64,000 nt of DNA from Diplosphaera chodatii (lineage: Eukaryota > Chlorophyta > Trebouxiophyceae > Prasiolales > Stichococcaceae): the NCBI GenBank assembly GCA_032358165.1, contig JAALGY010000053.1:1984001-2048000 (forward strand). The letters are read 5' to 3'. Under the pieces are notes generated by a model. It saw only the letters and a list, made by a program, of their open reading frames with translations, was not told where the DNA came from and did not search any database. The first letter of the stretch is position 1, and the number at the start of each line of letters is the position of its first letter. Below, one piece after another: positions 1 through 64,000 of this stretch. A program made the position numbers and the translations under genes.

Positions 1-1692
<1,692 letters not shown>

Positions 1693-2411
1693 CAGGGATG
1701 ACAGCCGTTGTTCACCTTGTAAATGCTGTTACATCTGATAACGGCAAGCATCAGCGTGCATGCATCCACAACCCCTGCACATGCTGTGCCGCACGGTGAC
1801 CCGTATCAGCGTGCAACCGCAGCCGCAATGCAGTTGCAACACATTGACGGTGTACATTCCTGACGCTAGAGGACATGACACTCTGCAAATTCGAGAGCTA
1901 TAGGGTGCCCCAGGCTGGCGCACCTGCTGCTGCCAAGGGGGAGCACCATCAAGCTGCAGCTCCTTCTGCGGTGCGGTCTGCGCCCGCCGAAACTGCGCTT
2001 TCAGCATGTCTGTGCGCTACATGTAGATCATTGGCTTTGTTTGTTTCAGCTGTGCGCTACTCGGGCACGTGCTGCACGCTGTGCTGGCACCTGAGTCGGT
2101 CGAGACCTGCGCGGGCGTTGTTCGCACTGTGTCACGCCACAGACGCAAACCTTACTGTTTGTGACAGTTGCGAATCGCAGCGATATGTCCAAGCAGACGG
2201 AGCAGCATCGGACAGCATCTCGCTTTGGAAAGGAATCAATGATTGCAAGGGATCACAAGGCACTGTCGAAGGAGGGGCGAGGGGGGGGTGCCTTTCACGC
2301 CATATGCTTAGCGCCCTGAGATCACTCACAGGCCGCAGGTGAAGTTCGGGCGCTGTTGCGAGTTGCTGGGCCGTGCCTGGGGCGTGCGGGGTGCTCAGAT
2401 CGGCAGTCAGA
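1693..2411. other. Divergent intergenic region, CDPK / BCCP
   Basis: Holds the promoters of both flanking genes. The stretch 1740-2007 on the minus strand is open and could be a 5' exon of the kinase gene. No other gene is supported. Confidence 0.5.
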
Positions 2412-3137
2412 ATGCAGATCGGCTCCTGCCGCGGTGCGGCGTCGTGCGCTGGGCGCCCAACGTTGGCGAGTGGGCAGGCCAGTGCGCAGCCCTTGCTGAG
2501 GGGCCTCCCACAGAACCAGGGGAGGCGGGTGCGATGCCTTGCTCCTGCAGCCGCTGGGTCGGACATGTCAGCCAACGGCACGTCCAACCCGCTGGACTTC
2601 GACGAGCTGACCGAGATCATCAGGACCGTCAATAGCACGGACGTGGTCGAGCTGGAGCTAAAGAGCAAGCGCTTCAGTCTGTCGATGAAGAAGAAGGAGG
2701 CGCTTGCACCACCGGAGCAGCCGCAGGTGCAGTATGTGCAGGCACCTCAGCAGGCGCCTCAACAGTTTGCACCGCAGTTTGATTTCCAGCCACAGCAGCA
2801 GCAGCCGCAGGCGCAGCAGCAGCAGCAGGCGCCACAGCAGATGCAACAGCCGCAGCAGGCTGAGCAGCCTACGGCTGCAGGCTCTGCACCAGCCGCCGAC
2901 GGCACCGAGCTGCTGTCGCCAATGGGTGGCACATACTACACGGCGCCTGCGCCGGGCGAGCCAGCCTTCGTGAAGGAGGGCGACAAGGTCACGAAGGGCC
3001 AGACCGTCGGTATCATTGAGGCCATGAAGCTCATGAACGAGATTGAGGCCGAGACGTCGGGCACAGTGTCGAAGATGCTGGTCGAGAATGGCACCCCCGT
3101 CACGCCAGGCCAGCCACTGCTGGTCATCAAGAGCTAG
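2412..3137 (+). CDS. accB: Biotin carboxyl carrier protein of plastid acetyl-CoA carboxylase
   Basis: Carries the biotin that shuttles CO2 between biotin carboxylase and carboxyltransferase in plastid fatty-acid synthesis. About 241 residues. The N-terminus (about 1-50) is basic and rich in Ser/Ala/Arg with almost no acidic residues, as expected of a plastid transit peptide. A conserved helix follows (FDELTEIIRTVNSTDVVELEL). Residues about 105-155 are a Gln/Pro/Ala linker. The C-terminal biotinyl domain carries EAMKLMNE at 3018-3041, whose Lys is the biotinylation site, and ends LLVIKS. The first ATG in the frame is at 2412; the frame is open further upstream but without ATG. The whole protein sits in one exon, unlike every other gene here. 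The linker length is unusual; the identity is certain. Confidence 0.95.
   Translation: MQIGSCRGAASCAGRPTLASGQASAQPLLRGLPQNQGRRVRCLAPAAAGSDMSANGTSNPLDFDELTEIIRTVNSTDVVELELKSKRFSLSMKKKEALAPPEQPQVQYVQAPQQAPQQFAPQFDFQPQQQQPQAQQQQQAPQQMQQPQQAEQPTAAGSAPAADGTELLSPMGGTYYTAPAPGEPAFVKEGDKVTKGQTVGIIEAMKLMNEIEAETSGTVSKMLVENGTPVTPGQPLLVIKS
2789..2868 (+). repeat. CAG-rich stretch encoding the Gln-rich BCCP linker
   Basis: Near-repeats of CAG interrupted by CCG, GCG and ATG codons. It encodes a poly-Gln/Pro/Ala hinge between the N-terminal region and the biotinyl domain. Land-plant and bacterial BCCPs usually have a Pro/Ala-rich hinge at this place. Confidence 0.85.
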
Positions 3138-3570
3138 GTTGTCGCGGAGCAAGGGCTTCTGTTGCTAGCACTGCCTTGACGCTTCATCCGTTGTGAGCCT
3201 GCCACGCTGAAACCTGGTCACCTTTCAGTGTACTCTTCCCAGGCTAGATTGTCACAGACTTCTGAACCCTCAGCGAGTGGGTGCTCTGAATGTAAGATCG
3301 CATGGATAGCAAGGTCATATCTTTAAGCACCCGAAGAAGAAATATTGCAGGCAACTCATCGATAACCGACCCTCGCCACAGATAGCATCTGCAAATGGGC
3401 TCGACCTGCTGCCTACGCACACGCTGCAACTCATGTATGACCACTGTCGCCAAGTCGCCAAGTATCGCTGACCAAATTGCCCCTGACCATCTCAGTGCAC
3501 TGCAACCCTGGTGCAATGCTGGCCAAGTCTGGCACGCCCTTGGCGGGAAGTGCGATTGTTGCGATACAGC
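3138..3570. other. Convergent spacer, BCCP / eIF4G 3' ends
   Basis: Contains 3' UTR sequence of both genes. A TGTAA on the plus strand at 3291-3295 suits BCCP. No coding exon is supported. Confidence 0.5.
3291..3295 (+). terminator. Candidate green-algal poly(A) signal TGTAA for BCCP
   Basis: TGTAA lies 154 bases past the BCCP stop codon. It is the usual poly(A) signal of chlorophyte genes. Placement is inferred, since no transcript data are available. Confidence 0.4.
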
Positions 3571-6500
3571 TTATGCTGTAAGCGCTGTGAGGCCCTCCTG
3601 CGACAAGAACTCCGCCACAGGGGGGAGGTCCGGCGGGTCCAGCTCCGGGTCTGCCTCCAGGAAGTCGCTGCCCTTCAGGCCGGCCACCAGCTCCCTGAGC
3701 TTGTCCTCGCCGCCCTGGTCCTGTTGGCAGGCAAAGTTCAAGAGGCGTCAGCCAAGTCACAAGTGCATGCACGAGGGCAACAAGCTGCCAGCTACTGATG
3801 TGAGAAAGAGAAACTGTCGGCACGCCGGAACCTGCTGATCTAGTGCTTCGTCATGGCTCGACATGGCCAGGTGAAGCTCATGCCTGTCCATGGCATAAAC
3901 TGGGCCAGGCAATGTCATCTGCGCGAACTTGAAGGGCCTTTGCTCCTTTCACTCACCTTCACATACTGCAGCGCGGGGGCGACCAGAGCCCGCCGCACCT
4001 CACCGCCCTCAATGGGCTTGCACAGCTCGGGAATTGCATCTGGCGGCAGCACCCCTTGCAGCAGGGCACGCCCCAGCACGCCTGCACACAGCTTCGGTGC
4101 CAGCGGCGCATCCATCCTGCATCGACGTGACGTCTGTTTCAGATCACAGCAAGGTGGCAGCAAACCATGACATGGCGACGAATGCATGGTCCACACATCG
4201 GCAAGTGTGTGATCAACAGAACCTGGCGGCAATGTATGCAAGCATGCAGAAACGAGAGGCCAGGCACAGTCGCACATGATGTCGTCCAGCTGCTCGGTGA
4301 CCTTGCCCAGCCCTGCCCGCAGGTCATCCGCTGAGTAGGCCCCCTTCGAGGGCAGCCGCACCAGGAGGTCGGACACTGTTTCCTGCTCCCGCGCCTGCAC
4401 AATTTGCGAGTGTGTGAGCCGTTGGTGCATGCAACTGCACCATGTCACACCCTTGCCATGAATAGGATACTTGACCCGAGGTTCTGCTGTCAGCACAGTA
4501 GGCACACAGGAGCAGTGCTGCCAGCGGCACCAGATCGGTGGTTGGTGCAGGGCACGTACGTACCTTCATGAGGTCTAGCAGTTTCAGCACGCCCCGCTGC
4601 ACCAGCGTTGGCAGGAAGCCAGGCGCCTGCATGCACAGCGGTCATGAGTTTCGGCTGTGTGCGCAGAACGAAGTGACAAGCATGATGACTTAAATGACAC
4701 CCGCAGGATAATATACGTGAGTAGTGTCAGAGGCAATAGAAAGCGGCAAGCGCAACAGACTGCAGAGTACCCAAGGGTCTTGCAGCGCACCGCAAGTTCA
4801 TGGGCGCACAGCACAGCTTCCTTCTCGTCGTTGGAGGACAGGAATTCGGTGAACAGCCCGTCCGCCCGCCGCTCCCGATCCTCGTCTGACAGGTCTCTGA
4901 GATACCTGCAGCGCGGGTGCCGACGCGAACTTCAGGCTGCCAAGCGTGTGCTGAGCTACATCTCTGACTGCAGTGCCTGACACAAGAAGCACGCTGGATG
5001 CACAGCACCAAGACTGTTGAGACTCTTTCTGTCGGTAGCGGTATGGCACAGGCGATCGAAAGGTTATCAGTTGATGTGTGCAGGGCATAGCCTGCCAAAA
5101 GGGTAAGAGGCGCACGGGGTGGCGGCGGTGGTGTCGGGCGGAGTTGCGTTGGAGGCGGCCTCCGGCACAGCGCCTGCGGGTTGCGCTTCCGCCGGCTGCG
5201 CCATGGGCGTGAAGTCGCCCAGCAACGCTGACTTCGAGCCGCCCCCGCCCCCACCCGCTCCACTCAAGAACTTCTGCAGGGCGCAGTGAGCACAGCCTCA
5301 GAGCCTTGGGGTCAACAAGCATGCTGCTGGTGGCACCCCGCACAGCCGCGTCACAACCTGCCAAGATGTGTCTGGGAGCCAGAGGATATCTGGAGGCCGG
5401 AGCCGCCAACATGGCGATGTGCACTGGTCATGCAGTGACAACTTCATGCCGAGTCCGATGCCTGACCTGCCAGTCCCCGTCCTCCGCGCCCTTGAAGGCG
5501 GGGAACAGGTCCACCTCCTCTGCAACCGCGGGCCGGGCGGGCCCCAGCTGCGCCAGGCCCGGCAGCGGCGGCAGCGATGCCATGGCCAGCGCCGGCATCA
5601 TGCCCAGCTCCGCGTGTGCCTCCGCATGGATCTCGTCCAGCTTCTTTGCCTGCAGATTGGGTTGCAGGGTGTTAGGCAGGCACAGACCATGCTGACTTAC
5701 TCATGGCCCGCCATGAACTGGCCAGAGCCTGCTCAAAGCATCTGCTGTGTGCAATCTGTGTCACCCTAGGGCAGCTCTCATGGTGCAACGATATGTGCTT
5801 GACAGGCCCACCTTCAGCGTCTCGCGGCGGGGGACCCACTTCATGCGGCGCAGATCCAGCACGTCCCGGATGAGGAAGCGGATGCGGGGCGCGATCACAT
5901 CGCTCTTTGACATGTTCTCCATGGCCTTTAGGTAGCCCTCCACGCGCGCTGGCGACCTGCTAGTCTCCTCCAGCTTCTTGCCCGCCACCGTGAACATCTC
6001 ACACAGCGCCTGCACCAGCACTCGAGAAACCATTCGACATTGCGCTTCAACATAGGTTGAACTGCGCCACTACAAAAGCCATGGACATTGCCGCCTGTGC
6101 AAGCAGGTCTCCTCAAGGCAGCGTCATCTCCAGCACCAAGCACACCGAAAGTTGCACCAACGACTCCTTCGACGACAAGTGATCATAGCTTGAGATGTTG
6201 CCTCGAGCTTCTTCATGTTTTGAGAGGACAGGACAGGACAGGCGATGCGCCGCCCACCTCCACATTGTCTTCCAGCGGCTTCTCTTTGGGCGAGCCCAGC
6301 AGCTCGGAGATGCAGACGTGCACCACGGGCTCCTTGACCACGGACTTCTTGTACAGCTCCGCAATGAGGCGCGTGATGCCCAGCGTCCGCTTCTTCAGGT
6401 CCCGCTCCGCCACATCCCGCTCGCCGCCGCTCAGCTTGGCCACATCCTACAACATGCACACACATATGTGTTGGTTTGAAAGGGGCTGATGGCAGCTGTC

Positions 6501-8305
6501 CGAGCTTGGATCGTCAGAACACACATCAGTTTAGGCATGCCACAAAATTTTCGCACCCCACACCCAACAGGCCATGTGTGCACCTTGCGGCGCTCCAGGG
6601 TGCCCTCGAACTGGTCCTGGCAGTGGTTCAGCAGCAGGCGCTGGAAGGACATGGGCTTGGTCTCGCCCTTGGGCGGCGCCAGCTCCGGCAGCTGCTGCGC
6701 CAGCGCCTCGCACAGCTCCGCATACATCGCCACGAACGTCGGCTGCTCGATCTGTTGGGAACATGGGAAGACACACAGCCTCAAGCAACACTGTTACCAG
6801 ATCTGGCATGCAGGTCATTCCAGTGAAAGCACCGGATGCACACAAGATTGACATCACTGAGGGAGCAAAGTCGGGACAGTCACAAGACCGTACCGCATTG
6901 TCAAATACCAGCCTGATGAGGCCGTTGAGCACATCCACAGAGGTGACCGCAGCCACCAACTGCCCCAGCAGTCGGTCAAACTTCTCCGGCGTCAGCTTGT
7001 TGAGGACACCCTTGACCGACTTCAGTGCCTGGCATACAGCAATGCACAGACATTGATGGGTGATGGTGAGGGAGATGGGTATGACATATGGCGGTTGCAT
7101 GCCGCTGTGAAAACATCGAGCATCTGACATGTGTCCACAGGCAGCTCGGCAGGCATGCGAGCCCCCTTCGGAAAGTCTTGAGCAAAAAGTGCCCCACCGC
7201 TGCGTCGCCTGCTGCGGATGTGGTGCCCGGCATCCATGCCTTCTTGCCCACATCAGCCGCTGACTGCAGCTGAGATGTGGAATCGTTCCTGGGAGGAGCC
7301 CCACCCGTTGGTCCATTCTGCAAGTAGCGAGAATGGTTGTGCCGATGATCCCAGGATGGATCCACAATGGGTACCACCAAAGCTGAACTCAACTTGCCGC
7401 CGCCGATGTCAGTGGAGTCTCGTCAAAGCGTGGCCAGTCATTTGTGTGGAAGTCACTTTCGACCAGCATCAGCGCACAGCGGTGTCTGACCTGCTGTGGA
7501 GTGGATGGCCGTGGGCCTGCAGGGGATGGACGTTCAGGCGCTCCATTTGCTGCCGGCGGGCCACGGATGAGCTCGCGTTCTGGGGGCGCCGTGCCGTCTG
7601 CTGCCGGCGGCTGCGGGGCGCGAGTGCGCCAGTTGCGATCATCGCTGTCATCGGCAACCGGCAGTGCGCTTTGTGCTGCCTGGCGGGCCCCCTGCTGATT
7701 GGGGTCGTCCTTGTTGATGATGGCCTCCGAGTGGCTTGGTTCCAGGCCAGGCGGGAGGTCTGCGAACTTCTGCAGCAGCCACAGCAGGAGACGCCTCAAT
7801 GTAAGGGCTCTCTTGTTGGTGCAACTGCTACCGGGTATGGAGCTCAGGCAGCTAGCTCTTCAAAGCATCGACTTTGAGAAGCACAGACGGGTGCATGCCT
7901 GCCGCACGTACATGCAACACGACATGCACCACCTCAAAGCCACAGCCGCCTCACATGCGTCAAAAGCACAGCTTGTACCTGGCTGAAGCGCAGCAGGAAG
8001 TCTCGGTCATAGCGCACAACCTCACCCGCCGGCTTCTTCACCAGATTCGCGGCGTCCACGACTGGAGCCTATGCAATGGTGCCAGCATATGATATGTGAT
8101 GGGTGCTCCTTGAAACGACATGTCAGCAAGCGTGAGAGACACATGCTCCCAGATGCTGAGACAGGTACGACATACGCCGATCTGCGGGTATGCAGACCTT
8201 CGCAGCCTTTGTAGGCGCTGCGCCTTTCCCGAATTTGGCGAAGGGATTTGTGCCCGCACCGCCACCAGGCCGCAGCGACATCGGTCGCAAGCTGACCTCC
8301 GCCAT
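3571..8305 (-). CDS. EIF4G: Eukaryotic translation initiation factor 4G (MIF4G + MA3)
   Basis: Scaffold of the cytosolic cap-binding complex, linking eIF4E, eIF4A and eIF3. More than ten exons. The start ATG at 8305 opens a short first exon (MAEVSLRP). The next exon (about 7985-8070) has YDRDFLL, an eIF4E-binding motif of the form Y-x4-L-hydrophobic, followed by DLPPG as in plant eIF4G. A Pro/Ala-rich region comes next (about 7500-7800). The MIF4G domain spans about 7030-5830 (exons with LNKLTPEKFDRLLGQL, FQRLLLNHCQDQFE and DLRRMKWVPRR). A low-complexity linker (about 5100-5640) and an MA3 domain (about 4900 down to 3960, with LSDEDRERRADGLFTEFL) follow. The last exon ends LTALTA with TAA at 3571-3573. 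No W2/eIF5C domain follows MA3, as in plant eIF4G and eIFiso4G. Whether this is the eIF4G or the shorter iso form is not settled. Confidence 0.9.
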
Positions 8306-8973
8306 GGCTGCCTGATTATATTTCCCGCAGCACTTGGACAGCGGGGCAAGCTATGGAGGGGAGGCCGCCGTCACATCGGTTCTGCATCGACAGTGTGTGC
8401 AGGCAGGGTATTGCGTGACCTGGAGTTTGGTGTCGGAACTCGCCACGATCCAGCAGTGCATAGCTTGATTTGCGCATCAGCACGCATTGTCGGTTGCGCA
8501 AGTACTGCGTGTCTATGTCGGCCCTGCTGGACGAGCTGCAATTGGGCTTCACCCATACGTATGTTGGTTGCAACCATCAGGGATGAACATGAATGCGTTG
8601 CATGTGCAGGCAGGCGTCACTGATGTGTCATCTCTTGGAAGAAGGTAACTGCTGTGCAAGTCGGAACCCGGCCTGCTAGGAGGCATGTGGTGGAAGGCAT
8701 ATGGTGTGGCCTTTGCCAGCCTGTTGGCTGGCGCAGCGGTTGTGCACAACATCATGAAGCCAGACCTGGTGCGTCAGCTAAAGTTCCTTGCTGAAATGTT
8801 GTAACGAAGTGGTCGACATCAGAAGTCGCAGAACTTGATGGTTGCACATCAATGTGATGTGTTGCCGCAGACCATCCCACTGGACGACCATACGCGAGCA
8901 AAGCCTGCGCCTGATCAGATGCAATGAGTGCAGTGTTGCACTGCGTCAGGGGCACTCTTGAAAGCAAGTGGCA
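8306..8973. other. Divergent intergenic region, eIF4G / NFXL1
   Basis: No convincing exon on either strand. It holds the two divergent promoters and perhaps a 5' non-coding exon of the zinc finger gene. Confidence 0.45.
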
Positions 8974-11900
8974 ATGACAGCCATTGTTGCAGCGACCAGC
9001 GCAGATGAGCTGCTGCGGCGGTGCCTTGCATCCTACCCAGGTGTTGAGCTCTGCATGCCACATGTGCTGTGCTGCAGGCATGCCATGCGCCCCTTGAGGC
9101 TGACACTGCAACCTGGCTCACGGCAACGCTTGAGTCTTTTGTCTGCTCAAGGTGCATATGGGGACGAGGATGCCGCAGAACAGGATGGCATCCGGCGAGT
9201 AGCGGAGCACCTGAATGCCGCTGACAGCGAGGCAGCCGTGTGCATCATCTGCCTGGAGCTGGTCAAGCGGGAGGATGCTGTGTGGAGCTGCAGAGACGGC
9301 TGCTGTGACACTGTGCACTTGGCGTGCATCCAGGTGGGATGTGCCTGGGTGTCCAGGTGTATGCCAACTGCAGCTATGCTCCTGCCATGTAGCAAGGACC
9401 AAATGGCCATCGAGCGGTTGGACATGCGTTCTCGAATGGATGCAGGCGTGGGCGCGGCAGCAGATCAGAGAGGCAGCTGTCAAGGCAGAAGCAGAGGCAG
9501 TCAGGTGTTTGCCCCGTCCCTGCTGCCTTGCCCGCGCTTTACTGCCTTGCATCAACTTCAGTGAGACCGTGAAATGGGAGCCGCCAGACTGTACAAACTG
9601 CAGCAGAACAGTGTTCCATTGCCACAGGGTGGATACAGCAGCATGGTGTTGTCCCAAGTGTCGCTGCGAGTACCCTGCGGCCGTGGTGCCGGGCAGATAC
9701 CTGTGCTACTGTGGCAAGCAGGTCGACCCCCAGCCCAGCTTGTGGCTGCCAGCGCACTCATGCGGTGAGCCTTCCAAGCAAGTGCATGGTCACGAGCTTG
9801 CGTCACCAGATTGCATTGCAGAGCAGTGCTAGCACAAGGCTGCTGAACGCCAGGGTTTTTCCCTCGTTCATCTCCCGCAAGCTTGAACAGACTGTCATGA
9901 GCACCACCCTATCGTGCAGGCGACACATGTGGGAGGCAGCTGCCGTGCGGGCAGAGCCATGGGTGCATGCTGCTGTGCCACCCTGGACCCTGTCCAGCCT
10001 GTCCACGCATGGTGCGCATCACGTCCCTTGGCTGTGGCTGGTCGCCAAACACCCAGAGTGTGAGCTGTATCACTGTCATGCCATCATGCGCCCAGGCGAT
10101 GCACTTGCCCAGGATCTGACGGTTTGATGCAGGTCTCAGTGAGCTGCCATTGTGGCAAGGTCGAAACGCAGCGGCGGTGCCACCAGTCGACCTTCTCCTG
10201 CGGCAAGCTGTGCGGACGGCAGCTGGGCTGCGGCCACAGGTGCCCGCAGAGATGTCACGAAGGTGATATGCCCTTACATGTGGCCAGTTGCGACACCTTC
10301 AGTATCACACACACATACATCACAGGCCTCGAGATGCTTGCATGTCCCAGCCATGGTTGTCAACAGTGCTGCAACCCCCTTGCAGGCCAGTGCCCTCCTT
10401 GTGGGCTTTCAAGGGAGAGGACATGTGCTTGCGGTGCAACAACAGCTGTGGTGCCATGCTTGATGGGCGACTACCATTGTGGCCCGTGCGCCCAAATGCA
10501 CGATTGTGGCCGGCACGAATGCACGAAGGTGGGCACCTTGTGTATGCTTTGCAGCTGGTCTGGGATGCCATCGTCCCGACTGCCTGTACAAAGTGCTTGC
10601 TGTCATCGTACATACAGCCACGTCAGGCAGTGGATGTTTCTGCAGGCCTGCCATGCGGGGTCCTGCGGTGCTTGCCCGATGAGCGGCCCCCGCACATGTG
10701 GGTGTGGCAAGGTGCGCTTTCCCTGTTGTCGTGCACAAGTTTGGCTGCTGCGATGCTGCAAAGAGCTGTGAGTGTATTTAGCTGACTGGCGCGGTGGGAC
10801 ACAATCACAGACGGCAGTGGAGGGCCTGAGCTGCCAGGAGCCCACGCCCACTTGTGGGGCCACCTGCGACCATGTCCTGCCGTGTGGCCTGCATCGCTGC
10901 ACAGAGCGCTGCCATTCTGGCATGTGCCCGGACATCTGCAGGACCATGACAGTAAGCCATGCTGCCATACTTACGACGTGTGTCACATTCTGACAACACA
11001 TTGCATGCGTCTGAATATGTCTGCAAGCAGATAGGCGAATCTAAAATCGCGGGCTTGATGGCCATGCAGGAAAAATCCTGTGCATGTGGGTCGTTGCACA
11101 AGGCAGTACCCTGCTGCGAGGGTCTGCGCTGCCAGCGCAAGTGTGCAGAATTGCGAAACTGTGGCAGGCATGCATGCCGCAGGCGCTGCTGTGATGGTGA
11201 TCACCCGACATGTCAGGAGGTGTGTGCTGCAATTCTGCGCAGATGTCTTCTGACCTTCATGCTGCTTACCCACTAGTGCTACCGGATAATGCTCTACTGA
11301 CCCCATATGTGCAGGAGTGTGGACGCCTGCTGAAGTGCGGGAACCACAGATGCAAGGCGCCATGTCATGCTGGCAAGTGCTTGCCATGCACTCGGGAGCT
11401 GCATGTGGCATGTGCCTGTGGCACAACTTCCTACCGCCTGCCCTGTGGGTGAGCAGCTGTGGATGTGATGTTGTTGGGGTCCTCTGGTATGTGCTGCTGC
11501 GCTCCAGCCGCTGGCAGCCAACCTCGTGAAGGTCAGACAGCGCGTGACTCTCCCATGCGCTGTGCATGTGCGTGCCGCAGTTGGGAAGCGCGTGCCAAGC
11601 CACCCGTCTGTGCACAGCATTGTCGGGTGCCTCGGGTCTGCCGGCATGCCCAAATGCTCCCACCCCACAGGCAAGTGCACTGCTGCTGGACGTGAAGCTG
11701 CGCACCTCACTCCTGCGAGGGTTGCATGCCTGCCTGTTTGCAGCTTCACATAGTCACCCACCCCGCCAACCCTGCCTAACACGGGAGCTGTGACGCTCAT
11801 GAACAGGTGCCATTTTGGGCCATGTCCCCCATGCACTGAGCCCTGCGGCTCGGTGCTGCAGCCGTGCGGCCACCGCTGCGCGGTTGCACAGTGCCACGAC

Positions 11901-13916
11901 CTGCGGCCGCCAGACGTTCCTGAGTTTCAGCAGCCGCCGCCGCCCCAGCAACCTGCGCTGGCAATCGCCTTGGATGCCAATAGGCCGCCAGCTACATGTT
12001 CACAGGTGCTGGCTGCTGCGCCACATGCTCACGTGACACTAATTTGTCGACGGTGTAGTGCATGCGTTCCTGCTTCATGTGATCTGCAGTGGAAAAGGTG
12101 TTCGGAGCATCAAAAGCAGGCTCTGCACAATCAATAGGGTCCTGAATATCCACCGATGGTGCACATAGGCAGCAGAGGCGGCAGCCAAGCTGCAAGCCGG
12201 GCCACAGGCCACTTGCCCGCCGTGCAACTTCATGGTCAAGCGCTGGTGTCAAGGCGCCCACAATCTCATACAGCAGCCCTGCTCAGATGCCAGCCTGAAG
12301 TCTTGTGGCCAGCCCTGCGGCAGGTGCCTTGAAATGCAGACCCTGCTCATCAGCATCGCATTGCGGTCTGTTCGAAGTCTCTGCCTGCAGATTGGCTTCT
12401 ACGATCTTGGGGAGTTGAGTATGCACAATGCACCACACAACGCAGGCTTACCACTAGCAGCTGATGGTACTTTGCATGCACAGGAGGCTGCCATGTGGAA
12501 GCCACTTTCCCAGTGGAGTCCACCTCTGCACAATCCCGTGCCACCCCCTCAGCACAGAGAATGGCCCCAAGGCCATGCCAGCAGGTCAGCTGGCGTTCGC
12601 CTTCGTGCCATGGCAAAACATCTCGCGCAAGCAAGATTTGGTCACCAGCCTGGAGTTGATCGATTGCATATGCTCTCCAGGCACAGTAGCGGAGCCCGGA
12701 TGTGAGACTTGCGCGCTGCCATGCGGGCGGCAGAGAAGAGGGTGCCCGCACCCCTGTCAGGAACAGTGTCACGCTGGCGGGTGCAGCCCCTGCGAAGTCG
12801 ATGTCGCGCATGCCTGCCACTGTGGCAAGACCAACCTGACGCACCAGTGCCACGAGCTCGCCGAGGTGCCCGGTAACAACCGCAGTCACCAATGGTGTCA
12901 GGTCGTGCATTGTGTGCGCTGGCAGTGAGCCTGTCTTTGCATCAGGGGCACTGCTGCTTCTGACGGTTTTAGTGCTGCCCAGTCTCACCAAGGTCGTGAT
13001 GTGGCACAGGGCGATGCAGCTGTGCTGCTGGGCTGTGGCAAGCAGTGCCTGCGGCCGCTGCCATCCTGTCCGCACCTGTGCCAGGCCCATTGCCATGCGG
13101 GACCCTGCCCGGGTGTGGCCTGCTGCAAGGAGGTGGGGCAGCACCCTCTTCATGCATGGACACGATGCATGGCCATAGCCATGGCACTTTTGCTGTGCAC
13201 ACAGGGCCACGCTGCACGCATGCAGAAGCGGGTGCTGTCATCGACTGCTGTGGATGTTGTCGGCAGGGGGTGGCGGTGCGCTGCGGGTGCCGGCGGCTCA
13301 AGGAGCGGTGGCAGTGCCACAGGGTGCAGGCAGAGCTGCAGGGACGCGGCCTCAGCCAGGATGGCGGCTACGAGGGGGCCACTGCACTGCGGCTGCTCCC
13401 GTGCACTGCCCAGTGCAAGTCTGCCAAGGTCAGGGCATCCTGCATTTCTGGTACCTGGTTGGCCAGCGATCCATGTGTGCTGAGTAATCTGATGCAAATG
13501 CGACTGGCGCGACTGCAGGAAGCAGCCACAGTGGCGCCGAAGCAGCGACGGTCAGGTTCCTCTGTGGTTGAGCCAGGCCAGCAGCAGAGGCAGCAGCAGG
13601 AGCAGCAGCAGCAGGAGCAGCATCTCAGCCGCAGGCAGCGAGCAAAGGACAGAGGCAGCACCGGAGTTGAGGATGTGGGGCCCACGACTGCAGATGTTGT
13701 GGCGAACAAGTTGAGGTGAACCCTTGTGCTGCCTTGCCCCACCATGCCTGGGATGACTCGTGCGTTCCTCACAAGTGCTGCTGACGTGCATGGCGGACGC
13801 CTTTGCATTACCTCCCGTGCAGGAAGCTGCAGCGGAGGTGCAGGAAGCATACGGTGCCCATTGCCATCCTGCTTCTAGGTGTCGTCTGCGCATATGTAGT
13901 GTACATCAGTCTGTAG
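8974..13916 (+). CDS. NFXL1: NFX1-type zinc finger protein with RING and C-terminal membrane anchor (NFXL1-like)
   Basis: Long Cys-rich protein in many exons. A RING-like domain comes first (CIICLE and VHLACI at about 9240-9330, then WCCPKCR near 9650). It is followed by a series of NFX1-type fingers with CGH-C, CH-G-C-PC and CGCG patterns from about 9710 to 13340. NFX1 proteins are DNA-binding regulators with possible ubiquitin-ligase activity. A Gln-rich basic segment follows (13560-13715). The intron 13716-13822 (phase 2) joins NKL-R to a last exon KLQRRCRKH plus about 20 hydrophobic residues, ending YISL with TAG at 13914-13916. That is a single C-terminal membrane segment, as in animal NFXL1 but not in NFX1. 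The start ATG at 8974 is the first in the open frame; the first 60 residues may contain a missed intron (about 9041-9150). Confidence 0.85.
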
Positions 13917-14353
13917 GGGACGTCAAGGTACCATCATGTTGCACATCGTGTGTGCTAGAGTGGGGATTGATTGCAATGCCAGTGAGCGGCAGTATCGCAG
14001 GATAGGTTACGGCGGGTTGCGGTCCCCACTATCATCGTTTGCTGGCCCATGCAGATGTCGCTTGTGGCTATGTGTGGCATCTGAGCCTTCTGTGTATCAG
14101 ATATGTAATGCATGTCACCCTTGCAAATTGCAAGCCTAGCCCCATGCGCCAGCTTCCACCTCAAGACCACCGCAGTAATCAGTCCTAGCACTGAATCCCA
14201 TGGAGCGTGCGTGCTTGATGCAATTCGAGAGCTGGTGCATTGGTGACTCGCGCAGTTGCAGACTACATTTCCCCGTCTACTGCACCCATTGCAGCGTGCA
14301 ACAGTCTTGGCTGCTGCAAGTAACAACAGTTTGGTGATTGGAGACTGCCCATC
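13917..14353. other. Tandem spacer, NFXL1 3' end / TOM20 promoter
   Basis: TGTAA at 14104-14108 could end the NFXL1 transcript. No exon is supported. Confidence 0.45.
14104..14108 (+). terminator. Candidate poly(A) signal TGTAA for the NFXL1-like gene
   Basis: Lies 188 bases after the NFXL1 stop and 246 bases before the TOM20 start. Assigned by motif only. Confidence 0.35.
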
Positions 14354-15678
14354 ATGGAGCAGCTCAGCCGTGAGGATCTTGAGAGGTATGTACAACCCAC
14401 GGCCTCCAACGACGATGATGTGAGAATGGCACCAATGTCGCTACACCTGTGTTATGAGCGTGGGCATTGCGTTGTGCAGGCTGATGTTCTTCGAGCAGGC
14501 GCGGGAGCAGGCCGAGAGTGATTTCAAGGCGAACAACAGAGACGCACAGGTGCAGAGATGTCGACAAGTTGCGGTCAGCCCCGTCTTCGTGCTACAACTG
14601 CGGAAGCTGGTCATATATCATGGAGCGGGTGGTGCCGTCTGCAGGCGCTCACACGATGGGGTGGAGCTTTGCTGGAGCTAGCCCACTTCCGGCAGGGCGA
14701 CGAGTCCTACAGCATGATTGAGGATGTGAGGAGTCGTCTTTGTCCCACAAGCTCTCTGTATTGTTCGTTGTATCGTTCGTTGTGTTGCCATCATGCATGC
14801 AATGCTGCATATAGCTGACATGCGCTCTCAACATTGCAGGCTGTGAAGAAGTTCAAGCAGGGCATCGACATTGATGGCAGCCGGCACGACACGAAGTGGT
14901 GCCTCGGAAATGCATACACCTCACAGGTTGGCACTCCCAGCTTTTACGACCCATGCATCAGGACACCTGCCATGCGTCGCGCAAGGGCTGCATGCCACTT
15001 CACCATGTATCCGCCAGCAAAGCGTTCCTCGTGCAGGGCTTCCTGACAGCAGACAGCAGCAAGGCGCAGCAGTTCTTCGACCTGGCAACAGATCAGTTCG
15101 ACCTGGCCTTGAAGCAGGTGGGGTCCCCAGCCTGTGTCGACCTCTGAAGCTGCTCGTCGACTGCTGTGTCGATCCACTTCCAGATGTCCTTGCGCTGTCA
15201 CGTATGCCCAGCTCGTCACGGCGCTGCAGGACCCGTCGAACGACGTGTACCGCAAGGCAGTGGAGATGACGAAGAAGGCGCCGGAGCTGCACAGGGAGCT
15301 GCAGCGGCAGCTGGCTGCGCAGGGCGAGGTGCGCACCGCCCCCTGGACGGCATCAGCACACGCACCCAACCACCTTCATGTCTGCCGCGGTGTCGATCAC
15401 CCTCAGGCGCAGGAGGCCCGTTCCTGTGCATGGCGCATATGGCGCATCACGTCTGGGTTGCACCCGGCACGTCAGTGCTGACAGCTGCCTGATGCTGGCT
15501 GTAGACACTCACACTTGGCGGCGGCGGCGGGGCCGGCAGCAAGACCGCCACGAAGGGCGGCATCAGCGATGTGTGGTACGACGTCGCGGGCTGGGGCATC
15601 TTGGTTGCCATTGGCTTTGGCATTGTGGCGCTCTCAAAGAATGCCCCGCAGCCTGGCAGTGCGCCTGCCATCAAATGA
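14354..15678 (+). CDS. TOM20: Plant-type mitochondrial import receptor TOM20
   Basis: Outer-membrane receptor that recognises mitochondrial presequences as part of the TOM complex. The exons, in order, match the plant TOM20 layout: MEQLSREDLER start, MFFEQAREQAESDF, the hallmark LTRWGGALLELA, KFKQGIDIDGSRHDTKWCLGNAYTS, FFDLATDQFDLAL, DPSNDVYRKAVEMTKKAPELH, then a Gly-rich linker and a C-terminal membrane anchor (GWGILVAIGFGIVAL) ending in TGA at 15676-15678. Plant TOM20 is anchored at its C-terminus, the reverse of animal/fungal TOM20, and this gene follows the plant design. Two tetratricopeptide-like helices are visible. About seven exons with short GT-AG introns. Confidence 0.93.
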
Positions 15679-15910
15679 GCCCAGCAGCTGCTCCAAATAG
15701 CAGGTGGTCGAGTGTGTAGGACATTATTGCGTTGCACATCGGGCTGGCTTTTTGGCAACAGCCTTTACAAGTAGTGTGCTGTCGTGCAAGCTGTTTGGGG
15801 GTTATGCAGAGTGGTTGTACTATAACAGGCTGTGCAGCATGGACGCTATCTGGCCATCAATGTTGAACTGTCCCCCTAACAAAACATGACACCCTCGCCC
15901 AATCCCCCCG
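15679..15910. other. Convergent spacer, TOM20 / TTM3 3' ends
   Basis: Short spacer with no exon. The plus-strand TTACA at 15765-15769 reads TGTAA on the minus strand, 142 bases past the TTM3 stop, and is a candidate poly(A) signal for the CDC26-TTM3 transcript. Confidence 0.5.
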
Positions 15911-17316
15911 CTACACTTTTGCGGAGCGGCGGCGGAATCTCCCAAACTTCGTGGTTGTTGAAAACTCGTAGGGGACGCCATTCTCTTTTAGGTACTCGCC
16001 CAGCTTGCCCTTGATGGCCTCCGGATCATCCTGTGTTGGTCCAAGCACAGTCATTGTATAAGTCTCGTTGGGTCGGCACTTGCAACAGTGCGCGCCGGTC
16101 TCATGTTCATGGTTTCATGCGCAGCAGCTCAGGTATGTACGACAGCTGTTCGTCCAGTGGCCTCACAGTCTCCAGCTCGATCTCATAGAAGGTGTCCTCC
16201 GAAGGGCACTTGTCCGTGGGTGAATAGATGGTCTCATCCACCTCGAGCGTGTAGCCTTCCCTGAAATGCAGAACCGCGCAGCTTGTGCCACGGACTGGTG
16301 CGCCAACAGCAGTTGCTCCGGACTGCGCACCTTGCCTAAGTCGTCTTGGACACACCAATTGTTTGCGCACCAGTCAAAGACCGAGCGGTTGTTCTTGAAG
16401 CCGCCAAGCAGCGTGAGCTCCGAAAGGTCAGCATCCCTGCGCGTGACAGCAAGCATGATCAGCATGTGTGTGTGCAGCAGCTGTTTTGTAGTGCACACAG
16501 CTGCGAAGTCGCAGGTCGAACAATGATACAACCCACTTTTTGATCTGCTGGATGTGCTGGCTGTCGCTAGACAGCAGCAGTGACGGCTCATCCAGGCACT
16601 TCTTGGCGAAATCCAATGGAAGATCGTCCTCCACCTGCAAAGAATACAGGTCGGTATCAGACGTCCAAATTGCAAAGGGTCTGCTGCTTTGCCCTTCGAC
16701 CTTGCTGCCGGCCACTGCACGTCAGTTCTGTGCGCATGCAGCTGTGCGGCCACCTCCGTTGCTCTGCCGACGCCGTCCTTCATCTCCTGACGTCCCTGTG
16801 TGCAGCTGCACAAGGCTATCAGCACCCTATTGACACTTGCTGCACACTGCCAAGGTGCTGGTGCCACCATGCAGTCTGTCGACACTGTGCAGCGTCGTAC
16901 ACAGAGCATATAGGGTCATGCGCTGTGCTTCCATGCGGCTTGCCTTGATGGTGAGCACCGCCTTCTGGTCATCAAAGAAGCGGATGCGCAGTGTGCGGCG
17001 GAACTTGGAGACGCGCCCGTCGGGGCTGTCGAAGAAGTAGTTGCGCTGTGCGTAGATCGCCTTGCGGTTGGGTTCCAGCATGCTCAGCACCTGATAGAAA
17101 TTTCCGCACGTCAATGTAGTCACAGCATGTCGGCCCGTCAGCGGCGGCATGGTGCCAATGCTGCATGGACATGCTTGCATGCGGCTGCGCTCTGTCACAA
17201 CTCGACGATCGTCTGACTCATGGCAGTGCGCCCTGTTTGGCGTCCGGGCTCCTGTTAATGAGCACCTTGGCGTGAGCAGCGGCATCTGGCAGCTGCAGCT
17301 TGATCTCCACTTCCAT
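15911..17316 (-). CDS. TTM3: Triphosphate tunnel metalloenzyme 3 (CYTH domain)
   Basis: CYTH/TTM-fold phosphohydrolase; plant TTM3 cleaves inorganic tripolyphosphate with a metal cofactor. The protein begins MEVEIKLQLPDAAAH, containing the family's EXEXK signature (EVEIK). Later exons give QRNYFFDSPDG and RRTLRIRFF with KAVLTIK (about 16940-17095), a central segment with DLPLDFAKKCLDEPSL (about 16560-16640), LGGFKNNRSVFDW (about 16370-16420), LEVDETIYS and YEIELETVRPL (about 16150-16250), and a last exon ending TTKFGRFRRRSAKV with TAG at 15911-15913. The charged residues lining the tunnel appear intact. The start ATG at 17316 has A at -3 and G at +4, a strong context. CDC26 ends 115 bases upstream on the same strand. 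Confidence 0.92.
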
Positions 17317-17431
17317 GCTGTGAGTCTGAGCAGCTCCTGGTACTGCTGCGCCTGTAGTGCGGCGCCTGAGAGCACGGGTAAGCGAGCCGCGTACAAATGT
17401 TCGTTCTTGTGCTGGGGACTGTGCACCGAGG
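17317..17431 (-). promoter_or_regulatory. ATG-free intercistronic spacer between CDC26 and TTM3
   Basis: 115 bases between the CDC26 stop and the TTM3 start. No ATG in any minus-strand frame here, and none in either CDC26 exon except its own start. This favours TTM3 translation from the same mRNA by leaky scanning or reinitiation. Confidence 0.6.
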
Positions 17432-17767
17432 CTAGCTCGCTGGTGGCTGTGGTGCGGGAGCCCTTGCAGCACCGGCGGCAGTGGCGGCGGCTGTAGCGGC
17501 CTGCTGGGCTGCTGCGGCTTGCTGACCTGCAAGGCCGATGCGGTCCGCAACGCTCGCTGGGCGATGCTGCTCCTGCGGTGGCAACATGCATTTGACGTCA
17601 CCAGCTCAGCATGGGACAAGCGGCCTGCACTGGGCACAACCAGGCGTACTAACCGTGTGAATCGGCAGAGCCTGCCCCTGATGTTGTCGCTCCCGCACAA
17701 TTTGCTCGTATTCGGCCTTGTCAGTGTCCAGCTGCAGCTCGATGACAGTTGCCGGGCGCCGCAGCAT
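17432..17767 (-). CDS. CDC26: Anaphase-promoting complex subunit CDC26
   Basis: Small APC/C subunit that stabilises the CDC16/APC6 TPR protein; nuclear. Two exons: 17654-17767 (38 codons) and 17432-17572 (46 residues plus TAG), split by an 81-base phase-0 GT-AG intron, giving 84 residues. The N-terminus MLRRPATVIELQLDTDKAEY matches the CDC26 signature (MLRR, then IEL-L and an acidic/aromatic pair). Exon 2 carries ADRIG, the second conserved CDC26 patch, before an Ala/Gln-rich tail. The start context is weak (T at -3, C at +4). No minus-strand ATG occurs for more than 170 bases upstream. The protein is easily missed because of its size. TTM3 follows at 115 bases on the same strand, as in the plant CDC26-TTM3 locus. 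Confidence 0.88.
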
Positions 17768-17852
17768 GCAGCCTGTATAGTGGCCAACGCCAGGTCGTAG
17801 TGAGACCCGGGGGCCTGGCCGTTGAAAGACTTAGCTGTCGCTGTGACCTGCT

Positions 17853-18057
17853 ATGACAGCCGCCAGGTATCTGGCTGTGTCTACTGTGTTTGCCGGATGA
17901 CTGAGATTTCACTGTATCCCGCGGGAACAGGGGGATCTCTGCGCCATCTCTCGGGGTTCAATTTTTTGCAGCGGGATGCCGCAGGCCATTGACCTCAAGT
18001 CAGACATGCGTCAGCCGCCGTTCATCTCGATCGCTACACAGTTGATTTTCCTGCAAG
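17853..18057 (+). CDS. Possible small gene, first two exons only (unrecognised)
   Basis: ATG at 17853 with a 14-base first exon (ATGACAGCCGCCAG), a gt donor at 17867, a strong T-rich acceptor (attttttgcag, ending 17971), then an exon 17972-18057 whose joined frame reads MTAASGMPQAIDLKSDMRQP followed by about 13 more residues. The composition looks coding. The following DNA has hydrophobic stretches in other frames (for example GIIFIGLDHSALVL at about 18071-18110), but I could not join them with correct splice phases. Start codons of this frame and of CDC26 lie only 85 bases apart on opposite strands. I do not recognise the family; it may be a small OB-fold or membrane protein, or no gene at all. 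Confidence 0.3.
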
Positions 18058-18870
18058 GTCATCGCGAAAGGCATCATTTTCATCGGCCTCGACCACTCCG
18101 CTCTCGTGCTGACTGCGCCCCCCACGTGTGCTGCGCCAGAGTGGCGGTCCCACCGCATCGACGCATTGCTGGCATCCTGTGCTGGCTAGCTGAGCAGCTG
18201 CGGCTGCACGGCGGGCGTGCGAGGGCAGAGAGCGCCGCCAACGCTAGTCCAAAGCCGCCCCGGTGGCAACTCGGTGTACGTGTGGCAGATTTTCGCGGTA
18301 GATACCGTCGACTGCACACCATTGTAGGTGAGATGAGTCTATGCGTTGCTCCAGTGGGCTGCGCTTGCTGCTGGCGTGCATAGCGCGCCGTTTCATCAAG
18401 CTCGGCAAGGAATTAGGGCAACAAAGGCTGCTGTGACTATGATGTCAAAGCATACATCATAGGTTCTGTACAGCCACTCCTTGCCGGACTGGACATGCCC
18501 GGTCGGTTACCAGCTGCCTCTGATGGATGTCTCTGTCGCGGTCCTGCTAAGAAGCATTAGGTCTGGCAGCGGCGGTACAGCAAAGGCGCACGCTTGCAAG
18601 CCGTCCTCAGACGATTCAGAGCTTGCGTGCAAAAGCGCTTGCGATGGTTGCTTTCATGACCAGCATGCGCAGCCTCTGAGCTCGCGGCAATGCGTACGCA
18701 TCTCGCCCCACGTACTCGAGTGCCCCCGCAGCGGCCCGACACGCTGGTCCAGTGAGCAGCTGATGACATACAGGATGTGCGGAGAGCCAGCCCGTTGGGC
18801 TTCCGCTGCGTGACTGCAACGCTTGGACCTTGGTTTGTAGGTGTGCATGCATTGCTGCATGCGGCGGTAG
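18058..18870. other. Spacer with unexplained open frames upstream of the TRB gene
   Basis: The plus frame stays open from 17976 to 18383 and short coding-like patches appear in a second frame (for example GGNSVYVWQIFAVDTVDC at about 18257-18310). These may be exons of the candidate at 17853 or chance. The rest is presumed TRB promoter and 5' UTR. Confidence 0.35.
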
Positions 18871-20873
18871 ATGGGCGGGAAGCAGAGATGGACGCCGGAC
18901 GAGGAGAGGGCACTGCGGGACGGCGTCGATCGGTGCGTGCACGGGGCACGCGAACGACACCTCACTCGGGCTATGCAGCGATCCGCTGCTGGTGCCCTCA
19001 GTCTGCATGGTTGCAAGGGTGTCGTTGCACCTGCGACCTGCAACTGCCAACAGTACATGGCTGCGCTCCAAATAGGTATGGACCAGGCAAATGGCGCACC
19101 ATCCAAAAGGACCCGGAGTTTGCTGCGCGGCTTGCTGCAAGGTCGAATGTCGATCTCAAGGTGCGCGCGGGTCCATCAACCCTATGCTGACCGCAGGCAT
19201 TTGCCATGCTCACCCCTTCCGCCAACCCACCAACAAGAGACTTGCGATGCAGGACAAATGGCGGAACCTGACAGCAGACCCCTCCCAGAAGGCAGCTGCG
19301 AAGCACAGGGCCTCCCACGGCACCTCGAAGGTGCCCCGCACCTCTTGCGCACCGTGACACTGAACATGTGCGGGCATGTCAGCAGCAGGCACATAGTGAC
19401 ACGCGGAGGGTGGACGGATGGCAGCATGTGACGGAGGATGCCACGTGTGCAGAGGGGCCGGGGCAGGCAGCGGGGGTCGGCGGCCGTGCGGCAGGGGGCG
19501 GAGCCGCAGCGGGGGGTGTCTGCGCCCCGCAGGCACCGCGCCTCCGCCATGGAGGCCGCAGCCGCCGCCGAGGTGCTCATGGGCACCGGCGGCGCGGGCC
19601 CCAGCCGCCCCCGCACCAACGGCCGCGCCCCGACCCTGGGGCCCAAGTGCGCGGTCGTGACCCCATGCAGACGTTCGCGAGCCGTGGCCCTCCGCCGCTT
19701 GTTGTGGCCAGAAGCGCACTTGGCAAACCTTGTCCTGAGCATCACCAGTGGACGCCATACTTCGTGGCACATGCATGGGCTGCTGATTCCCGAACCATGG
19801 GGGCTTTGCCTGGCCGCAGGCCAGAGGACATGATCATTGCAGCCATCATCTCGCTGGGCGAGCCCCGCGGCTCGCACCCAGACGACGTGCAGGACTGGAT
19901 CAAGGTAGGAGTTGGAGCTTGCTGACTTTGCTGCCGTGGTGACATCCCAGCCATGCGTCCTGCTCTCCTGGGAATGTCATGATCATGCATAGCATGGTGG
20001 TTGAGGCATCTCCCGTGCTGCTCGGCCTGCAGTCCCAGTACAGCGTGGCGCCCAACTTCAGGCGCGTGCTGGCGCCCACCCTGCAGCACATGGTGGAGAC
20101 CGGCCGCCTGGACACCGACGAGGGCCCCAGCGCCGGCAAGCACTCCTGTCGTTTGTCGCTTGTTGTCGAAAGTGCTGCACCCCGCACAACTCGACACACC
20201 CAAGTCACAGAGAACACGCTGCAGGCCACACCTCAGCCAATGCTTCACTGGGGCCCGTGAGCCTGACTGATCACGTTCGTGCACCCACACCGCAGGCTGC
20301 TGCTACCGCCTGGCGACGCTCAAATATGCGCCGCAGCACAGCGGTGATGCTGGCGCCTCTGACGGTGACGCCTCAATGCCAGCGTATGGGGACATGCGCG
20401 GCGTACATGACCAGGTCACCATCTGCTGCACCCCTCGACTCGCATCTTGCTTGCTGCAGATGGCACACTACGTAGCATGACCGGCAACCACATCAGATCT
20501 CACGATCGTGGGTGTATCGTGTACATGTAGAAGCAACGGCTCCTGAACCCGTGTGCAGACTGCTTTGGAAGCAGCACAGCAGGCAGCGGCAGCGGTGGCA
20601 GAGGCAGCGGAAGCAGCCGCACGGGCTGATCGGCTGGGCCATGCAGCACACCTGTTTGAGGAGGCCGCTCGGCAGGTGCAGTGCTGCGTGTTCATGCTGG
20701 TATTCCGCGCCTGAGCATACGTTTCAGCGACACGATGCTTGCTGCCTGGAGTCTGCTCAAGGTCTGCCTCAAGGGGAGTGGTGCTGCAGGCGGAGGCAGA
20801 ATCGCCAACTGCCGGCGGCAACGGTGGCAGCTGGTCAGGTCGGCAGCCAAAGCGGGAGGACGAGCCAGGGTGA
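18871..20873 (+). CDS. TRB: Telomere-repeat-binding (TRB / single Myb histone) protein: Myb + H1/H5 + coiled coil
   Basis: Nuclear DNA-binding protein of the green-lineage TRB family, which binds telobox/telomeric DNA and links to chromatin regulation. The start ATG at 18871 opens MGGKQRWTPDEERALRDGV, the N-terminal Myb helix. The next exon has YGPGKWRTI and ends VDLK, which splices to DKWRNL (about 19252), making the family hallmark VDLKDKWRN. After an Ala/Pro-rich linker, exons at about 19820-20130 encode the linker-histone globular domain (MIIAAIISLGEPRGS, FRRVLAPTLQHMVETGRL). A Tyr-rich exon and an Ala/Glu coiled coil (about 20560-20670) precede the last exon, which ends REDEPG with TGA at 20871-20873. 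Domain order is that of plant TRBs. At least seven exons. Confidence 0.88.
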
Positions 20874-21331
20874 TGGCGTGACGTGATCTCTCAAAAGTAT
20901 TGACGGTCAGGAGCACAGTAGTTGTCCAGGTCTGGATCGGATGAGAGCAGTGTTGCATGTTTTGCCTTTGATCAGTTTGTATAGAAGTTGTTGCACTCGT
21001 CCGACGCGCGGGCAGCATGGCATTATCCCTCGGCTGGACCCAGTTGTGTGAGCAACCTGTGCTATGCGGGACGTTGGACTTTGCAGGCACCAAAGTACAG
21101 ATCATCATGACATGATCTACAATGTAACAGTCAGTCGGGTAGCTCATGTGGCCGATCTATATGTGGTGTGCACAGCTTTTACCGCCAACTCCTGGTCTCA
21201 TCGGCTCTACATGTGGCATCAGAAGGCTGCGTGGACCTGGACCATACGCGTCACTGCATGTGTCTGATGTTGCTGAACCAACTGCGCATGTTGCTGAAGC
21301 ATCATCTGCCGGACGTCCGGGCACCTCCAGC
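20874..21331. other. Convergent spacer, TRB / ARC6 3' ends
   Basis: No exon seen. TGTAA at 21123-21127 on the plus strand, 250 bases past the TRB stop, is a possible poly(A) signal. Confidence 0.45.
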
Positions 21332-24300
21332 TCAGTCCAGCGCCTCGGAGGCCTGCAGCTTCCAGGTGCCCTCGGTGCGCAGGGCTCGGTAGGCCACCCT
21401 GGAGCGCCCGCTCTCACGCAGCAGCACCTGCGGCGGGATTTCGCCAAACTTTGGCACAGCGTGCTGCGGATCGCAACCCGTTGCGGTACACGAGCTGATG
21501 CAAGTGCTGCAGTTCGTGGAGGTCGCCACAAGGCCAGGGCACATGTAGCGGGGGCCCACCTGGCCGGTCTTGGCGTCCACCCAGGCGCGGGACTCGTCAA
21601 TTGCTGCCACAATGCGCGCCTCGTTGGCGGGCCGCGACACCTCCAGCTCCTCTATCGTCACCTCTTGCAGGTCGCACTCCACAAACCTGCACGAGAGTAA
21701 GACAGGACGACTTGGATGCAAGCAACGGTGTCAAGCAGCAACGATGGCAACATGGACACACTCACGTGCATGCTGCAGGGGGAGCAGGGTGCACAGCGCA
21801 GGAGTGCAACGTGTGTGGTGACTCACGTGCCGGCAGCCTTGGCGGCGCGCGCCTGGCCCTGCCAGTGGCCCAGCATCGGCGGCGCCAGCACCCCGTCCAG
21901 CCTGCCCACCTGCAGGGAGGGCAGCGTGCTGCTCTCGTCAACCAGGGACCTCAGCTGCTTTGTGTGGCGCATGCCCCACTGTCCAGCCCATGAACCAGCG
22001 CTGCCAGCGAGCTCTTGTGCGTCTGCCCCGAGAATGCAGCGGTCTTGTGCCAGCCAGCCGTGGAGCCGGCGCCGCCACACGGCGGCGGGCGGGCGGACGC
22101 ACCTGGTGCCGGCGGCCGAGGGCGGCGGCCTTGGCGGCCTCCCAGCGCGTGACCAGCTTGTGCGCCGCCGGCTTGGTGAACAGGGCGTGCCCCACCAGCC
22201 GCCTCACCGCGCGCACGGGGCCGCCGCGGATTGGGTGGCCCTGTAGCACCACGCCACGACGCCTCGTCAGATCAGGCGGTCCCAACCGGGGGCGGACCTG
22301 CTGATTCTACTGGCTGCCAGCTGGCGAGCAGGGGTGCCCAGCGTGCGGGATAGGGAGCAAGCATGCACAGACTGTGTGCGCAACCTCCAAGGCTCTGGCC
22401 GACTGGTCTCACTGGGGCCTGCTTTCGAATGCGGCCAGCGAGCCAGAGCCGGGCGGACATGACATGCGCCACGCACCACATCGGAGGTGACGGTGGTGAG
22501 GGGCTCGGAGGGCGGCGGTGGCGGCGGCGACGACCGCCGGCCCGGCAGCAGGATGCGCACCGACGCCAGCCCCAGCGCCTGCACGGGAGTGCGGGCGTCC
22601 CTCAGCCGGGTCGCTCCCAAATGCAGGCAGCACGCTGCGCCGGTCGACGACGAGCTCAGCGCTACACAGTGAACTGTCGGGATCCACGCATCAGCGGGAA
22701 CTGCAACGACTGCGCTGGGCACAAAGCGCAGCAGCCGTCACCGCGACGGCGCCGAGGCCGACCAGGCTGCGGAGGCGGCGCTGGCGGCGGGAGGCGACGG
22801 GCGCCCACATCTCCCGCTCCCCCTCCAGCTCCATGAGCTCCAGCTGCGCAGTGACACCGGCACGTTTCAGGCGCCTCGGCAGCCTGGTGCGGTGGTGACA
22901 GCTTCGTGCAGATTGGTGTCCCTGTGTTCTGGCAGCTCCGCCAGTGCATGATGGCCGTGCTCGACTGGAGTCCCCAGCAACATCCCCCGGATTGCTGTTG
23001 CCTGCAGGACGTGCACATGTGCAGCGATGTGCTGTAATCTGACACGGGTCAGCTGTCGGAACTGCGGCTGTGCGGGGCAAACATGCATCGAGCGGGTACA
23101 GGAGAAGGCACTCGCCTCTCCGCCATCGATTGGCCTGCTGCTGCCGCCAATGACGGCCTCGTCCTCGGTATCGCCCTCGCCAGGGTGTCCCCACTCGGCT
23201 GCCTCCTGAGCCGACGCATGCAGGGGAGTTGGGTTTGGACATCGGCATCTGGCCTTGTTGTCGTTGCAGGGAAGTCGCCAGCCAGTGCCCAGTATACCTC
23301 CCTGCACAATGCAGCATGGCGACTCAGACCCCACCTCTGCCTCATCTGGGCTGGGCTGCACATCCCGCTCCAGCACGGCTGCACCGCGGGCGCCAGCCAG
23401 AAAGCGCTGCTGCGCAGGGGACGACTGCGGCGGCGGCTGCTCGGATGCGCGCTGCTGCCGCTGCTGCTGCTGCTGCTCCGGTGGCGCGGACGCGGCCAAC
23501 AGCGGCTCTGCCGGCGGTTGTTGAAGCGAGGCGGCAGCGCCAGATGCGGCGGGTTCCCAGGGCTCTGCTGCCTGGCTGCTGGGCGCTGCCATAGGGTCGG
23601 ACAGCACTGGAGACGGCTGCACCGCTGGCGGCGCTGCTGCTGATGGCGCCGCAGGCGCGCTCGCCGATGCGGCGTGCGGCAGCCGCTCTGCAGCATAAAC
23701 CACGACTGGCTATGACACAAGCATGCTGGCAGCGCAGCGTACACCAGCCATATGGACACCGGAGTGTCGTATGCCCACATGGAAGAGCCTCAGTACCAGA
23801 GGGCTGGGCACATCCTGAGGTGCAGCAGCACCAGATGGTGGGCTCACCAGCATCGCGGCTTGGCGACTGCAGCTGCGGCTGCTGCTGATACGCCCCCTCG
23901 ATCAGGGCAATGGTGTCGTTGCTGCTCAGGTTTGGTCCCTGCAGGGTGCTGCTGGGTGCCGCAGGATCCAGCTGACCAGCTGCTGGATGGCTACCGTTTT
24001 GCCCACCGCCACTAAGTGTGCCGGACACCGCTGCAGCTGAGGCCTGCTTTACAGCAAAGCCAGCCCATCAAGCTCCTGTAAGCGGGCTTGAGGATTACAA
24101 ACAAGGCCAATGGGGACCCAATCAAGCAGTGGGCTCAGGCCTCGCGTCACCTTTGCTGCGCCTAGCGGCCTGCTGACCGCTGCACCGACTGCATTGCGCA
24201 GGGCCCCTGCGCCGGTGTGCAGCAGCCGCAGCACGCTGCTGAGGCGCAGCAGGCCCCACACGTCGGACAGCTGCATTAGTGTACACCATGTCGTCAGACC

Positions 24301-27025
24301 ACGATAACGCATAAGCATATATTCATGTGCGCATGCACTGTCCTGTGATGCAGCATATTACGTATACTCATTACTAGCAAAGTCCTCTAACACTCACTGT
24401 CATGATCTGGGACCATCTGCTGATTATATCAAACCACATGTAGCGCACCTGCAGCTGCATCGCGACGTTGCGGTTGTCGAACCAGTGCGTGAGCGGGGCC
24501 CGGATGCCGCTGCAGCAGCGGTACTGTGGCAGCTGCACACCTACCAGCACCTCATGCGCCAGAGCGCAGATGCCTGGCAGCAGGTCCCCGCTCTGGGCAC
24601 CAGACTTTTCCTGTCGTGCAGCAACGTCACTGTCATGCGACCATAGGAAGCAAGTGCGCCACCGAGTGTCAGGGCGTGAACCCACCATCGAATCCACTAC
24701 CTGCGTCGGGTCACCTACTCGAATGCCATGCACTCGAGTACCCTCCCAATATAATGAGTAGTTAGTGAACCCAAAGCATGATGTCTGACTGAGGAGCTTC
24801 ATCCTGTGCTGTGGTCCTTGATAGGCAATGCCATCTTGCCCACAACAAAAGATGCCCCAGATGTGTGGACAGCAAACCTGCACGTAGGCCAGGATGCCAG
24901 GGTCGGGGCCGGTGGACCCACTTGACGCAGCCGACAGGCCCAGCACCGACTCAGCGCCGTCCATGTCACCCAGCAGCAGCCGGCACACCGCGCGCTCTGT
25001 GCGCACATCCACCTCCCCATCGAACGCCTCCTGCAGGTGCGACAACATTGCACTGCATGCGGTACGGCTGGCATGCATCACCTGTATACAGGCAAACAAG
25101 CTGCCTGACAATTGCTCCCTGTCGATGCCGGCAGTGCGCATTTGAGCAGGCTTCAGTTTGCAGTCTTGAGCAGCGCCGCACCAGCGACTCAGGCTCTGCA
25201 GATGCGGCGACGGTCTGCAGGCGGACCAGCAGCCGGTCCGCTGTGCGCACCAGGCCCACCCGACAGGCGCGCACCCCCTCCGCAAGGTGCGCCAGCGCAG
25301 CGTCGTGCATCTCCGACAGCGTGCTGCTCTCCTGCTCCTCCCACAGCCTCACCTGCACTTGGTCATGCTGCAAGTCCGCGGAAGGCACATCTGCAACTCT
25401 GCTGCGTACAGGTCATGCTGCTGACGAATCCCTGCCAGGGCAAAGCACACAGCAGCAGCAGCAGCAGCAGCAGCATGATGAGCTGCTGAACTCTGCAAGG
25501 TGCATTTGGTTTGTGCGACAGGCAACCGAGAGCAAGCAACAGGTGGACCTGCTCTGCTGCTGTCATGTGAGGACGGGCCGCCTCAAGGTAAGCGGCGCGT
25601 TCTGCTTCTGACCAGGCCGCAGCCTGGGAGCTGAGTGTCGCAAGCAGCATGTCCAGGCCACGGGCACGGCGGTCCTCGTACTCTGGGCCCAGCGGCAGCG
25701 CCAGCAGCGTGAGCGCCGCACGCGCTGCAACCTCCTGCTTCCCGGCGCAAGCCAGGCACCCAACTGCTAAGCTGAAGCTGCTTCACGGTGGCCCTCTGCC
25801 ATCCGTATGTGCGTGACCATTGCTCGGTGCAGCTGGGCTGCAAGTGGCTCCCCGAGCTGCAGCAGACACACCAGCAGCCCACCTCCAGTGCCTTGCTGAT
25901 GTCGCCTTGCAGCTTCGGGGCCAGCCGATGCTGGCGCAGCAGCTGCAGCGCTGCATCCATGCTCTCGTGCGTCGCCAGATCATCTGACTCGAACGTCTGG
26001 ACAAAAGGATGTACAACTTTATACCATGTTTATATGGGGTGCGTGCTGCTGAGTGCATCGCTGGAACGATCTGCTGCCGGCAGTGCTCTGCCCACCTTTT
26101 CTGCAGCGTCACAGTAGGCATTTGCAACTGCGAGTGCAAGGTCCTTCTGTAGCGCTCGTGAGCCGCCGAGACCGGTTTGCAGCTGCTCTGTGCCCCACCT
26201 GCAGGTTTTCAGATGGTGGTTCCGCCGCACAGTTTCTTGCAGCTGCAGCTTCCAATAGCATGTCTAGTTGTGCAGAGCGACATGAGCAAACTCCTTGCCT
26301 GAGAACAGTGTCGACATCGCCTGCCTCTTGCAGCAGCGACAAAGCTGCTGGGAGGTGGTCAGGCTCGAGCTCAATCTGCATGTGCACAAGTGAGGCTCAC
26401 CACTTACTGGCACAGAATACTTGGCTGTCGATGCGACCCTTTGCATCTGGATATGCAGTGCACTTGCCTCGTATGAGCCGGTCTGAACGGCGTTGTCATA
26501 TATACGACGGCCTGTGTTGTCGCTAAGCACGTCCAATGCAACTTTCAGCAGGTGCGTGCGTGCTTCCAATGTCTCGGCTGAGAATTCGCTGTCATCCAGC
26601 TTGTTCAGGCGGGCAAATGCCCGAGACAACGTGTCTTTGCTGGCCGCTGAGTTCACCTGCATGGATGCAGCACATCAATGCATCAGCACGTGCGGTATTG
26701 TGGGAATGCATATCGTTGAATAATGCTTGGGGCGGTCAGCACATGATCTGGCGGCTGCGGCCAGCCCAAGTACCTGCAGGATGCTGTAGTAGTTCAGCGG
26801 CAGTCTGGTGCTGGTGCTCTGAGTCTGTGCTGCATGCACAGTGGTGACGAAACGCCGCTTTCGGGGTCCCGGCAGCCGCACGCAGGGTCGACTCAGCAGC
26901 TTTGCAGCTGCATCGTGACCAACTGTCCAAGACGGTCGCGAGACTGCGCTTGGGTGTGCTTTGCCAGTTTCAGCATGCGCTGTCGACCCAACAAGATTCA
27001 CGACGCCCACATGCCGGCAGATCAT
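21332..27025 (-). CDS. ARC6: Plastid-division protein ARC6 (Ftn2-like)
   Basis: Inner-envelope protein that tethers the FtsZ ring and recruits PDV2. At least fifteen exons. The N-terminus from ATG 27025 is Arg/Ala/Ser-rich (transit peptide) and is followed by LPLNYYSIL, the ARC6/Ftn2 opening. The next exon (about 26470-26660) has ASKDTLSRAFARL and a NTGRRIYDNAV segment (J-like domain). Helical stromal repeats follow to about 24500. A long Ala/Pro/Gln-rich linker (about 23340-23980) precedes a membrane segment (LVGLGAVAVTAAALCA, about 22730-22780) after a basic stretch. The intermembrane-space domain has VTRWEAAKAAALGRRH (about 22130), VGRLDGVLAPPMLGHW and FVECDLQEVTIEELEV, and ends GTWKLQASEALD with TGA at 21332-21334. 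The order matches plant ARC6/PARC6; ARC6 is preferred because of the intact N-terminus. Confidence 0.88.
25450..25473. repeat. (CAG)8 trinucleotide repeat
   Basis: Eight perfect CAG units (CTG on the ARC6 sense strand) in an ARC6 intron between exons at about 25400 and 25540. Likely length-polymorphic, with no effect on the protein. Confidence 0.9.
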
Positions 27026-27391
27026 AGTGGCCGATGTCGCTGCTGTTCAAACCAAGTTGTGTTCAAACCATCATTGCACTGCAGCTGCCAGAGCCGCTGA
27101 CGCCGTGCGCAGGTGCAGATCTCACGACTTACGCACAGCGTCAAGACGTCAAGTTGGTGAGCCAGCCACAAATTCAGGACCTGCACTCGCAGATCAGCCT
27201 CAACGCTGGACACATCTTTGGACTACAGGGCAGGCATTCTGCGTCCTTGCACTGCCTGCTGCGAGTGCTGCGCCACAATATACATCTTCCTACATCGTGG
27301 CTGCAAACCTGCAAAGATGCTGCTTTCATAGTCTCTCGATCCACCTCTGGCCGACACCGGATGCGTTGCAGTCACACGGCCTGTTGTCAGC
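27026..27391. promoter_or_regulatory. Divergent promoter region, ARC6 / NBS1
   Basis: 366 bases between two opposite start codons. No exon is supported and no core promoter element is certain. Confidence 0.45.
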
Positions 27392-30306
27392 ATGTGGATC
27401 CTCACCCCGGAAGGGCAGCCTGTGCCTGGATCAGAGCGCACAGCCTTCTGCCTAGCTGCCGGTACACATAGTGTAGGACGGCAAACCGGCCAAGGTACCG
27501 ACATCGAGCTGGCCACCGACCCCAGCATCAGCAGGAAGCATGCGCAGATCTGTGTTGGCGCACTGAATGTGTCCGGCGTGCTCAGCATCCTTCCAACCCT
27601 GCAGCTGACTGGTGAGCGCATGTGAGGATAGCACTCGGCTATCAATTTGCTTTCAAACTGCAAAAAGTACCTATAATCTACGCACTATGAGCATGCAGAC
27701 CTCAGCCGATTTGGCACGGCGATCAATGGCAAGGTCATCGGCAATGGTAACGCCGCGCCTGTCAGCCCAGGCGACGTCATTCAGTTCGGGCACGGGACCA
27801 GCTTCAAGTGAGGTTCCCTTTCACTAGTCTGTTGAGGATGTCAGGCTCAGGCTATGCTGTGGACCATGGTACAGTCCATAGCAACATGACGGCTGCATGC
27901 GTGGGCTAGTATCGAACGGGCCGTAATCCATTACACGCAGGGTTTCCTGGGATCAGGTGGTGCTGTGCGTGCCAGATGGGGACCCTTCGGCACAGGAGCA
28001 GGCAGCAGCGCTGGGCTTCTTCTGCCGCCCGGACTGGGACAGCGCATGCACGCATCTAGTGGTGGGGCAGGCGCCGGGCCTGTCTGCCGCTGCAGCTTGT
28101 GCTAGCGCTGCTGGCAAGCCCGTTGTGCACAGACAGTGGTGATCACCGATCGTAAATAAGGCATAATGCGTGCCCTGTAGTACTCCTGCTACATTTCGCG
28201 GTGCGTAGATGTGGCGCATGTAGTAATATCACCCATATGCACGCACATCTGCCCTATGTGCGCAGGCTGGACGCATGCTTGTCAGCAGCCAGACAGCCAG
28301 TCAAGCGGTTGCCCCCGCCCGTGGAGTCCTATGTGCAGTCGGTAGCCCTGCCTCCCAGCATTGCGAGTCGCCTTCCCCCGGCAGATGGCCGGCATGGTAC
28401 TGCGCCCGCGGTGCATGCTCCGCTGCGAGGCCTGACGGTCGTGTGGCATGCCGGCACAGCGGTGTGCCCTCACAATTTTATGTAACCGCCACACCTCTGC
28501 TGTTGTTGGTACGTAGCTGTGCATGTCAAGCGGCTTAGCAGCTGGAGGCCGGCAACTCGCACATGGAAAGCATTCCACTGTGCAAATGCTGCTGGTCAGT
28601 GCGGTGCAGGATGCAGAGCTACAGCAGGCAGCAGCACTTGCGGGCGGCAGCAATGTTGCCGCAGGTGACCCCGCACTCACGGCAGCGGTCCACAGCAGGC
28701 TGCTGCATGTGGTGCCAGACACAGCACCAGCGGGCAGCATAGCAGACCAGCCCGCCATCACGGCAGAGTGCCTCATGGTATGCTGTGGCATAACATCTCG
28801 CATGCGGGTCGTTATCACTCTGCTGCTGTTACCACACCAGAGTTGCCAAACATCTGTATCCCAATCCCATTCCATTCACCACTTATATCCTTCGATGCCT
28901 CTTTTGCCTCAAGGGCGCTCTCTTTTGACGAGGCTCTCCCCTCTTGCTGTTGCAGGCAGCCATCATCGATGGCAGGGCAGCTGCGCTGCACGCGCTGCAG
29001 ATCCAGCAGAGGCCAGGACGGGGACAACCGAATGGTGCGATGACAAGCCTGATGGATCAGCACTTGGTTGGACGAGTGGCGCACCCGATGAGGATCTAGC
29101 ACACAGGCAGCTTGCCTGAGGCAGCATCATATGTGGATGCAGGCATAACAGCGCTTCGGCAAACGAAACGAGCTGCAGGTGATATGTTTGCCAGCACTAG
29201 AGGCAACGGCTCTCACGATGCATGTCATTGCCTGCCACATCCAAGTTGTGTCGACATCTGGCATCATCCCAGTGGTTTGCTGCATTCACGGATCCTGTTC
29301 CACATCCGGTGCACTTTTGCTGTGCAGCAACCCCGCTGGCAGGCCGGTCTGAGAAGAAGCCACGCCGTGGGCGCGCAGGCGGCCCACAGCATGACGCTGA
29401 TGCTGCCGAGGTGGCTGTTGATGCCATTATGTGCAGTGAACAAGACATTCACCGACCATGCTGGAGCTCGGACTTGTCGACGCATAGCTGTCTGCTGACC
29501 ACATCCAGCCAAAAGGTAGATCAGCGCAGTCCTGTGGTGCAGGATGCGGCATTTGATGTCAGCAACATGGCTCAGCCGCTGCACGGGGATGCAAACGTGG
29601 ACCCGGCGCCGATTGGCATAGAGGACATAGAGATCAGAGTAGTGGTCTCCGATATCTTCTCCACGGTATGGTTTCCTCCGTAGTAGTCAAAAGTGCTGTT
29701 GGCGCTTGCCTGTGGTGCAGCCACAGCCATGGCAGCTGCAGCCGGTGCTAGGCAAATTTGCTGTCATGAGCAAGCCTGATCGCAAGCATGCAAGATTGGC
29801 GGCTTGTCCACAGGAAGTCGGCAAGATCACTGCTTGCCGTACCTCACGTCTCCTTCTCTGGGTTACGTCCTCGCAATTTATACTTGTCACAAGCTCACTG
29901 TGCTTTGCAGCCAGGGAAGCCCTCGGCACCGTCAACATCCCACAGCAATGCACACAACAGCAACCGCTTCAAGAAGAGCTACTCAGCAGACCAGCGGCCG
30001 CTCATACCCTTTGCCAGAGCCTCATACGCCCAGGAGGTCGGAGCTGCAGCAGAGTTTGTCAGGTGGGTGCAATGTCCGCATGCGAGCACCCATCCCATCA
30101 ACACGCGGCCCAGTGGCTACTGATATGTTGCCACATGCATGTCAGTGTCTGGTGCGCTCCTTGGTGCATTGCCATGCTGATGCTGTTTGTAGCTGTTCTA
30201 TTTGGTGCCCTGCAGGGCAGAGAAGCAATTTCAGGCGCAGAACCGGGAAGCAGACGATCTCTTCACCGCCAAGCTTAAATCCAAGGCTGCTATGAAGTCA
30301 AAGTGA
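27392..30306 (+). CDS. NBS1: NBS1/nibrin, MRN complex DNA-repair subunit
   Basis: Adaptor of the MRE11-RAD50-NBS1 double-strand-break complex in the nucleus. ATG 27392 opens MWILTPEGQ. The FHA domain has SVGR and SISRKHAQI (phosphothreonine pocket, about 27470-27550) and RFGTAINGKVI with GDVIQFG (about 27700-27790). BRCT1 follows (about 27950-28140, with WDSACTHLVV), then BRCT2-like exons (about 28260-28470 onward). A less conserved central part carries an acidic patch near 29520-29660. The tail has NSNRFKKSYS (about 29950-29985), comparable to the MRE11-binding FKxF motif, and READDLFTAKL near the end, comparable to the DDLF part of the ATM-binding motif. TGA at 30304-30306. The FHA-BRCT-BRCT plus tail architecture is diagnostic even though the middle is divergent. 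Confidence 0.85.
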
Positions 30307-30578
30307 GCCGAAGTATTCTGTGTCACCGTGTGGACTATGATTTGGTTTAATTCCTGAGTCTCCTTTGGCAACTGTGTTCGAGTCCTTACATTTTGCTTTC
30401 CGCTCTGAACACTGCTGTGCTGCTCTGTGCCTGCACCCGAGGGGAGATGTCCTGCTTCTGCATACCAATGCCGTTGTGCCAGCTTCTCGAGAACGTATTC
30501 CTCTGCCAACCTGCTGCCGTCCAACAGCGCCACTCCAAAGCAGCAGCTTGGCAAGCTGATACACTCTTCGCTACTGGA
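30307..30578. other. Convergent spacer, NBS1 / WD40 gene 3' ends
   Basis: TTACA at 30386-30390 (TGTAA on the minus strand) lies about 190 bases beyond the WD40 stop and may be its poly(A) signal. No exon seen. Confidence 0.45.
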
Positions 30579-33133
30579 TCAGGCGCCAGTCTTCCATTGC
30601 CACACTTTGACGGTGCCGTGCTTGTCTCCCGTCACAATGAGGCCTGCTCCGCCCGCAGTTAGTGCGCGGGCGTCATGCACCTGCATTCGGCAATGTAGCC
30701 TGCTCAGCTGCCGGAAGAGCAGTCGACCGGTGAGAGCAGCAGGGCATATGGGTGCGGGCAGCTGACGTTTTCTCGCAAGCAACGTCGAGGCTCCATGGCG
30801 TCGGGCTGCAGCGGGCTCACCGCGGACAGCTCGCCGCGCTCCGCAAAGGTGGGCAGCTCCCACAGCCGCACCACATGGTCCTCATTGTGGCTGGCCAGCA
30901 GCACCGGCTTCTGCGTGCTGTCCAGCGCCCCGGCAATGGCCAGCACCCCGCCAAACTGCTGCGACTGCAGGCGAGAGGCAGCATTCACCTTTGCGCAGTG
31001 CGAGTGTGCTCCGCCACCGCATGCCACACAGCAGCCACCATCAGTCACGCATCTCATACAGATTAGCTTGATTCATATTCAGCTTCATCCACAACCTTAT
31101 GTGGCGTGCTGCGCACCTGGCCAGTTGCGTCGTCCGGCGGGTGCACGTACACCGGGCTGATGTCCAGCACAGCGCCCGGCGCGGGCGTCTCCACTGGCTG
31201 CCATATCCTGATGGTGCCGTCCAGCGAGCAGCTGACCAGGTGCCCCTGCAGGCGGGGGTACCAAGAGAGTCGCAGCACTGCAGGTCGACCAGCCAGGGTG
31301 CTTGATCAGTCAGTCGACGACGCAGCGCTGGTGCTGTTGCTGTTGCGGAGCCCCTCCGCACCCCACCTGCCAGTTGATGAGGCCCATGATGACGTTGTCA
31401 TGCGCCGCATCGATCGTCTGCACGCATGTGCCGGCTGCCAGGTCCCACACCTGATGCATTCCCACAGCGCCGTCGACCACTGTCGCAATCTGCAAAAGGG
31501 ACTAATCTACATGTCGTGAGCAGTCGTGGCCACTCCACAGGCCCTACCTTGATGCTGCCGCCCCAGTCTGCTGAAAACATGAACTGATTGACGACCACCA
31601 TGGCCTGCACCGGCTTGCCGTGGCCGCCGCTGGCTGATGTTAATGCAATCTGCGGGTGGACACCTTGTGCGTTGATGCATGGCAACACAAAAGATGGAAA
31701 CCAAAAAGACCAAAGTTCAGTGCATGCAGATTGGCTAGCAACACTCGCGGGTGACACACACCGCTGGGTTGAAGATGCCCGTGGCAGGGTCATACTTCCA
31801 CACATGGATGCAGTTGTCGTTGCTGCCACTGAACAGCATGCCATTGACTGCCAGCAGCGAAAGAATGTGGCCCTGCAGTCATACGGTTGTTGGAGGGTTA
31901 TAGCTCACAGTATCAACATCGACTTGTATGCTGTTGGGTGATGGGATTGCTGCAAGCGATGTCTTAAGGGATACATTCCCCTACAGCGGCCACAATCATT
32001 CCTCTGCATTTAGTGCGCAAGATGGCTGCGCAGCCTTGACCGCACACCTTGGGCCCGCTCAGGCTCTGCTCGGCGCCAGTGGCGGTGTTCCACACTTTGA
32101 TGAGGCCATCGCCTTCGCCGATGTGCAGCCCCACAAACAGGAACCCCCCCTCCAGCAGCACCATGTCCACGATGCCGCCCACCTCCACCTTGCTCTTGCA
32201 CTGCGATGTGCCAGATCGGCAGCTTCAGCACGCTGAAGGATGGCAAAGAGACGGTCTGCGCTGACAGGCAGCCGTCGTGTGCGGCTGCAGACCTTTTACA
32301 CACAAACTGCATGCGCTCTAGCGTATGATGCGAAGACAATGCAATCCGTCCAACCGGTCATCCCACCTCGCCAGTCTCACAGCTCCACACGCGCACGGTG
32401 CCGTCCTGAGACCCCGTGTAAAGCTGGCAGCAAGACAGCCGGCAGTGTCAGTCCCTCGTGTCTGACAGCTGAACTTTTGCTGACATGGTCACACTGCTGG
32501 TGTACACTTGCAAAGCTGGCGTTGCCGCTGCGGCTGCTTCCTGCATGTGCACCTGGCTGGTGGCAGGGTCCAACACTGCGGCTGTCACTTGGGCCTCGTG
32601 GCCCTTCAGGGATTTCAGGAACTGAATGTCGTCCGGGTCATTGAATTTGCGAGTTGCACGGCCGCGGCCACGACCACGCGGCCCTGTAGCGCAGAGGGTT
32701 GCACCGTCCGAGTGAGCACTTGGTGCATGGAGATCCTGTATGGAAGTGGCCAGAGTCCGCTGCCTTGATGCGCTGAGGAGCTCAGGGTCTGATGCCGCCA
32801 GCCCTGAGCATCCGCCAGAGCAAGGACCTGCGATGGGAGGGTATGGCATCGCGGACGAGCCTGATACTCACCCCCTCTGCTGTTGCCCCAGTAGCCGCGA
32901 CCTCTCCTGCCGGCGCCTCTCCCGCCGTCGTACGCCTGCTGCTGGGCTGTCTGCGGCTGCTGTTGCCATTGTTGTGACGCCTGGCCGCCACCGCCGCCGC
33001 CGCCAGCATAGTTGGCCTGGAAGTTGCGGCCTTGATAGCCGCCTCGGCCACGACCTCTGCCACCGTATCCTCCCCTGCCGCCTCCCCTGCCGCCGCCCCT
33101 GGGCGGGCCATCGTACATGTCCATGTGCGCCAT
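30579..33133 (-). CDS. RGG-rich WD40-repeat protein (ZFWD-like, no CCCH finger found)
   Basis: First exon from ATG 33133 (MAHMDMYDG) encodes Gly/Arg repeats (GGRGGYGGRGRGRGGYQGR, about 33000-33110) and a Gln-rich patch, an RNA-binding type region. The next exon begins DLHAPSAHSDG in phase 0 and runs through RGRGRGRATRKFND. WD40 blades follow: SLKGHEAQVTA, TGSQDGTVRVWSCETGE, VGLHIGEGDGLIKVWNTATG, LFSGSNDNCIHVWKYD, SADWGGSIKVW, a VWDLAAGTCVQTI blade, SCSLDGTIRIWQP, HNEDHVVRLWELP and GDKHGTVKVWQWKTGA, with TGA at 30579-30581. This makes a seven-bladed propeller. The blades resemble plant ZFWD proteins, but their Cys3His finger is absent here. Start choice: an in-frame stop lies a few codons upstream of 33133. 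Function unknown; an RNA-linked role is inferred. Confidence 0.8.
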
Positions 33134-33650
33134 CGCCGGAGCCGCTGGTGCTGCAGCGGCAGATGGCGTCACACCCAAGCCAAGCGTGGCATGCAGCTAT
33201 GCAGGATCCTCGCCATTCTACATGTTAGCAAGCTGTGAATAAAGATAGTGTTGGCCGCATCGTGTGCTGCCTGACTCTAGCTTCGCAAATGCGAGAGCTG
33301 GGGGTGCAGGCCAGTCGATCAGTCTCGCAATACACTGCCGATTGTCCACACGACAATGTGCCAGAGAGAACAGTGACTACGTGTGACCACTGAGAGCTCA
33401 GCAGGGAGTGTCTAGAAAGGTGCGTCGACAAAGGAACGCACGAAGGATGGCCTGGACATGCTGTAGTTTGAGTGTGCTGAGGAATACTTGATGTCGGGAT
33501 CTTCAAGCTTCGGCGTAGGTGCATGCACAGAGATGTGCTTGTGGCATGATCCCCAAGATTGAGCAAGGTCACGCAGACGCAACAGAATCACCCCGTGCAT
33601 CCTAGCAGGAACACTTCCTCTTTGCTGGCTGTGCTGACCAGCGCGGCACC
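33134..33650. other. Divergent intergenic region, WD40 gene / LTO1
   Basis: No exon supported. Presumed promoters and 5' UTRs of both genes. Confidence 0.45.
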
Positions 33651-35820
33651 ATGCATGCTGCAGTGGGCACTTCGCTGTCCATCTACAGCAAAGCTCCCAA
33701 CACATACAGCAATGTGTTCAGGGAAGCCTGTTCACCAGGAAGGCAAACGACAATAAGCAGCGAAGCGTGCAGCCAACGGCAAGGCCTGCGCATGCCTGCA
33801 CTGGTGCAGCGGCAAGGTCTTTGCGCACGCCCGGCAGAGCACAGACGGCGACAAATGCAGTGCTCGGCTCAGGCAGAGCAATCAGAGGACACGGATGCGC
33901 AGCCGGAGGCGGGCAGCGTGATGCTCACCACTGAGCAGCGCACGCTGCCGTACAAGCTCATCCTTGGACTGGCAGCGGGCGGAATTGCAGAGACTTCCTA
34001 TCTCACACTGGTGCGTCATGCACTGACGGCTTCGATGTTAAGCAAGATGCACATCATCCGTCTGATTGACGTCAGCCAGTTGGTCCAAGCTTGCAGAGTG
34101 ACACCAGGCGCCGTGGTGATGTCTGTGTCCATACCTGGCTGCAGTCCAAGCTGCTGGCGGCGCCGGTCGCGTGCCCTCTGTCCGGCAGCTGCGACACCGT
34201 CCTGTCCAGCGGCTATGCAGAGCTGTTCGGCATCCCGCTCTCCGCCTTTGGTGCGCCATGGCATGCAGGAGTCTGTGCCTCACATGTTCATGCTGCGAGG
34301 AGACCAGACACTGGGTTGTTGCTGGCTCTGGCAGCCGTCTCGTCTTACCTGCTCACCGTCGCTGTGCATTGCATGCAACAGGCCTCGCGGCGTACAGCGC
34401 AGCGGCAGCCATTGCCTTCCTGGGCCTGCAGAACGTCGTGCCACGGAGAACAGCTCGCCTTGGCCTACTGGCCACCAGCACCGTGCTTGCCAGCTGCAGC
34501 TCGTACCTGCTGTGAGCTCGTCAAGTCCAGTTTGAGCATGGCTTCCCAAGTTCAGTCAGCAAAACGTCCGGTGCATTCAAAATGCATACATGTGTGCATG
34601 AAAACTATTGACCTCGCATAACACGTGCTACTGCAGGTTCATCCTGTTCACGCAGTTCCCAGGCGACAACTGCGTGTGGTGCCTCACGTCAGCGACGCTG
34701 TCGCTCAGCATCCTAGGCACAGTGCTGACCTCGTTCTCCGGCAGGTTGGTAGCCACATGGTTGTATATGACACAGGACCGCACTACACCAGACCAGCTGT
34801 ACGTGGCTGTGTGCTACATTGTCATGACAGCCGACGTCACCATGTCTTAGCATTGACGGCCGGCCTGTGTGTCCTCTGCGCGGCTTCAGCGCTGCTGCTG
34901 CTGGATCGCACAGAGAGGCGCAGGATGTGGCGGCGCCCAGCCTGGGCCTCGCCACCGCGGTGCTCGCCTTCCTCGGCTTCGCTTTCTCCGGCGTTGAGGG
35001 CTCCTCGGCCGGCGTGTACGACCTGGACTTCCAGGTGGGCTGCCAGCCCCATCTGTATGTTCCCTTCCCAGACTGTGATGTTGCATTGGACCTGAGATGC
35101 TGTGCCTGCGCATGTTCTTGCGGCGACAAAGCCTAGTTGCTGCCCAGACACTCTGGCCAGTGCCTCGGGCGCCTGAGACTGATGTGGCAACTGCATTGAG
35201 CGCACAGACGCCCACCGTGACACACGCGTCTCCTCCCGGGGCGGTGGACCTAGCCAAGCGGTTGAAAAATGCTGGGGCAAAGATGTATGGCGCCTTTTGG
35301 TGCTCCCACTGCTTTGAGCAGAAGCAGGTCAGTCCTGCTTGAGCCAAGCAATCTCATTCCATGGGTACAAACGGATTTGGTCGGGCAGCTAGCTGCATGA
35401 ATACGAGTGTCTACTTGCATCTGGTATGGCTGACACTGTGCTGACAAACCCTGAGCTGACGGTGCTCCATTGAGCCGCAGGCATTTGGCAAGGACGCCAT
35501 GAGTGACTTCCCGTACATCGAGTGCTATCCAGACGGTGTACACCAGGTGCGTCTATGCAGTGGACTCATTGGGCTCATGAGGGTTCCTGCTGTGGCATGC
35601 CCATGCAACCTCATCAGCAGTCGCTTGACCTAATGCAACGTATTGTCTATCAACGCAACAAATCAAAATTGCAAAGTGCATGCTGCAGGGCACTAAGCTG
35701 GCGCCAGCGTGCTCAGCCGCTGGGCTGCAAAGCTTCCCCACTTGGATCATCAATGGGGAGAAGGTGGAGGGCGAACAGACGTTCGACAGACTTGAGGGGC
35801 TGCTGAAAGATGCTACATAA
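33651..35820 (+). CDS. LTO1: LTO1: VKOR-thioredoxin fusion, thylakoid thiol oxidoreductase
   Basis: Catalyses disulfide formation in the thylakoid lumen (photosystem II assembly). The first about 90 residues from ATG 33651 are a Ser/Arg/Gln-rich transit peptide. The first membrane helix is at LILGLAAGGIAETSYL. The VKOR core has CPLSGSC, then VLSSGYAELFGIPLSAFG (about 34180-34250), further helices (AAIAFLGL, LGLLATSTVLASCSSYLL), and the active-site CXXC in DNCVWCLTS (about 34665-34690). A last helix is followed by a hinge and a thioredoxin-like domain with WCSHC (about 35300). Terminal exons YIECYPDGV and FPTWIINGEKVEGEQTFDRL end in TAA at 35818-35820. All expected redox cysteines are seen. 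About eight exons. Confidence 0.93.
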
Positions 35821-35854
35821 CTGATGAAGCGAGTCGTGCATCTTTTGGGTGTTC

Positions 35855-35859
35855 TGTAA
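35855..35859 (+). terminator. Candidate poly(A) signal TGTAA for LTO1
   Basis: TGTAA 35 bases past the LTO1 stop. Only 179 bases separate the stops of LTO1 and the convergent PDE12-YrdC gene. Confidence 0.45.
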
Positions 35860-35999
35860 TGTATTATGCCTATTCCGTTGCTTGGTATATGGCCTCCGAT
35901 GGCGGTTTGATGGGTCATGCTAGCAATGTTGTGAGTTGGCCTCGTCAGCCTGATTCAACCAATTGGAGGGGTCAGTAGAAGTGGCAAGCGACACGCATA

Positions 36000-38900
36000 T
36001 CACGCTTGCTGCAGCCCATGAGCCCTCAGCACCCCGACGACTGCCTGCGCTGCAGGCTCTGCCCCCCGCCGCAGTATTTGGAAAGTGCCCCTGTGTGTCA
36101 GCAGGGGTCCTCATGAGCATAACACTGGACCGTCTGTGAATGTCTGACCACATGTCACCTCAACCCACAGGCCAGAGCTCATCTAAGCACACCTCTCGCA
36201 CAAGTTGACGATGCAGGAGCCGCTCCGATCGCCATTCGAGGCTGCCAGCACCCCAATGCCATCCGCTATCGCGTCGCTCGTGGCCGCATCAGTCGCACAT
36301 GCGACTCGCCCGCCATTGAACACTGCTGCGCATGCAGGCCACAGGGCCTCAAACTCCCTCACCTGTGCGGGAGCAGGAGTGACATTCAACGATCATTGGC
36401 TGTGCCGTTTTCTCAGTTCATGAATTCATCTTCCCCATGCCCAGCAAGGGCTGCTCTCACGATGCCTACGCAGCAACACCACACATGCACAGGCTGCCAA
36501 GCAGCACCTCCAGGGGGCTGGTGCTGCCGCTGAGGTTGGCGCTGGTCAGGGCCAGGGCGCCTCCCGTGCGCCGGCACACCTCCCGCGTGAAGCCGTGGTC
36601 TGGAACTCGCACCCCTGCACATGGACACAGCAGGAGCTATAAGCTACCAGACTTAAACTGAACATGGCAACTGATGGCCGGGCCACTCTGCAGCCCAGGC
36701 ATACAGGCTAGTATCAGTGCTGCTCCTCGCCTGGGCCTTCCGACTCAGCACCGGAGCTCAGCCGCACGGTGCAACGTGACAGAGTCACTACATCACAACC
36801 TCGTACCTATGGTCTCCACGCCCGGGTTGAGGTCGGCAGAGAGCGGCGCGTCTTGCCGCCTGCGCAGCACGACTGTGACTGGCCCCGGCAGCAGCGCCCG
36901 CAGCAGCCTGCGCGTTTGCGGCACGCAGAGGCTGAGCAGCACAATCAACACCACGAGCCTGTTCGTGTGCAGCTGTGGCTGTGGCTGCAGCACCCTGCTG
37001 CATGCTGCACAGGTGGACAGTGTGGCACATCACCTGCATTCCTGCAATATCACACACATGTAGCTTCAAGAAAGAAAAGGCCGCATCACCCGCGCGGCAG
37101 GTGCTCTGTCTCAGCGTAGCGCGGAATGTCAAAGGCATCGCCCACGCAGATGGCCAGCGGGCTGTGCAGCTGGCGCTGCTTTGCGGCGTAGATAGCGGCG
37201 ATGCCCTCCGAGCTGCTAGCCAGCGCTGCAAGGCCTGGATCAGAAAACATCCTGTATGTTAGCGATACAACTCAATATCGCAGAGCAGTCGCACTGTTAC
37301 TGGCAAGTCTGCAGATTGTCGGACACCGATAAGCATGCTGCCTTGCGGCATGCAACATGTGAGAAACCGTGCACATGGAGCAGAGTGCTGTACCAGGAAT
37401 GCAACTTTGCGCTTCACAGGGCGTGCTCACCATACAGGGTGTCTGTCGGGATTGCGATCACGCCCGCGCGCTGCAGCGCCTGGACAGCGGCGGGCACATT
37501 CACCAGCTCAGCTGCAAGAGGCTGCGATGGCTGGTCGTCGGTGGCAGACATTCGCACTGCTGCACCGCTGTCTGCCACGCCACTGCCTGCTGCGCTGTCA
37601 TCTGACCTCCAAGACATGTCGAACACCACCTGGTAGCAGACAGCACAGCAATTTGAACTGGATCTGCCTGAGCTCCTGGCCCTCTGAATACAGAGAGCGC
37701 ATGCATGTGCAACAAGTCGGGGCTGTACGGGATGATATGGTGCCTACATACCGAGAGGTGGTCTGATGGGAAGCGCTCCGAGGGCAAGAATGCCGCAACG
37801 TCTTCCCTGCTGGGCAGCGGGATCTGGCGCTTGACAGCCATGCGGCTGGGCTGATACCAGACATAGTCCAGTGCGCCAACATAGCCGCGCACCTGTGAGC
37901 AGGAAACAGGAGCAAGTGGCAACCAGGCACAGCTGGCGACTTACTTCGACTTATACAGCCATCGTGTTGCTAAGCAGACATGAAAGGCATGTGGTGTGCA
38001 TGCATAAAGTCAGGGGTTCTGCAAAAGCACACGCACATAGTTGGTGAACTCTGTGCGCAGGTCATCGGCCGCCGCCAGACTGAAGGGGCTGCGCAGGTCC
38101 ACACCGACCACCCGTGGTGTCGCAGGATCTTGTGCATCAGCCGCTGCAGGGTGGGGCTCAGGCGCAGCCGCAGCCGAGGCCGCAGCCTCCACCACCGCCG
38201 CCGCCTGGCCGCTGCCAAACGCCGCCGAATCCACGGCAATCGGCCTCGCACCGAAGCCGCCCGCCCTCGCGCCGCTGCTGGCGCCGCCAGCCTGGGTGCT
38301 GACGGCACTGGGCGCTGCTGCCTCGTCGTCAGACAGCGCATCTGAAAGCTCGTCGTCCTCATCGACGTCTGTGGCGGTGGCGTTGCCGGTGCCGTTGGCA
38401 GCGGCGGAGGGCGTGGCGGCAGGCGGCTGCGGGGCGCTGCGCCGTCGGCCGAATGTGAAGTCGGCGCCCTCCCGCCAGTCCCAAAAGTCGGCAGGCAGCG
38501 CCCCGCTGCGCAGCAGCTCGACGGTCCCTGCGCCAGCAGGCCCGGACTGTGCAAGCCACATGTGTATATCCATGGAGCACTGGAAGAACCGTCCCGGCTT
38601 ATGTGCCCACGTGGAAAGCAAGGTCATTTCGGCGTGGCGTCATACCAGGGATGCCCTCGTTGAGGTCGCTGTTGAGGTCGCCGCACAGCAGCAGCGCAGG
38701 GCATGGCGCGGTGCTGCTGGTGTCCTGCGCTGTGGCCTGCAGCAAACCCGTGACTCGCATGCCGGCAGATCCCTTCTCAACAGTACTGAAAACAGCAGTG
38801 CCATATGTACGAAGGCATATCACATGTTGTTGTGATGTGGTGGCACTTTTCAAGCACCTCTGCCATGAAGCTGTCTGCCTCCGCAAGCGCAGCGGCAATG

Positions 38901-41858
38901 TGCAGCGTGCGGATGTGCGGCGCCCGCGGGTGGAAGAACAGGTGCGTGTTCAGCACGCACACGCTGTGCTCCCAGCCGTCTGCCGCTGGAGCGCTGGCGG
39001 CACCGTCCGCTGGCACCTGCTGTGCACCGTTCGCCTCGCAGCCAGGGGTGCCAGACTCCGGGCCGCCGGATCCTACAGGCCGCAGCAGCACCAGCTGCGC
39101 GATGGTGCCGACGCGCTGCAGGGCGGCCTGCAGGTGCGGCGAGGCCCGCAGCAGCGGCAGCAGCGCCGCGTGCCGGCTCTCCTGCAGGAGGACAGGCGCC
39201 CGGAATTCTGACTGCAGGTCCTGATGCTGGAGTCGGGCAGTAAGCGGCATGTGGCTGCAAGCTCTTGCATAGCCAGCAGGCATGCAGCCCACATAGCGAC
39301 CAGATTTGACAAACTGTCTAGTGAACCCCGGACCACTGCAACAACTAGCATGCAGCACGCAGCACACCTCGCCGTCCGGCAGTTCCGCCAACTTGGCAAA
39401 GATCTGCCGGAAGTTGAGGTCACGCTGTGCAACCGCAGCGAAGCGTGAGCGCTGCCAGAAGGTGGCGGACCCCTCCGACGTTTTCCCCGCCTTGTTGGTG
39501 TACACACCCTCAAAGCCTGATGATGCGGACCCCAGCACATGAGAAGCATGAAACGTCTGGTGCAGATGCAGCCGAAGCGACCACACTGTGCGGTCGTCTC
39601 CGCAGCGACAACCCCTTGGCAGCAGCACGGCAAGACCCTTTCACACAGCCGCACCCGCTGCAGTCAGGTGTGGGCGAAAGTAGACTGCAAATGCCTTCTC
39701 GTCCACTTCCTGTAGGCAGACGATGTCAGCGTTGAAGCCCAGCAGCTCCGCAAGTATGAGCGGTCGCCGGTAGCTGGCATCCAGAAACCTGCAGCAAGAC
39801 AGTGCCCACCATATGACATGCTGCAAACTCAAAGCAATAATGCAATGACCACACTACAACTGCTGACTTGCAGATACAGCTAGCCATAGTGCACATAGGA
39901 AGGCAAGCCAACCTTCTGGGGCAGTAGCTGAAGAGCTTGTTGATGCCCTTCTCGCTGGAGGCGTACTGGTCCGCCAGGATGTTGTACGTGACCACCCTGA
40001 AGTCTGGGTGCGCCAGCGGCTGGGCTGCAGGCGCAGAACGAGCCACGGCCTCATATTGCCCTTGCAGCCTGCTGTGCGGCGCTTCCTGCTGTGCAGCATG
40101 GAAGCGCCGTGGAAGTTGTCGCGGCCACTGTGCCACACACCTGTGAGGGCATGCCGTCGCGCAGTGGGGGTGTTGGAGCCAGGCCCCGCTTCAACAGGCC
40201 CAAATGTGAACGCCTCGGGGTCCCCAAGCCGCAGCTGCTGCGTCTCATCAACGCCGCCATTCGCACCATGGTGCCCGTTGCCGCAGTCGCTAATGCTCGC
40301 ACTGCCTGCGCAGCAGTCCACCATCAGGCAACGCAAAGCATGTGGTAATCTGAGCTGCCAGCTGTATCCAATCATGCTCGACAACCTGCATTTTGCGCGC
40401 AAATGTGCAGACCTGCAGGGACCTGCGCTGCAGGCGTGCACTCCACGCGCAGCATGCAGCCGGCGTCAGCAGCCACTGGAACATAACGCGGGCCGTGGGC
40501 ACCGAGTGGCTGGAAGGCAGATGCTGTTGGTAGCCGCCGGTGCCATGCCCACTGCGACGCCTCACTGTTGGCAAACTGCAACTGCGACGAGAGTGAAAGC
40601 GGCATTTTCAGGACGATGATCTTTTGTTGATTTCTGATGCTAGAACTTGATGCCAATATGCTCATGAACGACGACAGTGTGCGGTGCTGAGGGTCCGAAC
40701 ATCAGCGCGGCAGACATCGCTGTTAATGCCCGCTGTCGTTCGCTCTCTCTGGTCTCACCGTGGCCATTGCAAGCACAGGGCACCCCACAACCGCCTTCCC
40801 ATGCACCTCAAGCTGCAAGCACATCCCCAAGTGTGTTCACAAGCAGCTTACGTCATGTAAGTGCACGCTGTACAGGTGTTATCTGAAGCACATGTCCACC
40901 AGCAGCACACTGCAAGAGCATTCAAGCATCCCTGCAGACCTTCTCAATGGTAGGCGGGTTGCGGTCAATGACATACGACTCGTTTCCGACGCGCAGCAGC
41001 CTGCCATGCTGCCACGCCTCATCGTTGCTGAGGCTGCCATCCACCACAGGACTGCGACAATGCACTCCAACCTTGAGCCCAATGTGCGGCCATTCACACA
41101 GACCACAGCCTCCGTGCAGGCTCTATGACACCGTGCTACCTTCACTAGGATTCATCTGCAGCTCGCCTGTCAGTGGAGCTGCTGTCATGTAGTACCGTTC
41201 TCGGCAGCTCCGCAGCTACACTCTGTGGCGAGTGCTTGGCGCGGTGCTTCTTCGCCTTTGACCCACCAGCTGCATGCATGACAGCCGCGCTCACCTGAGC
41301 TGCATTCTGCATTGGTGCTGTGACATTGACACACCACAAGTCTGCAGTGCTGTCGAACGCTTCTGACTGAGCCATACACGCATCTAGCCTGGCTGCAGCC
41401 CTCACCAACTGGTGGCGCCGCGCTCTTTTGGATGCGCATGAGCGGCTTCTCCAGTGCCTCATCTTTTGGCCTGAATGAACGGAGACTGCCATGCTTGGGA
41501 CTCTGCTCCAAGGTTGCTGTATGGATGTCAGTCATGGCCTGAAACCACCCCAGCCTGCTGGAGATGATGGCATACCGGGACAGGTTGCGCTGGGTGCCAT
41601 TGATGTTCAGCACGATTGTGAGCTTGTCATCAGCTTCCTGCGATCTGACCACCACCTACAAGCACAGGTGCAGACATCAGGGTGACATACGCAAAGGTTT
41701 GTTGCACTACCGGCTGCTGCCAGCAGTACGCGGCCGGCATGTATGACCTTCTCTGGTGTCGTTGTCATGGGAAGTGGCTTCCGTCGAGCTTGCTTCTGCG
41801 GCACAGACCGCCTGACTGCGAGTGCGGCAACCCGGAAGCATGTAACACGCAGCGACAT
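36000..41858 (-). CDS. PDE12-like 2',5'-phosphodiesterase/poly(A) exonuclease fused to YrdC/Sua5 TC-AMP synthase
   Basis: One gene with two enzymes. The N-terminus from ATG 41858 (MSLRVTCFRVAALAVRRSVP) is Arg-rich with no acid, like a mitochondrial presequence. The PDE12 N-domain follows: KLTIVLNINGTQRNLSR (41576-41655), EALEKPLMRIQ, DEAWQHGRLLRVGNESYVID (about 40945-41010), RYVPVAADAG (about 40470) and VEAGPGSNT. The EEP nuclease then has VVTYNILADQYAS (about 39960-40000), CLQEVDE, LNTHLFF, CGDLNSD, FTNYV, GALDYVWY, QIPLPSREDV and FPSDHLS. The exon 37431-37629 continues VVFDMSWR and runs without stop into the YrdC start VIAIPTDTLYG. YrdC then shows AAKQRQ, LLPGPVTVVL, LTSANLSGST and SCIVNLCER, and ends GTFQILRRGAEPA...LQQA (TGA 36000-36002). 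Catalytic motifs of both halves look intact. PDE12 trims 2',5'-A and spurious poly(A); YrdC makes the precursor of tRNA t6A. Confidence 0.88.
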
Positions 41859-42354
41859 CAATGGCGCCGTGGTTGCCGGGTATGGCCTGCTGCGATCAGG
41901 CTCCGTGCTGCTGCCAAGAGCCACAACTTGGCTGATGTTCACATCTTCTCGTGCTGAAACTAGGCGTAACAGCACTTTGGGATCGAAATCTGCGTGTACT
42001 GCACGACATGGCTGAAATCACATGCATCAGACGATCAGAGGCTCAAAGCATCACTCAATGCAGGTCACTCTCGCATTTACCAGCACGTTTTGATCTGCTC
42101 AAACGGCTCCCGCGCTCGCATCCATATATGTGTGCATGCTGTGCGCGTTCATGAGAATGCCGATCATGCACTAGCATGCAGCGATCAGACAGGTGCACAA
42201 TCCCGCAAACCAGCATCTCGGCATTTACTAGGCCAGGACATTGCAAGTCTGACCACATCGGGCCACAAGGCAAGATAGGTGGCGGAACGCCGCCTGATTG
42301 GGGCATGGTCAGCTAAGGGGACATGCATCAGTCGCGCATGGGAGGACGCCCAGG
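41859..42354. other. Divergent intergenic region, PDE12-YrdC / ARP7
   Basis: No exon supported. The frame upstream of 41858 is open on the minus strand but has no ATG. Confidence 0.45.
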
Positions 42355-44898
42355 ATGAGCTCAGCCATTGTGGTGGACTTGGGCAGCAGCGCAGTCAAAT
42401 GCGGGCTGGCGAACAGCTACTTGACGGATACTCAGCCCTCTGTGGTGAGCCAACCCTCGCGCGACGTTTCTGGCGGCGGTGCCCAAGGCGCATCGTGGCA
42501 TGCACATACAACTTGCAACACGAGGGTGTAACTTGCAGGTGACATCCACTACCCTGAGGACAGCATCGGCCACGGACGCCACACAGCCTGCAGGCGGCGT
42601 GCAGGCCATCGGCAACGGTCAGGTTGCAGACTGGGCCGCACTCGAGCGCATTCTGCACGATGCGATCTACATGCAGGTTGGACGCGCATGGCTGCTGTCC
42701 TCCACGTTGTCATAAGTGCTGCAAGTGTACAGAAGACACCTGTTCTACAGATGCGCCAGCGTGCTTACAGTGCCACATGCTGCCTACAGCTGGGTTGGGA
42801 GGTTGGCGAGGAGGGCAACCTGCTGATTGCTGAGCCACTGTGCACGCCAAGGGTGAGGAGCAAGGAGCTCGCTGTGCAGTGTGCGGTCACTCGTCGGTCT
42901 ATCGTGCGTCGCTGATCAAAGCGTCCTGTCTCATGCATCGTGACACTGGCGCCAAGTACGAGCCATGTTTAGCTCGCCAGAGGTTGTCAGCATGCTTGCA
43001 AGCAGCATTTTGCTGCTGTCATCGTGACCATTGTGGCGTCACCGTTCGCAGGACGACCGCGAGCAGCTGGCGCAGCTTGCTTTCGAGGTGTTCAATGTCA
43101 GCGGGCTGTTCTTCGCGGACCAGGCGCTGCTGTCTTTGTACTCTGTTGGGAAGTCCACTGGTCTTGTCGTTGACTTTGGACACACCAAGACAGGCAAGAG
43201 GCAGCGTCACGTTCGTTCTCCCCTCGTTATCTTTCTGACACTCTGTGTTGCAAACTACCTCACTTCAGCTGGCACGTCAACAATGGCAAGTGCCTGCTTT
43301 TCCTTCCTGCCTATTCTCTTTGTCGCTGCTCCAAGCGGAAGCGCTCACCAGCCGCCGTCTGCTCCCCACTGCAGACGTGTCGATGGTGGTGGACGGTCTG
43401 CTGTACCTGCCGTCGGTGAGGCGGCTGCCCTTTGGCGGGCGCGACGTGACGCAGCACCTGCAGCAGCTGCTTGCCGCGCGCGGCGTCACCATTGACGACC
43501 TTGACATAGTCCAGGCAGGAGACAGCCGTCACTGGCCATCCAGGATGTCTTCTCTCTGATGCTGGTCAATGCCTGTGCTGGTCTTCTCAGCCAGCAGGAG
43601 AATGTTCAGAAGTCTGCATCTGGACTGCAGGGCCTGAGAGAAGGCTGCGCTACAGCAGAGGACGACCAGGCAGCTGAGGTACCCTCTGCTGGCATGACAC
43701 ATGCGAGCATATGAAGTGTGATGATGCCAAACACATTGCTGGTCATAACTATGCAACACTTAATAGTTGTGTGCAAGTGGTTTGCAGGAGGGCAAGAGAG
43801 CGTTCAGATTGCCTGACGGCCGGGAGGTGGCATTCAGGTCAGTCGGCAAAGCCAGAATGAGACGCACGGATGTACAACATCGCAACGCACTGGGGATTGC
43901 GCCATGTTGGAGCCTGCAACCAAGGCGAGCTCGGTAGATTGTGTGTGAGCCGGCGAACCCCCACCTGCATCCTGTCGTTCGTGCAGTGCCGAGGAGGCCG
44001 CGGGGCTGGCGGCATGCATGCTGCAGCCGTCGCTTGCAGGCGCAGACTGCCCCTCGGTGGTGGAGACTGTCGCTGCAGCTGTCTTCACCCATCTGGACCC
44101 CGCCATCCGGAGGGTGTGTGCGAAGTCAAGCACCAGTCCGCATATCATTTCCACTGCATGCTGCTGAACTGCAGTTCCCATCCAGCACTGGTTTGCTGCA
44201 CCGCTGAGCAGCTGGCTGCTGTGGGAAACAGACGGCCTTGGACGCAGTGCTGGTGTGCGGTGGCGGTAGCGCAGTGCCGGGCCTCACCCAGAAGGTGAGG
44301 CTGGCGGCACAGGCCTGTCCATGTTTTCGGTTGCCAGCCTGATGTGCTGCAACCGGGGCTGCGCACCAATCTCAGACTGGCATCCGTCTGGATTCTTCCC
44401 CTGCGCATGCGAGTATGCTGGGAGCTGCTGGACCGGGAGCTGCCAGTGCATTGTTGTTGCAGCTTGGCCATGTGTGGGGTTGTCGTCCAGTCCTGATGTC
44501 TGCGTGCAGCTTTGCCGGGAGCTGCGGCAGCTGCTGCCGCCGCTGATGACGCCGGTGGCAGCGACTGTACCAGAGTACATGCCGGCAGCCACCCTGCAGC
44601 ACTCTTCATGGATGGGAGGCGCTGTGCTTTCGAAGGTGCAACCCAGTGTCATATGAAGTGTGTCCCATCAAGACCTCCACTACTGTGCTCCACATGCATT
44701 TGCCACTTGCAATGCTGGTGTGAGAAAATGGTCGGTGGTTTTCTAAGGGTGTGCTACTATTGAGTGGACGTCAAGCAAAATTTTCACAGTTGCATCTTGC
44801 TGTGCATGCAGATCCTCATGCAGCATAACCATTACATATCAAAGGGCGAGTACGAGGAATGTGGGCCTGCGATTGTGCACCGAAAGACGGGTCTGTGA
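42355..44898 (+). CDS. ARP7: Actin-related protein 7 (plant-type nuclear ARP)
   Basis: Nuclear actin-fold protein; in plants ARP7 is a subunit of SWI/SNF-type remodelers. ATG 42355 opens MSSAIVVDLGSSAVKCGLA, the phosphate-1 loop. After a variable stretch come LGWEVGEEGNLLIAEPLCTP (about 42790-42850), REQLAQLAFEVFNVSG with FFADQALLSLYSVGKSTGLV (about 43055-43170) and DFGH, the phosphate-2 loop. LLYLPSVRRLPFGGRDVT, RLPDGREVAF, an LQPSL segment and LVCGGGSAVPGL (about 44250-44290) follow. VPEYMP and SWMGGAVLSKV precede a last exon with HYISKGEYEECGP ending HRKTGL, TGA 44896-44898. The LGWE-GNEGN-LCTP block matches plant ARP7 rather than ARP4, ARP5 or ARP6. Confidence 0.85.
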
Positions 44899-45531
44899 CC
44901 GTCTGCACCGCCTGCGACTTCTTGTCATGTGCAGCTCGGCTGCCACCTGCTGAGTCAGGTGACACTATGCACCCCATATGTGATCGTGCCAGATTGTATG
45001 GCTTATCAAGCAGCATATTGACCTGTCACTACTTCAGATATTATGTCCCGACATTCCCATGGTGTGAAATATACACCTCGACAATTGGTTTGCAGGGCTT
45101 TCCTGAGGACGTTCTGGTGGCTCGTGCTGTATGCTTTTGGTGGTTGTTAGGTCGTGTCATTGCTGTGGTGAGTGACTAGTTGCAACATGTGTTTACATAA
45201 GGTTCAAAAGATAATAATGGACAGGGCAACCTGGTCTACAATGCATTGCCGCAAGGTGAGACCCAAAACCGTGCATACATGCGTCAGGCACTGCCTCCGG
45301 CTCAGCCCAGCATGTGACATTGTACTGTAACTCAGCAACATCCCAATGAAGATCTAGCAGCCACACATTGTCTGTGTGGAACCAATGATGAATGCCACAG
45401 TGCCAAAAATGCTATCGGCAAGGCAGTTTCAGTATTAATGCTACCCTTGAAATTGACCCTGCACTCCCGCCTTGCCGCGGGCGATCATTTGTGGATCTTT
45501 GGGGCGCTAATGCCTGAACATCTAGTAAGGG
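44899..45531. other. Convergent spacer, ARP7 / purple acid phosphatase
   Basis: No exon supported. The only plus-strand TGTAA in reach of ARP7 is at 45326-45330. The nearest minus-strand TGTAA for the phosphatase (TTACA on plus) is at 45193-45197. If both are used, the two 3' UTRs overlap. Confidence 0.4.
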
Positions 45532-48500
45532 TGGTTCTGCTTGCAAGGCACGTACTTGTTGTGCTTCCACTCGTAGCTGCAAGGCAAGTGATGACGTATT
45601 AGTACTCTTGGCAATGCAGGACCTGTCAACCCTCGAGCACAAGAGAGTCATGGTCTCATGGCGGCAGACATTACAAGCGCCATCACAGAAGCAGCACTCA
45701 CAGCTTGCCGCCGAACTTGACGTAGCGCTTGTGCTGGTAGTCGTGGTCGTTGAAGTGCTTGGGCTTCTTGGTGGGTGCCTTGTGCTTGCGCGTGGGCGTC
45801 TTCTGCGACATAGCAAGACAGACACAGCTCATGAGAGGTGCGGACGCATCTTAGAGCCTGTGCAAGGTTGCCTGCACACCACTATGTACACAGCTGAGCC
45901 ATGTACGATCTGGTCACACTCCGCCGGGTTAGCAGTCAGAAGCAGCTGCAGCAGGGTAGTGTAAGCCATCGTCCCCGCGCTCAGCTCACCGCCGGCTTGG
46001 GCAGCGGCGCCAGGACGGCGCCCTGGCGGCGGTTGGGGCACGCCCGAGTGTCACGCTGCAGCAGCATCTGCATGGCCAGGCAACACAGTGTTGGTTAGTG
46101 CTGAACCAAGCACGAATGATTGCAGGGTTACAGATGGTGGGCTGCTAGATCTGAGCATACTCAGGGTCAAAAATAAGCTGCATGGGTGTAGTGTGGCGCA
46201 TGTGCAGAGCCAGCTTTACATGTCTGCTCGACCAAAGTGCACCAACGCTGCAAGCGCACCGAGTCAGTCACAACGGGCAGGCCGTCCAGGTTGCGGTACC
46301 AGCTCCACGAGGCGTGCGTGGAGTCCTGGACCAGATATGCAGCACATCAGGCACAGACTGGAATGGCAGACGGCAATGGCACATCCAACCCAATGCCGAG
46401 GCACTGCACCGTGACATTGTCATATGTATGCCAGGTCAAAATTCCCGTCATCAGAGTGACAGCTGCTGCTGTTTGTTCCATTAGCTTCATGTTGTGAAAC
46501 ATATTGTCCATCAGGCCCATCAACCGACCTGGATCTCCAGGATGGCGTGGCCGAAGGCATCCTCACGGTATGCGCTCCACGCGGGCTGGGTCGGCGTGCA
46601 GTACGGTACCTGCACAGCACCAGGTTTTTTTAACAACACTGACGACTGGCAGCAAATGCACGGTTGGAAGGCAAAGCGCACAGCTGAGCACCGCCTGAGC
46701 CTAGACCATGCATGTGGGCTCACAACAACACATCGTTGCACCTGTGTCTTGGGGGAAACGCAGGTGGTGGGATCTGCGGACAGGTCGTTGTCCGATGGGT
46801 TGGGGCACGAGCCGTTGGTGTTGACGTCATTTGTGAAGGTGTCGACGAACTGATGGTACAGCTGCACACACCAACAATGCAGCCAAGTGAAGACTGCTTG
46901 CATGTTTCATCCTGCATGCTACGAGGGATGCAGTGGTGGCAATAGTGCTACGCCAGCAGTTTCTGGCAACCAGCAGGTGCTGGCAGTCGCGGGACGGGCG
47001 CGGCGCATGCATGCACACACCTGCTCGGAGTTACCACCATCGCCGATGGTGATGTACGTTGGTGCGCAGCCGTTGGGGTCGACGGTGTAGTTGTTCACCT
47101 GCAGGAAATGAACGCCAGATGAAAAGAGCTCATCCATAGCAAGTCACATGGCGCAAGGGGCAGAGCACAGAGAGGCTCGGCGACCGTACCGGGTTGCTGC
47201 GCTCGTATGCGTGCACATGCCTGCAAGGCAAGGCATCACATTCTCATCTGGCCATGTCATATCAACCTGTTCTGATCGGTGTGCGTCCGCGATGCAGGGA
47301 GGTCTGTTGAATTCAGTGCGTTGATCAACTGACATAGTTACAGTAGGGTAAGGACAAGAAGATTAAATGAGGTTAGTGCTGTGTCAGAACATGGATACAA
47401 TGCTTTTAATAGAGTAGGTATAGCACATACCCAGACATGATGAGGTCAACGCCAGCCGCGTTGAACATTGGCTCAAAGATCTGGCGCCAGCAGTCTGCAG
47501 GAGCAAGGCGCAACCACTTGGTTTTAGTGTCGTGCGACACATTGCCAACATATACGGCAGCTGCAAGCAGCTCAGCGCAATGCGGTTAGACGCACCGTAC
47601 TGCTTGTAGTGAACGGTGTAGGTGTGGTACACAGGGCCGTGGAAAACTGCATCAGGTCGAGATTGACACAATCAGGCTCATGGCAGCCCAACATGGCCGC
47701 CCAGCATGTGAAGACCGTTACCACATGCATTGACTCAGCAGATGCTCAGTGTCACATTGCTTTTGAGCAATGCGAGCACTCACTGACGAACACCCATGGG
47801 GTCTTAGACCTGCAGCACACCAGGTGATCCATTATGATCTTCTCAACAGTAGGCACAAATAAACGTTGAATGATGATATTCAGTTTGCCAACCATCCGAA
47901 CACCATTCTTTATGACTGGTATGCTACCGCAGCAGTGTCTGCAAGGGGTGACCAGGGACCCACCGATCGATGGAAGCGAGATCAGCCTGGGCCCATGCGT
48001 ACTGCAAGCCAAGAGAAGCACGTCATCACCGCCGCACGAGGCGAAGTGCAGTCGAGGAGGAGTCAGGACAATGTGAAACAGTCGAGAGGACACGGATGAC
48101 ACGCTGCACATGATGCATCCAATACACACCTGCATCGACGTCCTGGCGTAGTCGGTGTACTGCGACAGGAACTGGACGTGCACCGGGCCATGCTCGATGG
48201 AGCTACACCAGGTGGCACGATGATGGTCAGCGGCCTCATGCTGCAGTCGGCTCATGCCCAGAATTGGTGCTGCACTGCCTTGTGTGCTGGGTACGCAGCG
48301 GCAAGACAGGTAGGCATGCTATGTAGTTTGACCACTACTCACTAGTACAGGTTGGAGTCGGAGCCAGCCTGCTCATATGGCATGGGGTAGCGCTGGTTGT
48401 AGCTCTGCTGTGACACACCCTGGTTGTTGCCGTTGCTGGTCTCAATCTGCATGGGTCGAACGAAGCCAGATGAGATGACAGCCTTCTTTTTCGGCGCCCA

Positions 48501-50838
48501 GACTTCAAAGCAAATACCATCTTGGGTGATATCTATCAGGGAGCTTCCACTCACCTCGTGGTTGCCATTGGTGGGGTTGTGTGGTGCCTGCAGTGCAACG
48601 ATAGCATAGATAAGCAACCATTATAGGTTCACTAAGGGTCTTTGCAGATGTGTGCCTGGCATATGGGTGTGCAGGTGGTGCCTTGACAGGCACCTTCGTG
48701 AACACCGGGGAGACCAGGCGGCCTACATGAAGTGAGATACACACAAAATGTCAAAATGGTGTAATCGTTGACGACATGCTGGAGTGCTGGTCGTCTTGGG
48801 AGTGCAACACTGAAGGTCGACATGCAACCGTTCGGACAGATGTAAACATGGCAGGACAGCGGCACATGTTGCCAAAGCATGGCCTAGACTCACCCCACAG
48901 GTCCCACCTGCGGACACAGGGACCTGATCAGAAGTTCGTCTTCCAACGTTTCCGACTGCAGATCGGCTGCAAGCTTCAGTAGTGGCAGACGAGAAATGTG
49001 TATGAGGATGCTCACTTGACAGGGTTGTTGTTCAGGTAGTGGTCGGCGTAGGTCAGGTCACTGCAGCAAATCCGCGTTGTGTTACAGCATGTCCGATTTA
49101 TAACTCATGACAGTCGAACGAGCACTTGAGGGACGCTGCAGTGCAGGCAAGCAGGTCACACCCCATGTTGTAGACCATGTCGGGGTTGTTGCCCGCCAGG
49201 TGGTTCAGGGTGTCTGCAGAGCCAGCACCACCCAGTCAGCAGGCCCATTCAATGACATGGTGTCATGTAATACCACGAGCAGGTTTTGGAACGACAAGCA
49301 TGTGGTTTTTCCCCAGCAGTCACCTGAGGTGTTGTATGTCTCGCCGATATCACCTGTGCCAGGCAGGCTGCATGGTCAGGTCCAGGGTGCAACACACTCC
49401 TTTGGGCCACGCATACGTCCCTTGCCATTGACAGCCATGTTTCAAACGACTTGGGTTATTCGCACCAATGACGCCAATCCTGATCGGCGAGTCGTCACCC
49501 ACTGGTGCCTGCGTCTTGAAGTTGTACACCTGGGTCCTGCAGGCACATTTGTAGGCGGAAGAGCTCGGCATTCGGCACTCTAGAGCGCACTGCACCACAG
49601 AAAGCACTGCACCAGGCCGGGAACACCAGTTGCTCATAGCCCCAGGTTTGCAGCAGCTCGTGTCACACCGCTCAAATGCTCCACGCAACACACAGCATGG
49701 TAAGCGAGAGCAGGGCAGCAGCAACACACAGGACTGCAATGCCAGAGCAACGCAGGAGGGTTAGCTGCTCACGGAGGTGCGCTTGGGTTGAAGGGGTTGC
49801 GGATGGAGTAGTAGTAGCGGGTTGCCGGCTTCAGGCCTGTCAGCTTGGCCAGGTGCAGGTAGGGGGAGGTGTAGTACACCTTGGCGCTGGTGCCGTTGTT
49901 GGCGGTTTGCGTGTAGGTGTGGGGCAGCCTGCCCGTGCACACGCGTCACCATCAGTTGCCCTGTACCTATTTGGCGCTGACGAAAGCAAACACGCCGAGG
50001 CAACCGATCATGTTCACAATGGGAGCTCATATGTGCAAGTGCTCACCCAGCCTTGACCGAGTTCTTCAGGTTGTTGGCATTGGTGCCGTAGGACACGATG
50101 GACTGCTTGCCGTACGGCAGGGGGGGCCCGGCAGGCGGGGCTGTGGTGTAGGTGCCGTTCGAGTAGGTGCCGGTGGTGAATGTGACCCACACCTCGGTCG
50201 GGCTCACGGTGGTGAGCTTGACCTGCGAGTGCCGGCAGCCAACACTCAGGCAGTGGGTTGCTGGGTCCTGGCGAAAGCAGTCTGTTGATTGCAGAGATTC
50301 CCGAGGCCGTGCACAACGTGGAGGCAGCGTTTGGGGAACACCCACCTGGTCTGGCGTGTCAGCGTTTGGTCGCGGCGCGAAACGGAAATCGTTCTCTTGC
50401 AGATCCTCCGTGCCATAGATGAACCTGCACAAGTGCACGACTTGTGAACAGGCGGTAGCATGTTGATCAGACACGCCGGCAGCAGGTTGCGCTCAGCGGT
50501 CGATCGTGGGCCTACACAGGCACCGTTGCGCAGTGAGCGCACCGTGGGGATCCCGCGAGGGGGGTGTTGGACATGTTCTGCTTCAGGTAGTAGAGGTTGT
50601 CATTCTGGGAGATGGGCGTCGTTGGCTTGGGCAGCTGCTCCTGCAGCACTCAAAGGGGTGGCACGTGAGGGTAGCGACCTTACATCGGTGTGAGGCATGC
50701 TGCTGATGGGCGCAAAAGACGTGACTGACAGGGAAGTGCCACAGCAGCAGGGGCACTGCAGGGTGGGCGCACCGCGCCAACAGAGGCGGCGGCCAGCACT
50801 GCCAGGCAGGCCACGAATGCGACAGCGGCTGAAGCCAT
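45532..50838 (-). CDS. Secreted purple acid phosphatase
   Basis: Binuclear metal phosphatase that frees phosphate from organic esters outside the cell or in the vacuole. About twenty exons. ATG 50838 opens a signal peptide (MASAAVAFVACLAVLAAASV). A fibronectin-like N-domain follows (TVSPTEVWVTFTTGTYSNG, YYSIRNPFNP). Metal motifs in order: GDIGETYNTS (about 49330), GDLTYADHY (about 49040, its Gly from the previous exon), GNHE (about 48555), the VFHGP-Y-TYTVHY segment with the conserved His (about 47600-47650), and GHVHAYERSNP (about 47190). Further exons give PTYITIGDGGN, FGHAILEI and WWSWYRN-like sequence. The C-terminus is unusual: a Lys/His-rich tail (PTRKHKAPTKKPKHFNDHDY, 45700-45795), then YEWKHNKYVPCKQNHPY with TAG at 45532-45534. 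Confidence 0.9.
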
Positions 50839-53012
50839 GGCTTAGATGCTGTACGTGAGGCTTGGTTCCACCTGCAGGTCAGGACAACGGCTGGGCCAAC
50901 ATGCGACCGTCTGACATTGTCACGCATGTTCGCTGCACGGCGACGTCGACACGGTTTCGATCGTACAAAGTGTTGCCGGTGTGGTCGCGGCCTGTGACCA
51001 CTGGAAGCCCTGCTAGGCTGTCGCATGAGCTTCCGCGGGTGCGTTGGAGGCGCGCACGTTACGCCTGGCGGGCTGCACCTCGAATATGTTCAATATATTC
51101 CAACCGCAGAGCTTCTCATGCAGATAGCAAGATGCCGTGCGGACGGCCGCACGCACGGGAACGCTCGATTGAGCAACATTATATGCAACAGGCTGCTGTG
51201 CGGGTGCACGCGCCCCCGCTGGGGCAACACAGCGCTGCTGCACCTGAATGACTGGCCTTAGTCAGCCGGCGCATCAGCGGCCGAAAATCGACACATGCAG
51301 CGGCGCAGCTGCTACAGCTTGCCAAGGGCTATCAACTGCACTGATGATGCACCAAGAGCTGCAGGCAACGGTACAACGAAGGACCGTCTGCATCAAATTC
51401 CGGTCGACTGCATTTTCGAACACGGACAAGAGAATGTGGCGCTGCGAGCTCAACGTGTGCAACGGATGCACCGCGGTCAACGGAGCGAAACAGCCTGCAA
51501 GCATAACTGCTGCTGGAGGCTCGAAGCGCCTGCACGACGCTCCGCCATGGTCGTCGTGCTCGTGCACGCACCACCAACGACCGCATCACCGGTACCCTCC
51601 AATCGAGCATGTCAAAGATGCATACAGGTCGCTCTTCGCGCATGCAGCATCATCCCTCGACTGCGCAACAACGCGAGCAAGTGGCGGCAGTTTGTCGCAC
51701 TGGCGGACTACAGACCGCAGGCGCGCCTGCGGCTGGAACGGCCCTATAGCTAGGTCAACAGCAGACGGGCGTACCTTCTGGTGGGATGGGCCTCGTCGAG
51801 GCTGCGAATGGCTTGAGTGACCACGAGTCGCCGAACCCAGCCGCCAGAGGTGCGATAGAGTGCAGCTACGTCATAGGAGTACCAATAACACATGGAATGT
51901 GCCGGACAGAAGAATCTGTCTGACAGTCACAGAAATATGCTGCCCCATCCGCACCAGCTGGAGGGTCACTGATCGGCGGCCAGCATGGCGGCACACAATA
52001 CCGGACCTTGCACTCCGGCAGGCATCGCGCACAGCGCATGGTGCACACCATGTGCTGCTTCTGGAACAGGCATCAGGGAGCCTACGTGTGGGGATGTGGC
52101 TTTGGCGCTGCAGGAGTGCGAGCATGCATGGCGGTATGGGCGGGAAGCTCTTTCTGCTGATCTGGGGTGGCCGTCCTGTGCCCGTTGGGCCTGCATCACA
52201 CACGACCGACGGCCATCATGTGGTGACCTGGCTGAAGCTCACAGCGTCATCAGTGTTGATATCTGCGGTCCCTGTGCTCACACCAGCCGCATGATCCATA
52301 GCTGTCATGTCATGACATGCAGGTGGCTGATTGTTGCTGTCATAGTCCTCGCACCACTCACCCGTTGCTACATCGCAGCGTCCCGCAGCATGCCTCCATA
52401 CATAGGGTCGCCGTTCTGATCCCGTGTCAGTGTGCTGCATCTTAGTTGGGCAAACAGCAGTAGTTTCTGGTATCGGAGACTCGCAGCCAAGCTACCAAGG
52501 TTGGGCTCAAGCAACCCATGTCTGTGCATGGGCCTTGCTAGGCAACTGAATGTCAAGTCAAGCGTCCGCGCAGCAACAGTCTGAGCGGGGGAACTCAGAC
52601 TGCTGGCGTCTGGAGAAGGTGAGTTGTGACACTGTTCTCAGTTGCACCAGTGCTTTGCCAAGTGGTGGGGTATATAAATGTTGGTAACCCTACCTCGCCG
52701 CCTCGGCTGCAAAGTATGAGCCAGCAACGGCCAAACTCATGTACCAGCGTCAGCAAGACAGCCAGCTATTCTAGTGGCCGCACCTGATCGTCCTTATCTT
52801 GCTCCTTCACCTGAGATGTAGGTTTGCATGTCGTGCGAAACCAACTGAGGATGCCAACCATGTGCAATTCCACACGCCAGCTGGACTTGTGCATCCTGTG
52901 GCTGTACGTGAAAGTAAATGTGCAATGAGGGGCAGCGCAGAGGCGAGGCACTTGAAATGATTCACCTCGGCTCGCCTTTGACAATTGGCATCGCACCTCA
53001 GGAATTGGCTTG
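50839..53012. other. 2.2 kb divergent intergenic region without a recognised gene
   Basis: The largest gene-free stretch. The part 51250-51820 is open in two plus and two minus frames at once (up to 190 codons), is CpG-rich and lacks the TGCA/GCATG-rich look of nearby introns. None of its translations resembles a known family. A TATA element lies at 52671-52678. It could hold an unrecognised gene, a long promoter or a non-coding RNA. Confidence 0.4.
52671..52678 (+). promoter_or_regulatory. TATA-box-like element TATATAAA
   Basis: A perfect TATATAAA on the plus strand, 335 bases upstream of the RRP8 start. It could drive RRP8 with a 5' UTR of about 300 bases. A tiny ORF of 23 codons (MSQQRPNSCTSV...) begins about 40 bases after it. 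Confidence 0.45.
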
Positions 53013-55592
53013 ATGGCTGAACTGGCCTCTGAGTGGGGCTTTCAGCCCTTCGGCAACGCCGTAGACTACCCAGCAATCAGTCACATCAGCGACGAACCTG
53101 GCAAGAGGGCGAAGAAGAGCGATAAGCGGCGGCAGCGGCAACTGCAGGAGCTGGTGTCGGGTGTCGTTCGGCTCGAGTATGCAGGCGCGGATGCTGGTGA
53201 TCCGACCAATAGTGCCTGACAGCAAGCTCGTATGCAAGCGTGAGCCTCGCTCATCGCGTCGGTGAGATTGTGCACCCGTGTGCGCAGACGTTGGCGGCAA
53301 CAAGAAAGGTACCCAGCAAGCAGGCCTGGGGACGAAAGGCAAGGCAGGTACGCCAGTCGTTGGGGATGCAGCGCCAGGCACAGCTGCCCCCAACGTGGGC
53401 ACAGCAGCACCAGGCGAGGCGGCAGCCGGCGGGTCTCAGCGCCGCCGAAAGAAGGACACCCTCGCAGCATCAGCACAGGCAACAGCAGCCACAGCGACGG
53501 TCGACGCAAACGGTGCAGGCGTATCGCAAGGGCCACAGGTGCCTCATCCAGCAGCAGCAGCTCCAGATGGCCAGGGGCAGCCGCCTGGCAAGAAGCGCCG
53601 CAGCCGAAATAAGTTCAAACCGGACGCCGCTACGAGCACAGCTCACAGCGTGGACCCTCAGCGTTCAACAGGCACCACAACAGCGCAGGCGCAGGCATCC
53701 GGTGCAGCATCGCCGACAGATGTGCAGCCAAAACCGGCGAGCAAGCGGACAGCTCAACAGGCTGCGGCAGCGGATGCTCGGAATCATGAGGGTGCGGACC
53801 ATGCGCAGCCCAGTAAACAGCAGGAAGCGGGCAGCAGTCTCGCAGCCGTTCATCCTGAGCCAGACGGCCAGCAGCAGCAGCCAGCAGGGGCGTCGAGGCG
53901 CAAAAAGCGGAAGCGGCAGCAGGAGCAGCGTCAGGACGAACAGCCCGCAGCGGGCACAACTCCAGCAGCCCAGCCCAGCACAGCAGCCGAGCCCGGCACG
54001 GCAGCCGAGGCCCGCCCTGCGCCAACGTCTGACAGGCAGCCAGCCGCAGCTGGGGCGGCGGTCAGGCCGGCTGGCGGCGGCGGCGGCAGCAGGCTGCTGG
54101 ACAGGATGCGGGGCAAGCTGCAGGGGGGCCGCTTCCGCTGGCTCAACGAGCAGCTATACACCAGCACCGGCAGCGAGGCGCTCCGCATGATGCAGGTGTG
54201 GCCATCATGCGGTAGTTATGCAGGACTCGCATGACGCAGGTGCTCCAGCACATCATGTTTTAATGCAGATGCAGCGTCGTGCACACAAGGGCACGCAGCG
54301 GCCTAGAGAACTGGGCTGAATGCCGTGTCCCACTGTGATCAACAGCTAGATACAGACCCACAGAGGTGCAGACACCGCATGTGTGTGACCACGGGCAGGA
54401 GCAGCCGGACCTGTACAGCCAGTACCACGAGGGCTTCCGCCGGCAGGCCGCCGAGTGGCCGCAGCAGCCGCTGGATGCCGCCCTGGCCTGGCTCCAGGCA
54501 ACCGGCTCCTGCCCACAGACATGCAGCACCTTCCGCATGCAGTGCATCTACACAGTCACCTGCTTTCAGCATGCGCACGAGCGTCAGTCTTTCCACATGC
54601 GCCCCAATGCATCATGCCGTCACCCTGTCGCCTTCTGCAGGGCAAGCCCAAGGACTGGGTGGTCGCCGACTTCGGCTGCGGCGACGCACAGATTGGCGCC
54701 AGGTGATTGCTGCTCCTGGCCTGTACAGGCAGTGTCAAGACAGTTCCTGCGCATCATGCTTGTGGTCGCAATAGGATAGCCGTAGCGAGAGCATTTGGCC
54801 AGCATGAGGTGCTTGAGAGCTTGTCAGATGCCGTTTGATACTGTGGACCCGCACTGAGAACAACACCTCACCCGCTCACATGCACCTCAACGTACACCCT
54901 TGCCATGCGCCCGCAGGGCAGCACAGAAGGTGCACGGCTTCGACCTGGTGGCCACCGCGCCCGGCGTCACAGCCTGCAACATGGCTGATGTGCCGCTGTC
55001 AGACGGCTCGGTGGATGCCGTCATCTTCTGCCTCGCGCTCATGGGGACAGACTATGGAGCATTTCTGCAGGTGTGGTATCATGACGACACGAGTCGGGTG
55101 GTCTGTCAGAAGGTGGTAGGGTCACGATGGCAGTTCTGCGCAGTGATGCCGAACGCCTGCACAAGCTGCCAGCTGCCGAAGACCATGCTTTGCTTGTGCG
55201 CCTCAGCACATGGCGCGCAGCAGGCAACCGCCTTGGTATCGGGGTTTCTGCAGGAGGCGCACCGGGTGCTGAAGCCTGGGGGCTGGCTGTGGATCTGCGA
55301 GGTGCGCAGCCGCTTCACTGGGCAGTCCAGTGGCGACAGCAGCACAAAGGCCAGCACCTCAGCAGCCGCAGCACATGACGGCAGCAACAGCGGCGGCGGC
55401 TCGAAAGGAGGCGAGTGGATCAAGCTCGCTTTCACACGCGCCCTGCAGAAGCTGGGCTTCAAGCTGGCGGGCTCCAGAGTCATGAACAAGATGTTTGTGG
55501 TATTCGAGCTGCGCAAGGCCAAGGCGCCAGCTGCCGCTGAGGCAGATATCGAGTGGCCAGCACTAAAGGCTAGCGTGTACAAGAAGCAGTGA
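53013..55592 (+). CDS. RRP8: RRP8-like nucleolar rRNA (m1A) methyltransferase
   Basis: SAM-dependent enzyme that in yeast methylates adenine in 25S rRNA and assists pre-rRNA processing. Exon 1 (ATG 53013, MAELASEWGFQPFGNAVDYP) has a basic KRAKKSDKRRQRQ patch. Exon 2 (from 53288) is a long Ala/Gln/Pro-rich, highly charged region with nuclear-localisation-like KKRRSRNKFK and SRRKKRKRQQEQ. It ends in the conserved FRWLNEQLYTSTGSEA (about 54130-54180). The methyltransferase follows: YHEGFRRQAAEWPQ, motif I VVADFGCGDA (about 54660-54690), KVHGFDLVA, the DVPLSDGSVDAVIFCLALMG block, and AHRVLKPGGWLWICEVRSRF. A Ser/Gly-rich insert of about 35 residues then precedes FTRALQKLGF, and the gene ends YKKQ, TGA 55590-55592. 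The FRWLNEQLY and DADIGCGEA-type motifs are RRP8-specific. Confidence 0.92.
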
Positions 55593-56055
55593 GTGCTGCA
55601 AGAGTGACAGTGCAGCGTGGCGTGGCCAGACCTTTTGAGATGTGCAGTTGTGCTGAGGGACTGGCGAGTCTTAACAGTGCACTGACGGCTACCTCTCAAA
55701 TGCAACAAACACAGACAAGTTTGGACACATGACTCAGAAACTGACGACCGATTCTCAACTCCTAGATGGACCTCAGACAATGTACGCGACGCGAAACAGT
55801 CGAAAACTGCATATGGTGACAGATTCTCGAGCACTGAACCCCGCAAGGTGTGTGCCAGCACAGTGCGACTGCACATACAGTGCCAGAATGACTGATCACT
55901 GCAGCGGCATGAACGGCGCTGCGAAAACTTAGCATCTGGATGATGTATGCAATTGCAACACTGATGCCCTCTATACTGCTCTCAGAGGGCCACACATCGG
56001 CTGCGTTTGGGTCCCTGAGCCGTGCGTAGGGAGCCAGCAAGGCAAAGTGCCTTGA
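55593..56055. other. Convergent spacer, RRP8 / alpha-amylase 3' ends
   Basis: No exon and no clear TGTAA seen on either strand. Confidence 0.45.
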
Positions 56056-59000
56056 TCAGGACTCCTTCTCCCAGACGGCCCAGTCATGGCCCTTGAGCGT
56101 GCGCTTCCAGCCCTACAGAAATGGGAGTGCCAGCTGCTCACCACATAGATCGAGTCTGCAACGGCCTAGGTGTGGGGGCAGCCCAACACAAGGAACTTCT
56201 TGCATACAGCAGCTGGCAACTGCAGTTGGAACAGGATGCTGCTTGGCATGGCTTCTGCACACCTCCTCCGGCTTCGGCGCCAGGTCGCCCATGTCATACC
56301 GCGGCCCCAGCTTCACGGTGACCTTGTCGTCGATGATGGCGACGTACATGTCGGCGTCAGCCTTCTTGATCTCGATCTGCGCCCGCACATGCAGCAGACA
56401 CCTGAGGAGCCGTCTTGCACATTGACATGCTCGCGGATATTGGACCCACTACATTGAGCCGGGTGGGCAGGCTCATGCGCAACATGGAGACCAACGAGCA
56501 CATGAACAGTGGGCAGCGCTGCTCCCGAATCTTCACCTTGCTCCGCGAGTGAATCTTGTTGCGCTTGCGCAGAGCGATCAGGTCCCGCATCTCCTGCCCA
56601 TGCTGGAACAGGTGGTCCTGTGTTGCATTGATGCTGGTCTCACGGCGCAGTGGGGCGGCATGATGAGCATTGCCACGTCTGAATGCCTGGACACTGCCCT
56701 GGGAACATAGTAGCAGCTCTCTTGTGTTTACGTGTTGAGTCCTCTGGGATTGTGCGAGGCAGTGCAGCAGTGCGCACCCAGAAGATGCAGGGGATGCCGG
56801 GGTGCGTCATGATGTAGGCGTAGCCCACCATGGTCTTGTCACCCGGGAAGGGCCAGTGCTGCTGGGTGGACCTGCAAGCAGGGTCCATGGCCGTCACGAA
56901 GGCCGACTTCAGTGGCATTGCAGGCCGCCTGCAGCGGGTCGACACAACTGCATCCTGCCACTGAGCAGCCCACCCTGTGTCGTGGTTGTCCACGAAGGTG
57001 CAGGCCTTGCTGGGCCACCAGCCGAGGAAGCCGGGCGGCTTGCCCTCCGGGTCGATCAGCCGCCAGTACTCGGTGTTCTTCACCGCCTCCTGTGGAGTGT
57101 GCACACAAGGTCGGTGCTCTATCAGTTCGACCATAATTTCGCCTGTGCAACCAATGGGACCAGTAGGCCAACGTGTGAAGTGAGCTTTGTGAGGATGCTG
57201 GTACGGAGGCGCATGTGACAGCAGGGTTTGCGGGGTCGTGGTCACTCTCGCATACCACTTTCACAGTTTGCAAACCTGCAGGATGCCCTTGGTGGGGAAG
57301 TCGAAGGTGGTGGAGACGCCGTCGCACCCCTTGATCCAGTCCACCAGCTTTTGCCGCGGGCCGTTCTGGTCATACTCCAGGCCATCTGGGCCCCAGCTGC
57401 AGGGGTGACACAGCAGAACCGTCAGCAAAGTGCGTGTGATCGCTCGATATGTGAGACATGCAACGGTGTGATCGCAGTGAATTTGGATCTTCAAAGCATG
57501 TTGATTGACGTCTCGAATCTGGCAGAGCAGAGCAGAATTGGCCCCAGAACTGCATAGCGCACTTAAGGTCTGTCCAGAACTCGCCGACGTTGAATGCGCC
57601 GTCAAAGCCCGTCTTCTGAATGTACTCCTTCACAAACTCAGCCCCGAACCCCTGAACACAACCCGCACTTATCAACCGCGCTGTCAGCAGAGGGGTTACT
57701 GGGTTGTGGGTCGATGAGACGCACACCATGCTTGTGTGTGCTCCGCATGCCACTGGCCTTTGTGAAGTCAAAGCGCCAGCCCATGAAGCCCAGCTCGGAC
57801 TTGAGCCAGGACATCCAGTCCGTCAGCGATTCCCGCACGTCCTGGTTCGTATGATCAAGGTCTGCAGGCATCAACCACAGTGCTGGTGAGCAAACTGACC
57901 ATGACATTCTGACAGGCTGAGGTGCGCAGTGCAAAGCACCTGTCCCACAGCAGAGTCAAGTGGAGAAGCAGGTGCAGTGGCCACCTGGAGCTGGTCCGTA
58001 GTCGTCGCCAGAGTCGCTGGCGCCCTTGCCACGGAACTCGGGGTCGTTATTGGTGATCGCCCAGCGGCCCCAGGCGATGCTCTTGCCGGGGTGCTCAATG
58101 TCATCTCTGCAGAGTGTGCAACACTGCTGGGTGATAGGCTGCAACACGATGTCAACGGTAAGTGGCTTGCCTCCACACAGCCCACATAGGCGTATCGCTT
58201 GCCTGAACTGGTTCCAGATGCCGTGCTCGTCCTGGGCGTCGGCACACCGGTGGTTGACGACAATGTCGCCTGTGTGGAAGTTCGGCTCCCATTATATCAC
58301 AGGGTGCACCAGGACAACCAGGAAGTAGGCACGTGGAAAGGTGGTCATCGTGCAACGCTTGACAGGCGCGGGCCACGTGAAGCACATTCAACTTGATTTT
58401 GAACTGGCACACTCACACACGGGGCGCACGCCGGCTTTCTTGCAGGCCGAAACCAGCTCCTTCAGCTCCTCCTGATTGCCGAACTTGCTGTTCAAATTGT
58501 ACAGCTGGCCAGGCAGGTAGCCCTGCGAGCACGCGGCCGGGCGTTAGTCTCTGCTGTGGCGTCCCAAACCTCCAATCTGTACCGCGGGCCGCCTGAACTG
58601 TGGCAGCGCCCACCTGAGGAGCCACCGATTCGCTGGGGGGCGGCAGCCAAATGTGCGAGACGCCTGCTGATGCGACGTCGGGGATCTTGTCCTTCAGCTG
58701 CTTCCACCAGCCGCCCTTCTCGCAGGCGTCCCACCCAAATCCCTGCGGCACATGCAGCTGCGGTAATCATCATCTGGGCATCGAGCAGATGTTGGTGGTG
58801 CAGACTGCAAATGGCAGCTTTTGGCTGAGTGGGCACATGCACGCATGCAGTGTGCGAAGAGCAAAACCTGAAGGAGGATGGTCTGCGCAATATCAAACTC
58901 TGCCAGGTCCTGTGCTTTCTCAGGAGCCTCTGCAGGGGCTGCTGCTGCATGGGAAACGATCGCACAGCGCCTCGAGGCAGTACACCACAGCCTGCTGGCT

Positions 59001-59140
59001 GCTGGAGTCCGAGGCGTCAGCCCAGCTGGTTGTGCTGCGCTGGTGTTCCTTGCTGTGGGCAGCACAGCATGGCATGCTGGACGCTGGCTGCTGCAGCACA
59101 CTGCCTGTTGCCCGCTGATGCGAGCGGTGTGTAACGCCAT
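56056..59140 (-). CDS. AMY: Plastid-targeted alpha-amylase (GH13)
   Basis: Endo-hydrolase of alpha-1,4-glucan, here likely stromal starch. ATG 59140 opens a long Ser/Ala/Arg-rich transit peptide ([14 protein letters not shown] to about residue 70) before [12 protein letters not shown]. Following exons give [16 protein letters not shown] and [15 protein letters not shown] (about 58610-58745), [24 protein letters not shown] (region I, about 58260), an exon with [16 protein letters not shown] with the nucleophile Asp (about 57760), GAFNVGEFW with the acid/base Glu (about 57570-57600), [20 protein letters not shown] with the third catalytic Asp (about 56980), [31 protein letters not shown] and [12 protein letters not shown]. 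The last exon ends [16 protein letters not shown] 56056-56058. Plant AMY layout; the transit peptide suggests the AMY3-like plastid role, but the N-terminal starch-binding part of AMY3 is absent. Confidence 0.92.
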
Positions 59141-59608
59141 GGAGTTGGGGACGGCTGCGGCAGGCGGCTACCGTTCTGACGATGAGCTCAGCCCTACACA
59201 ACTGCGAGGTTGGCGGATCAGAGCTGTGACGATGTCGGACAGCGGAAGTTCCAACGTGTAAGCTTCTTGCAGGGAGTGGCACAGCCTGCCGTACAGGCGA
59301 TCGAGACGCACCGCCGCCAGGTTGGACTACAGGCCAGCTGTAACAGCTTGAAAGTGCAATGCTGACCATCGAATGCAGACCGGGACGCTCAGGCCCCGGC
59401 GGTCCCATCACGTGCACGGCACTTGGTAGCTGCGGCGCAGCTGGACTCATCGCTTGGATTATATACTCTCTGAAGCAATTTCACCTCGTTTCGTTAAAGT
59501 CACATCGCCAAGGTGGCTTGCGATTTGCTGTGGCCTACTGGTCATCGAGTGCAGCCATATGTTGGAGTGCACTGGCTGGCATGCTGCAGTCTGCCAAGAA
59601 GGGCTAAA
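59141..59608. promoter_or_regulatory. Divergent promoter region, alpha-amylase / SecA
   Basis: No exon supported. A TATATA-like element occurs at 59460-59465, about 145 bases before the SecA start. Both flanking products are plastid proteins. Confidence 0.4.
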
Positions 59609-62600
59609 ATGAACGTGACTGGCAGCTTACCGCTGCAGTCTGGTTGCTTGCACAGCCAGCACCGCAGGTGTGCCTCGACAGCATGCCAGACAGCATGCCA
59701 TGCCCGGCGAGCTGTCCCGCTGTCGCAGCCATCGCGCTATGGCAAAGCCTTCAAGCAGTCATGCATACAGCAGCTCACCGGCGGCAGGGCTTGCCGCGGC
59801 AGCAGTGGCCGTGGCAGCAAGGCCGTCGCGCCGCAGGCTCTGTTTCAGAACATGTTCAAGTCGGATGAGGGTGGCAAAACTCGCAAAAAGTACCAGCAGC
59901 GTGTGGATCAGATCAACGGGCTGGAGCGCAAATACGAGCAGATGGATGATGAGGAGCTGAAGCAGCAGACCGAGACGCTGCGCAGCCGGGTTGCACGCGG
60001 CGAGGCGCTGGAGTCGGTGTTGCCGGAGGCCTTTGCGGTATGACCACTGTGGATAGCATGCAGTCAGTGGCAGGAAGCGTACTGGAAGCGCTTTATGGCA
60101 AGACTGCGGTAGCAGACACCGCAGGATGTCACCGCACAGATGTAGTCACATTGGCATATACCATGTTAGCTTGTCAACGGACATTGTTTTTCCAAAGGCA
60201 CTGTGGGTACGACGGCTGATCCGCTCACGCGTTCGCTGCCTGTGCAGGTGGTGCGGGAGGGGTCAAAGCGGGTGCTCAACATGCGACCCTTTGACGTTCA
60301 GCTCATTGGCGGCATGATCCTGCACGAGGGCGAGATTGCAGAGATGCGCACCGGAGAGGGAAAGACCCTGGTGTCGGTGAGCATGTGCTGCAGGCAGTCA
60401 CCTTGCAGCTCAACCGCAGACAACACATGTGATGCATGTCAGTATTGCCACTTGTATCGTGGGCAACAGCATGGCTGGCTGCTGCACAGGTGCTGCCAGC
60501 ATACCTGAATGCGCTGAGCGGCAAAGGGGTGCACGTCGTGACTGTGAACGATTACCTTGCCAAGCGAGACAGCGAGTGGGTTGGCCAGATCCATCGATTC
60601 CTGGGGCTGGACGTCGGCCTTGTGCAACAAGGCCTCGATGTGAGTTGGTCCCCAACCCCGATGCTGCTGACCGAAAGCACAGCTTTGTCATGCAGAGGAA
60701 TGGCATTTGCTGACTAGCAAAATCCTTTTGATGCATGTTGCAGCAGGCTGCAGCCCTCATGCATGTGTCAAATTGGGTCCTGTATGCCCTGGTGCTTCAA
60801 GACAGTGCTCGTTTTGGTCGCAGAATGATGAGCGTCGCAAGGCCTACAACTGCGATGTGACCTATGTCACGAACAGCGAGCTGGGCTTCGACTATCTGCG
60901 TGACAACCTCGCACAGGTATTGGACTGCAAGTGCTGCAGGGAGTCAGTCTGATTCAAAGATCTGGTTCGATGTGCTGGTGGCCAAATACCTGGCCTGCAT
61001 ACCTGGCGTGCAGTCAGCAGACGAGCTGGTGCTGCGGGGCTTCAACTTCTGCGTCATTGACGAGGTGGATTCCATCCTGATCGACGAGGCACGCACGCCG
61101 CTCATCATATCAGGTGGGCGCTGAGCATCTCCGTTTGGCAGGGTCACATCTGCTGGCACGTGGTAGAGTCACGGGGTAAAGGCAGCGCCAGAGCGTCACG
61201 GTAAGCACCGCTTCTGCTACAGGGCCTGCCGAGAAGCCGTCTCAGAAGTACGAGAAGGCCAGCAAGCTCGCAAAGGCGCTGGCGCCGGAGGTGCACTACA
61301 CCGTGGACGAGAAGCAGAAGAGCATCCTCATCACCGAGGACGGCTATGAGGCCGCGGAGGATGTGCTGCAGGTCGGTGCCTCAGGGGCTGAAACGCTGCA
61401 AGCCTCAAATGCTTTGCACTGAGCCATCCCAAGACTGCTGTGCAGCTGGGCATGGGGTTGATCTGCTGCATGTCATCATGCTGCGCGCACAGATGCACGG
61501 CATGTGAGACAGTGCCAGCAAAACTGTGCTGACTGCACCCAATGCAGCACACCTGATGGACGAGGGTTGATTTTGAGAGTTGCACAGGGCATGCCAGTAA
61601 GGATGTTTAGCACTTTTGCAGGTGAGCGACTTATATGATCCGCGGGAGCAGTGGGCGTCCTACCTGATCAATGCCATCAAGGCCAAGGAGCTGCAGAAGC
61701 GGGATGTCAACTACATCGTCAAGGAGGTGCGTGCGCCCTTGTAGTTCCATGCCGACACACGTATCTTCTTCCTCAGGAGATAGTGCAGGCCGCTGGCGAA
61801 TATTTTTGTCTATGAGCACATCACATCAGGTGGGGATGGCCATGGCATTTGTGAATAGTCTTGGATGCCTGCAGGACGAGATCATCATTGTGGACGAGTT
61901 TACTGGACGGACGATGCCGGGGCGGCGGTGGGGCGACGGCCTGCACCAGGCAGTGGAGGCGAAGGAGGGTGTCCCAATCCAGGATGAGACTGTCACGCTT
62001 GCATCCATCTCCTATCAGGTGGGTTGATGACAGCATTCCAACGTACATGACTCCATGTGCAGCGCGCACTCTCTAGAGTATGTGTTTCTTGTCGACTGTA
62101 CTGACAACATGCACTACCTGTCATGGGCATGTCAGAAGGAAGCACTCACCATTGTGAGAGTACCTCAAGTACTGATCGGTTGATCGGTGCATAGTTGACC
62201 ACCAGTTCCTTACTATCTGCTGTGATGCGCTGCTGCAGAACTTCTTCCGCAGCTACCCCAAGCTGGCAGGTATGACAGGCACAGCGTCCACAGAGTCAGC
62301 CGAGTTTTCCTCCACCTACGACCTGGCTGTCACGGTGGTGCCCACCAATAAGGTGAGCAGTGCTGACGCCAACGCTTTGACAGGAATGTGCGGTGGTTGT
62401 ATCCCACTTGGGTCAATGTAGACAAGCTACCAACCACTTCCTTCACAAATCACTGCAGCCAACGAAGCGGGAGGATGCGAAGGATGTGGTGTTTGCCACG
62501 GAGGAGTACAAGTGGAAGGCGGTGGTCCAGGAGATCCGACACATGCACAAATCAGGGCGCCCTGTGCTGGTCGGCACGACCTCGGTGGAGCGCTCTGAGG

Positions 62601-64000
62601 GTTTGGCCGCCCAGCTGGACACAGCCGGCATCAAATATCAGGTGTGCTTGCCGGAGACAGGGATTACTTACCCCTCCTGCACGTCATAGGCGGCTGCAGT
62701 ACATGTGACGTGCAGCAAGATGCACGCGTGCACCGATCACTGCAGCTTACGCAGGGCCAGAGCTCAGCATGCCAAGCTCCACGAGGAGCGTACAGACACA
62801 CTTTCGTTAATGGGTGCTTGCGCATCGTCGTGTGCAGCTGCTGAACGCCAAGCCCGAGAACGTGGAGCGGGAGAGTGAGACGGTGGCGCAGTCGGGGCGC
62901 AGGGGTGCGGTCACCATTGCGACCAACATGGCGGGGCGCGGCACAGACATCCTGCTGGGCGGCAACTCCGAGTACATGGCCCGCCTGAAGCTGCGCGAGA
63001 ACTTGCTGCCAAAGGTGATTCAGACCAAAGGGCTGATGTGTGAAGCTCAGCGGGCACATGGTTGTGTCTGAGAGCGGCAGGTCAGCTGGGCCATCATGCA
63101 TTGCGTGTAGGCAGCAGCTTTTGTGACGGGCTGAACTTCTGCTCGATGCAATGCAGGTTGTCAGCCAGGTTGAGGGCGCCAACCCTGTGTCGAAAGCCCG
63201 AAAAGCAGGACAGGCAAGTGCCTTCACACAGTGCGCGCTGCTGAGCTCTATGTCACTGCATGGCCCTGCTGGTGTATTCCAAGGCAGCAGAACTCGCTGA
63301 CTGTGTACCAACTTGACACCTTCCTACCATGGCTGTGCAGCTTAAGGACTGGAAGGTATCGCCAGAACTGTTCCCAGTGGAGGCTTCAGACAGCGCCCAG
63401 CAGCTCATCAGCACAGCCGTCAATGCAGCTGTCAACGCGTGGGGTGCGCTCGCTGCTGGATGTTCGACAAGCCTCAGTGCACCCTGCAACCATGTGCCTG
63501 GCCTGGCGGGGCCTCCTCAAGCTGTTCAAGAGCATCATCAATGCATCAAGGTCGTGTTGCTTCCAGATGCAACTGTGCTCCATTCCCGAACTGCTTCTCT
63601 AGGCGAAAGGCAGCTGACAGAGCTGGAGGCAGAGGACCGTCTGGCGTTTGCATGCGAGAAGGCGCCTACAGACGACCCAACAGCACAGAAGGTAGGCCCC
63701 CTTTGCACACATCTGTGCACGAACTCTACATGTGCATCACCATTCTGCGTGCAATGCCTGAATGGGGATGCATTTCCTCCTTTAGTTTCCAGCATGGTCG
63801 ACATGGTGGAAGCTGGTGTTGCGTTGCATGCAGCTGCGGGAAGCGTTCCAGGCGCTGCAGGCAGAGTACAAGGAGCACACCGAGGCAGCCAAGGCCGAGG
63901 TCGTGGGTGCGTCGTCCCTGGGGCTAGACGGCTGCAGCTGCATGCCTTCATGCAACAGCAGGTCCTGATGCACCTACTGACCCATCGCACATTCGGGCTC
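59609..64000 (+). CDS. SECA1: Chloroplast SecA preprotein translocase ATPase (3' end outside window)
   Basis: Motor that drives unfolded proteins through the thylakoid SecYE channel. ATG 59609 opens a transit peptide ([14 protein letters not shown], Arg/Ser-rich to about residue 80). Then [27 protein letters not shown] and Walker A MRTGEGKT (about 60345-60365), [47 protein letters not shown] (Walker B, about 61045-61100), the preprotein-crosslinking domain ([20 protein letters not shown]), [27 protein letters not shown] (about 62270-62310), [13 protein letters not shown], and [18 protein letters not shown] (about 62915-62965). The last exon seen ends AAKAEVV near 63905, just before the conserved GGLYVIGTERHES region, which lies beyond the window. 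SecA1 rather than SecA2 is inferred from wording. Confidence 0.93.

Follow-up and report, generated by a model that had tools for sequence, protein, structure and literature searches.

The first important finding of this analysis is that CDC26 and TTM3 are arranged head to tail on the minus strand, spanning 17767–15911, in the window (the whole 64,000-nt stretch of DNA analysed here, positions 1984001–2048000 of contig C46 in an assembly of 85.6 Mb and 55 contigs), and that a second contig, C49, carries the complete pair in the same order, with the same 115-nt spacing and with both ORFs intact. Judging from sequence features present in both copies, it is very likely that CDC26 and TTM3 share one spliced bicistronic mRNA, with TTM3 predicted to be translated by leaky scanning past the weak start codon of CDC26. 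A single promoter ahead of CDC26 would drive a joint CDC26–TTM3 transcript, which would be spliced and would end at a single poly(A) site after TTM3; scanning ribosomes would bypass the weak CDC26 AUG and start at the strong AUG of TTM3.

An earlier, sequence-only reading of this DNA had described a two-exon CDC26 of 84 residues lying first, with TTM3 on the same strand, which was left unnamed, and 115 bases between them. This description is borne out by the gene models and by PF10471 and CYTH matches, and is repeated on C49; the bounds of the pair had been correctly read and well placed. The same reading had held that the two proteins are translated from one mRNA, which we can follow in part: the published bicistron is matched in gene order, in the shared strand and in spacing, and the features expected of leaky scanning are found in both copies, but the single mRNA itself is what we infer.

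The CDC26 and TTM3 gene models and their surroundings

CDC26 is modelled as a protein of 84 aa encoded by two exons between 17767 and 17432 on the minus strand, with an ORF of 255 nt. Exon 1 (17654–17767, start codon 17767–17765) carries the match of residues 1–34 to the PF10471 profile, an 81-nt GT-AG intron follows (17573–17653, GTTAGT...CCGCAG), and exon 2 (17432–17572) includes the stop codon TAG (17434–17432). CDC26 clears the curated PF10471 cut-off of 24.5 bits only just, with 25.9 bits over the N-terminal 34 residues in the window and 24.6 bits for the C49 copy; its relatives P0035 and P0036 do not reach this cut-off (18.3 and 18.6 bits). Among PDB chains, CDC26 has no match at E ≤ 1. 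At the place of the intron, P0035 is uninterrupted and P0036 has 29 extra residues, which may well be an unspliced intron. CDC26 would have a role in the APC/C.

TTM3, of 205 aa, is modelled in seven minus-strand exons between 17316 and 15911. Exon 1 (17266–17316) holds the start codon (17316–17314) and an ExExK motif at residues 2–6; exon 2 (16944–17090) is followed by an intron (16943–16796) that is GC-AG in the window (GCAAGC) and GT-AG in the C49 copy; exon 3 (16754–16795) measures 42 nt; exons 4 (16537–16634), 5 (16371–16436) and 6 (16167–16260) are modelled as the same exons in the C49 copy; and exon 7 (15911–16030) includes the stop codon. This seven-exon model is backed by two uninterrupted relatives, P0001 (96% identity) and P0002 (88%), which contain the residues of exon 3 and start at the same MEVEIK as TTM3, their starts being likewise predictions. 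The C49 copy, which has the 42-nt exon 3 as well, lends the model further support.

The family assignment of TTM3 is by a wide score, 73.2 bits against a cut-off of 23.2 for the CYTH profile PF01928. In a phmmer search, residues 1–201 matched four TTM3-like solved structures (6yp4, 8h92, 3v85 and 5a5y; E 3e-33 to 5e-31), of which 3v85 and 5a5y are, we assume, the Arabidopsis TTM3 protein, and matched 3sy3 more weakly (4.5e-06). An alignment of 12 rows, consisting of both genome copies and 10 of the 34 relatives found, has E2, E4, K6, R52, R54, K66, R77, E80, E82, R130, E141, D143, E144, E161, E163 and K194 invariant in all 12. These charged residues, those of ExExK and the others, presumably have catalytic roles, and TTM3 would be a triphosphatase.

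The inter-ORF spacer is exactly 115 nt long (17317–17431, minus strand). Each ORF scores above its curated family cut-off, and C49 has the pair again with the spacing unchanged; for these reasons we regard the pair as more than a chance juxtaposition. On one side, its convergent neighbour is TOM20, whose exons match PF06552, the plant-type TOM20; the last exon we infer for it, which alone has no family match, ends at 15678, placing the stop about 230 nt from that of TTM3. On the other side lies a divergent Myb-domain gene with its ATG at 18871. Three JGI proteins, P0038 (CDC26 exon 1) and P0032 and P0034 (TTM3 exons 2 to 4), each come from a 6,977-nt contig, which suggests that the three share one contig and that CDC26 and TTM3 are adjacent there. 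A protein from Linum tenue, P0021, is annotated as a single chain that has both a CDC26 and a CYTH domain, and this is probably an annotation merging two ORFs. A pattern search for related loci matched 53 genome-contig and 5 viral-contig stretches, none of which encodes a TTM3 relative.

A second copy on a homeologous contig

The C49 pair is also on the minus strand, with CDC26 at 2171935–2171599 and TTM3 at 2171483–2170070, and each of the nine exons is as long in C49 as in the window, with splice signals present. The likeness extends far beyond the two genes: window positions 1–63444 are colinear, with gaps, with C49:2154165–2216215, at about 73–79% identity in long blocks, introns included, and we therefore read C46 and C49 as homeologous chromosomes. 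Several matches to histones and tubulins are likewise distributed over pairs of contigs, for example C47/C15, C27/C26, C33/C50 and C13/C44. Because of these contig pairs and the colinearity with C49, a comparison that was made for the window only, the assembly looks like that of an allodiploid or whole-genome-duplicated alga. A green alga is the likely source. The assembly has one rbcL match, an intact frame of 475 codons on C55, and among 120 listed hits out of 7,905 those with names belong mostly to the green lineage, with clusters named for the green alga Batophora (92%) and the moss Fissidens (91%); the best full-length match among them is a JGI protein (93%). These hits represent clusters, and the percentages therefore point to a lineage and not to a species. 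The TOM20 next to the pair is likewise of plant type.

Between the copies, identity is 229 of 255 nt for CDC26 (109 of 114 in exon 1) and 563 of 618 nt for TTM3, and dN is below dS for both ORFs (NG86 dN/dS of 0.068/0.245 for CDC26 and 0.019/0.439 for TTM3), which bears indirectly on whether both proteins are made. The introns are identical at 561 of 847 aligned positions (66%), with 16 gap runs, and the flanking noncoding DNA is 77% identical upstream and 71% downstream. The spacer, with 87 of 115 nt identical (76%) and no indel, is not clearly better conserved than this nearby noncoding DNA, and P for an indel-free spacer is about 0.11.

Searching the assembly for stand-alone copies gave none of either gene: both CDC26 profile matches (2 of 2, E ≤ 0.001) and all 14 TTM3 exon matches (E ≤ 10) lie in the two pair loci. 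The search went exon by exon and scored the top candidates alone, and might therefore overlook a stand-alone copy that has diverged strongly.

Comparison of the homeologs also yielded two side observations. CDC26 exon 1 (17767–17654) differs at 5 of its 114 nt, with a dS of 0.07, whereas the value is 0.41 for exon 2 and 0.44 for TTM3. An RNA element or a short tract of gene conversion could account for this, as could chance. We do not treat the conservation of this exon as unusual, given that 792 of 63,863 windows of 138 nt across the 64 kb are equally conserved, in 15 distinct regions that include CDC26 exon 1 itself. The second concerns a SecA gene at 59537–63905 of the window, which is in about 12 separate pieces. 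Its C49 copy (2214150–2217461), in contrast, reads from stop to stop as a single open frame of 1104 codons with SecA Pfam domains, and 11 of 13 matched pieces agree between window and C49 at 82–100% identity, the other two at 52% and 70%. The difference fits wholesale intron loss via cDNA in one homeolog.

Start contexts and the predicted route to TTM3

Judged against 26 histone starts from the same genome, the start context is weak at CDC26 (TGC-ATG-C, with T at −3 and C at +4) and strong at TTM3 (AGC-ATG-G, with A at −3 and G at +4). Both contexts are the same in the two copies, with bases −5 to +4 identical at each start. At −3, the histone starts have A in 24 of 26 cases and G in the other 2. 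When these histones themselves supply the scoring matrix, CDC26 scores −2.8, below the lowest histone (−1.3), and TTM3 scores +3.4. The baseline came from 49 histone matches, of which 30 loci were read, 28 rows obtained and 26 kept, many of them mutual paralogues; the rows left out, L032 and L035, have a truncated histone-like start, with C and G at −3. Ranked among the 2716 ATGs that the window contains, the CDC26 context stands at the 69.5th percentile, which is not low, and that of TTM3 at the 96.6th. A short 5′ UTR would be expected of a leaky-scanning bicistron; the nearest ATG upstream of the CDC26 start is at −180 in the window and at −107 in C49. A baseline drawn from homeolog-conserved ATGs was abandoned as too noisy, with 133 of 454 candidates kept and many of these plainly not gene starts.

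Between the two starts, scanning ribosomes would meet no other AUG. In the modelled spliced message, the 367 nt that follow the CDC26 ATG, up to the TTM3 ATG, contain no ATG in either copy. Base composition leads one to expect about 3 ATGs over such a length, with a Poisson chance of none of 0.03–0.05 per copy, the copies being related to each other. Internal ATGs within TTM3 number 10 and 9 in the two copies. When unspliced stretches of 370 nt were scanned on both strands in steps of 10, composition being ignored, 24 of 12,726 were free of ATG in the window and 27 of 15,926 in 80 kb of C49. With the CDC26 protein held fixed, random synonymous codons gave a mean of 0.25 extra ATG and none in 75% of 5000 trials, and shuffling the synonymous codons of CDC26 itself gave no extra ATG in any trial. 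Dinucleotide shuffles of the spacer were free of ATG in 78% of cases for the window and 37% for C49, with means of 0.22 and 0.80 ATGs. These synonymous and dinucleotide nulls rule out AUG avoidance as a stand-alone proof: since the lack of ATG follows largely from nucleotide composition and from the sequence of the CDC26 protein, it supports leaky scanning but does not decide for it.

On the same bicistronic mRNA, TTM3 could instead be made mainly by reinitiation after termination at the end of CDC26. A 115-nt spacer would in general give ribosomes time to regain initiation factors, but CDC26, at 84 codons, is long for this mechanism. Moreover, a weak context at the first ORF combined with a strong one at the second is what leaky scanning needs, and mutational tests on other green-algal bicistrons (preprint PMC11291117) oppose reinitiation. 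All in all, we consider this route to TTM3 unlikely.

Slightly less probable again are two separate, closely packed genes, with a TTM3 promoter located within CDC26 or the spacer. The neighbourhood is certainly compact, and the closeness of the TOM20 and TTM3 stops means that short intergenic distances do occur in the region. However, either those 115 nt or CDC26 would need room for the 3′ UTR and poly(A) site of one gene and for the promoter and 5′ UTR of the next, and the 115-nt spacing has been retained in both homeologs. As regards the poly(A) site, the motif TGTAA, which we take to be the algal poly(A) signal, is absent between the two ORFs in both copies. A candidate lies at 15765–15769 on the minus strand, about 140 nt past the TTM3 stop, and TGTAA occurs within 150 nt past this stop in each copy, at positions that do not match and under a limit chosen after looking. 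The motif is rare (0.32 per kb per strand), and therefore its absence from 115 nt means nothing and its presence after TTM3 is mildly informative. A further argument against separate genes is that Arabidopsis and Chlamydomonas have a bicistron at the orthologous locus (PMC11892635).

Very improbable, finally, is a longer TTM3 begun at an upstream non-AUG codon and read through CDC26 in another frame, a form that could coexist with a leaky-scanning bicistron: on the spliced message its frame is stop-free upstream of the ATG for 151 codons in the window and at least 190 in C49, but a random synonymous CDC26 with a random spacer leaves that frame without a stop in 12% of 5000 trials, spacer differences by codon position are 11, 6 and 11 (versus 6, 3 and 46 in TTM3) and therefore show no coding pattern, and relatives P0001 and P0002 begin at MEVEIK, albeit by prediction. 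On the first two of these counts, a dual-coding or N-terminally extended TTM3 was rejected.

Known bicistronic loci and related enzymes

Lorenzo-Orts et al. reportedly described a CDC26–TTM3 bicistronic locus in Arabidopsis in 2019. In Duenas et al. 2025 (PMC11892635), the CDC26–TTM3 bicistron is already published for Arabidopsis and Chlamydomonas reinhardtii and is attributed to "both plants and green algae"; the literature on CDC26 and TTM3 also includes PMC7943633 and PMC6973038. The sequence-only reading had held that this pair places the arrangement in a green alga, and that a eukaryotic two-gene message kept for so long is rare. The pair is indeed present here, but its occurrence in green algae had been reported, and "rare" needs qualifying in view of the 36 bicistronic loci of C. 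reinhardtii and the 43 of Auxenochlorella protothecoides given in the same paper (PMC11892635). The arrangement is thus a known one, to which this analysis adds, modestly, one more alga and a case in which each homeologous copy has kept the unit complete.

Because the assembly holds two homeologous copies, a natural paired comparison becomes possible, in which spacing and start contexts stayed the same and internal AUGs are still lacking, while about one quarter of the spacer changed. These paired copies make the Arabidopsis cis-coupling idea testable in an alga. We suggest, tentatively, that linkage itself could be under selection in an alga of hybrid or duplicated origin, both copies (TTM3 dS 0.44) having kept their physical and translational tie because translation of TTM3 in cis holds the short CDC26 message on ribosomes. 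If linkage is selected, coupling of CDC26 and TTM3 would be older than land plants.

Comparison with known systems highlights both similarities and differences. At the level of the enzyme, the algal TTM3 resembles AtTTM3-like single-domain CYTH/TTM proteins in its length of about 205 residues, in matching them over the full length and in its ExExK motif and charged columns. It differs in being 40–42% identical to the three aligned flowering-plant members, and in a seven-residue stretch (149–155) that is absent from these and present in the five closest aligned relatives. At the level of the locus, Arabidopsis and Chlamydomonas have the same two proteins, with the small CDC26 first and TTM3 second; unlike these, the locus described here exists as two diverged homeologous copies, and its CDC26 has 84 aa with an Ala/Gln-rich tail, versus the 65 aa stated for the locus in PMC11291117. 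As for the proposed mechanism, PMC11892635 describes green-algal bicistrons with a short ORF1 (medians 357 and 291 nt), a short spacer (183 and 40 nt), a weak ORF1 context and AUG depletion, features tied there to leaky scanning, for which mutational and reporter support is given in the same work and its preprint (PMC11892635; PMC11291117). With these leaky-scanning bicistrons, the CDC26–TTM3 pair shares a short ORF1 (255 nt), a short spacer (115 nt), a weak first and a strong second start context and, with the reservation about composition made above, the lack of an intervening AUG.
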